Part shown: positions 1 to 40,544 of the stretch, in pieces | How the letters are laid out: each line of letters begins with the position of its first letter | Position numbering within the stretch: the first letter of the stretch is position 1 | The notes under the pieces: generated by a model | What the model was told of the DNA's origin: nothing | The model's database searches: none | The model's input: the letters and a program-made list of their open reading frames with translations, nothing else | Assembly: GCA_019637095.1 (NCBI GenBank) | Contig: JAHBWG010000083.1 | Span: 1-40,544 of the forward strand | Source of the DNA: Sandaracinaceae bacterium | GTDB taxonomy: Bacteria; Myxococcota_A; Polyangia; Polyangiales; Sandaracinaceae | Reading direction: 5' to 3' | Length of the DNA: 40,544 nucleotides | Position numbers and translations under genes: made by a program

Positions 1-1
1 C

Positions 2-121
2 GGCGCGGCGATCGCCGCGATCTCGCCGCGGGCTGAGCGCTACGGCATCGACGCGCGACCGTCCTCGAACGGCGCCCGTCCGCTCCTCGCCCGGATCGTT
101 CCGCCGTGTCCACTCGACTGA
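2..121 (+). CDS. 3' end of an unidentified protein (partial)
   Basis: This reading frame is open from the window edge to a TGA at 119-121 and encodes the last 39 residues of a protein. Nearly every codon ends in G or C, as in the confident genes here, which is the main reason to believe it is coding. The visible tail is alanine-, proline- and arginine-rich (ISPRAERYGID near its middle) and I do not recognise the family. The gene would run convergently towards the kinase gene that ends at 188. The region 122-187 holds nothing I can identify. Confidence 0.4.
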   Translation, partial: GAAIAAISPRAERYGIDARPSSNGARPLLARIVPPCPLD

Positions 122-187
122 CGGTGTGCGTACAGGTGCTCGATCGGCATGCCGAGGCGCCGGCCTCCGTCACGGCGCCGAGGCTGG

Positions 188-1426
188 CTAGCGGCTCGGC
201 GGCAGGACGGTCTGCGGCGTCGGCGGGTTCAGCACGTAGATCAGCGCCGCGGTCGCCGCGAACCCGAGCACCAGCGCGAGCGCCGCCGCCCCCGCGAGGA
301 GCAAGGCGCGCTTGCGCGCCGGCAAGCCCGTCTTCTTCGGCGCGCCGCCGAGCGCGACCTGCCCGCTCGGCTTGGACTCGCGCTCCTTCGGCGACCAGAC
401 GCGCGTCAGCTCGCCGCTCGTCTGGGGCTCGAGCCGCCGCTCGTTGTCGCGCACGATCTGCATCAGCGCATGGAGGCGCCGGCCGACCTCGCTCGCGTCC
501 GCCGGCCGATCCTCGGGCCGCTTCTCGAGCAGGTCCCGCACGAGCGTCTCGAGCCCCCCGGGGATGTTCAGCCGCTCGTCCACCTCGCGCAGCCGCTGCG
601 GCTGCTCGTGCAGGTGCCGGTACATCGTGCCGATCGCGTCCTTCTCGTAGAACGGCGGCTCACCGACCATCATCTCGTAGAGGATCACGCCGAGCGCGTA
701 CAGATCGCTCGACGGATAGAGCCCCGCCTTGGTGATCACCTCGGGCGCCATGTAGACGGGCGTACCGACGACGCGGTGCGCCTCGGTGAGCGAGGGCTCG
801 TCGACCATCCGCTTGGCCTCGTGGGCGAACGCCTTGGCGATCCCGAAGTCGACCACCTTCACCGCGCCGTCGCTGCAGAGGAAGATGTTGTCGGGCTTCA
901 GGTCGCGGTGGATCACGCCCGCCGCGTGCGCGGCCGAGAGCGCGCGCGCGATCTCGCGCGCGACGTGGAGCGCGTCGTACGGCGCGAGCGCAGGCGGCCG
1001 GCGCAAACGCTCGGTGAGCGTCTCGCCAGTCAGGAGCTCCATCACCATGAAGGCGCGGCCGTCGGGGCTCATCCCGGTGTCGAAGATCCGCACCACGTTC
1101 GGGCTGTGGATCGACGTGGTGTGGCGCACCTCGCGGATGAAGCGCTCGTGCACCGTGGGGTTGTGGCGGTGCTCCTGGCGCACGATCTTGATCGCCACCT
1201 CGAGCTCGTCCGGCAGGCGCTCGGCGAGGTAGACCGAGCCCATCCCCCCTTGGCCGAGCGGCTCGACGATCTGATAGCAGCCGCCGAGGACCTCGCCGAG
1301 CAGCGGATCCTCCTCCCACGGCGTGAGCGGTCCGCCGTCGCGCGGGCACGCGCCGAGGTGCGGGTCGCGGTACGAGGCGCGGCACTTCGTGCAGATCCGG
1401 ATCTGTCCTTGCGCGGCCGCGACCAT
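188..1426 (-). CDS. Membrane-anchored Ser/Thr protein kinase with N-terminal zinc-ribbon-like segment
   Basis: A 412-residue eukaryote-type (Hanks) protein kinase, expected to phosphorylate proteins on Ser/Thr at the inner membrane. Seen: a cysteine motif at the N terminus (C12, C15, C27), then the kinase domain at about 50-325 with the glycine loop GQGGMGSVY (58-66), catalytic K80, HRDLKPDN (173-180), DFG (193-195) and APE (227-229). A charged juxtamembrane linker follows, then one TM helix at about 373-398 and a tail of only about 13 residues outside. The reading frame stays open far upstream, but the ATG at 1426 sits just before the Cys motif, is preceded by GGAGG, and has TAGGAT 11 nt upstream. 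The catalytic residues are intact, so an active kinase is expected. The short tail gives no sensor domain; the Cys segment may be the regulatory part. Divergent from the ABHD18-like gene. Confidence 0.93.
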   Translation of the reverse strand: MVAAAQGQIRICTKCRASYRDPHLGACPRDGGPLTPWEEDPLLGEVLGGCYQIVEPLGQGGMGSVYLAERLPDELEVAIKIVRQEHRHNPTVHERFIREVRHTTSIHSPNVVRIFDTGMSPDGRAFMVMELLTGETLTERLRRPPALAPYDALHVAREIARALSAAHAAGVIHRDLKPDNIFLCSDGAVKVVDFGIAKAFAHEAKRMVDEPSLTEAHRVVGTPVYMAPEVITKAGLYPSSDLYALGVILYEMMVGEPPFYEKDAIGTMYRHLHEQPQRLREVDERLNIPGGLETLVRDLLEKRPEDRPADASEVGRRLHALMQIVRDNERRLEPQTSGELTRVWSPKERESKPSGQVALGGAPKKTGLPARKRALLLAGAAALALVLGFAATAALIYVLNPPTPQTVLPPSR

Positions 1427-1437
1427 CCCGACCCTCC

Positions 1438-1443
1438 ATCCTA
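1438..1443 (-). promoter_or_regulatory. Candidate -10 element (TAGGAT) for the kinase gene
   Basis: TAGGAT on the minus strand ends 11 nt before the ATG at 1426. It is one of the few TA steps in this GC-rich intergenic region and matches TANNNT. It would give a very short leader. Confidence 0.4.
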
Positions 1444-1464
1444 CGCGAGGGCGCGGCGGCTTGA

Positions 1465-1470
1465 TACCAT
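1465..1470 (+). promoter_or_regulatory. Candidate -10 element (TACCAT) for the ABHD18-like gene
   Basis: TACCAT ends 9 nt before the ATG at 1480, with no Shine-Dalgarno sequence between. This is the spacing expected of a leaderless mRNA. It lies back-to-back with the kinase -10 candidate in a 53-bp divergent region. Confidence 0.4.
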
Positions 1471-1479
1471 CCGGCGCCG

Positions 1480-2406
1480 ATGCGATGGCTCGACACGCTG
1501 TACGTACGCCTCGCGCCACGCGCGCGCGTCTTCGAGCTCGGCTGGGGCGAGCTGCCGCTGGTCGCGGGGCTCGACCCGAGCCTGCGCGCGCGCGAGCCCG
1601 ACCCCGCCGCCATCCGGTGGACGCGCGCGCGCGTGCACGGGCGGCTCGCGATCCGCGAGGGGGAGCTCGAGAGCCCCGACGACTCGCTCCCGGCCGAGAC
1701 GCGCCTCGCGCGCGTCCTGCTGCTCTCGCCGCGCGAGGGCGGGGCGCGCGGCCTCGTGGTCGGGCTCGCCGCCTGGGGCGACGAGACGTTCGCGGCGCGC
1801 CGGCGGCTCTTGGCGCGCGCGCTCGACGGCGGCCTCGCGGTGCTGCTGCTCGAGAACCCCTTCTACGGCCGCCGCCGCCGCGTCGGCCAGACCGGCCCGC
1901 GCCTCCTCTACGCGAGCGACTTCTTCGCGATGGGGCGCGCGACCGTGCTCGAGGCCCGCGCGCTGCTCGCGTGGGCGCGAACACACTACGAGCGCGTCGG
2001 CGTCGCCGGCTTCAGCATGGGCGCGCAGCTCGCGGGAATGACCGCCGCGCTCGTCCCGTGGCCGGTGCGCGCGGTGCTCGTCGCGAGCGCGCTCTCGCCG
2101 GCGCGCGTCTTCTTCGATGGGCCGCTGCGCGCCGACGTCGCGCGCGCGCCCCTGGGCGAAGGCGGCCTCGAGCGCCTGCGCGACGCGATGGAGCGCCTCT
2201 CGCTCCTCGAGCTCCCGCCGCCGCACGCCCCCGCGCTCGCGCGGCTGGTCGGCACGCGCGGCGACGCGATCGTCCCGCCCGCCGACACCGGCGCGATCGC
2301 CCGCCACTGGGGCGCGCCCGTGCGCTGGATCGACGACGGCCACGTCAGCGCCGTGCTCCTGCGCCCGCACGCGATGGGCCAAGCCGTCCTCGACGCGTTC
2401 GCTTGA
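1480..2406 (+). CDS. Alpha/beta hydrolase, ABHD18 (DUF2048)-like
   Basis: A 308-residue predicted serine hydrolase of the ABHD18/DUF2048 type. Seen: the family hallmark ENPFYG (125-130) after a hydrophobic strand, a SDFFAMG segment (146-152) matching the region before the nucleophile helix in ABHD18, and the nucleophile elbow GFSMG (177-181, Ser179). Candidate acid and base residues lie in the C-terminal part: Asp in GTRGDAIVPP, and His in DDGHVSA. There is no signal peptide or TM helix, so it is probably cytosolic or peripheral. The substrate is unknown; a lipid or ester is only a guess from the fold. It diverges from the kinase gene and ends 11 bp before a convergent gene. Confidence 0.75.
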   Translation: MRWLDTLYVRLAPRARVFELGWGELPLVAGLDPSLRAREPDPAAIRWTRARVHGRLAIREGELESPDDSLPAETRLARVLLLSPREGGARGLVVGLAAWGDETFAARRRLLARALDGGLAVLLLENPFYGRRRRVGQTGPRLLYASDFFAMGRATVLEARALLAWARTHYERVGVAGFSMGAQLAGMTAALVPWPVRAVLVASALSPARVFFDGPLRADVARAPLGEGGLERLRDAMERLSLLELPPPHAPALARLVGTRGDAIVPPADTGAIARHWGAPVRWIDDGHVSAVLLRPHAMGQAVLDAFA

Positions 2407-2417
2407 GCGCCCTCGTC

Positions 2418-3257
2418 TCAAGCCGGCGACGCGCGCACGCGGTACGCCTCGGCCACGGCCACGATCACGGAGAGGGGCATCGCGAAGTAGCGCTCGGGCA
2501 CGCGCGCGAGCACCCCGCCCTCGCGGTCGAGCACGACGAGCGCGGGCACCCCGAACGGATCGTACCCCTCGACGAAGCGCCCCACCGCGCGCCACCCCAC
2601 CGCGCGGACCGCCTGGCCGTCGAGCCCGCCGACGAACCCGTCCGGCGTCAGGACGAGCACGCGCCCCGCCTTGCGCTTGCGCCGGTGCTGGAGCCCGCCG
2701 ACGAGCAGCCCGCCGCCGAGCGCGCCGACGCCCGCCGCGACGCCGAGCCCGACCGGCCCGAGGATCACCCCATAGAACGAGAGCGCGATCGCCCCGACGG
2801 CGCCGCCGACCGCGGCGCTCGTGAACACCCCTGGCGCGGGCGCCGCGATCTCCACGGCGCCCGGCAGCGGGGCGCGCGAGAGCACCGCGGCGAGCACCTG
2901 CTCGTCCGACATCGTCGCCGGCCGCGCCCTCGGCTGTCGATAGCCGCCTTGGTCGACCGCCTCGAGCCGCGCACGCATCGCGGTCGCGAGCGCGTCGACG
3001 TCGCGATCGGCGATCTCGAACCACGGAGGCCGCGGCGGCTTGCGCGCGGCCGCGACGAGCAGGCGAGCGTGCTCGGGGCGCGCGAGCACGAGCACGTCTT
3101 CCCACCGCATCGCGCTCGCGCGCCGCGAGCGCACGAGCACCAGCCCCTCGGGCGCGAGCCGCACCTCGAGGCCGCGCAGCCGCCGCACGTCCGCCGCCGC
3201 CGCCGCCCACGCGGGCAGCGTGTCGAGCTCCACCTCGTCGTGCGCGAGCCAGTCCAC
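2418..3257 (-). CDS. Hypothetical membrane protein with central glycine-rich TM hairpin
   Basis: A 279-residue protein of unknown family. Seen: a soluble N-terminal half (about 1-135) with beta-rich segments; a glycine/alanine-rich stretch at about 140-185 long enough for two TM helices; a basic HRRKRK cluster; then a second beta-rich half. Both halves contain patterns such as LRLAPEGLVLVRSRR and VLVLTPDGFVGG, which resemble membrane-associated PH-like domains, but this is only an impression. The start is GTG at 3257, chosen because TAGCCT lies 7 nt upstream and the sequence before it lacks coding character. Convergent with the ABHD18-like gene. Confidence 0.7.
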   Translation of the reverse strand: MDWLAHDEVELDTLPAWAAAAADVRRLRGLEVRLAPEGLVLVRSRRASAMRWEDVLVLARPEHARLLVAAARKPPRPPWFEIADRDVDALATAMRARLEAVDQGGYRQPRARPATMSDEQVLAAVLSRAPLPGAVEIAAPAPGVFTSAAVGGAVGAIALSFYGVILGPVGLGVAAGVGALGGGLLVGGLQHRRKRKAGRVLVLTPDGFVGGLDGQAVRAVGWRAVGRFVEGYDPFGVPALVVLDREGGVLARVPERYFAMPLSVIVAVAEAYRVRASPA

Positions 3258-3264
3258 GCCGGGA

Positions 3265-3270
3265 AGGCTA
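3265..3270 (-). promoter_or_regulatory. Candidate -10 element (TAGCCT)
   Basis: TAGCCT on the minus strand ends 7 nt before the GTG start at 3257. There is no ribosome binding site in the gap, so a leaderless transcript is likely if this is the promoter. Confidence 0.4.
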
Positions 3271-3296
3271 GCCGGCTCGCCGCGCTCGCGCCGGGC

Positions 3297-4418
3297 TCAG
3301 AGGCCCGCGCGCGGGTAGTTCGTCACCACGTCCCAGATCATCGTCTGGAGGTACTCCGCCAGCGCCGCCGACGGCCGCGTGCCCGAGCTCGTGCCGAAGA
3401 GGTTGGCGGGCAGCCCGACCGGCGAGCGATGGAAGAGGCACGCGTAGTGGATCATCGCCATCGCGTAGGCGCCGAGGTCGTTCAGGTGGATCGTATCCGA
3501 GAAGAACTGGGAGATGTTCGTGATCCCCGGCACGCGCCCCGCGCGGATGTCGTCGTAGAGCCGCGCCATCATGCGGTGGCCCGGGATGATGTACACCGGG
3601 GTCGCGCCGGCGGGACGGTTCGCGTTGGCGTGGTCCTGCATCCGCTCCCACTCGGCGCCGTAGACGTCGAGCAGCTGTCGCCACGGTCCGTCGGAGTCGT
3701 CGATGTTGGTCCACGTCGTCCAGAGGAGCGTCGGCGCGCCGCGACCGCCGTTCCCGTGGGTCCACGCGTTGTTGACGTAGAGCGAGAGGTAGCGGCGCTG
3801 GTCCTGGATCCCGGTGAGGTACCAGCCCTCGCTCCCGCCGCCCTCGTAGTGGAGCGGCACGCCCTCGGTGATGACGAGCAGCTCCCAGTTCCGGATGTCG
3901 TGGCGCGCGGAGGGGCGCGTCTCGTGGTCGTGGTCCCAGCGCCAGCGCAGGGGCGAGCCGGGGATGGTCGACTTGGCGATGTTGTCGAACGGCGCCCCGA
4001 GGTGGTTGTGGAGCAGGTAGACGTATTGCCCCGGCCACGGGTGGAACAGCGGATCGGTGAGGCTGTGCCCGGAGTGGATCTGGCGCACGCTCAGCGCGTA
4101 CGGCGTCTTGCGCGGCAGATCGGTCGGGGAACCGGTCGGCCCGCCCTCGCCGCCTTCGCCGCCTTCGCCGCCTTCGCCGCCCTCGCCGCCTTCGCCGCCC
4201 TCGCCGCCCTCGCCGCCTTCGCCGCCTTCGCCGCCTTCGCCGCCTTCGCCGCCTTCGCCGCCCTCGCCGCCTTCGCTGCCTTCGCCGCCCTCGCCCTCGC
4301 CGGGGCCGGGCTCACCGCGCGGCTCCCCGTCGTCGACGCGCCCGAGGCTCCCGGTGCACCCCCACGCGAGGGCGGCCCACATCCCAGCGATCGCGAGGAT
4401 CGTCGAAGTACGCTGCAT
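3297..4418 (-). CDS. SGNH-hydrolase-like lipoprotein with (EGG)n linker
   Basis: A 373-residue predicted lipoprotein. Signal peptide 1-20 ends in a lipobox with Cys21. An acidic Gly/Glu linker follows (about 40-95), built from tandem EGG triplets. The catalytic part resembles SGNH/GDSL hydrolases: block I reads GHSLTD in place of the usual GDSLT/GNSLT, giving Ser119 as the likely nucleophile. Block V reads DTIHLND, giving Asp308 and His311 in the normal DxxH spacing. Blocks II and III are not clear to me. It probably acts on an ester or an O-acetylated polymer outside the inner membrane, tethered by the flexible linker. The ATG at 4418 has GGAG 4-7 nt upstream. Confidence 0.75.
   Translation of the reverse strand: MQRTSTILAIAGMWAALAWGCTGSLGRVDDGEPRGEPGPGEGEGGEGSEGGEGGEGGEGGEGGEGGEGGEGGEGGEGGEGGEGGEGGEGGEGGPTGSPTDLPRKTPYALSVRQIHSGHSLTDPLFHPWPGQYVYLLHNHLGAPFDNIAKSTIPGSPLRWRWDHDHETRPSARHDIRNWELLVITEGVPLHYEGGGSEGWYLTGIQDQRRYLSLYVNNAWTHGNGGRGAPTLLWTTWTNIDDSDGPWRQLLDVYGAEWERMQDHANANRPAGATPVYIIPGHRMMARLYDDIRAGRVPGITNISQFFSDTIHLNDLGAYAMAMIHYACLFHRSPVGLPANLFGTSSGTRPSAALAEYLQTMIWDVVTNYPRAGL
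4141..4293. repeat. 17-copy 9-bp tandem coding repeat (EGG linker)
   Basis: Seventeen in-register 9-bp units of the type CCGCCYTCG (plus strand). They encode Glu-Gly-Gly on the minus strand; one unit (4276-4284) is changed to Glu-Gly-Ser. The units differ mainly in the C/T choice that makes Glu GAG or GAA, so the array is nearly perfect and prone to gain or loss of copies without frameshift. Confidence 0.97.
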
Positions 4419-4580
4419 GGCTCCAGTCTCTCCCGTCCCGTCGTCGGCGCGCTCCTCGGGGCGTGGCCTGCGCCGCCGCGCCGAGACTGGGGTCCCTAGC
4501 GCCCGCGCGCCCGCGGGACAAGCCGAGACGGCGGCGGCGGTGCCGGCACGAGCGCGCTGGATCGACCGGCGCGCGTGCGG

Positions 4581-4586
4581 TACTTC
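4581..4586 (+). promoter_or_regulatory. Candidate -10 element (TACTTC)
   Basis: TACTTC ends 7 nt before the GTG at 4594 and lies just after a stretch without coding character. It is weaker than the TANNNT sites elsewhere in the window. Confidence 0.25.
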
Positions 4587-4593
4587 GTCCCGC

Positions 4594-5523
4594 GTGCGCC
4601 ACGTCGGACCTGCCCTCGCCGTCCTCGCGGTCGCGCTCGCCGCCCCGCTCGACGCGCAGGACGCGGCGCTCGAGCGGCTCCGGGCCGCCGTCGACGCGGC
4701 GCCGTCGGAGCCGCGACACCGGTGCGAGCTCGCGTCCGCGCTCGTGCGGGCGGAGCGCCACCGCGAGGCCGTGGAGGCCGCGAGCGCCGCGATCGACGCG
4801 CTGCGAGCGCGAACCGACGCGACGTCGCGGCGGGTGCTCGGCGCGTGCCTCTACAACCGCGGCCGCGCCCACGAGGGCCTCGACGCGAACGCGCGCGCGA
4901 TCGGCGACTACGCCGACTCGCTCGACCTGCGCCCCAACGACACCGTCGCCGCGCGCCTCGCCGCGCTCGCGCCGGGCGCGCCGCCTGCGCTCGCCGCGTT
5001 CGCCGCCACCCTCGACGGCTTCGCGTTCGACGACACGGCGCCCGCGCTCACGCGCGCGCGCACCCGTGATCGGGTGCAATGGTCGTTCGTGCCGAGCCGA
5101 CGGATGGAGGAGCCGACGGTGGTCGCGGTGGCGCGCCTCTGCGGCGTCCCGCGCGCCGCGGTCGTGACGGCGGCGAGCTTCGACGACTACGGCCAGCTCG
5201 GGATCGAGCGCGCCACCGCGCGCGTGCTCGGCGACGTGGACGGCGTCGTCGTGCGCGTCGCCGGGACCGGCGACGCGACGTGCGGCCGCATGGACGGCGT
5301 CATGGACGCCCGGCACGAGGCCACCGCCGTCGTCTTCGCGGACGGGTGCGAGATCCGCGTCGCGTCGTTCGTGACCAGCCGCTTCGTGTGCGATCAGCGG
5401 CAACCGGACGGTGTCACTGTGCGGCTCGACGCGTCCGGCCACGCGGTGACGAGCCGCCGCGCGGGCCACCAGGCGCCCCCGGCGCGGATCGGGACGTTCC
5501 GCATCCGAGACCTCGCGCGTTGA
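4594..5523 (+). CDS. Exported tetratricopeptide-repeat-like protein
   Basis: A 309-residue protein with an N-terminal signal peptide whose hydrophobic core (GPALAVLAVALAAP) is followed by a likely cleavage site at about LDA-QDA. Residues about 25-125 look like two to three TPR-like helical repeats (for example YNRGRAHEGL and AIGDYADSLDLRPND). The C-terminal 170 residues are a separate domain of unknown type with several cysteines that could form disulfides (in LCGVP, TCGRMD, GCEIR, VCDQR). The GTG at 4594 is preferred because it starts right at the signal peptide; the open frame upstream of it is arginine-rich and not convincing as protein. Probably periplasmic; partners unknown. Confidence 0.7.
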   Translation: MRHVGPALAVLAVALAAPLDAQDAALERLRAAVDAAPSEPRHRCELASALVRAERHREAVEAASAAIDALRARTDATSRRVLGACLYNRGRAHEGLDANARAIGDYADSLDLRPNDTVAARLAALAPGAPPALAAFAATLDGFAFDDTAPALTRARTRDRVQWSFVPSRRMEEPTVVAVARLCGVPRAAVVTAASFDDYGQLGIERATARVLGDVDGVVVRVAGTGDATCGRMDGVMDARHEATAVVFADGCEIRVASFVTSRFVCDQRQPDGVTVRLDASGHAVTSRRAGHQAPPARIGTFRIRDLAR

Positions 5524-5596
5524 GCTCGCCGACTCGCGAAGGCGACCGCGGCGGGCTCGACGCTCTGCGCGGCGGGCTTACAGATCGGCGCGCACG

Positions 5597-6256
5597 ATGA
5601 AGACACGATCGAAGAAGACGCTCGCGCGCCGGGCGCTGTGGGGCCTGGGCGGCGGGCTGGTGGCGGTGGCCACCGGCTTCCAGCTCGTCCGGCTCGGGTA
5701 CGAAGAGCCCGCCTACGAGGTGATCGCCTCCGCCGGACCGCTCGAGGTCCGGCGCTACGCGCCGCGCGTGGTGGCCGAGACGGTGGTCGGCGGGAGCGAG
5801 CGCGACGCGACCCGCGAGGGCTTCCGGCGCCTCGCCGGCTACATCTTCGGCGGCAACGACGGCGGCGCGTCGATCGACATGACCACCCCGGTCGAGCGCG
5901 CGCCGAGCGGGACCTCGATCGACATGACCACTCCGGTCGAGCGCGCGCCGAGCCCCGAGGGCTGGGTCGTCGCGTTCACGATGCCGAGCGACCGCTCGCT
6001 CGCGACCCTGCCGCGCCCGAACGACGCGCGCGTCACGCTGCGCGAGGTCCCCGGGCGCACCGTCGCGGTCCTCTCCTTCCGCGGGCGGGCGGACGCCGCG
6101 ACGAGCCGGCGCGAGACCGCCGCGCTCCTCGAGCACGCGCGCGCGCGCGGCTTCGAGCCCGAGGGCGAGCCGAGCCTCGCGCAGTACGATCCGCCCTGGG
6201 TGCTCGGGCCGCTCCGCCGCAACGAGGTGCACTGCGAGGTGCGGCCCCGGACGTGA
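5597..6256 (+). CDS. SOUL heme-binding family protein with duplicated MTTPV segment
   Basis: A 219-residue SOUL/HEBP-family protein. An N-terminal hydrophobic segment (about 13-32) makes a signal anchor likely, so the domain would lie in the periplasm. Family landmarks: YEVIASAGPLEVRRYAP (about 38-54), GFRRLAGYIFGGN (about 75-87), the MTTPV motif, then the C-terminal YDPPWVLGPLRRNEV. The MTTPV block is present twice, as tandem 15-residue copies, where other members have one. SOUL proteins bind heme or porphyrins; the biochemical role in bacteria is poorly known. A TACAGAT lies 11 nt before the ATG. Confidence 0.9.
   Translation: MKTRSKKTLARRALWGLGGGLVAVATGFQLVRLGYEEPAYEVIASAGPLEVRRYAPRVVAETVVGGSERDATREGFRRLAGYIFGGNDGGASIDMTTPVERAPSGTSIDMTTPVERAPSPEGWVVAFTMPSDRSLATLPRPNDARVTLREVPGRTVAVLSFRGRADAATSRRETAALLEHARARGFEPEGEPSLAQYDPPWVLGPLRRNEVHCEVRPRT
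5870..5953 (+). repeat. Tandem duplication of 45 bp inside the SOUL gene
   Basis: Copy 1 is 5870-5914 and copy 2 starts at 5915. They match over 39 nt with a single C/T difference (silent, in the Thr codon before Pro-Val). Each copy encodes SIDMTTPVERAPS. The very low divergence points to a recent in-frame duplication. Confidence 0.95.
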
Positions 6257-6282
6257 CCGCGCGCGTCGACCGCGCTCGATCG

Positions 6283-6833
6283 CTAGCGCGCGTCGCCGAA
6301 GAGCACCTCGAGGCCGAGGGTCATCAGGAACGGGTCCGGGCCGTCGCTCGCGTCGGCGGGCAGCACGTGGAGGAAGCGCACCACCGGCCCGAGCCCCACG
6401 TCGCCTGCCTCGAAGGTGAAGCCGATCGCTGCCTCGAACGCCGGCCGGACGAGCCCGTTCCAGAGGCCGACGCCCGCGTCCACCTCGGCCCAGATGCAGG
6501 TGGCGCGCGGGACCTCCTCGGGGTGCGCGATGCCGCGGGGCCGGAAGCGGAGGCCGGCGACGACGCTGCCCAGCGTCGCGAGGTCGGGCTGCCCGCTCCC
6601 CGCGGAGAGCAAGCCGCCGCGGACACGCAGGACCGGCATGATCCACTTCGTCAGCGACAGCTGGAGCGACGCGGCGAGCGACGGGCCGGGCAGGTAACGG
6701 TCGACCTGAGGCGCGCCGACCGCGAAGAGCACGTCGCCCTCGAAGAGCCGACGAGCAGGCGTGGCTCGTCCTGCGCCTGGGCGAGCGCCGAGGTGGGCAG
6801 GAGGAGCGCGATGGCCAAGGAGAGAGCGCGCAT
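6283..6833 (-). pseudogene. Frameshifted secreted/outer-membrane protein gene (or sequencing error)
   Basis: Two reading frames join to make one plausible protein. From the ATG at 6833 the first frame encodes a clean signal peptide (RALSLAIALLLPTSALAQAQ) and about eight mature residues. The rest (LFEGDVLFAVGAPQVDRYLPG onwards to the TAG at 6283) is in another frame and looks like a beta-rich envelope protein with alternating hydrophobic strands. The shift falls at about 6745-6765. The span of 551 nt becomes exactly 184 codons if one base is restored, so a single-base deletion explains it. No start codon precedes the second frame near the junction. The protein family is unknown; small outer-membrane beta-barrel is a guess. 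Confidence 0.7.
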
Positions 6834-7001
6834 GGTCGAGAGAGCGCGGACGCCCCCCGTAAGGACTCACCGCTCCGGTCGAGCCGCTGCGAAAACGCAC
6901 GCGCCGCGTCTTCGCCGTCTCGGAGCGCGGCGTCGCTGCCCGATCCGTCGCTCGCGGCGACCATGAGCCGCTTGCACCGCGCGCGCCTTCGTCTGATGGG
7001 T

Positions 7002-7007
7002 CATGCT
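7002..7007 (+). promoter_or_regulatory. Candidate -10 element (CATGCT)
   Basis: CATGCT ends 7 nt before the ATG at 7015. The same hexamer occurs 8 nt before the transglutaminase-like gene at 24756. A weak match to a -10 box, listed because of the repeated position. Confidence 0.2.
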
Positions 7008-7014
7008 CGCGCCG

Positions 7015-8052
7015 ATGCGACGCAGGGAGTTCCTCGTGACCTCGGGCTCGGCGCTCGGCGCCCTCGGCGCGCTCGGCTGCGGCGGCCCGCTCGGCGCCGA
7101 CGAGCCCGTCGCCGGCAACCCGCGGATCGAGGTCGTCGATCTCATGCCCGCGTTCTTCGCCTTCTGCGACACGCACCGCGACGTGCCCGATGACGCCTTC
7201 GCGGCCGGGTTCGTCGAGCGGATCGTCGGCGCGCACCCGGAGGTCTTCGCCTCGCGCGTGATCGGCGCCGCCGGCGCGGACGACGCGGGCTTCTCCGAGC
7301 GCGTCGAGCGCTGGGTCCCGTGGCTGCGCGAGGTCGAGCCGGTGATGCGCCGCCTGCACGCCGACTTCTCGCTGGACCTCGACGCGGCGCGCGCGCGCTT
7401 CGTCGAGGCGCTGCCCGACTTCGACTGGCGCGGCCGCGTCTACCTCTTCGCGTCGGTCGACGCGTTCAACGGCGCGGGCCGGATGGTCGCGGGCGAGCCC
7501 GCCCTGCTCTTCGGCCTCGACGTGATCGCGCGGCTCCAGGCCGACGCGAACCTCACCATCCTCTTCCACCACGAGCTCTTCCACATGTACCAGGCGCAGG
7601 CGCGGACCTACCTGGCCGAGGCGATGTGGGTCGAGGGGCTCGCGACGTACGCCTCGCTCGTGCTGAGCCCGGGCGCTGCCGACGCGGAGGCCCTGCCCGT
7701 CTCGCACGTCCACGATCCCGACGACCCGCAGCTCGCCGCGCCCGAGCGCGCGGTCTCGCTCGCCGCGGTCATGCCCGCACTCGTCGGCGAGCTCGGCCCG
7801 ATGCTCCGCGCGCGCCTGCGCAGCCGCGAAGGCGACGGCAGCGAGGAGGACTACCCGATGTTCTTCCTCGGCCGCGCCGCGCCCTCGCTCGGCCGGCGTC
7901 CGGTGCGCTCCGCCTACTGGTTCGGGCTCGAGATCGTGCGCCGGATCCACCGCGGCCGCTCGCTGCGCGAGCTCGCCGCGATCGAGCCCGAGACGCTCGT
8001 CGACGACATGGCGCGCGCGCTCGACGCGATGATCGAGCGGTCCCGGAGCTGA
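7015..8052 (+). CDS. Tat-type lipoprotein, predicted zinc metalloprotease (HExxH...E)
   Basis: A 345-residue protein. The ATG at 7015 gives the twin-arginine start MRRREFLVTSG, a hydrophobic core and a lipobox ending in Cys22 (GALGC). The ATG at 7003 would add four residues and move the RR motif inwards, so 7015 is preferred. The catalytic part has HELFH (186-190) and, 17 residues later, WVEGLATY with Glu207, the usual layout of a gluzincin-like zinc site (two His plus a downstream Glu). Similar spacing occurs in DUF2268-type putative proteases. Export by Tat would fit a protein that binds its metal before export. Target unknown. It ends 6 bp before the convergent permease gene. Confidence 0.8.
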   Translation: MRRREFLVTSGSALGALGALGCGGPLGADEPVAGNPRIEVVDLMPAFFAFCDTHRDVPDDAFAAGFVERIVGAHPEVFASRVIGAAGADDAGFSERVERWVPWLREVEPVMRRLHADFSLDLDAARARFVEALPDFDWRGRVYLFASVDAFNGAGRMVAGEPALLFGLDVIARLQADANLTILFHHELFHMYQAQARTYLAEAMWVEGLATYASLVLSPGAADAEALPVSHVHDPDDPQLAAPERAVSLAAVMPALVGELGPMLRARLRSREGDGSEEDYPMFFLGRAAPSLGRRPVRSAYWFGLEIVRRIHRGRSLRELAAIEPETLVDDMARALDAMIERSRS

Positions 8053-8058
8053 CACGCC

Positions 8059-9558
8059 TCAAGCCGCGCGCCGGCCGAGGACGGAGCGGCGGTAGCCGTA
8101 GGCGAAGTAGACGAGCATCCCGATCCCGAGCCACACGCCGAAGCGCACCCACGCGCTCGGCGGCAGCCCGGCCATCGTCCACACGCACGCGGCCGCGCCG
8201 AGCGGCGCGAGCACCCACACGAACGGCACGCGGAACGGCCGCTCGCGCGCGGGATCGATCACGCGCAGCGCCATCACGCCGACGCACACGAGCAGGAACG
8301 CGAAGAGCGTCCCGATGTTCGTCAGGTCGTACGTCGCGTCGTCGTCGGCGAAGAGCGCGCCGATCCCGACGAACGCGCCCGTGAGCATGGTGAGCGTGCT
8401 CGGCGTCTTGAAGCGCGGGTGCACCTTCGCGAGCCGCGAGGGCAGAAGGCCGTCGCGCGCCATCCCGAGCAGGATGCGCGGCTGGCCGTACTGGAACACG
8501 AGGAGCACCGCGGTGATCGACACCACCGCGCCCGCGGAGACGAGCCACTGCACCACCGGCAGCCCCGCCGTCGTCAGCGCGTGCGCGAGCGGATCGGAGA
8601 CGCGCATCGTCTCCCACGGCGCGAGGCCGGTCATGACGATCCCGACGACCACGTAGATCACCGTGCAGATCGCGAGCCCGCCGAGGATCCCGATCGGCAT
8701 GTTCCGCTGCGGGTCGCGCGTCTCCTCGGCGGCGGTGCTGATCGCGTCGAAACCGATGTACGCGAAGAACACGATCGCCGCGCCCTGATGGATCCCGGTC
8801 CAGCCGTTCGGCGCGAACGGCGTGTAGTTCGCGGGCTCGACGTGCATCGCGCCGACGACGACGAACAGGCCGAGCACCACGAGCTTGAGCACCACCATCA
8901 CCGCGTTGGCGCGCGCGCTCTCCTTGGCGCCGAGCACGAGCACCGCGGTGACCGCCGCGACGACGAGGAACGCGGGGAGGTTCACGATCAGCGGCAGCCC
9001 GAGCAGGCGCGGCGCCGTCTCGAGCAGCCCGTGGAGCGCCGGGTCGCTCGACGCGGCCGCGTCGAAGTAGCCGTGCACGAGCCAGGCTGGGAGATGGATC
9101 CCGACGCCCGACAGGAGCGAGTCGAGGTAGCCGGACCACGCGATCGCGACGGCCACGTTGCCGACCGCGTACTCGAGGATGAGGTCCCAGCCGATGATCC
9201 ACGCGACGACCTCGCCGAGCGTCGCGTACGCGTACGCGTAGGCGCTGCCCGCGTGCGGGATCATCGCGGCGAGCTCGGCGTAGCAGAGCGCGGCGAGGCC
9301 GCACACCACGCCCAAGAGGATGAACGAGACGACCACCGCCGGGCCGGCGCCGAGGCGCACGACCTCGCCGTCGGGGCGGACCTCGCCGGCGATCGCGGTG
9401 CCGATCGACGAGAAGATGCCCGCGCCGATCACGGCGCCGATCGCGAGGAAGATCAGGTCCCACGCGCCGAGCGAGCGCTTCAGGGCGTGCGGGCTGGGGT
9501 CCTCGTCGTCGCGCAGGGCGGCGATCGGTTTGCGGGCCAGGAGGCGCGAGAGCAGCAT
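8059..9558 (-). CDS. APC-superfamily amino acid permease (cationic amino acid transporter-like)
   Basis: A 499-residue inner-membrane transporter with about 12 TM helices. The N terminus carries the family signature: a charged cytoplasmic stretch, then WDLIFLAIGAVIGAGIF (about 34-50), the TM1 GxxIGxGIF substrate motif. GFDAISTAAEETRDPQRNMP (about 240-260) is the conserved TM6 and following loop of the YfnA/CAT subgroup. Members of this group import amino acids, often arginine, lysine or branched-chain types, with protons; the substrate cannot be told from sequence. The start is the ATG at 9558. It stands alone, convergent with the metalloprotease gene. Confidence 0.93.
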   Translation of the reverse strand: MLLSRLLARKPIAALRDDEDPSPHALKRSLGAWDLIFLAIGAVIGAGIFSSIGTAIAGEVRPDGEVVRLGAGPAVVVSFILLGVVCGLAALCYAELAAMIPHAGSAYAYAYATLGEVVAWIIGWDLILEYAVGNVAVAIAWSGYLDSLLSGVGIHLPAWLVHGYFDAAASSDPALHGLLETAPRLLGLPLIVNLPAFLVVAAVTAVLVLGAKESARANAVMVVLKLVVLGLFVVVGAMHVEPANYTPFAPNGWTGIHQGAAIVFFAYIGFDAISTAAEETRDPQRNMPIGILGGLAICTVIYVVVGIVMTGLAPWETMRVSDPLAHALTTAGLPVVQWLVSAGAVVSITAVLLVFQYGQPRILLGMARDGLLPSRLAKVHPRFKTPSTLTMLTGAFVGIGALFADDDATYDLTNIGTLFAFLLVCVGVMALRVIDPARERPFRVPFVWVLAPLGAAACVWTMAGLPPSAWVRFGVWLGIGMLVYFAYGYRRSVLGRRAA

Positions 9559-9728
9559 CGCCGTACGGTCGCACGGCGGGTCGAGGCGGTCGCGCGGATC
9601 GAGCGCGAGCGGTACACGGGCCAGCAGCGCGTGCCGCCGCTGCGCAGCTCGCGCAGCGAGCGCGTCGCGGATCCGTCAGTCGGGGCACCGAGCGAAGACG
9701 ATCGTGATGCCGTAACGGCGGGTGGGTT

Positions 9729-10066
9729 GCCCTCGCCCCTGCCCTCGCCCTGCGGCGCAACGGGCTCGTCGAACGGCCGACGCCGAGCATGACCTGCTGG
9801 ACCACGAGAAGCTGGATGTCTACCACCGAGCTCGAGCGGCTGGATCGGTGGTCGCCAACCTCGCCGAGCGCGCCGGCGAGCTCCGACCCGAGGAGAAGGC
9901 TCGCTTCTACGGAAGGGCTCGCCGCTCCGCGACCGAGATCGCGGCGTGGCTCGACCTCATCGGCGTTCGTCGCGAGGTCCCCGAGCCGCGGGTCCAGGCG
10001 ACTGCCGAACCGGTGAAGGATCTGGTTCCCAGGCTGGTGAGGGCAAGGGCAAGGGCAAGGGCGCGC
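9729..10066. mobile_element. Inverted GCCCT/GCCC-repeat bounded segment (possible degenerate element)
   Basis: The left end (9729-9754) is built of GCCCTCGCCC-type units. The right end (10037-10066) is built of GGGCAAGGGC units, that is, the same motif inverted. Between them lies the remnant of a four-helix-bundle gene. The segment interrupts the spacer before the recB-like gene. There is no transposase and no visible target duplication, so mobility is only suggested by the layout. The stretch 9559-9728 before it holds nothing I recognise. Confidence 0.35.
9784..10066 (+). pseudogene. Four-helix-bundle (S23-type) protein gene remnant
   Basis: The frame shows two blocks typical of bacterial four-helix-bundle proteins of the 23S intervening-sequence family: DLLDHEKLDVYHRA at the start, then VVANLAERAGELRPEEKARFYGRARRSATE-like sequence (the 'NIAEG...KARFY..ARRSA.E' block) and WLDLIGV. 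About 25-30 residues that normally lie between these blocks (end of helix 1 and the DQLRRA region) are absent, and no normal start codon is present. The frame has no stop before the recB-like gene, so an N-terminal fusion is formally possible, but the arginine/alanine run encoded by the GGGCAA repeats makes a dead remnant more likely. Function of the intact family is unclear. Confidence 0.6.
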
Positions 10067-10144
10067 AAGCTGCCCCGATCGCCGGGGACCGCGCACGAAC
10101 GCGACGGGCGCGCTCGTGCGGCGCCCCGTGGTACTCAGGAGCTG

Positions 10145-13100
10145 GTGGCCCGCGTCGCTCGCCCCGCGATCCTCGAGCGGATCGACCCCGCTCGACACCT
10201 CGTGCTCGAGGCCTCCGCGGGCACCGGCAAGACCTACGTCCTCGAGCACCTCGTCGCCGACCTCGTGCTGCGCGGCGCCGCGCCGCTCGAGCAGATCCTC
10301 GTCGTCACCTTCACCGACAAGGCCACCCGCGAGATGCGCGAGCGCGTGCGGGCTACCCTGCGGCGCGTCCTCGACGAAGGCCCGGAGCCAGCGGCGGGCG
10401 AGGCCCACTGGCTCGTCGACGACGCGGCCCGCGCGCGCGTGAGGGACGCCCTCGCGGTGTTCGATCGCGCGCCGATCTCGACGATCCACTCGTTCTGCCA
10501 GCGCGTGCTGAGCGAGTGCGCCTTCGACTGCGCGCGCCTGCTGCGCCAAGAGCAGGTCGACTCGCGCGACGCGTTCGGGCGCGCGTTCCGCGAGGAGCTG
10601 CGCCGCGCGCTCGCCGCGGACGACCCGCTGCGGCCGGTGATCGAGGGCGCGCTCGACCGCCTCGGCGGCGCCGAGCGCCTCGAGACGATCCTCTACGGTT
10701 GGTCGGTCGAGCGCGGCGCGTGGCGACCCGGCTTCGATCGCGAGCGCGCGCGCGAGGCGCTCGCCGCCATGCCGACGCGGCGCGACCTCGCGCCGGGCGG
10801 GCTCGTCGCGCGCCTGCTCGAGGACGAGCTGTCGCGGCAGCCCAAGAAGACCGTCCCCGAGGCGCTGCGCGAGCTCGCGCCCCTCGTCGACGCGGTGCGC
10901 GCCGACCGCCCGATCCTCGACGCGCTCCTCGACTACTGGGCGTGGGCGGGCGCGCCCCGCACGAGCGGGCACGACAACGCGAGCTACGTGCTCCACTACC
11001 TCGGGCGCTCCCCGCGCCTCGCGCCGCTCGCCGCGCGCGCGCGCGCGCTCGTCGAGGCCGCCGGCTCGCCCTCGAGCGTGCTCGTCGGGGAGCTCCTGCC
11101 GCGCGTCGTCGCGCGCCTGCGGCGCGACAAGGGCGCCCGCGGCCGCTTCGACTTCGACGACATGCTCTCGATGCTCGCGGACGCGCTGCACGGCGAGGGC
11201 GGCGACGCGCTCGTGCGCGAGCTGCGCCGCCGCTACCGCTACGCGCTCGTCGACGAGTTCCAGGACACCGACCCGGTGCAGTGGGACGTCTTCTCCACGC
11301 TCTTCGTCGCGCACGAGGGCGACGAGCGCCTCGTCGTCATCGGCGACCCGAAGCAGGCGATCTACGGCTTCCGCAACGCGGACGTGCACACCTACCTCGC
11401 CGCCAAGCGCGCGCTCGTCGCGCGCGGCGGCGACGTCGTACCGCTCGAGACCTGCTACCGCTCGAGCCCCGCGTTCCTCGACGCGCTCAACCAAGTGCTC
11501 ACGAGGGGCTTCTTCACCGGCGTGAACGAGTACCCGCACCCCGTCCGCGCGGGGCGCACCGCGCGCCGCCTGCTCGACGCGCGCGGCGACGACGCGCCCC
11601 CGATCGCGCTCGTGCACCTCGTCGGCCGCCCGGCCCTGCGCGCCGCCTGGATCTCGCGCGCGCTCGCCGGCTTCGTCGCGCGCGAGATCGGGCGCCTGCT
11701 CGCAGGCGCGCTCTCGGTCGAGCGCGGCGATGGACCGCGCCCGATCCTGCCGAGCGACGTCCACGTCCTCTGCCGCAGCGGCGCGGACGCCGAGGCGGTG
11801 CGCCGCGCGCTCACCGGCGCGCGCATCCCGCACGCGCTCTACAAGCAGGAGGGGCTCTTCGCGACGCCGGCCGCGCGCCACGTGTGGGAGGTGCTGCGCG
11901 CGGTCGAAGATCCGTCGGACCGCGTGCGGCGCCTGCGCGCGTGGCTGACCCCGTTCTTCGCCGTGCCCCTCGCGCGCATCGACGAGTGCCGCGACGTGCC
12001 GAGCGACCATCCCCTGCAAGCCACCTTGCGATCGTGGCGCGCGCTCGCCGACCAACACCGCTTCGCGGATCTCTTCCGCTCGATGCTCACCGAGAGCGGG
12101 CTCGTGCGCCGAGAGCTCTTCGCCGGCCGCAGCGAGCGCGACCTCACCGACACGCAGCACGTCCTCGAGGTCTTGCTCGAAGAGGCGCACCGCGGGCGCC
12201 GTTCGCTCGGCCAGCTCGTCACGCGCCTGGGCGCGTTCATCGCGGGCCGCGAGCTCCCCGCCGGCGAGAGCGGGGACGTGCAGCGCCTCGAGAGCGAGCA
12301 CGACGCGGTGCAGATCCTCACGATGCACAAGTCCAAGGGGCTCGAGGCGGAGGTCGTGTTCCTCGTCGGCGGGCTCGGCGAGCCGTCCCCCGATCGCTTC
12401 GCCCCGCGCGTGGTGCACGAAGCGGACGGGACGCGCCTCGCGTGGCTCGGCGAGCCGCCCGCGCCGCTCGCGGCGCGCGTCGAGGAGGAGCGCCGGCAGG
12501 AGGCCGAGCGCCTCCTCTACGTGGCGATGACCCGCGCCAAGAGCCGCCTGTACGTGCCGTACTTCGGCGCGCCGCCCGCGGACGCGCCGCCCGTCGAGGG
12601 CGCGAGCTACGAGCTCGCCGACGAGCCGCCCCCGCCCGCGCCCGAGCGCCAGCTCGCCTTGGACCTCGAGGATCCGGGCGCCCCCGCCGAGGACCCGCCC
12701 GACTACCGCCTGAAGGCGATGAGCGGCCCGTACCGCGTGCTCAACGAGCGGCTCGGCAGCATGGTGGCCGAGGGCGCGATCACCGCGCCCGGGTTCGAGC
12801 GCACGGTGGTCGAGGTGCGGCCGCCGCGCCGCGCGGGTCGGCCGATCGCGGCCGTGCTCTCGGGCGTGCGCCTCGACGCGGTGCGCGAGCCGGACGAGGA
12901 CGACCTGCGCTTCGCGCGCGCGCGCCGCGAGCGCGCCGGCTTCGACATCACGAGCTACACCCGCATGAAGCGGCAGCGCCGCGAGGCCGGCTACGACGAG
13001 GGCCTCGAGGCGCTCGCGGGCGCGGCGGAGCCCGACGTCGGCGCGCCGCCGTCGCCCGACGAGCTGCCGGGCGGCAGCGCGGTCGGCGTGTTCCTGCACG

Positions 13101-13792
13101 AGGTGCTCGAGCACGCGCGGTTCGAGGGCGCGGCCGAGGCGGCGTGGCTCACCGACCCGGCGCTCGTCGCGCTCGTGACGGCGCGCGCGCGCCACAACGG
13201 CGTCGCGGAGCGGTTCGTGCCGATCGCCGCCGCGCTCGTGCGCGACGCGCTGACGACGCCGCTCGCGCTCCCGGACGGCCGCCGGCTCGAGGGCGGGATG
13301 GCCGCGTTCGAGGCGTGCGCGCGCGAGCTCCCGTTCTTGCTGCCGATCCCGGAGCCGAGCCACCCGCCGCTCGACGCGGGCCGCCCGCGCGCCGACGGCC
13401 CCGCGCTCGCCATCGAGCGCGGCTTCCTGCGCGGCGTGATCGATCTCGTCGGCCGCCACGCCGGCCGCTACTACGTCGTCGACTACAAGTCCGATCGGCT
13501 CGCGAGCTACGCGGCGGACGCGCTCGGCGCACACGTCGAGGCGGAGTACGCCGTGCAGGCGCGGCTCTACACGCTCGGCGCGGTGCGCGCGCTGCGCATC
13601 CACGACGAGGCCGACTACGACGCGCGCTTCGGCGGGCTGCTCTACACGTTCCTGCGCGGCATGCCCGCGGCCGGCGTCTGGAGCGCGCGACCGAGCTGGC
13701 AAGACGTCTTGTCGTGGGAGCGCGCCCTCCACGCCGACGCCCCGTGGGACCACCCGCTCCCGCCGCGGCGCGCGCTGGCCTTCCCGGGATGA
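10145..13792 (+). CDS. RecB-like UvrD/SF1 helicase with C-terminal PD-(D/E)XK nuclease
   Basis: A protein of about 1215 residues for ATP-driven unwinding and degradation of DNA ends in double-strand break repair. Seen: Walker A EASAGTGKT with Lys29; motif Ia VTFTDKAT; SIHSFCQ; Walker B VDEFQDTDPVQW (Asp370, Glu371); GDPKQAIYGFR; TMHKSKGLEAEVV; and LLYVAMTRAKSRLYV. The C-terminal nuclease has GVIDLVG (Asp1100), VDYKSDR (Asp1113, Lys1115) and the YAVQARLY helix. The late LLYTFLRGM segment resembles E. coli RecB rather than AddA. The start is uncertain: GTG at 10145 is the last candidate before the conserved N terminus and has GGAG 5 nt upstream; the frame remains open to 9722. No recC or recD lies nearby. 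Its TGA overlaps the next start by 4 nt. Confidence 0.92.
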   Translation: MARVARPAILERIDPARHLVLEASAGTGKTYVLEHLVADLVLRGAAPLEQILVVTFTDKATREMRERVRATLRRVLDEGPEPAAGEAHWLVDDAARARVRDALAVFDRAPISTIHSFCQRVLSECAFDCARLLRQEQVDSRDAFGRAFREELRRALAADDPLRPVIEGALDRLGGAERLETILYGWSVERGAWRPGFDRERAREALAAMPTRRDLAPGGLVARLLEDELSRQPKKTVPEALRELAPLVDAVRADRPILDALLDYWAWAGAPRTSGHDNASYVLHYLGRSPRLAPLAARARALVEAAGSPSSVLVGELLPRVVARLRRDKGARGRFDFDDMLSMLADALHGEGGDALVRELRRRYRYALVDEFQDTDPVQWDVFSTLFVAHEGDERLVVIGDPKQAIYGFRNADVHTYLAAKRALVARGGDVVPLETCYRSSPAFLDALNQVLTRGFFTGVNEYPHPVRAGRTARRLLDARGDDAPPIALVHLVGRPALRAAWISRALAGFVAREIGRLLAGALSVERGDGPRPILPSDVHVLCRSGADAEAVRRALTGARIPHALYKQEGLFATPAARHVWEVLRAVEDPSDRVRRLRAWLTPFFAVPLARIDECRDVPSDHPLQATLRSWRALADQHRFADLFRSMLTESGLVRRELFAGRSERDLTDTQHVLEVLLEEAHRGRRSLGQLVTRLGAFIAGRELPAGESGDVQRLESEHDAVQILTMHKSKGLEAEVVFLVGGLGEPSPDRFAPRVVHEADGTRLAWLGEPPAPLAARVEEERRQEAERLLYVAMTRAKSRLYVPYFGAPPADAPPVEGASYELADEPPPPAPERQLALDLEDPGAPAEDPPDYRLKAMSGPYRVLNERLGSMVAEGAITAPGFERTVVEVRPPRRAGRPIAAVLSGVRLDAVREPDEDDLRFARARRERAGFDITSYTRMKRQRREAGYDEGLEALAGAAEPDVGAPPSPDELPGGSAVGVFLHEVLEHARFEGAAEAAWLTDPALVALVTARARHNGVAERFVPIAAALVRDALTTPLALPDGRRLEGGMAAFEACARELPFLLPIPEPSHPPLDAGRPRADGPALAIERGFLRGVIDLVGRHAGRYYVVDYKSDRLASYAADALGAHVEAEYAVQARLYTLGAVRALRIHDEADYDARFGGLLYTFLRGMPAAGVWSARPSWQDVLSWERALHADAPWDHPLPPRRALAFPG

Positions 13793-15750
13793 TGAGCGTG
13801 ACGCCGACGCGGTGGGCAGCGCTCTTGGGTGCCGTCGCGCTCGCCTGCGCCGAGCCGGCGTCGCCGCCCACACCCACGGCGCCCCTCGAGGCCCCGCGAA
13901 CACCCGGCCCCGAGCCCGTCGTCGCGGAGCCCGCGCCCGCGGACACACGCCCTGACTGGCTCGAGGCGATCGAGGACGAGGCCGCGTGGGCGCTCCTGCG
14001 CGCGCCGTCGAACGAGCACGCGCTCGCGCGCACCGAGGTCGTGAAGCTCCTCTGGGACCATCGCACCGACCGGCTCTGGTTCTGCCAGTCCGAGCGGTGG
14101 CCCCTCCATTACGACTTCGCGGTGCGGTTCCTCGCGACCGGCGAGCGGCCGCTCGGCGACCGGCGCACGTTCAACCGCCGCCAGTACCTCGGCGCCGAGC
14201 GCGAGATGCAGCTCGCCAGCCTCGTGCGCTACCGCGACGCGGACCGCTTCACGCTCGAGCTCGGTCCCGCCGACGACCTCGACGGCGAAGGCGTCCTGCG
14301 CCTCTTCGAGCGCGTGCGCGCGGCGGTCTTCTTCGGCGACGTCCTCCACTATCGCCCGCGCTCCGAGCTGCATGCGCGCCGGATCCGTCGCGTGCGCGCG
14401 GCCGTCCGCGCGCTCGATCCCAACGAGCTCTGGGCGGGCGCGCGCTACCAGCCGATCACGCTCGGCCAGAGCGTGGGCCGCCTGCGCTTCGTCCGAGGGG
14501 CGCTCGATCCGTCGAGCGTCGTGCCCGATCAGATCTTGGTGCTCGATCACGTGCCGGACGACGTGCCGCTCTGCGCCGGCATCGTCACCGCCGAGCTCCA
14601 AGCGCCGCTCGCGCACGTGGCCGTCCTCAGCCAGTCGCGCGGCACGCCGAACATGGCGCTGCGCGGCGTGTTCGACGGGCCGCTGCGCGCGCTCGACGAG
14701 CGCATCGTCCGCCTGCGCGTCGCCGCCGACGACTTCGCGCTCGAGCCCGCGGACGCGGAGGCGCTGCGCGCGTCGCTCGAGGCGAGCCGTCCTGCGCCCG
14801 TCGAGCCTCCCGCGCTCGACGCGACGCGTGAGGCGCTCGCGGACACGTGCACGCTGCGGCTCGCCGACGCCGCGTGGGCAGGATCGAAAGCGGCGCAGCT
14901 CGGCGAGGTCTGCGCCGCGGGTGTGCCGACGTCCGCCGGGTTCGTCGTGCCGTTGCACCACGCGCTCGCGCACCTGACGCGTCACCGCATCGACGCGTCC
15001 GCCGCCACGCTGCGCGCGAGCCCCGGCTTCGCCGAGGACGGGGCGGCACGCGCTGCCGCGCTCTCGGGCTTGCGCGCGCAGATCGAGAACGCCGAGCTCG
15101 ATCCCGCGCTGCTCGACGCGATCGGCGCGCGCGTCCGGCGGGTGCGCGGGCGCCGCTGGATCTTCCGATCGAGCACGAACGCCGAGGACCTCCCCGGCTT
15201 CAGCGGCGCGGGGCTCTACGAGTCGGTCGTCACGCCCGCCGACCCGAGCCCCGCCCAGATCGCCCGCGCGCTCCGAGAAGTGTGGGCGAGCGTGTGGACC
15301 CGCCGCGCGTGGGACGAGCGCGAGCACTACCGGCTCGATCACGACCGCGTGGCCATGGCGGTGCTCGTCCAGCCGTTCCTCGACCAGGTCGTCGCGATGG
15401 GCGTCGCGATCACCGAGAACCCGTTCTCCAGCGTGCGGAGCGGGATCCTCGTCGACCTCGCGCCGCGCGGCGCGAGCGTCACCGCCGCCGCGGGGGAGGA
15501 GCTGCCCGAGCAGATCCTGTTGTATCGGCACAGCCAGCCCGAGGTGATCTCGCGCAGCACGCAGAGCGGAGGGCGGCCGCTGCTCACCGAGGGCGCGATG
15601 CGGCCGCTGCGCGAGCGGCTCGACCGCGTGCACGCGCACATGATGGCGCTCTGGGGCGAGCGCGCGGACGCCGCCGACGTCGAGCTCGCGCTGCTCGCCG
15701 ACGGCAGCGCCGTGATCCTGCAGGCGCGGCCCTACCGCATGCGCCGCTGA
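13789..15750 (+). CDS. Predicted lipoprotein with glucan water dikinase-like phosphohistidine and ATP-grasp domains
   Basis: A 653-residue protein. An N-terminal signal with lipobox (VALAC, Cys20) is followed by a Pro-rich linker (about 22-47). Residues about 55-230 are unrecognised. At about 250-300 is a swivelling phosphohistidine-type domain with APLAHVAVLSQSRGTP (His276). At about 360-650 is a PPDK/PEP-synthase-type ATP-binding domain with AGSKAAQLGE and RSSTNAEDLPGFSGAGLY. The order His domain then ATP domain, and the RSSxNxEDLxGxSxAGLY wording, match plant alpha-glucan water dikinases rather than PEP synthase; no PEP barrel or starch-binding domain is seen. An ATP-dependent enzyme outside the inner membrane would be odd, so either the lipobox is a false signal or the activity differs. 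ATGATG start; 13789 overlaps the recB stop (ATGA). Confidence 0.75.
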   Translation: MMSVTPTRWAALLGAVALACAEPASPPTPTAPLEAPRTPGPEPVVAEPAPADTRPDWLEAIEDEAAWALLRAPSNEHALARTEVVKLLWDHRTDRLWFCQSERWPLHYDFAVRFLATGERPLGDRRTFNRRQYLGAEREMQLASLVRYRDADRFTLELGPADDLDGEGVLRLFERVRAAVFFGDVLHYRPRSELHARRIRRVRAAVRALDPNELWAGARYQPITLGQSVGRLRFVRGALDPSSVVPDQILVLDHVPDDVPLCAGIVTAELQAPLAHVAVLSQSRGTPNMALRGVFDGPLRALDERIVRLRVAADDFALEPADAEALRASLEASRPAPVEPPALDATREALADTCTLRLADAAWAGSKAAQLGEVCAAGVPTSAGFVVPLHHALAHLTRHRIDASAATLRASPGFAEDGAARAAALSGLRAQIENAELDPALLDAIGARVRRVRGRRWIFRSSTNAEDLPGFSGAGLYESVVTPADPSPAQIARALREVWASVWTRRAWDEREHYRLDHDRVAMAVLVQPFLDQVVAMGVAITENPFSSVRSGILVDLAPRGASVTAAAGEELPEQILLYRHSQPEVISRSTQSGGRPLLTEGAMRPLRERLDRVHAHMMALWGERADAADVELALLADGSAVILQARPYRMRR

Positions 15751-15757
15751 AGGTCTC

Positions 15758-15773
15758 TCGAGGGCCGCCTCGA
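15758..15773. terminator. Small hairpin between convergent genes
   Basis: TCGAGG-GCCG-CCTCGA forms a 6-bp stem with a 4-nt loop in the 27-bp space between the stops at 15750 and 15778. There is no T run, so intrinsic termination is uncertain. Confidence 0.3.
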
Positions 15774-15777
15774 ACGT

Positions 15778-17799
15778 TCAGACGAGCCCGGAGCGGGCGA
15801 GCAGCGCGTCGACGCTCGGCTCGCGCCCCATGAAGTCGCGGAAGAGCTCCTCGGGCGGGGCGCTGTCGCCGCGCGAGAGGATCTTGCGGCGCAGCGCGTC
15901 GCCGACCTCGGCGTCGAAGATGCCGTGCTCGACGAACCGCGTGAACACGTCGGCGTCGAGGACCTCGGCCCACTTGTAGCTGTAGTAGCCCGCCGCGTAG
16001 CCGACGGCGCCCTGGAAGAGGTGCCCGAAGCCGCAGATCATCGCGTAGTCGTCGGGCAACGGCGTCGCGGCGAACGGCGCCATCACCCGCCGCGCGTAGT
16101 CGACGGGCTCGCCGTCGCGCGCCGGGTCGTAGTCGACGTGCAGCGCGAGGTCGACGCTGGCGAAGCCGAGCTGGCGCATCGTCGCGCTCGCCGCGCGGAA
16201 GGTGCGCGCGCGCGTCATCTTCTCGAAGAGGTCGTCGGGGATCGGCGCGCCGCTCTCGTGGTGGTGGGCGAAGAGGTCGAGCGCCTCGCGCTCCCACGTC
16301 CAGTTCTCCATCACCTGCGAGGGCAGCTCGACGAAGTCCCATGCGACGCTCGTGCCCGCGAGGCTGCGCACCTCGACGTCGCTCAGGAGCAGGTGCATCA
16401 GGTGGCCGAACTCGTGGAAGAGCGTCTCGACCTCGTCGTGCGTCAACAGCGCGGGGCGATCGCCGACGGGCGGCGTCGCGTTCGCACAGAAGAGGCCGAG
16501 GTGCGGCCCATGCTCGGGACCGCCGGTGACGAAGCTGCTCATCCACGCGCCACCGCGCTTGTTCTCGCGCGGGTGGAGGTCCACGTAGAACGCGCCGCGC
16601 AGCGCGTCGCCCTCGAGCAGCCGGTAGAACCGGACCGCCGGATCCCAGCCGGGCGCCTCGCCCGGCTCGACGCGCACGCCGTAGAGGCGACCGACGATCG
16701 CGAAGAGGCCGTCGAGCACCGCCTCGGCGGCGAAGTACGGGCGCAGCGCCTCCGCGTCGAAGTCGTAGCGGGCGCGGCGCAGCTTCTCCGCGTAGTAGCC
16801 GACGTCCCAGGGCTCGAGCGGCGGCGCGCCGGCGCCCTCGAGCTCGCGCCGGAACGCCTCGAGCTCGGCCGTCTCGCGATCGAAGAACGCGCGCGTGCGC
16901 TCCGTCAGATCGTCCACGAAGCGCCGCGCGCGAGCGCCGTTCTGCGCCATCCGCTCCTCGAGCACGTAGTCGGCGAAGGTCGCGTAGCGGAGCAGCGCCG
17001 CCTTCTCGCGGCGCAGCTCGAGGATGCGCCCGATGAGCGGCGAGTTGTCCTTCTCGCCGCGGCTCGCGCGCGTGTTGTAGGCGCGCCACACCGTCTCGCG
17101 GACCTGCGCGTCGTCGAGATAGCTGAGCACCGGGAACGCGCTCGGGGCCTGCAGCGTGAAGCGCCACCCCTCGACGCCCTTGGCCTCGGCGGACGCGCGC
17201 GCCGCGGCGCGCGCGCTCTCGGGCAGCCCGCTCAGGCGCGCCTCGTCGTCGATCACCAGCTCGAACGCGTTCGTCTCGTCGAGGAGGTTCTGCGCAAACT
17301 TCGTGGTCAGCTTCGAGAGCTCCACGTCGATCTCCTGCAGGCGCGTCTTGCCCGCCTCGTCGAGGTCCGCGCCGTTGCGGCGGAACGCGCGCAGCTCCTT
17401 GTCGAGGAAGCGGCGTTTGGTCGGCGACAGCGCCTCGGCCTCCGCGGTCTCGGAGAACGCGACGAGGCGGCGGTAGAGCGCCGGATCGAGCGGGATCGCC
17501 GAGTAGAGCGCGCTCACCTTGGGCTGCACCTCGTTGTACGCGTCGCGCAGCGCGTCCGTCGTCGCCACGCTCTCGAGGTGGCCGACCACGCTCATGGCCC
17601 GGTCGAGCGGATCGAGCGCGTCCTCGAGCGCCGCGAGCGTGTTGGCGTAGGTCGGCGGCGCGGTCGAGGCGCCGATGGCGGCGATCGCGGCGCGCGCGCC
17701 CTCGAGCAGGGCGTCGACGGCCGGCTCGACGTGCGCCGCCTCGATGCGATCGAACGGGATGTGGAAGCCGAGGTCGAGGAGCGGGTTCGCGGAGGACAT
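15778..17799 (-). CDS. prlC: M3-family oligopeptidase (PrlC/oligopeptidase A-like)
   Basis: A 673-residue cytosolic zinc metallopeptidase that degrades oligopeptides, close to the usual 680 residues of oligopeptidase A. The zinc site is intact: HEFGH at 462-466 with the M3-type extra His469, and the third ligand Glu491 in the downstream FVELPSQ motif. The N-terminal helical region begins NPLLDLGFHIPFDRIEAAHVEPA, standard for the family. The ATG at 17799 is preceded 7 nt upstream by TTATAC, giving a near-leaderless arrangement shared with the divergent gene at 17823. The gene symbol is by family resemblance; dipeptidyl carboxypeptidase (Dcp) is the main alternative. Confidence 0.95.
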   Translation of the reverse strand: MSSANPLLDLGFHIPFDRIEAAHVEPAVDALLEGARAAIAAIGASTAPPTYANTLAALEDALDPLDRAMSVVGHLESVATTDALRDAYNEVQPKVSALYSAIPLDPALYRRLVAFSETAEAEALSPTKRRFLDKELRAFRRNGADLDEAGKTRLQEIDVELSKLTTKFAQNLLDETNAFELVIDDEARLSGLPESARAAARASAEAKGVEGWRFTLQAPSAFPVLSYLDDAQVRETVWRAYNTRASRGEKDNSPLIGRILELRREKAALLRYATFADYVLEERMAQNGARARRFVDDLTERTRAFFDRETAELEAFRRELEGAGAPPLEPWDVGYYAEKLRRARYDFDAEALRPYFAAEAVLDGLFAIVGRLYGVRVEPGEAPGWDPAVRFYRLLEGDALRGAFYVDLHPRENKRGGAWMSSFVTGGPEHGPHLGLFCANATPPVGDRPALLTHDEVETLFHEFGHLMHLLLSDVEVRSLAGTSVAWDFVELPSQVMENWTWEREALDLFAHHHESGAPIPDDLFEKMTRARTFRAASATMRQLGFASVDLALHVDYDPARDGEPVDYARRVMAPFAATPLPDDYAMICGFGHLFQGAVGYAAGYYSYKWAEVLDADVFTRFVEHGIFDAEVGDALRRKILSRGDSAPPEELFRDFMGREPSVDALLARSGLV

Positions 17800-17806
17800 C
17801 GCGCGG

Positions 17807-17813
17807 GTATAAC
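17807..17813. promoter_or_regulatory. Shared symmetric -10 candidate (GTATAAC) for divergent genes
   Basis: On the plus strand TATAAC (17808-17813) ends 9 nt before the GTG at 17823. On the minus strand TTATAC (17812-17807) ends 7 nt before the ATG at 17799. One AT-rich heptamer in a 23-bp spacer could therefore serve both directions. Confidence 0.45.
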
Positions 17814-17822
17814 AGGCGCGAC

Positions 17823-18449
17823 GTGTACGCGCGATCGATCGAAGGCGCCGGCCGGGCGCTGGTGGTGGCGCTCGGCGCCGAGGAGCTGGTCGGCGCCGCG
17901 GTCGTCGCGCTCGCGCTCGAGGGGCGCGCGACCGAGGTGGTGCTCGCGTGCGTGGGCGACGGCGCGCCGTGGGCGGCGCCCCTCGCGGGGTGGTGGGCCG
18001 CGCAGGCGCACCCGGTCGACGTGCGCCCCTTCACGGGCGCGGCCGGGTTCGATCGCGTGTACGCGGTCGCGAGCGCGCTCGAGCGCGCGGTGCCGGCCGA
18101 GGTGCGCGCGCACCCGGACGCGTGGTTCGCGCTCGTCGGCGCGGGCGCGTGGGCGGACGAGCTCGAGGCGACGCGCCGTGGGCTCGTGGCGCGCGCCGCG
18201 GACGGGGCGCTCCGCGAGGTCGCCTTGATCCCGCGCTACGAGCGCGTGGGCCGCGCGCTGATCGAGCTGATCGAGGAGGTGCACCACGCGGTCGGCCCGA
18301 CGCAGCAGTGCCGCGTCGCCGACGCGCTGCGCGCGGCGCTCTTCGGGCGCGCGGGCCGCGTCCCCGTCAGCCTCGCGACCCGCGACGAGCCGCCGTGCCT
18401 CGACCCGCTGACGCTGATGGTCGCGTTCCTCGCGATCGAGCGCGCGTAG
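17823..18449 (+). CDS. Hypothetical protein, 208 residues
   Basis: A soluble alpha/beta-looking protein that I do not recognise. It opens with ALVVALGAEELVGAAVVALAL (about 12-32), a strand-loop-helix pattern that could be the start of a Rossmann-like fold. Later hydrophobic strands include EVVLACVGDG and WFALVGAGAWADE, and a helical block holds IELIEEVHHAV. No catalytic motif, signal peptide or TM helix is evident. The GTG at 17823 is supported by TATAAC 9 nt upstream and lack of coding character before it. Codon usage matches its neighbours. It shares its upstream region with the M3 peptidase gene. Confidence 0.65.
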   Translation: MYARSIEGAGRALVVALGAEELVGAAVVALALEGRATEVVLACVGDGAPWAAPLAGWWAAQAHPVDVRPFTGAAGFDRVYAVASALERAVPAEVRAHPDAWFALVGAGAWADELEATRRGLVARAADGALREVALIPRYERVGRALIELIEEVHHAVGPTQQCRVADALRAALFGRAGRVPVSLATRDEPPCLDPLTLMVAFLAIERA

Positions 18450-18465
18450 CCGGGCTCGAGTCACT

Positions 18466-18543
18466 GTCGATTGATCGAGGGCGCACGCGGCTGACGGCGC
18501 CGTTCGAGGCCAGGCCATCGCGCAGCGATGGCCGTTGGCCGAG
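18466..18543. repeat. Palindromic dispersed repeat, copy A
   Basis: About 78 bp lying just past the stop at 18449 and before the convergent stop at 18578. It matches copy B (23049-23130) over most of its length. The core is a perfect hairpin: GGCCATCGC (18513-18521), loop GCA, GCGATGGCC (18525-18533). It probably acts at least as an RNA hairpin between convergent genes. Confidence 0.7.
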
Positions 18544-18577
18544 GGGGCCCCATCGCTCGAACAGCCCCTCCGCAAAC

Positions 18578-20002
18578 TCAGATCCTGCCGCCGAGGGTCA
18601 CGAGGCCGCCGCCCTCGATCGGCGCGGCGCCGAGGTGCACCGGCGGCGCCTCGTCCGCGCCCTCCCACCCGTCGGTCAGCAGGTAGAGCAGCGCCCAGCC
18701 GCCCACCGACCCGATCAGCGAGCCGACGCCGAGCGCGGGCAGCTCCGGGGTCTCGCGGGTCGCGTAGTAGTAGAGCATCGGCAGCGCGGCGCCGACCCCG
18801 AAGCCGGCGAGGAACCCGAGATCGACGAACAGCGTGCGGCCCACCGGCATCCGCCCGCCGCCCGCGACCGCGGCGATCCCCGCGAGCAGCCCCGCGTCGA
18901 GGCCGACGAGCGAGAGCAAGAGCCCCGCGGTCGGGCTCTGGTAGTCGGTGATCATCGCGATCGACGTGCCGAGCAGGCCGCCCCAGATCCCGGCCGACTC
19001 GACGAGCCGGGCCTCGTCGACGCGCGGCTGCGCGCCGAAGCCCGCGACCGCGCCGACGAGCGCGCCGACCGCGGCGCCGCCCCACACGAGCGAGAAGCTG
19101 AGGGCCGGATCGTCGACGCCCTCCGCGACGGCGAGCCCCCACGAGAGCATCCCGTTCGCGAAGCCGAAGCGGATCGCCGCGCTCATCGTCGGCGCGACGC
19201 CGGTGCGCAGCGCGCCCGTGAGGTCGAGCGAGATCACGCCGACGACGAACACGGCCGACGTGCCCACCATCGAGAGCGTGTACGCGACCGTCCCCGCGGT
19301 CTGCTCGGAGGCGACCCAGGGGATGTAGGCCCCGGTCAAGAGGCCGAGCAGGCCACCGGTGATGTAGAGCTCGACGGCCTCACCGACGCCGCGCGCGTCC
19401 GGGTCGCGCGGCGCGCGCGGCGCGACGGGCGGGCCGTAGGTCATGGGCTGCGGTGCAGGCGCGTACATGGCGGGGGGCACCCCGGGTGGCGACGGCGCGC
19501 TCGCGACGGCGATCGCGCGCAGCTGCTCCGCGCGCCCGCGGAGCGCGGAGCCCGCGGGCAAGCGCGCGAGCGCGAAGTCGAGGCGCGGCACCGCGAGCGG
19601 CACGCGGCCCGCGCGCAGATCGAGCTCCGCCTCGACGACCATCGGGGCGAGCACCTCGTCGGCCGGGGGCACGTCGGCGTTCGGGTCCCGCCGCTGCTCG
19701 GCGAGCACACACAGGCCGTCGGCGCGCACGCGCAGGGGCGAGCGCTCCGGGAGCGACTGCGACGCGAGGCTCGCGCGCGCGAGCGCGAGCGCCGCCTGCC
19801 CGGCCGCGAGGTCCTGCTCGGCGGCGCGCAGCAGCGGCTCGACGACGAGCTCGGGCACGTGGGGCGGCGGCGAGGGCGCGGTTGGCTCGGGCGCGGCGAG
19901 CGCCGCCCCGGGCGGCGGCGGCACGACGAGCCCATCGTCCTGGGCGCGCGCCGAGGTCGCGCACGCGAACAGCACCGACGCGAGGACCAGGACACGACGC
20001 AT
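18578..20002 (-). CDS. Multi-spanning membrane protein with signal peptide, unknown function
   Basis: A 474-residue protein with a signal peptide (VLVLASVLFACATSARAQ), a Pro-rich spacer, and an exported helical region (about 45-170) of TPR-like character (LLRAAEQDLAAGQAALALARA, then PLAVPRLDFALARLPAGSAL). A second Pro-rich spacer ends near 205. The C-terminal half (about 215-450) has about seven or eight Gly/Ala-rich hydrophobic segments, for example GGLLGLLTGAYIPWVAS. The layout of a periplasmic repeat domain followed by an integral domain is seen in other myxobacterial proteins of unknown role. ATG at 20002 with TACCAT 8 nt upstream; divergent from glmU. Confidence 0.75.
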   Translation of the reverse strand: MRRVLVLASVLFACATSARAQDDGLVVPPPPGAALAAPEPTAPSPPPHVPELVVEPLLRAAEQDLAAGQAALALARASLASQSLPERSPLRVRADGLCVLAEQRRDPNADVPPADEVLAPMVVEAELDLRAGRVPLAVPRLDFALARLPAGSALRGRAEQLRAIAVASAPSPPGVPPAMYAPAPQPMTYGPPVAPRAPRDPDARGVGEAVELYITGGLLGLLTGAYIPWVASEQTAGTVAYTLSMVGTSAVFVVGVISLDLTGALRTGVAPTMSAAIRFGFANGMLSWGLAVAEGVDDPALSFSLVWGGAAVGALVGAVAGFGAQPRVDEARLVESAGIWGGLLGTSIAMITDYQSPTAGLLLSLVGLDAGLLAGIAAVAGGGRMPVGRTLFVDLGFLAGFGVGAALPMLYYYATRETPELPALGVGSLIGSVGGWALLYLLTDGWEGADEAPPVHLGAAPIEGGGLVTLGGRI

Positions 20003-20010
20003 CGCCTCCC

Positions 20011-20016
20011 ATGGTA
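20011..20016 (-). promoter_or_regulatory. Candidate -10 element (TACCAT)
   Basis: TACCAT on the minus strand ends 8 nt before the ATG at 20002. It is the same hexamer as before the ABHD18-like gene. Confidence 0.4.
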
Positions 20017-20049
20017 CCAGCGGTCCCGGCTGCGCGCGGGGCTCGGGTT

Positions 20050-20055
20050 TGGTAT
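20050..20055 (+). promoter_or_regulatory. Candidate -10 element (TGGTAT) for glmU
   Basis: TGGTAT ends 9 nt before the glmU ATG at 20065 in a 62-bp divergent spacer. It is not a TANNNT match but keeps the common spacing, and no good ribosome binding site is present. Confidence 0.3.
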
Positions 20056-20064
20056 GGGGGCGCC

Positions 20065-21498
20065 ATGACGTCGAACGTGGGCGGCTTCGCCGCCGTGGTG
20101 TTGGCCGCCGGTCAGGGGACGCGCATGAAGAGCGCGCTGCCCAAGGTGCTGCACGAGATCGCCGGCCGCCCGATGGTCGACTGGCCGGTGGCCGCCGCGC
20201 TCGAGGCCGGCGCCGCGCGCGTCGTCGTGGTGCTCGGCTACGGCAAGGCGCAGGTCGAGGCGGCGCTCGAGCTCGCCGGAGGCCGCGTCGAGACCGCGCT
20301 GCAGGCGGAGCAGCGCGGGACCGGGCACGCGGTGCGCTGCGCGCTCCCGAGCCTCGAGGGCTTCGAGGGCACGGTGGTCATCCTCTACGGCGACGTGCCG
20401 CTGCTCGAGGCGAGCGCGCTCGAGGCGCTCGTCGGCGCGCGCGGCGCGGCGGCGCTCTCGCTGCTCACGTGCCGCACCTCGAGCCCGACCGGCTACGGGC
20501 GCATCCTGCGCGACGGCACCGGCGCGGTCGTCGGCATCCGCGAGGAGAAGGACTGCTCCGACGCGGAGCGCGCGATCGACGAGATCAACCCCGGCGTCTA
20601 CGCGACGGACGCGGCGTTCTTGCGCGAGGCGCTCGCCGCGTTGACCGACGACAACGCGCAGGGCGAGCTCTACCTGACGGACATCGTGGCGGCGGCCGCC
20701 GCGCGCGGCGGCGCGCGCGCGGTGCCGTGGGCGCTCGAGAGCCTCTCGGGCGTCAACGATCGCGCGCAGCTCGCCGACGCCGCGGCGGTGATGCGGCGGC
20801 GCATCGCGACGCGCCACGCGCGCGCCGGGGTCACGATCCGCGACCTCGCGCGCGTCGACATCGACGCGGAGGTCACGATCGAGGCCGACGCGGTGATCGA
20901 GCCAGGCGTGGTGCTGCGCGGCGCGACGGCGATCGGAGCGGGCGCGCACGTCGACGTCGGCTGCGTGGTCACCGACTCGGTGCTCGAGCCGGGCGCGTAC
21001 CTCGAGCCGTACTCGGTGGTGACCGAGAGCCGCGTGGGCCCCGCGGCGCACGTCGGCCCGTTCTCGCACCTGCGGCCCGGCTCGGTGATGGGGCCGCGCG
21101 CCAAGGTCGGGAACTTCGTGGAGATGAAGAAGACGACGCTCGGCGAGGACGCGAAGGCCAACCACCTGAGCTACCTCGGCGACGGCACGGTCGGGCCGCG
21201 CGTGAACATCGGGGCGGGCACGATCTTCTGCAACTACGACGGGTTCCGCAAGCACCAGACCGTGCTCGAGGAGGGCTGCTTCATCGGCAGCGACTCGCAG
21301 CTCGTCGCGCCGGTGCGGGTCGGCGCGGGCGCGTACGTCGCGACGGGCACGACGGTCACCAAGGACGTGCCGCCGGACGCGCTCGCGGTCGGACGGATCC
21401 GGCAGTCGAACAAGGAGGGCTACGCCTCGCGGCTCAAGGCGCGCTTCGCCGCCCTCGCGAAGGCCGAGAAGGAGAAGAAGGACGCGCAGGAGCCGTGA
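20065..21498 (+). CDS. glmU: Bifunctional GlcNAc-1-phosphate uridyltransferase / GlcN-1-phosphate acetyltransferase
   Basis: A 477-residue cytosolic enzyme that acetylates glucosamine-1-phosphate and couples it to UTP, making UDP-GlcNAc for peptidoglycan and LPS. The N-terminal uridyltransferase domain has LAAGQGTRMKSALPKVLHE (13-31), YGDVPL and EINPGVY. The C-terminal left-handed beta-helix carries repeated hexapeptides, FSHLRPGS, GNFVEMKK, NHLSYLGD and GAGTIFCNYDG, which are acetyltransferase active-site landmarks. It ends with KEGYASRLK and a Lys-rich tail, slightly longer than the usual 456. glmS is not adjacent. The ATG at 20065 is the first in-frame start before the nucleotide-binding loop. 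Confidence 0.98.
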   Translation: MTSNVGGFAAVVLAAGQGTRMKSALPKVLHEIAGRPMVDWPVAAALEAGAARVVVVLGYGKAQVEAALELAGGRVETALQAEQRGTGHAVRCALPSLEGFEGTVVILYGDVPLLEASALEALVGARGAAALSLLTCRTSSPTGYGRILRDGTGAVVGIREEKDCSDAERAIDEINPGVYATDAAFLREALAALTDDNAQGELYLTDIVAAAAARGGARAVPWALESLSGVNDRAQLADAAAVMRRRIATRHARAGVTIRDLARVDIDAEVTIEADAVIEPGVVLRGATAIGAGAHVDVGCVVTDSVLEPGAYLEPYSVVTESRVGPAAHVGPFSHLRPGSVMGPRAKVGNFVEMKKTTLGEDAKANHLSYLGDGTVGPRVNIGAGTIFCNYDGFRKHQTVLEEGCFIGSDSQLVAPVRVGAGAYVATGTTVTKDVPPDALAVGRIRQSNKEGYASRLKARFAALAKAEKEKKDAQEP

Positions 21499-21520
21499 GC
21501 CGATCGCCGAGCCCTGGGGC

Positions 21521-22042
21521 TCACCGCTTCTTCTTCGGACCGACCAGCGTCATCAGCGTCGCCCGCGCGACCTCGGCGCCGCTCCCGTCGGTGAGGCTCA
21601 CCTCGATCTCGAGCTCGCGCTCGCGCGCGTCGTCGATCGGCGGGCACGTGCTCGTCCCGAGGATCGTGCCGCGCGCCTTCTTCAGGTACTCGATCGACAT
21701 CCCCTTGACGATGAAGCGCGCGTCGTCGGGCAGCGTGTAGGCGACCGCGACGTTGCCGGTCAGCTCCGCGAGGTTCGCGAGCGCGACGGCGTGCACGCAG
21801 TCGAGGTGGTTGCGGACCTTGCGCCGATCGCGCAGCTCCACGCGCGAGTAGCCCTGGCGCAGCTCGAGGACGCGCGCGCCGATCGTGCCGGTGTAGGGCG
21901 CGGCGAGCCCGACGAGCCGACTGAACGCGGTGCGCCCGCCCGGCACGGCGCGCAGCCGATCCCACGCGTCCCGGATGAAGTTCCCGTGCTTCTCGATCGA
22001 CGGAAAGGGGAGCGCGTTCGTGAGGGTCGCGGCGAGGCTCAT
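21521..22042 (-). CDS. DUF4442 hotdog-fold thioesterase-like protein
   Basis: A 173-residue protein of the DUF4442 family, related to the PaaI/YiiD hotdog thioesterases. Seen: SRLVGLAAPYTGTIGARVLELRQGYSRVEL (about 40-69; the 'P..G..v..l..G.s.v.l' strand pattern) and NHLDCVHAVALANLAELTGN (about 78-97), the family's central helix region with N, H and the N/AxxE motif. No signal peptide. It probably acts on an acyl-CoA or acyl carrier protein, substrate unknown. The ATG at 22042 gives a normal family length; there is no AT-rich hexamer before it, unlike many genes here. Divergent from the Rpn-like gene. Confidence 0.85.
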   Translation of the reverse strand: MSLAATLTNALPFPSIEKHGNFIRDAWDRLRAVPGGRTAFSRLVGLAAPYTGTIGARVLELRQGYSRVELRDRRKVRNHLDCVHAVALANLAELTGNVAVAYTLPDDARFIVKGMSIEYLKKARGTILGTSTCPPIDDARERELEIEVSLTDGSGAEVARATLMTLVGPKKKR

Positions 22043-22132
22043 GCGCCGGAGCGTGGAGCGCGCGCGCGAGCACGGCAAGCGGCGAAACCGGCGCCCCGAG
22101 GTTCCGATGAGCCCCGCGAGGGCGAGGCCGCG

Positions 22133-23026
22133 ATGACACGACCGCACGAGGCGTTCGGGAAGGACTTCTTGCTCGGGGCGACCGAGGCGCTCGCGGTCGC
22201 GCAGGCCGAGCTCGAGGTGGGCCCGGAGCCGCAGTCCATCGATCTCTGGCTCGAGCCGCGCGCGGCGCGCCCGGAGGCCGAGTCCTCGCACCCGTCGATC
22301 GCGCTGCTCGCACACATGACGCGCGAGCCCTGCGGGCTCGAGCTGTACAGCCGCGCGCCGGGCGTGCCGGAGCTCTATGGGTGCCTGCGCAAGCAGCTCG
22401 GCGTCGCGCACCTGCGCGCCCGCGCGCAGCGCACGACGATCGAGCGCGCTCTCCCGCCGTTCTGGGTCCTGTGTGCGGGCCGCCCGCGTCGCGCGCTCGA
22501 CGCGCTCGGCGCGGCGCCGCTCGAGGGCGACTTCCCCGCCGGGTTCTTCGGGATCGCCGTCCGCATCCCGCTCCGCCTCGTGGTGCTCTCGGAGCTGCCC
22601 GAGACGCCCGAGACGCGGATCCTGCGCCTGCTCGGACGGCGGCGCGTCTTCTCTCGCGCGCTCGCGGAGGTCAAAGACGACCCGCTGCTGTGGCCTATAC
22701 TAGAGCCGGTGGCGCTCCGCTGGGCGACGCGGATCGAGCACCGGGGCGCGTCGAGCCCCGAGGAGGAGGAGCTGTTGATGAACACCAGGGAGTACTTCGA
22801 GGCCTACTCCGAGAAGCTTCGACAAGAGGGCCGCACGGTGGGCCTGCGACAGGGCAGGCAGGAGGGCAGGCGCGAGCTCCTCGCCGCGCTCCTCGCGCAA
22901 CGGTTCGGGCCGCTCCCCGACGCGGCGCGCGCGCGCCTCGAGGTCGCGTCCGAGGAGACGCTCGCGCGGATCGGAGCGGCGCTCTTCGATGCGCCGTCGC
23001 TCGAGGCCCTCTTCGCCGAGGAGTGA
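22133..23026 (+). CDS. Rpn/DUF4351-like protein (PD-(D/E)XK superfamily candidate)
   Basis: A 297-residue protein whose architecture recalls the Rpn/DUF4351 families linked to transposase_31/PD-(D/E)XK nucleases. It starts HEAFGKDFL, like the 'HDxFFKxxF' opening of those families. The middle region is alpha/beta with IALLAHMTREPCGLELYSR. The C terminus is an EYFEAYSEKLRQEGRTVGLRQ-type coiled segment followed by GRQEGRRELLAALLAQRFGPL and a DUF4351-like tail ending SLEALFAE. A clear nuclease motif (D...ExK) is not visible, so it may be inactive or divergent. Such proteins occur in many near-copies in some myxobacterial and cyanobacterial genomes. ATG at 22133; followed by palindromic repeat copy B. 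Confidence 0.6.
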   Translation: MTRPHEAFGKDFLLGATEALAVAQAELEVGPEPQSIDLWLEPRAARPEAESSHPSIALLAHMTREPCGLELYSRAPGVPELYGCLRKQLGVAHLRARAQRTTIERALPPFWVLCAGRPRRALDALGAAPLEGDFPAGFFGIAVRIPLRLVVLSELPETPETRILRLLGRRRVFSRALAEVKDDPLLWPILEPVALRWATRIEHRGASSPEEEELLMNTREYFEAYSEKLRQEGRTVGLRQGRQEGRRELLAALLAQRFGPLPDAARARLEVASEETLARIGAALFDAPSLEALFAEE

Positions 23027-23048
23027 GGGACACACGGCCTCGAAGACC

Positions 23049-23130
23049 GTCGATCCGTCGAGCGAGCGCGCACGCGGCCGACCGCGCCATCGAGGCCAGC
23101 CCGTCGCGAGCGCGACGGGCCTCGGCCGAC
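23049..23130. repeat. Palindromic dispersed repeat, copy B
   Basis: About 82 bp between the stop at 23026 and the convergent stop codon at 23131. It shares with copy A the blocks GTCGAT, TCGAG, GCGCACGCGGC, GCGCC, TCGAGGCCAG and GGCCGA in the same order. The hairpin core is GCCCGTCGCG (23099-23108), AG, CGCGACGGGC (23111-23120), a perfect 10-bp stem. The stem sequence differs from copy A on both arms, yet pairing is kept. Confidence 0.7.
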
Positions 23131-24756
23131 TCAGCGCGCCATCGCCGAGGACCACACGGCGTCGCCCGGGGTGCGCACGACGAGCCGGTACTCGCCGACC
23201 GCGAGATCGGGCGGCACGCCCACCACGGCGCGGAAGCGGCCGCTCTCGTCGGTCACCGTCACGCCGAGCAGCCACTCGCGCTCGACGCGCGACGCGCGCA
23301 AGAGCGCCTCGATCCGCAGGCCCGCGACGCCGCGGCCGTCTCCGCGCGCGCGCCCCGTGACCTCGAGCTCGCGCCCGCGGAACACGTCGAACCGGCGCGC
23401 GTCGAGCTCGAGCACGAGCGCCCCGCGCGCGGGCGAGCCCGGCGCCGGCGGCACGCTCGACGGCGCGCTCGCGCCGCCCGAGGCGCCGTCACCACCCCCG
23501 GCCCCGTCGCCGGCGCCGGGCCGCGGCCGGCTCGCCCCGCCGCTCATCCGGCGCGCCGCCTCGTAGGCCGCCTCGTACTCGGGTGGGCGCGGCAGCGGAT
23601 CCTCGGCCGCCGATCGGTAGGCCGGCGCCTGCTCGCCGCGCGCCTCGAGCCCCGTCGCCGCGCCGCCGAGATCGACGCGCAGCCACCCGCCGTCCGCCGG
23701 CAGCTCCACCTCGACCCACGCGTGCGCCTCGTTCTGCACGAAGCGCGCGTGGATCCCGAGCGCCTGCGCGGTGATCACGAACGCATACGCGCGGTGCCGG
23801 CAGATGCCGCGGCGGCCGCGCGCGAGATCGAGGTAGATGTTGCCGCGGTTCTCCGGCGGCCGCTCCGACTCCTCGAACGAGCGGAAGTAGCGCGTCAACG
23901 TCTCGAGCGCGGTGCGGAAGCGCGCGGTGCGCGTCAGCGTGAGCTCCGCGGCGAACACCTCGGCGTCGCGCTGGACCGACGGCGGCAGGCGCGCGAAGCG
24001 ATGCGCGAGCACGTCGACCGGCGCGTCGGGGATGGGGCGACCGAAGTACGAGCGCGGCGCGTCCGTGAGGAACACCACGCGCACCTGCCCGTCGCCCGCC
24101 TCGGGCGCGCTCGCGTAGAAGTTGTCGGCGCCGTCGCGCCACACCTCGACCACGACGGGCGGCTCGGCCTCGAGCGTCAGGATGCGCGAGGTCGGCGCGA
24201 CGCTCGGCAGCGGCACGAGCGCGCCCTCGCGGAAGTCGAGCGCGACGCTGCCCCAGAAGCGGTCGCGCGGCAGGCCGTCGGGCGCCTCACCGACCGCGCC
24301 GATCACCGGGACGCGCTCGCGCCGCGGGTCGGCGATCGAGAGCGTCGGTGTCCCGTCGGGCGCGAGCTCGACGCGATCGAGCGCGGTCACCCGCTTGAAG
24401 GGCGCGATCTGCGGGCTGAAGACCACCGAGTACCCGACGGTGCCGTCGAGGTGGGTGACGCGGTCGGGGCGGAAGCTCGGCGAGCGTCGGCCCGGCTCCT
24501 CGCGCTCGCGTCCGTCCCCCGCGCCCGCGACCATCGGCGGCTCGCCGCCGCCCGCGCGCGCGAGCTCGGGCCGCGGCAGGACGTCGCCGTCGTACACGAT
24601 CGCGCCGGGCACGGTGCCGCCCGACGACACGAGCAGCATGCCCTCGTCGGACCCGAGGTCCGGCACGTACTCGTGCCGCACCGGCCGCTCGTCCGCCCGC
24701 GCGAGCGAGGCCACGAGCACGAGCCCGAGGATCGCCGCGGGCGGAGTCCGACGCAT
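23131..24756 (-). CDS. Exported transglutaminase-like domain protein
   Basis: A 541-residue protein with a signal peptide (AAILGLVLVASLARA). After a beta-rich N-terminal region it has a transglutaminase-like (papain-fold) domain at about 270-370 with the full triad: Cys319 in GICRHRAYAF, His345 in NEAHAWVEV and Asp362 in WLRVDLGG. A Gly/Ser/Pro-rich linker (about 400-445) leads to a C-terminal beta-sandwich (about 446-540; RGALVLELDARRFDVFRGREL, VTDESGRFRAVVGVP) of Ig-like type. Bacterial members are usually peptidases or amidases rather than cross-linkers; substrate unknown. The ATG at 24756 is preferred over an upstream in-frame ATG because it begins the signal peptide. Confidence 0.88.
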   Translation of the reverse strand: MRRTPPAAILGLVLVASLARADERPVRHEYVPDLGSDEGMLLVSSGGTVPGAIVYDGDVLPRPELARAGGGEPPMVAGAGDGREREEPGRRSPSFRPDRVTHLDGTVGYSVVFSPQIAPFKRVTALDRVELAPDGTPTLSIADPRRERVPVIGAVGEAPDGLPRDRFWGSVALDFREGALVPLPSVAPTSRILTLEAEPPVVVEVWRDGADNFYASAPEAGDGQVRVVFLTDAPRSYFGRPIPDAPVDVLAHRFARLPPSVQRDAEVFAAELTLTRTARFRTALETLTRYFRSFEESERPPENRGNIYLDLARGRRGICRHRAYAFVITAQALGIHARFVQNEAHAWVEVELPADGGWLRVDLGGAATGLEARGEQAPAYRSAAEDPLPRPPEYEAAYEAARRMSGGASRPRPGAGDGAGGGDGASGGASAPSSVPPAPGSPARGALVLELDARRFDVFRGRELEVTGRARGDGRGVAGLRIEALLRASRVEREWLLGVTVTDESGRFRAVVGVPPDLAVGEYRLVVRTPGDAVWSSAMAR

Positions 24757-24764
24757 CGCACGAC

Positions 24765-24770
24765 AGCATG
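24765..24770 (-). promoter_or_regulatory. Candidate -10 element (CATGCT)
   Basis: CATGCT on the minus strand ends 8 nt before the ATG at 24756, the same hexamer and nearly the same spacing as at 7002-7007. Confidence 0.2.
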
Positions 24771-24791
24771 GCTGGCCCCGAGCGTTGTCGC

Positions 24792-24797
24792 TACAGT
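24792..24797 (+). promoter_or_regulatory. Candidate -10 element (TACAGT)
   Basis: TACAGT ends 14 nt before the ATG at 24812 of the RseP-like gene, giving a short leader of about 7-8 nt. Confidence 0.35.
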
Positions 24798-24811
24798 GGA
24801 CGCGCCGAGCC

Positions 24812-25873
24812 ATGGACTTCACGCCCCTGAACGTCACCTTCGCCATCCTCGGCATCTCGCTGCTCGTGATCGTGCACGAGGCGGGGCACTACCTCGCCGC
24901 GCGCGCGTTCGGCATGCGCGTCCTGAAGTTCAGCATCGGCCTCGGCAAGCCGCTCTGGAAGTACCAGCCCAAGGGCAGCCCGACGACCTTCCAGGTCTGC
25001 ATGGTCCCGCTGCTCGCGTACGTGCAGATCGACGGCATGAACCCCGCCGACGAGGTCGACCCCAAGGACCCGGGGCTCTACCCGAACAAGGGCGTGTTCG
25101 CGCGCATCGTCACCATCTTCGCCGGACCGTTCGCGAACTACCTCGCCGCCTCGGCGATGATCTTCGGGCTCGCGCAGATCGGCGGCCTCCCCGAGCCCGA
25201 GACGACGAACCGCGTCGCGATGGTCTCCAAGGGCAGCCCCGCGCAGATCGCGAAGCTGCGCCCGGAGGATCGCGTGATCGAGGTCGGAGGGATCCGCGTC
25301 GAGTCCTACGAGGACCTCGTGCGCGCGAACCGCGGGCGCGAGAACGAGCCGACGGAGTACATCCTCTTGCGCGACGGCGAGCGGGTCTCGGTCATGCTGA
25401 CGCCGACGATGCGCGAGTTCGCCGACGGGCCGCGGCCGGTGATCGGCATCCAGCTCGTGTCCGAGCGCGTCTTCCGCACCCACTCGATGGACGAGGCGGC
25501 GCGGCGCGCGGTCACCTACCCGCTGATCCTCACGGTCGCGAACCTCGAGGGGATCGCCGAGGTGATCCGGCGGCGCGATCACGAGCAGGTCAAGAGCGTC
25601 GTCGGGATGACCAAGATCTTGTCGGACTCGATCCGCATCGCGCCGCAGCAGTACGTCTGGTACCTGATCCTGATCTCGATCGCGCTCGGGCTGTTCAACC
25701 TGCTGCCCGTGCCCGCGCTCGACGGGGGGCGGCTCGCGTTCCTCGGGTACGAGGTGATCACGCGGCGGCGCGCGAACGAGCGCGTGGAGGCGGCGATCCA
25801 CACCGTGGGGCTGCTGCTCCTGCTCGGCGTGCTCGTGATCGTGATGGGCCGCGACCTCTGGGATCTGCGGTGA
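24812..25873 (+). CDS. rseP: Site-2 protease, RseP-like M50 metalloprotease with a single PDZ domain
   Basis: A 353-residue inner-membrane zinc protease of the site-2 type, which cuts substrates inside the membrane (classically anti-sigma factors). Seen: HEAGH (22-26) at the end of TM1; a GPFANYLAA segment at about 108-116 that starts the second TM; one PDZ domain at about 130-210 (VSKGSPAQIAKLRPEDRVIEV); and the LDGGR motif with Asp304, the third zinc ligand, in TM3. TM4 is at the C terminus. E. coli RseP has two PDZ domains and about 450 residues, so this is the shorter, single-PDZ form. No dxr, bamA or anti-sigma gene is adjacent. Start ATG 24812. Confidence 0.92.
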   Translation: MDFTPLNVTFAILGISLLVIVHEAGHYLAARAFGMRVLKFSIGLGKPLWKYQPKGSPTTFQVCMVPLLAYVQIDGMNPADEVDPKDPGLYPNKGVFARIVTIFAGPFANYLAASAMIFGLAQIGGLPEPETTNRVAMVSKGSPAQIAKLRPEDRVIEVGGIRVESYEDLVRANRGRENEPTEYILLRDGERVSVMLTPTMREFADGPRPVIGIQLVSERVFRTHSMDEAARRAVTYPLILTVANLEGIAEVIRRRDHEQVKSVVGMTKILSDSIRIAPQQYVWYLILISIALGLFNLLPVPALDGGRLAFLGYEVITRRRANERVEAAIHTVGLLLLLGVLVIVMGRDLWDLR

Positions 25874-25933
25874 GCTCGCCCAGGGGTGCGTCGGATGCTC
25901 CGCACCCTTTCCCATGCCGAGCGGGTGAGGGGC

Positions 25934-26716
25934 ATGCAGGTCTGGCTCGGCTGGCTGATCGCGGTCGCGCTCGCGACCGGGTGCCAGTACGGCGCTTACT
26001 TCATGCGCGACGTGCGCGAGCCGATGCTCGGCCTCGAGGTGCGCGTCGACCCCCACGTGCGCCAGCGCTGCCTGATCGTGCTGATGCCCGGGATGCTCAA
26101 CCTCCCCGACGCGTACCTCGACCACGGCTTCGTCGAGGACGCGCTCGCCGCCTCGCGGCGCTGCGACCTCGTCGCGCTCGACGCGCACAACGGCTACTAC
26201 CGCGCGCGCACCCTCACGCGCCGGGTGGGCGAGGACGTCCTCGTCGTCGCCGAGCAGCGCGGCTACGAGGACATCTGGCTCGTCGGCTCCTCGATGGGTG
26301 GGATGGGCGCGCTCCTCGTCGCGCAGGCGTACCCCGACCGCGTCGACGGCGTGGTCCTGTTCGCCCCCTGGTTCGGCGACACGCGCCTGCTCCGCTCGAT
26401 CGAGGCCGCCGGCGGCCTCGTCGCCTGGGACGGGCGCGACGCGCGCGGAGATCAGGCGGCCCTCTGGCGCTGGCTCCGCGGCTACGCGACCCACCCCGAG
26501 GACATGCCTCCGCTCTACCTCGGCATCGGCGACGAGGACGGAACGCGGCTCGGCTTCGAGCTCCTCGCCGCGCACCTCCCGGCGACCCACCACGGCCGCG
26601 CGCCCGGCGGCCACGCGTGGGGCACGTGGCGCGTGATGTGGCGCCGGCTCCTCGATCCGCCCCCGTGGGATCGGCGCGGCGAGACGCCGCGCATCGACCG
26701 GTCGCGGCGTCGGTGA
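25934..26716 (+). CDS. Alpha/beta-hydrolase lipoprotein
   Basis: A 260-residue protein. The ATG at 25934 follows a GTGAGGGG ribosome binding site and begins a short signal with lipobox ATGC (Cys17); the in-frame GTG at 25886 would bury the signal. The mature part has an alpha/beta-hydrolase layout with LIVLMPGMLNLPDAY (about 53-67), the nucleophile elbow GSSMGG (118-123, Ser120), a VVLFAPWFGD strand, an acidic LGIGDEDGTRLG loop and a final GGHAWGTW (likely His). It is probably an esterase or lipase-type enzyme facing the periplasm. It follows the rseP-like gene by 60 bp and may be co-transcribed. Confidence 0.8.
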   Translation: MQVWLGWLIAVALATGCQYGAYFMRDVREPMLGLEVRVDPHVRQRCLIVLMPGMLNLPDAYLDHGFVEDALAASRRCDLVALDAHNGYYRARTLTRRVGEDVLVVAEQRGYEDIWLVGSSMGGMGALLVAQAYPDRVDGVVLFAPWFGDTRLLRSIEAAGGLVAWDGRDARGDQAALWRWLRGYATHPEDMPPLYLGIGDEDGTRLGFELLAAHLPATHHGRAPGGHAWGTWRVMWRRLLDPPPWDRRGETPRIDRSRRR

Positions 26717-26722
26717 CGCGGC

Positions 26723-27943
26723 TCAGAATTCGGCGGGGCGCGCCGGGTCGGGCCTCGGCACGCGGAGCAGGAGCAGGCCGGCGACGAGGGCGGCGAGGCC
26801 CGCGAGACCCGCCGCCGCCGCGCCGGGCGCGCCGAGCGCGACCGTGAGCTCGAGGTCCGGCGCGACGAGCCGCAGGAGCACGCTGGGCGCGCCGGAGACG
26901 ACGTAGAACGCCGCGATCGCGAGCGTCGGCGCCCACTTCGGGAGGTCCCCGGCGAGCCGCGACAGCACGAGCGGCGCGGCGATCGCCTCGCCGAGCGACA
27001 CCACGACCACCGCCGGCCACACGACGGAGTCCGACACCGCCTCGGCGCGCAGGAGCGCGACACCACCCGCCGAGACGAGCAGCAGCCCGACCCCGAGCGG
27101 GATCACGCTGAAGGGGCGGACCTTCAGCGCGTGCAGGCCGAGCGCGACCGCGAGCGCGACCGTGCACACGAGCGTGACGACGATAGGGTTGGCGTCGATC
27201 AGCGCCGCGTGCTCGCGGAAGCTGCCCTCGCTCGCGCGGACGAGGTCGAACACCGCCTCGAACGCGTACGGCCAGAGCGCCCAGACCAGGGCACCTACCA
27301 CGAGCGAGGCGCCGGCGACCCAGAGGTGCGCGTGGCCCTCGCGCGCGGGGGGCTCGGTGAGCGCGTCCTTCTGCTCGCGCGTGACCCAGACGGCGATCGC
27401 GAGGCCGAGCGTGGCGAGGAACGCGAGCCCGCCGAACCCCGCCCCGCCAAGGAACGAGACCGTCGGGTCGGCCTCGCGCGCCCACCCTCGGATCGCCACC
27501 GCGCCGAGGTTGCTGACGCCGTACAGCGCGAAGAACGCCGCGTTGCGCGCGTGCTCGGTGCGCAGATCGGGGAACGCGCGCGCCGCGCCGCCCAGCAGCG
27601 CGGTGCGCAAGACGCCGTGCGAGGCGCCGAGGAACACCGCGGGGAACGCGGCGAGCTCCGCCGGCGCGAGCGCGAGCAGCGCGCCCGAGGCGGCGAGCCC
27701 GAGCGCGCCGAGCGGCGCGAGCGCGAAGGGCCCGGTGGCGATCGACGCGAGGCCCGCGAGCAGCGTGCCCACGAGGCTCGCGACGCCCATCGCGCTCGTC
27801 GCGGCGACGATGTCCTCGGTGTCCCCTCCGCGGTCGAGCAGGTGGACGGGGAGCATCATGCGGCACGCGTAGTAGGCGATCGCGTCCGAGAGCGCGGCGA
27901 GCGGCAACAGACCGAGGCAGAGCCAGCGCGGCAGGGCGGGCAT
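26723..27943 (-). CDS. MFS-like transporter (12 TM)
   Basis: A 406-residue protein with about twelve hydrophobic helices in two groups of six, split by a charged loop near residues 190-205 (TREQKDALTEPPAREGHAH). The N-terminal half has YYACRMMLPVHLLDRGG and NAAFFALYGVSNLGAVA, which recall the TM1 and TM4-TM5 regions of proton-coupled oligopeptide (POT)-type or related MFS carriers, but the ExxERFxYY motif of POT transporters is absent. Substrate unknown. TAGAAC lies 6 nt before the ATG at 27943. It ends 6 bp from the convergent hydrolase gene and diverges from the Cys-rich lipoprotein. Confidence 0.8.
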   Translation of the reverse strand: MPALPRWLCLGLLPLAALSDAIAYYACRMMLPVHLLDRGGDTEDIVAATSAMGVASLVGTLLAGLASIATGPFALAPLGALGLAASGALLALAPAELAAFPAVFLGASHGVLRTALLGGAARAFPDLRTEHARNAAFFALYGVSNLGAVAIRGWAREADPTVSFLGGAGFGGLAFLATLGLAIAVWVTREQKDALTEPPAREGHAHLWVAGASLVVGALVWALWPYAFEAVFDLVRASEGSFREHAALIDANPIVVTLVCTVALAVALGLHALKVRPFSVIPLGVGLLLVSAGGVALLRAEAVSDSVVWPAVVVVSLGEAIAAPLVLSRLAGDLPKWAPTLAIAAFYVVSGAPSVLLRLVAPDLELTVALGAPGAAAAGLAGLAALVAGLLLLRVPRPDPARPAEF

Positions 27944-27949
27944 CGGCCC

Positions 27950-27955
27950 GTTCTA
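27950..27955 (-). promoter_or_regulatory. Candidate -10 element (TAGAAC)
   Basis: TAGAAC on the minus strand ends 6 nt before the ATG at 27943. Confidence 0.3.
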
Positions 27956-27998
27956 CGCTCGGTCCTTCGGCGCGCTACCCGACGCGGGCCGCCAGGGG

Positions 27999-28004
27999 TA
28001 GGAT
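27999..28004 (+). promoter_or_regulatory. Candidate -10 element (TAGGAT)
   Basis: TAGGAT ends 10 nt before the GTG at 28015. It is the same hexamer, at nearly the same distance, as before the kinase gene. Confidence 0.4.
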
Positions 28005-28014
28005 CGCGGCACTC

Positions 28015-29250
28015 GTGCGAGGCCGACTCGTCGTTCCGCTCCTGGCCGCGCTCGCCGCGCTCGCGCTCGACGCGTGCGCGGGGCAAGAGTGCGACTTCCA
28101 CTCGCAGTGCGGCGTGGGACGCTACTGCTCGTTCGGGCGCTGCCGCCAGGACTGCCTGCGCGACGTCGACTGCGACGCCGGCCAGCAGTGCAACGAGGTC
28201 GGCCAGTGCGTCGCGGGCGGGCTCGACGCGGGGACGACGCCGATGACCGACGCGGGGCCGACGCCGATGACCGACGCCGGGACGACGCCGATGACCGACG
28301 CCGGGACGACGCCGACGACCGACGCGGGACCGCCCGGGCTCGACGCCGGCTCCGACGCGGGGCCGCCGGTGGGCACTGGCCGCTACCTCGACCGCTGCAC
28401 CGCGCCGAGCGGCTGCGCGAGCGGGCTCTGCGTCGAGGACGTCGGCGGCACGCGCATGTGCAGCGTCTCTTGCACCTCACACCGCGAGTGCGCGAGCGAG
28501 CACGTCTGCGCGGGCGGCGCGTGCCGCCACGACGACACCGGCACCGCGTGCACGACCGGCGCCGCCGCCGCGTGCGCGCTCGGGCTCTGCCTCGGCAACT
28601 CGGCCACCGGCCGAGGCCACTGCACGCGCGAGTGCGCCGACGCGCGCGACTGCCCGGCGGGCTTCGCGTGCGCCGCCGCGGGCGCGGCCCGCGTGTGCGT
28701 CGAGATCGAGAAGCCGTGCGCCGACGCGAACGCGTGCGAGACGGGCCTGTGCTTGAGCCTGCAGGGCTGCACCGCCGAGTGCCGCACCGCCGCGGACTGC
28801 CCGCGCCGCTTCGGGTTCCTGCCGGCGTACCGCTGCGAGCGGGCCTTCGGCTCCACCAACCCGATCTGCGTGCCGCCCGACGACGTGCTCGGCGCGGACG
28901 CGGCGGGCGCGTCGTGTCCGGCGACGGGCGCGAACACGTGCCGCTCGGGCGCGTGCAACGCCGCCGCGCCGACGGGCCCGATGTGCACGCAGAGCTGCAC
29001 CGAGGGGGGCGGCTGCGGCCCCGGCCTCGGCTGCTTCCCCGAGGTCGACGGAAGCGCGATCGAGCTGTTGTGCGCGCGCGCCGGCACCCGCGCCCTCGGC
29101 GGCGCGTGCGGCAGCGGGCGCGAGTGCGACTCGGGCCTCTGCGACACGGGTGGATACTGCACGCGACTCTGCACCCTCGACGGCCTGTGCCCGAGCGACA
29201 TGACCTGCGCGCCGGTCGCCGGCTTCGGCATCTCACTCTGCCGGCGTTGA
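28015..29250 (+). CDS. Cysteine-rich surface lipoprotein with TPMTDAG linker
   Basis: A 411-residue predicted lipoprotein (Cys21 after ALALDA; the Asp at -2 is unusual for a lipobox). It has 49 cysteines in a repeated module of the type C-x4/5-C-x(n)-DC-x3/4-xxC (for example HSQCGVGRYC, ARDCPAGFAC, GRECDSGLC). An 8-residue Thr/Pro/Asp repeat at about 71-102 separates an N-terminal two-module head from the main Cys-rich part. Such proteins are common in large-genome myxobacteria and are probably disulfide-stabilised on the cell surface; function is unknown. GTG start at 28015. The next gene starts 2 nt after the stop, so translation is probably coupled. Confidence 0.88.
   Translation: MRGRLVVPLLAALAALALDACAGQECDFHSQCGVGRYCSFGRCRQDCLRDVDCDAGQQCNEVGQCVAGGLDAGTTPMTDAGPTPMTDAGTTPMTDAGTTPTTDAGPPGLDAGSDAGPPVGTGRYLDRCTAPSGCASGLCVEDVGGTRMCSVSCTSHRECASEHVCAGGACRHDDTGTACTTGAAAACALGLCLGNSATGRGHCTRECADARDCPAGFACAAAGAARVCVEIEKPCADANACETGLCLSLQGCTAECRTAADCPRRFGFLPAYRCERAFGSTNPICVPPDDVLGADAAGASCPATGANTCRSGACNAAAPTGPMCTQSCTEGGGCGPGLGCFPEVDGSAIELLCARAGTRALGGACGSGRECDSGLCDTGGYCTRLCTLDGLCPSDMTCAPVAGFGISLCRR
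28225..28320 (+). repeat. Four tandem 24-bp coding units (DAGTTPMT)
   Basis: Units at 28225, 28249, 28273 and 28297 each encode DAG-T/P-TPMT (the last has TPTT), followed by a partial unit. The copies differ by one to three bases. They form a flexible linker in the Cys-rich lipoprotein. Confidence 0.95.
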
Positions 29251-29252
29251 GC

Positions 29253-30107
29253 ATGACGAGCCCCCTCGAGCGCACCGTCGTCGCCAACGGCCTTTCCCAC
29301 CACGTGCTCGTGTGGAACGACGCCGGCGCGCCCACGCTCGTCTGCTGCCACGGCTTCCTCGACCTCGCGTGGAGCTTCGCGCCGTTCGCCGAGCAGCTCG
29401 CCCGGGCGGGCGTGCGCGTCGTCGCGTTCGACTGGCGCGGGCACGGCGAGACCGAGCACGTCGGCGCCGGCGGGTACTACCACTTCCCCGACTACGTCCT
29501 CGATCTGCACCGGCTGATGCCGTCGATCGCGCCCGAGGGTCCGGCGCACCTGCTCGGCCACTCGATGGGCGGCACGGCGTGCACGCTCTACGCGGCGACG
29601 CACCCCGGCGCGCTCGCGACCCTGACGCTCGTCGAGGGCCTCGGCCCGCCGAGCTACGAGGGCGACCCCGTCGACAAGCTCGGCGCGTGGCTCGCCTCGA
29701 TGGACCGGCACGCGCGCGGCGCGCCGCGCCCGATCGCCGATCTCGACGAGGCGGTCGCGCGGCTCTCGGCGCAGAACGGCGACCTCTCCGAGGACTTCGC
29801 GCGCGTGCTCGCCGCGAAGGCGACGCGCCCCGAGGGCGGCGCGCTCGCCTGGCGCTTCGACCCGCTCCACCGCACGACCTCCCCCAACGTGTTCACGGCG
29901 CGAGGCTTCTCGCCCTTCCTCGCGCGCGTCGACGTCCCGGTCCTCGTCGTCACGGGCAGCCGCGGCTTTCGCACCGCCGACCACGCCGAGCGCCTCGCCG
30001 CGCTGCGCGACGCGCGGGAGGTCGAGCTCGACGACGTGGGTCACATGATCCACCACGGCGCGCCCGACCGCCTCGCCGCGCACGTCCTCGCCCACATCGG
30101 AGGGTGA
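29253..30107 (+). CDS. Alpha/beta hydrolase (soluble)
   Basis: A 284-residue cytosolic alpha/beta hydrolase. Seen: the oxyanion-side CCHGFLDLAWSF (31-42), FDWRGHGETE (about 60-69), the nucleophile elbow GHSMGG (102-107, Ser104) and the catalytic His264 in DVGHMIHH. The overall pattern resembles epoxide hydrolase/haloalkane dehalogenase-type and general esterase members; which reaction it performs cannot be decided. There is no signal peptide, unlike its upstream neighbour, from which it is separated by only 2 nt, so coupling may be for expression rather than shared function. Confidence 0.88.
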   Translation: MTSPLERTVVANGLSHHVLVWNDAGAPTLVCCHGFLDLAWSFAPFAEQLARAGVRVVAFDWRGHGETEHVGAGGYYHFPDYVLDLHRLMPSIAPEGPAHLLGHSMGGTACTLYAATHPGALATLTLVEGLGPPSYEGDPVDKLGAWLASMDRHARGAPRPIADLDEAVARLSAQNGDLSEDFARVLAAKATRPEGGALAWRFDPLHRTTSPNVFTARGFSPFLARVDVPVLVVTGSRGFRTADHAERLAALRDAREVELDDVGHMIHHGAPDRLAAHVLAHIGG

Positions 30108-30133
30108 TCGACGGCGATCGAGCTGCAGCGAAC

Positions 30134-30412
30134 TCAGTGCTCGTGATCGTGATCGTCGAGCTCGCCCTCGGCGTGCTCGTGGCCGGGCTCGTCCCCGTCC
30201 TCGCCGTGCGCGTGCCCGTGGCGGTGCCCGTGCGCGTGCGGGTGCGCGTGGTCCGTCCCGTCCGCGTGCTGGTGGGGGTGCTCGTGGTCGTGGTCGTGGT
30301 CGTGGTCGTGCGCGTGCTCGTCCGAGCGCGCTTGGTCGTCCGGCGTGGTCTGCGCGCCGCCGCAGGCGGCGAGCGCGAGCCCGAGCGCGAGGCCGAGGAG
30401 TCGAGTCTTCAT
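30134..30412 (-). CDS. Histidine-rich lipoprotein (metal-binding candidate)
   Basis: A 92-residue protein. The signal peptide is LLGLALGLALAAC, with lipobox LAAC (Cys17). The mature part holds 22 histidines, mostly as His-Asp, His-Glu, His-Ala and His-Gly alternations, plus many Asp/Glu. This composition strongly suggests buffering or capture of divalent metals such as zinc, nickel or copper at the membrane surface; which metal is unknown. The gene stands alone, with TACGCT 9 nt before the ATG. No Zur, NikR or Fur-type operator is evident, and no metal transporter is adjacent. The P-type ATPase at 37804 is 7 kb away. Confidence 0.8.
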   Translation of the reverse strand: MKTRLLGLALGLALAACGGAQTTPDDQARSDEHAHDHDHDHDHEHPHQHADGTDHAHPHAHGHRHGHAHGEDGDEPGHEHAEGELDDHDHEH

Positions 30413-30421
30413 GGCGCCGCG

Positions 30422-30427
30422 AGCGTA
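30422..30427 (-). promoter_or_regulatory. Candidate -10 element (TACGCT)
   Basis: TACGCT on the minus strand ends 9 nt before the ATG at 30412. No ribosome binding site lies between. Confidence 0.4.
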
Positions 30428-30436
30428 GCGCGACGC

Positions 30437-30850
30437 TCAGCCCACGACCACGACCGTGACCCGCCGCCGGTGCGGCGTCGTCCGGTGCTCGTAGAGGTAG
30501 ATCCCCTGCCACGTCCCGAGGTCGCAGCGGCCCTCGCTCACGGGGACGCCGAGCGAGCTCTGCGTGAGGATCGAGCGCACGTGCGACGGCATGTCGTCCG
30601 GGCCCTCCGCGGTGTGCGTGAACAGGCGATCGCCGTCGGGCACGAGCCGCGCGAAGAACGCGTCGAGGTCGCGCCGGACCGACGGGTCCGCGTTCTCGCA
30701 GATCACGACCGACGCGCTCGTGTGGTGCACGAAGACCGTGGCGAGACCCTCGCGCACGCCGCTCGCCGCGACCGCGCGCTGCACCTCGCCCGTGATGTCG
30801 TGGGTGCCGCGGCCGCGCGTGGCGACCTCGAGCTGCGCGCGGTGCGTCAC
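30437..30850 (-). CDS. yjbQ: YjbQ/UPF0047 family protein
   Basis: A 137-residue protein of the widely conserved YjbQ family, near the usual length of 138. Family motifs are clear: FVHHTSASVVICENADPSV (about 41-59), DDMPSHVRSILTQSSLGVPV (about 87-106), and the C-terminal GTWQGIYLYEHR. Members form trimers, and weak thiamine-phosphate synthase activity has been reported for YjbQ; the physiological role remains unclear. The GTG at 30850 overlaps the TGA of the upstream hotdog gene (GTGA, 30850-30847), so the two genes form a translationally coupled pair. Confidence 0.95.
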   Translation of the reverse strand: MTHRAQLEVATRGRGTHDITGEVQRAVAASGVREGLATVFVHHTSASVVICENADPSVRRDLDAFFARLVPDGDRLFTHTAEGPDDMPSHVRSILTQSSLGVPVSEGRCDLGTWQGIYLYEHRTTPHRRRVTVVVVG

Positions 30851-31332
30851 GACGGGTCCACCTTGAGCCACATCGCGGTCTGGTCGCCGAAGTACACCTC
30901 GCGGCCCGCCTGGGTGAACTCGAGGTCGTAGCGCGCCATGATCGTCTTCTCGCGCCGGCGCACGTACGTCGCGGTGCAGGCGATCTCGATCGGCTCGCCG
31001 GGCGGCGCGAGGTTCTTGAAGCGCCCCCGGTGGATCGCGCCGCCGTAGCCGACCCAGCCCTCGCTGTGGCGCAGCCCGAGCACGTAGTACGCGTGCACCA
31101 TCCCGGCGACGCCGGTCATGTGGATCATCAGCCCGCCCGAGACGTGGCGCGGGTGAAGGACCGGGTGCACGCGCTGCGCGTTCGTCAGCGGGAGGCCGTC
31201 GTGTGTGGGCATCCTCACGCGAATGCGGCTCGCGTCGACGTCCACGTCGAGGATCTCGTCGATCAACAAGCCCTCGGGGAGATAGAAACACTCCTTCAGG
31301 AACTCGGGGTCCAGCGGCATCGGCGCGTCCAT
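30847..31332 (-). CDS. Hotdog-fold thioesterase/dehydratase-like protein
   Basis: A protein of about 161 residues that looks like a single hotdog domain: a central helix region HVSGGLMIHMTGVAGMVHAYYV, a GYGGAIHRGRFKNLAPPG turn with the strand pattern of FabZ-like and thioesterase-like proteins, and VYFGDQTAMWLKV at the end. His in HPRHVSGG may be catalytic, but I cannot assign dehydratase or thioesterase activity. Start choice: ATG at 31332 is used; ATG at 31320 is equally possible, and a TTG further upstream is unlikely. It overlaps yjbQ by 4 nt and diverges from the formate dehydrogenase genes. Confidence 0.75.
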   Translation of the reverse strand: MDAPMPLDPEFLKECFYLPEGLLIDEILDVDVDASRIRVRMPTHDGLPLTNAQRVHPVLHPRHVSGGLMIHMTGVAGMVHAYYVLGLRHSEGWVGYGGAIHRGRFKNLAPPGEPIEIACTATYVRRREKTIMARYDLEFTQAGREVYFGDQTAMWLKVDPS

Positions 31333-31412
31333 AGCCGATATGGCGCTTCCTTGCAGCAAGGCTCCGCGTCCCCGAACATGAGATCGACGCGCCGAGGCGC
31401 GGGGGAACGCCG

Positions 31413-33173
31413 ATGTCCGCCAACCTGATCGCCCTGCAGAACCGCTTCCTCGGCCGAGGAGAGACGGTCTACGACCGGCTCGCCCGGCTCGCGGAGGAGA
31501 GGGGCGCGCTCACGGACGAGGATCTCCTCGCGCTCGCGACGGAGCTCGAGCTGCCGCCCGCGCACGTGCGCTCGGTCGCGAAGTTCTACGACGAGCTGCG
31601 GCGCGCCGAGCCTGCGCAGCGTCTCTTGCGGGTGTGCAACGGCGAGGCGTGCGCGGTGCGCGGCGCGGCGGCGTGCCACGACCGGCTCGAGGGCGCGCTC
31701 CGCGCCCGCGAGGGCGTGCGCGTCGAGGAGGTCACGTGCCTCGGCTACTGCGGCTCGGGCCCGAACGCGATGCTCGTCGAGGGCCACGCGCGGCGGCCGT
31801 TCTCGCTCGCCGGCGGCGGGCTCGAGGCGGCGCTCGCCGCGCTGTCCGAGGGCGCGCCGTTCGCGCCCGACGAGCCCGTCAACGCCGTGCACCCGCCGCG
31901 GACCGCGCGAGCGAACGTGCTGCTCTCGCGCTTCGGCGCCGACTTCGCCGGCCTCGCGCACGCCCGCGCCTGCGGCGTCTACGCGTCGCTCGCCCGCGCG
32001 CTCGAGGGCGCGCCCGAGCGCGTGATCGAAGAGGTGAAGGCCAGCAAGCTCCGCGGGCGCGGCGGCGCGGGCTTCCCCGCGGGCCTCAAGCTCGCCACCG
32101 TGCGCGGCGCGCCGAGCGCACGCGGCGACAAGTACGTCGTCGTCAACGCGGACGAGGGCGACGCGGGCGCGTTCATCGACAAGGAGCTGCTCGAGCAGGC
32201 GCCGCACACCGTGCTCGAGGGCACGCTGCTCGCCGCCTACGCGGTCGGCGCGACCGAGGGGTACGTGTACCTGCGCGGCGAGTACCCGCGCGCGATCGCG
32301 ATCTGGAAGCACGCCCTCGCCGAGGCGCGCGCGGCGGGCATCCTGGGCCCCTCCGTGCTCGGGAGCGGCTTCTCGTTCGACGTGAAGCTCGTCGAGGGGC
32401 ACGGCGCGTACATCTGCGGCGAGGAGACCTCGCTCCTGCGCAGCCTCGAGGGCGTCCCCGCGCAGGTCTCGCCCAAGCCGCCCTTCCCCGCGATCGCGGG
32501 CCTGCGCGGCGCGCCGACCGTCGTGAACAACGTCGAGACGCTCGCCGCGCTGCCGTGGATCGTCGAGCACGGCGGCGACGCGTACGCCGCGCTCGGCCGC
32601 GGGGAGAGCCGCGGCACCAAGCTCCTGAGCGTGAGCGGCCACGTGCGCGCGCCGGGCCTCTTCGAGGTCGAGCTCGGCGTCCCGCTGCGCGAGGTGATCT
32701 TCGAGCTCGCGGGCGGCATCCCGGACGAGCGGGCGTTCAAGGCCGCGCAGATCGGCGGCCCGCTCGGCGGCATCCTCGGCCCCGCGGAGCTCGACACGCC
32801 GCTCACGTTCGAGGACCTCGCGCGCGCCGGCGGCATGCTCGGCCACGCGGGCATCGTCGTGTTCGACGAGACGGTGGATCTCGTGCGCATCGGCCGAGGC
32901 CTCGTGAAGTTCTGCGCCGTCGAGTCCTGCGGCAAGTGCTTCCCGTGCCGCATCGGCTCGGTCCGCGCGACCGAGCTCTTCGACAAGATCCTCGACGGCC
33001 GCGGCACGCAGGCGGACCTCGAGGTGCTCGGCGAGCTCAACGAGGCGATGCGCGTCGGCTCGCTCTGCGCGCTCGGCGGCGGCATCCCGATCCCCGTCGA
33101 GAACCTGCTCACCCGCTTCGTGGGCGAGCTCGACAAGTACGTCCCCGGCGCGAGGGCGCCGCGGGTGGTGTGA
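31413..33173 (+). CDS. fdsB: NAD-dependent formate dehydrogenase, fused gamma-beta subunit (FdsG-FdsB)
   Basis: A 586-residue diaphorase subunit. Residues about 1-150 are a NuoE/FdsG-type thioredoxin-fold 2Fe-2S domain with Cys75, Cys80, Cys109 and Cys113. The rest is NuoF/FdsB-like: GRGGAGFPAGLK (NADH site), GEETSLLRSLEG (FMN site) and a 4Fe-4S cluster from ESCGKCFPC (Cys506, 509, 512) plus Cys552. It passes electrons from the catalytic subunit to NAD+. In Fds enzymes of Cupriavidus and Rhodobacter these are two separate proteins; here they are one. The ATG at 31413 has GGGGGAA as a ribosome binding site and a longer leader than most genes here. fdsA follows after 13 nt. Confidence 0.94.
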   Translation: MSANLIALQNRFLGRGETVYDRLARLAEERGALTDEDLLALATELELPPAHVRSVAKFYDELRRAEPAQRLLRVCNGEACAVRGAAACHDRLEGALRAREGVRVEEVTCLGYCGSGPNAMLVEGHARRPFSLAGGGLEAALAALSEGAPFAPDEPVNAVHPPRTARANVLLSRFGADFAGLAHARACGVYASLARALEGAPERVIEEVKASKLRGRGGAGFPAGLKLATVRGAPSARGDKYVVVNADEGDAGAFIDKELLEQAPHTVLEGTLLAAYAVGATEGYVYLRGEYPRAIAIWKHALAEARAAGILGPSVLGSGFSFDVKLVEGHGAYICGEETSLLRSLEGVPAQVSPKPPFPAIAGLRGAPTVVNNVETLAALPWIVEHGGDAYAALGRGESRGTKLLSVSGHVRAPGLFEVELGVPLREVIFELAGGIPDERAFKAAQIGGPLGGILGPAELDTPLTFEDLARAGGMLGHAGIVVFDETVDLVRIGRGLVKFCAVESCGKCFPCRIGSVRATELFDKILDGRGTQADLEVLGELNEAMRVGSLCALGGGIPIPVENLLTRFVGELDKYVPGARAPRVV

Positions 33174-33186
33174 GAGGGCCCCTCTG

Positions 33187-35889
33187 ATGAAGAAGCTCAT
33201 CGTCGATGGCATCGAGGTCGAGGTCGAGGACGGCGCGACGCTGCTCGACGCGGCGCGCGCGGCCGGCGCCTACGTGCCCACGCTCTGCGACAGCGCCGCG
33301 CTCGAGCCCTACGGCGCGTGCCGCATGTGCCTCGTCGAGGTCGACGGCCAGAAGCCGCGCGCCTCGTGCCACACGCCGGCCGAGGCGGGCATGCGCGTGT
33401 CGACGAGCTCGGAGCGGCTCGACCGCGTGCGCAAGACGATCGTCGAGATGGTCGTGAGCGACCACCCGCTCGACTGCCTCGGCTGCGCCGCCAACAACCG
33501 CTGCGAGCTCCAGAGCGTCGCCGCGAAGGTCGGGTTCCGCGAGGTGCGCTACGAGCCGGTGGCGACGCACTCACCGCCGCGCGACTTCTCGCACCCGTTC
33601 CTCAAGCTCGACATGGACAAGTGCATCGCGTGCGCGCGCTGCGTGCGCGTCTGCGACGAGCTGCAGGGCTCGTTCATCCTCGGCATGGCCGGGCGCGGCT
33701 TCGAGATGAAGGTCATCGCCGGCAACGACACCGGCTTCGAGGAGGCGGACTGCCGCAGCTGCGGCGCCTGCGCGATCGAGTGCCCGGTCGGCGCGATCAT
33801 GGACCGCGCGGTCGTCGAGGACGGGCTGCCCGACGAGATCGTCAACACGACGTGCGCGTACTGCGGCGTCGGCTGCTCGCTCGACGTCCACGTCAAGGGC
33901 GCGCGCGTCACGATGATCCAGCCGAGCCCGAAGGGCTCCGCCAACCGCGGCCACGCGTGCGTGAAGGGCCGCTTCGCGCACGAGTACGCGGGCGCGAAGG
34001 ACCGCCTGAGCGCGCCGCTCATCCGCAACGACGACGGCACCTTCCGCGAGGCGAGCTGGGACGAGGCGCTCGACCTCGTGGCCCGCCGGCTCGGCGAGAT
34101 CCGCAGCGCCCACGGGCCGGGCGCGTTCGCCGCCATCTCGAGCTCGCGCTGCACGAACGAGGAGAACTACCTCGCGCAGAAGTTCACGCGCGTCGTGATG
34201 GGCACCAACAGCATCGACAACTGCTCGCGCGTCTGCCACAGCCCGAGCGCGTTCGGCCTCCAGAAGTCGCTCGGCACCGGCGCGGGCACCAACAGCTTCG
34301 AGGACATCGAGCACACGAAGTGTGTCCTCCTGGTCGGCGCCAACCCGACGGAAGCGCACCCGGTCTACGGCGCGCGCATCAAGCAAGCGGTGTTGCGCGG
34401 TGCCAAGCTCATCGTGCTCGACCCGCGCACGACCGAGCTCGCCAAGCTCGCGGACCTGCACCTCACGCTCGACCCCGGCAGCAACGTCGCCGTCGTCAAC
34501 GCGATGCAGCACGTCGTCGTGAAGGAGGGCCTCCTCGACGAGGCGTTCATCGCCGCGCACACCGAGGGCTGGGACGAGTACCGCGCGAGCCTCGACGCGT
34601 TCACGCCCGAGTGGGCCGAGTCGATCTCGCGCGTCCCCGCCGACCTCATCCGCGCCGCCGCGCGGATGTACGCGACGTCGGGCACCGCGCTCATCCTCTG
34701 GGGCCTCGGCGTCACCGAGGCCGCGCACGGCACCAACACCGTCTTCGGCCTCATCGACCTCGCCCTGATGACCGGGAACATGGGGCGCCTGGGCACCGGC
34801 ACCAACCCGATCCGCGGCCAGAACAACGTCCAGGGCGCCTCCGACGTCGGCGCGCTCCCCAACGTCTTCTCCGACTACCGCCCGGTCGGCGACCCCATCG
34901 CGCGCGAAGAGCACCGCGCGATCTGGGGCGTCGAGCCGCCGAGCGACAAGGGCCTCACCATCCCCGACATGTTCGACGCCGCGCACGAGGGCCGCCTCAA
35001 GGCGATGTGGATCACCGCCGAGGACGTCGCGCAGTCGGATCCGAACACCGAGCACGTCGTCGGCGCGCTCGAGCGGCTCGACTTCCTCGTCGTGCAGGAG
35101 ATCTTCATGAGCGAGACGGCCAAGCTCGCGCACGTCGTCTTGCCGGGGGCCTCTTTCCTCGAGAAGGACGGCACGTTCGTCAACAGCGACCGCCGCATCC
35201 AGCGCGTGCGCCGCGCGATCCCCGTCCGAGGCGGCGCCAAGCGCGACCTCGACATCTACCCGCTCGTCGCCGAGCGCATGGGCGTGGACCTCGGCTTCGG
35301 CAGCCCGCCCGACCCCGCGAAGGTGATGGACGAGATCGCCGCGCTCTCGCCGCTCTGGCGCGGCGTCTCCTACGCGCGGCTCGAAGGCGACGGCGCGTTC
35401 CTCCAGTGGCCGTGCCGGAGCGCCGACGACCCCGGCACCGCGATCGTCCACGAGGGTGGCGCGTTCCTGTCCGGCAAGGCCCGCTTCCGCGCCGTCCCGT
35501 GGCAGGAGCCCGGCGAGACGCCCGACGACGAGTTCCCGCTCTACCTCACCACCGGCCGCCAGCTCTTCCACTACAACGTCGGCACCCAGACCCGCCGCAC
35601 CAAGGTCATGGAGCTCGACCGCGCGCAGGGCGAGCGCGTCCGCATCCACCCCAAGGACGCGCGCCGCCTCGCGATCGCCGACGGAGAGCGCGTCCGCGTC
35701 GTCTCGCGCCGCGGCCACGTCGACGTCGAGGCGCAGGTCACCCGCGCCACCAAGCCCGGCACCGTCTTCATGACGTTCCACTTCCCCGAGACGCGCACCA
35801 ACCTCCTGCTCAGCAGCGCGGCCGACGAGCACACCCAGTGCCCCGAGTACAAGGTCTCCGCCGTCCGCCTCGAGAAGATGGCGAGCTGA
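33187..35889 (+). CDS. fdsA: NAD-dependent formate dehydrogenase, catalytic alpha subunit (FdsA-like)
   Basis: A 900-residue molybdenum/tungsten bis-MGD enzyme that oxidises formate to CO2. Seen in order: N-terminal 2Fe-2S (Cys34, 45, 48, 61); a His-ligated 4Fe-4S (His93, Cys97, Cys100, Cys106); two 4Fe-4S ferredoxin motifs (CIACARCVRVC and CRSCGACAIECP); CAYCGVGC at about 228-235; and the pterin domains. The metal ligand is Cys350, followed by His351, in SRVCHSPS, so it is the Cys rather than selenocysteine type. The C-terminal MopB-type beta-barrel starts near 780 (LYLTTGRQLFHYNVG). No Tat signal, so the complex is cytosolic. Chaperones FdsC/FdhD and FdsD are not in the window. Confidence 0.96.
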   Translation: MKKLIVDGIEVEVEDGATLLDAARAAGAYVPTLCDSAALEPYGACRMCLVEVDGQKPRASCHTPAEAGMRVSTSSERLDRVRKTIVEMVVSDHPLDCLGCAANNRCELQSVAAKVGFREVRYEPVATHSPPRDFSHPFLKLDMDKCIACARCVRVCDELQGSFILGMAGRGFEMKVIAGNDTGFEEADCRSCGACAIECPVGAIMDRAVVEDGLPDEIVNTTCAYCGVGCSLDVHVKGARVTMIQPSPKGSANRGHACVKGRFAHEYAGAKDRLSAPLIRNDDGTFREASWDEALDLVARRLGEIRSAHGPGAFAAISSSRCTNEENYLAQKFTRVVMGTNSIDNCSRVCHSPSAFGLQKSLGTGAGTNSFEDIEHTKCVLLVGANPTEAHPVYGARIKQAVLRGAKLIVLDPRTTELAKLADLHLTLDPGSNVAVVNAMQHVVVKEGLLDEAFIAAHTEGWDEYRASLDAFTPEWAESISRVPADLIRAAARMYATSGTALILWGLGVTEAAHGTNTVFGLIDLALMTGNMGRLGTGTNPIRGQNNVQGASDVGALPNVFSDYRPVGDPIAREEHRAIWGVEPPSDKGLTIPDMFDAAHEGRLKAMWITAEDVAQSDPNTEHVVGALERLDFLVVQEIFMSETAKLAHVVLPGASFLEKDGTFVNSDRRIQRVRRAIPVRGGAKRDLDIYPLVAERMGVDLGFGSPPDPAKVMDEIAALSPLWRGVSYARLEGDGAFLQWPCRSADDPGTAIVHEGGAFLSGKARFRAVPWQEPGETPDDEFPLYLTTGRQLFHYNVGTQTRRTKVMELDRAQGERVRIHPKDARRLAIADGERVRVVSRRGHVDVEAQVTRATKPGTVFMTFHFPETRTNLLLSSAADEHTQCPEYKVSAVRLEKMAS

Positions 35890-35933
35890 GCCACCGCCTT
35901 CGGGGTCTCATCGCGGAGGGCCGCGGCCGAATC

Positions 35934-35960
35934 GGCGGGCGTCGGTTGGCTATGCCCGCC
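35934..35960 (+). terminator. Possible terminator hairpin after fdsA
   Basis: GGCGGGC (35934-35940) pairs with GCCCGCC (35954-35960) across a 13-nt loop, 45 nt past the fdsA stop. No T run follows. The rest of the 298-bp gap 35890-36187 shows no coding region that I can support, and it is less GC-extreme than the genes around it. Confidence 0.3.
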
Positions 35961-36175
35961 GCGACGCCAGGTCCGCGCCGCTCGCCTCCCCGCGCACGTT
36001 CTCCGTCGGCGCAGGCGCGAGAGCGCGGCTCTTCTGAGAGTCCGAGCGCATCGGTGTAGGTCACCGGTTGCCGAGCGAAAGTCGAGGGAGACGGGCAGAG
36101 CGTGAGTCGGCGAGGACGCTCGATGGACCGACGGTGCTCGGGCGGGAGAGGCTGACGTCCCGTCCGCGCGAGCGC

Positions 36176-36181
36176 TACTCT
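36176..36181 (+). promoter_or_regulatory. Candidate -10 element (TACTCT)
   Basis: TACTCT ends 6 nt before the ATG at 36188, consistent with a leaderless transcript. Confidence 0.4.
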
Positions 36182-36187
36182 CTGGCG

Positions 36188-37297
36188 ATGACTCGAGCGA
36201 CACGCGCGTTCCTCGTGCTCCTCGCGAGCGTGGCGAGCACCGCTTGCGATGGGAGCGATCCCGACGACGCGGGGGTCGCAGGCGGGCGGGACGCGGGCGC
36301 GCTGGACGCCGGCGCCGGCGACGCGGGCGCGCTCGACGCCGGACCGCGGGCGGACGCCGGCCCACGACCCGACGCCGGGCCAGCGCCGAGCGGGACGCTC
36401 GCCGCGCGCTATCCGCGCGACGAGGGGATCGCGAGCGATCCCGCGGTCCTGTGGCACGAGGGGTTCGAGCAGACGAGCGTCGCCGCGCTCGCGATGCGTT
36501 ACGAGTCGTCGCGCACCGACGGTATGACGCTCGCGGCGGACCGGCCCGCGGCCAGCCCCGGCGCGCAGTCGGTGCGCATGACCGCGGGTGGCGCCGCCGG
36601 GGACTCGACGGATCTCTACAAGCTCCTGCCCGGGGACGGATACGAGCAGCTCTACGTGCGCTGGTACGTGCGGCACGAGACGGGCGCGTCCTATCATCAC
36701 AGCGGCGCGCGCTTCGGCGCCTACAACCCGCCTTCGCGCTGGCCCCAAGGAGGCGCGGGGCTACGCCCGCGCGGGGACGACAGCCTCAGCGTCGCGTTCG
36801 AGCCCATCGGCGAGGGCCGCATGGACTTCTACAACTACTGGATGCGCATGCGCTCGTGGATGGCCGAGCCGATGGAGGTGCCCGGCGCGTACTACGGCAA
36901 CACGCTCGTGCACCGCGGCGAGGTCGCGACGCGGCCGGGCACCTGGCAATGCATCGAGACGATGGCGCGGCTCAACGAGCCCGGCTCGGCGCGCGATGGA
37001 GAGCTCGCGCTCTGGATCGACGACCGGCTCGTCTACCACTACACCGAGGACGGCCCGCGCGGATACTGGGTGCGAGACAAGTTCTGTCCCTCGGACGCGG
37101 ACGCGGACTCGTGCGTGCCCTACGCGCCGCCGCCCGCCGAGCGGATGAGCGACGTCCTCGACCTCACCTGGCGGAGCGCGGAGGCGCTGCGCCTCAACTA
37201 CCTGTGGCTCCTCAACTACGTCAGCTCCGGCGAAGGCACGCTCTCGTACGATGACGTCGTCGTCGCCACCGCGCGCGTCGGGTGCATCCAACCGTAG
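36188..37297 (+). CDS. DAG-linker lipoprotein with polysaccharide-lyase-like beta-sandwich
   Basis: A 369-residue lipoprotein: signal with lipobox STAC (Cys20), then a low-complexity Asp-Ala-Gly linker (about 26-65; DAGALDAGAGDAGALDAG), then a globular domain at about 75-369. That domain has alternating strands with YEQLYVRWYVRHETG, a conserved YYGNTLVHRGEV, WQCIETMARLNEPG, and DGELALWIDDRLVYHY. These patterns resemble the jelly-roll fold of polysaccharide lyases (PL14/PL20-like) and laminin-G-type domains. Two cysteines late in the domain (KFCPSDADADSC) could form a disulfide. A role in binding or cutting a polysaccharide outside the cell is inference. ATG at 36188, TACTCT 6 nt upstream. Confidence 0.75.
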   Translation: MTRATRAFLVLLASVASTACDGSDPDDAGVAGGRDAGALDAGAGDAGALDAGPRADAGPRPDAGPAPSGTLAARYPRDEGIASDPAVLWHEGFEQTSVAALAMRYESSRTDGMTLAADRPAASPGAQSVRMTAGGAAGDSTDLYKLLPGDGYEQLYVRWYVRHETGASYHHSGARFGAYNPPSRWPQGGAGLRPRGDDSLSVAFEPIGEGRMDFYNYWMRMRSWMAEPMEVPGAYYGNTLVHRGEVATRPGTWQCIETMARLNEPGSARDGELALWIDDRLVYHYTEDGPRGYWVRDKFCPSDADADSCVPYAPPPAERMSDVLDLTWRSAEALRLNYLWLLNYVSSGEGTLSYDDVVVATARVGCIQP

Positions 37298-37316
37298 TGA
37301 CGAGCCGGCTCTCGGA

Positions 37317-37778
37317 TCACGGGGTCACCGCGTCGGCGATGGCGCAGAGCCAGAACCGGCGCGGGTAGGCGCGGCGGTCCGCACAGCTCGTGAAGTCGCT
37401 CCCCGCCTCGTAGCGCGTCCTCGTCACCGCTCGCGTCGCGGGATCGACCTCCACGGTGCACTGCTGCCAGCGCGCCGCGCCGCTGCGTACGAAGAACGTG
37501 TGCGATCGGGGTCGCGGGTCCGCCTCGTACCAGGTCGTGCCGGAGGACCGGACGCCGACGCGGGCGAACGCGGCGTCGGCCTCCGCCCAGGGCGTGCCCA
37601 CCGCGAGCGCCGCGCACGCCTCCGCGAACGGGCGCTGGCGCCCGGCGACTGCGAGCCGGACCGCGACGTAGCCGAGCACGGCGCTCGACGCGATCACCGC
37701 GAGCGCGATCCCGATCACGCGACGTGTCTTGGCCCGGCTCACCGCGCGAGCTTCGCCCGCGGACGCTCCGCACGTCAC
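37317..37778 (-). CDS. Small single-TM protein of unknown function
   Basis: A 153-residue protein with a positively charged N terminus (SRAKTRR), one TM helix (VIGIALAVIASSAVLGYVAVRL, cut here at its core) and an exported domain of about 110 residues with four cysteines (in ACAAL, QCTVE, SCADR, LCAIA) that may form disulfides. The GTG at 37778 is preferred because GAGGT lies 5 nt upstream; a second GTG at 37742 lacks a binding site. It starts 25 nt after the P-type ATPase stop on the same strand, so it is probably in the same operon, but nothing in its sequence suggests a transport subunit. Confidence 0.65.
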   Translation of the reverse strand: MTCGASAGEARAVSRAKTRRVIGIALAVIASSAVLGYVAVRLAVAGRQRPFAEACAALAVGTPWAEADAAFARVGVRSSGTTWYEADPRPRSHTFFVRSGAARWQQCTVEVDPATRAVTRTRYEAGSDFTSCADRRAYPRRFWLCAIADAVTP

Positions 37779-37803
37779 GCTCGACCTCGCCGCGCTCGAC
37801 GCG

Positions 37804-40440
37804 TCAGGGGGCCTCGTGGCCGCCCGTCACGAGCCGCCGCGCGAGGCGGCCGAGCTGCACGAGCGCGAACGGCGCGGCGCTCGCGCCGAGGGCGAGGCCC
37901 CAGGCGCCCGCCGGCATCGGCACGGCGCCGAGCAGATCGCGGAGCCCCGGCGCGAGCAGCCCCGCAGAGAGGAGCGGGACGCAGAGCGCGAGCGCGGCGC
38001 CGACCCACGGGTTCTGGGTCACCTCGTTGAAGAAGGGCGAGGCCCGCCAGTCCGCCATCGACAGCACGTGCCAGAGCTGCCCGAAGCCGAGCGTCGCGAA
38101 CGCGACCGTGCGCGCGACCGCGAGCCCGTGCGCGTCGAGGGCCGCACCGTACGCGGCGAGGACCGCCCCGGTGAGCAGCGCCGCGTGCCCCACGATGGAG
38201 CTCCAGTGCCGCCGCGTGAGGAACGGCTCCGCAGGATCGCGCGGCGCCCGCTCCATCACGCGCGGGTCGCCCTCACCGACGCCGAGGGCGGCGGCGGGGA
38301 AGACGTCGGTCAGGAGGTTCAGGAACAGGATCGGCAGCGGCAGGATCGGCAGCGGCCAGCCGACCGCGGACGCCGCCCCGATCACGAGGATCTCTGCGAG
38401 GTTGCACCCGAGCAGGTACACGACGAACGCGCGCAGGTTGTCGAAGATCACGCGCCCCTCGGCGATGGCGGCGACGACGCTGCCGAGCTCGTCGTCCTCG
38501 AGCACCATGTCGGCGGCCTGCCGCGCGACCTGCGTGCCGCGCTTGCCCATCGCGACGCCGATGTCCGCTTGCCGGAGCGCCGGCGCGTCGTTGACCCCGT
38601 CGCCGAGCATCGCGACGACCGCGCCCGCGCGCTGGTGGAGCCGCAAGAGGCGCAACTTCTCTTCCGGACTAGCGCGAGCGACGACGTCGGCCGCGCGGGC
38701 GCGCGCGCTCGCGTCCTCGTCCTGCGGCGCGTGCGGCACCGCGGCGCCCTCGATCGTCTGCGCCGCCTCCCCGGCCGCGAGCCCGACGGCGGCGGCGACG
38801 GAGCTCGCCGTCGGCGCCTGATCGCCCGTCGCCATCACCACCCGCACGCCGGCCGCGCGAGCCGCCTCGAGCGCCTCGCGCACGCGCGTGCGCGGCGGAT
38901 CCGCGAGCCCGATCAGCCCGACGAAGGTCAGCGCCTCGTAGAGCGGCTCGCGCGGCGCCTCGAGGTCGCGCAGCGCGAGGGCGATCACGCGCAGGCCGCG
39001 GGCGGCGCAGGCCAGGTTGGCCTCCTCCCACCGCGCGCGCGCGGCCGCGTCGAGCGGCGCGACGCCGGCCCGCGTCGCCACGCGCGTGGAGCACGCGAGG
39101 ACCGCCTCCGGCGCCCCCTTCACCGCGAGCCGCACCCCGCCGGCGCGCTGGTGCAAGGTCGCGCTCATCTTGCGGACGGGGTCGAACGCGAGCTCGCGCA
39201 GCTCCGGCTCCTCGGCGAGCAGCGCGGCGCGCGAGACCCCGTGACGCGCCGCCGCCTCGACGAGCGCGACCTCGAGCGGATCGCCGACGGCGGCCTCGCC
39301 GGCGACCGCCTCGCTCGCCTGCGCACCGATGCGCAGCGCGAGCGCCGCCGCGTGCGAGTCGAGCGGCCCCTCGTCGAGCCGCAGGCTCCCCTCCTCGAGG
39401 ACGAGCTCGACCGCGCGCATCCGGTTCTCGGTGAGAGTCCCGGTCTTGTCGGTGAGGATCAGGCTCGTCGAGCCGAGCGTCTCGACCGCCCCGAGCTTCT
39501 CGATGAGGACCTTGCGCGCCGCGAGCCGCCACATCCCGCGCGCGAGCGCGATGGTCGTCACGACCGGTAGCCCCTCGGGCACCGTCGCGACGGCGAGCGC
39601 GATCGCCGACTCGATCATGAGGAACAGCTCCTCGCCGCGTGCGAGGCCGAGCCCGGTCGCGAGCGCGACGAAGCCGAGCGAGACGAGCATGAGCTGGCGC
39701 CCGAGCGTCTCGATCCGGCGCTCGAGCGGCGTCGTCTGATCCTCGGCCTCGGCCACGAGCGCGCTGATGCGCCCGAGCTCGGTGTGCATCCCCGTCCCGA
39801 CGACGACCGCGTCCCCCGCGCCGTGCGTGATCGTCGTGCCCTTGAAGAGCATCGAGCGGCGATCGGCGAGCGACGCGTCGGCGGCGACGGGGCGCGCGGA
39901 CTTGTCGACGGGGACGGACTCGCCGGTGAGCGCCGACTCGTCGGCCGCGAGGGCGGACGCGTCGATGAGGCGGAGATCCGCCGTGATGACGTCGCCCGCC
40001 TCGACGAGCACGACGTCCCCGGGGACCAGCTCGGTCGCGCGCACGCGCGCGAGCACGCCGTCGCGCCGCACGGTGGCCGTGACCTCGCCGAGCGCGCGCA
40101 GCGCCTCCATCGAGCGCACCGCCCGCAGCTCCGTGACGAACCCGAGCAGGGTGTTGAGGACGACCACGGCGGCGATGGCGACGCCCTCGGTGGGCTGCCC
40201 GAACGCGAACGCGACCGCGGAGCCGATCGCGAGCAGGAGCACGACCGCGCTCCTGAGCTGGGCGAGGAGGATCGCCCCGGCGCCGCGCGCCTCGATGCGG
40301 CGCAGGCGGTTCTCGCCGTGCGCGAGCCGGCGCGCGGCGACCTCGCGCGCGCCCAGGCCGCGCGCCGGGTCGGTCCCGAGCGCGTCGCACACCGCGCCGG
40401 CCTCGACGGACCACGGCGCGAGGAGCGCCGGCGATGTCAT
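37804..40440 (-). CDS. Cation-transporting P-type ATPase (P2A, Ca2+-type)
   Basis: An 878-residue inner-membrane pump with about ten TM helices. N-terminal cation ATPase domain (about 8-60); actuator domain with LTGES (T172-S175); TM4 VPEGLP (P288 in the PEGLP turn); phosphorylation site DKTGT with Asp331; nucleotide-binding KGAPE; hinge GDGVNDAPAL; and TM6 NLLTDVFPA (Asn708, Asp712). The PEGLP and NxxTD residues are the ones that bind Ca2+ in the SERCA/PMCA group, so calcium or manganese export is most likely; Na+/K+ types differ at these sites. No N-terminal metal-binding CxxC, so it is not a copper or zinc pump. ATG at 40440 overlaps a 7-codon reading frame. Confidence 0.93.
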   Translation of the reverse strand: MTSPALLAPWSVEAGAVCDALGTDPARGLGAREVAARRLAHGENRLRRIEARGAGAILLAQLRSAVVLLLAIGSAVAFAFGQPTEGVAIAAVVVLNTLLGFVTELRAVRSMEALRALGEVTATVRRDGVLARVRATELVPGDVVLVEAGDVITADLRLIDASALAADESALTGESVPVDKSARPVAADASLADRRSMLFKGTTITHGAGDAVVVGTGMHTELGRISALVAEAEDQTTPLERRIETLGRQLMLVSLGFVALATGLGLARGEELFLMIESAIALAVATVPEGLPVVTTIALARGMWRLAARKVLIEKLGAVETLGSTSLILTDKTGTLTENRMRAVELVLEEGSLRLDEGPLDSHAAALALRIGAQASEAVAGEAAVGDPLEVALVEAAARHGVSRAALLAEEPELRELAFDPVRKMSATLHQRAGGVRLAVKGAPEAVLACSTRVATRAGVAPLDAAARARWEEANLACAARGLRVIALALRDLEAPREPLYEALTFVGLIGLADPPRTRVREALEAARAAGVRVVMATGDQAPTASSVAAAVGLAAGEAAQTIEGAAVPHAPQDEDASARARAADVVARASPEEKLRLLRLHQRAGAVVAMLGDGVNDAPALRQADIGVAMGKRGTQVARQAADMVLEDDELGSVVAAIAEGRVIFDNLRAFVVYLLGCNLAEILVIGAASAVGWPLPILPLPILFLNLLTDVFPAAALGVGEGDPRVMERAPRDPAEPFLTRRHWSSIVGHAALLTGAVLAAYGAALDAHGLAVARTVAFATLGFGQLWHVLSMADWRASPFFNEVTQNPWVGAALALCVPLLSAGLLAPGLRDLLGAVPMPAGAWGLALGASAAPFALVQLGRLARRLVTGGHEAP

Positions 40441-40460
40441 GCGACCGTCCGCCGAGCCAT
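40437..40460 (-). CDS. Possible 7-codon leader peptide (MARRTVA) upstream of the ATPase
   Basis: An ATG at 40460 opens a short frame that ends in TGA at 40439-40437, overlapping the ATPase ATG (40440-40438) as ATGA. TAGCTT ends 7 nt upstream of the mini-frame, so a transcript could start almost at its first codon. It could couple translation to the ATPase. Chance occurrence is quite possible. Confidence 0.25.
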   Translation of the reverse strand: MARRTVA

Positions 40461-40467
40461 CGTCCGC

Positions 40468-40473
40468 AAGCTA
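40468..40473 (-). promoter_or_regulatory. Candidate -10 element (TAGCTT) for the ATPase operon
   Basis: TAGCTT on the minus strand lies 27 nt before the ATPase ATG and 7 nt before the 7-codon frame. Positions 40474-40544 show nothing else that I recognise. Confidence 0.35.
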
Positions 40474-40544
40474 CCCCCGACGACCCCTGGCGCAACGCGC
40501 GCGAGGGCCCGCGAAGCGCGCGGGGACGATCCTGTCGGGTCGCC

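Follow-up and report, generated by a model that had tools for sequence, protein, structure and literature searches.

The window, a stretch of 40,544 nucleotides from a Sandaracinaceae genome, carries at positions 13789-15750 of the forward strand a complete gene whose 653-residue product we read, with a probability of about 0.6, as a cell-envelope lipoprotein that would act outside the cytoplasm as a three-domain ATP:acceptor phosphotransferase of the dikinase type. The gene was delineated as an open reading frame and has relatives of 61-66% identity in other genomes. The elements on which this reading is built, namely an export signal, a complete ATP site, a swivel histidine and a conserved N-terminal domain, are all taken from sequence or structure prediction. 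As in other members of the PPDK/PEPS/RPH/GWD dikinase superfamily, the protein combines a PPDK_N ATP-grasp domain having the ATP-site Lys, Arg, Glu and Gln with a swivel domain having the catalytic His. By current understanding, phosphohistidine dikinases work in compartments rich in ATP, and a widespread, lipid-anchored branch that keeps the catalytic set intact allows a direct test of how phosphorylation could proceed, and be supplied with ATP, beyond the bacterial cytoplasm.

The predicted protein begins with a lipoprotein signal peptide that is kept across the family (residues 1-20, 13789-13848), reading MMSVTPTRWAALLGAVALAC|AEP and ending in a lipobox-like ALAC at the putative lipid-anchor Cys20. 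A Pro/Ala-rich tether, predicted to be disordered (residues 21-48, 13849-13932; pLDDT <50), leads to a conserved N-terminal domain (residues 49-215, 13933-14433), which is followed by a phosphohistidine swivel domain (residues 216-322, 14434-14754) and by an ATP-grasp domain (residues 346-653, 14824-15747), all on the forward strand. Pfam recognizes a single domain in the whole protein, PPDK_N (PF01326), at 364-649 with an E-value of 2.7e-25. The AlphaFold model has a pLDDT of 90 and a pTM of 0.86 (its numbering plus 24 gives that of the protein), and when its domains were compared with solved structures by VIA-align, the swivel domain matched RPH-Lm (5fbu) with a Z of 11.4 and PTS enzyme I with a Z of 11.1, while the ATP-grasp domain matched RPH-Lm with a Z of 28.0 (2.3 Å over 290 residues) and PEP synthase with a Z of 26.4. 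The order of a His domain followed by an ATP-grasp domain, as proposed in the first-pass annotation, is therefore real, and His276, the predicted phosphate carrier that it named, is indeed encoded by CAC at 14614-14616. The whole module can be aligned in 112 sequences, far beyond chance.

Across these sequences, H276, K367, R460, E466 and D467 are invariant (112/112), as is the Q-x-P-x-x-H context of His276, and D630, E632, Q645 and R647 are invariant in all 108 sequences that reach them; residues 460-477 read RSSTNAEDLPGFSGAGLY. RPH-Lm requires its Lys22 and Arg117 for activity or resistance (PMC4844700), and we take K367 and R460 to be their equivalents. Loss of ATP-binding residues in the family had been named beforehand as grounds for refuting the first reading; instead, none of the presumed ATP-site residues varies among the 108-112 relatives covering them. 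With His276 and eight such residues kept, the alignments make a loss of ATP binding unlikely. As all presumed catalytic residues are kept across relatives, the protein may phosphorylate something outside the cytoplasm.

The roughly 180 residues ahead of the His domain, which the first-pass annotation left unrecognized and suspected of holding a further domain, do contain a real conserved one, supported by alignments A1 and A2, by residue counts and by the model. Predicted alone from 71 sequences, this domain (about residues 49-215) reaches a pLDDT of 95.3, and K86, D90, H107, F128, Y133, R138 and D162 are near-invariant in it. Comparison with the solved structures of the PDB gave no match above noise (best E of 0.56 by Foldseek; best Z of 4.3 by VIA-align, to PPK1), which does not prove the fold to be new. 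Kinship with PPK1 was considered and set aside, as a Z of 4.3 is below noise, and no homology is claimed. The motif of the domain is still visible in signal-less Streptomyces members and so is not tied to export. The other known dikinases bind the acceptor through a third domain, which makes this N-terminal domain the natural candidate for the acceptor site, a role suggested here by its conservation.

In the mechanism that we propose, the ATP-grasp domain would bind Mg-ATP, and His276 would swing in to be phosphorylated, a step that sets AMP and Pi free in PEP synthase, RPH and GWD and would do so here. Phosphate would next travel on the swivel domain to an acceptor docked on the N-terminal domain, whose near-invariant K86, D90, H107, R138 and D162 are the leading candidates for the second site; the acceptor might be a surface glycan, a lipid, a peptide or a neighbouring lipoprotein. 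Secretory kinases of the CotH and Fam20 types also phosphorylate targets outside the cytoplasm, and the window protein would act alike, although their fold and chemistry are unrelated to it. An argument against an exported dikinase is the scarcity of ATP beyond the cytoplasm, where no system that would donate it was found; the ATP would have to be drawn from the periplasm, from lysed cells, from prey or from vesicles. This same scarcity favors the strongest of the alternatives, which is nonetheless improbable: an exported protein that binds, senses or scavenges ATP or another nucleotide and has lost phosphate transfer to an acceptor. Such a role accounts for export without any phosphate acceptor and is in line with neighbours in other branches that are lipoproteins, possibly binding ones, but the retention of His276, its Q-x-P-x-x-H context and a full ATP site is hard to explain unless the histidine is phosphorylated.

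When the proposed dikinase is set beside known enzymes, its ATP-grasp domain is nearest to those of PEP synthase and RPH, in sequence as well as in the model. RPH-Lm (5hv1/5fbs) shares with the window protein the ATP-grasp fold, the swivel His domain and the equivalents of Lys22 and Arg117, but it is arranged as ATP-grasp, rifampin domain and C-terminal His, whereas in the window protein the His comes before the ATP-grasp; RPH-Lm also acts on rifampin, and no counterpart of the N-terminal domain was found in RPH. PEP synthase and PPDK (2ols, 1kbl) are similar in the sequence, fold and internal segment order of the ATP-grasp domain and would have the phosphohistidine chemistry in common, but they run from ATP-grasp through His to a PEP/pyruvate barrel, while the window protein ends at the ATP-grasp, lacks the barrel and is predicted to be exported. 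The NCBIfam models for PEP synthase and rifampin phosphotransferase match only the ATP-grasp part and far below their cut-offs (for NF041857, rifampin phosphotransferase, 64 bits against a cut-off of 999 on the window protein). Plant GWD and PWD do place the His domain before the ATP-grasp, as the window protein does, and relatives of the latter give weak matches to the GWD swivel family; the window protein, however, is much shorter, is predicted to be exported and shows no starch-binding domain by Pfam at E-values up to 10, in so far as Pfam models such a domain. A GAGLY-type motif is presumably common to the window protein and plant GWD.

The earlier statement that the module matches plant GWD rather than PEP synthase is thus right only in part: the domain order and the swivel domain tend in that direction, but the ATP-grasp domain resembles PEP synthase and RPH. 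At E-values up to 10, the swivel family of GWD (PF22973, GWD1_pHisD) matched 7 of 27 family members (best E 0.0023) and 17 of 50 (best 9.9e-5, A3), whereas PF00391, the swivel family of PPDK/PPS, matched none of the 27 and 4 of the 50 (best 0.02). When 282 genomes were searched with PF22973 at E <= 0.01, 23 places came up (best E 2.0e-5), and most of those that could be compared fall on the dikinase-lipoprotein family, although in none of the genomes did a match exceed the curated cut-off (best 26 bits against 27), and the window protein itself gave no match. That the protein is a genuine bacterial GWD, a water dikinase for surface or storage glucans that acts on an alpha-glucan or an exopolysaccharide at the cell surface, is accordingly favored by the His-then-ATP-grasp order and by the fact that, among Pfam families, GWD1_pHisD matches the swivel domain best, yet we consider it quite unlikely. 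The PF22973 scores of the genome search all fall short of the cut-off, the ATP-grasp domain is of the PPS/RPH kind, a carbohydrate-binding domain was not found in the protein, and signal-less relatives that have an ATP-grasp protein and an MFS transporter as neighbours are more suggestive of small-molecule biosynthesis. In addition, an approximate sequence of the potato GWD C-terminus matched the family profile in two pieces of swapped order, a lead by which the ATP-grasp segments of plant GWD may run in the opposite order to those of the family. The protein looks like a dikinase and would act like one, but we do not file it as a GWD. The family nonetheless offers a compact relative for the study of His-then-ATP-grasp enzymes such as GWD, for which there is no solved structure (PMC12892837).

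The predicted export of this dikinase is carried by the signal. In the window protein, it shows the features of a bacterial lipoprotein, with a basic R8, a hydrophobic stretch at 9-19 and the lipobox C20, and all untruncated order-level relatives start with a hydrophobic, lipobox-ended signal; the sole order-level relative without one (L028) is cut off at a contig end, while another near a contig end (L013) retains the end of the signal. In the wider set, a strict rule (start codon, basic residue, hydrophobic stretch and lipobox; home-made, rather than SignalP) picks out 89 of the 106 relatives that are not truncated, as opposed to 1 of 106 when applied to a control segment of equal span inside the module, such that the lipoprotein signal noted at first is borne out across the family. 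Among the relatives failing this rule, most have, on visual inspection, a signal of the lipoprotein or Sec type: L030, L062, L080, L095 and L104 appear lipoprotein-like, and Sec-type signals are found in those Bacteroidota and some Fibrobacterota relatives that miss the lipobox rule. Some relatives carry domains of secreted proteins ahead of the module, namely LTD (3.3e-17) and a weak CarboxypepD_reg-like domain; in L093 and L108, extra domains lie between the lipoprotein signal and the dikinase module, in L108 being LTD (lamin-tail) by Pfam. The pair Cys354 and Cys375 is present in 14 of the 24 members of the window's clade; over all rows, both are present in 14, the first alone in none and the second alone in 3, and the pair is found in none of the 3 signal-less rows tested. 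This co-occurrence fits what is expected of a disulfide, with a weight limited by the kinship of the rows. In Myxococcus xanthus, Lys at +2 marks inner-membrane lipoproteins and Ala at +7 those of the extracellular matrix (PMC3222651). As the window protein has Ala at +2 and Pro at +7, and thus neither mark, the default guess under these rules would be the outer membrane.

Homologues starting downstream of the signal, which the first-pass annotation would have counted against it, do exist, but only among distant relatives, namely Streptomyces L132, L159 and L160, L094 and possibly L131, while all untruncated order-level relatives bear the signal. In the wider set, the clear exceptions are L041 and L094 (Solirubrobacteraceae), and another Actinomycetota relative (L145) is a lipoprotein. 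As signal-less and signal-bearing relatives both exist, the alignments indicate that the module is older than its export or that export was gained or lost more than once. A misread start is unlikely, and a cytoplasmic phosphotransferase with a misleading N terminus, despite the signal-less full-module relatives in Actinomycetota and the ATP present in the cytoplasm, is very improbable, given that signal and lipobox are conserved while the adjoining tether diverges freely and that Bacteroidota relatives instead carry a Sec-type signal and secreted-type domains.

Turning to the gene neighbourhoods, the dikinase gene of the window lies between a recB-like gene upstream, whose stop its start ATG overlaps (ATGA, 13789-13792), and an M3 peptidase gene downstream; neither neighbour was found beside the 61-66% identical relatives in the DNA compared. 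A joint operon function with recB was set aside, as the overlap exists but recB is not beside these relatives. No RNA families were found in the window, and no promoters or terminators around the gene. Within the other major branch, which is not the clade of the window, the gene is repeatedly found next to those of three exported protein families: a lipoprotein rich in cysteine and lacking any Pfam match (cluster 1; 36 of 80 loci, on the same strand in 30 and within 350 bp in 22), an SMP-30-like protein (19 loci) and a DUF1554-like protein (16 loci). Some further neighbour clusters look like antisense shadows of these three. The cluster 1 lipoprotein, which shows Cys-rich motifs and a conserved HG (L044, L055, L069, L082, L101, L106, L112 and others), is a possible partner or substrate of the dikinase.

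The dikinase-lipoprotein family is large and spans Myxococcota, Bacteroidota, Fibrobacterota, Planctomycetota and Actinomycetota, although taxon labels taken from metagenome-bin records may be misassigned. An alignment scan of genome contigs gave at least 568 confirmed stretches and at least 80 loci in Myxococcota, Bacteroidota, Fibrobacterota, Planctomycetota and one Actinomycetota MAG, unlike a single-sequence scan of the contigs, which gave no match. A protein search of 96 relatives gave a match in 55, some to the ATP-grasp part alone, and an alignment search of the phylum gave some match in 135 of 188 genomes, ordinary ATP-grasp homologues included. In the source genome (9.25 Mb, 197 contigs) there are two paralogues, L002 and L003, at about 46% identity, which fall on separate branches of a quick tree with long branches. 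PPDK_N is found in six of its proteins, three of them outside the family, with a readable start for two of these three; both of these canonical PPDK_N proteins begin directly at the ATP-grasp domain and have no signal. Our literature searches found no paper on the family. With somewhat less than even confidence, we suggest that it is a large, uncharacterized group of ATP-dependent dikinases acting outside the cytoplasm, perhaps the first members of the PPDK/PEP-synthase superfamily to be described there, which would phosphorylate a cell-surface acceptor via phosphohistidine and a new acceptor domain and would, in many lineages, be paired with the cysteine-rich lipoprotein as a possible substrate or partner. 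A phage or defence origin was considered and dropped, with no match in phages, PHROGs or PADLOC.

Several further observations were made. On Streptomyces plasmids, a cassette (L159:4535-9215, L160:4376-9203) encodes an ATP-grasp protein, a signal-less three-domain relative of the dikinase, annotated only as 'PEP/pyruvate-binding domain-containing protein', and an MFS transporter. The position of this form between the other two suggests small-molecule work in the cytoplasm, and the whole looks like an unexplored biosynthetic cassette. In the window itself, the RecB-like helicase/nuclease ORF (9722-13792, +) has a weak match to the 23S rRNA-intervening-sequence family (a four-helix bundle) at residues 38-84, ahead in the same frame, and may be a fusion or a run-on frame. 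A SOUL haem-binding protein (5.1e-44) is encoded at 5597-6256 (+), and at 31413-35889 (+) a NuoE/NuoF fusion-like ORF (thioredoxin-like 2Fe-2S and 51K FMN domains) is followed by a NuoG-like molybdopterin-type subunit.
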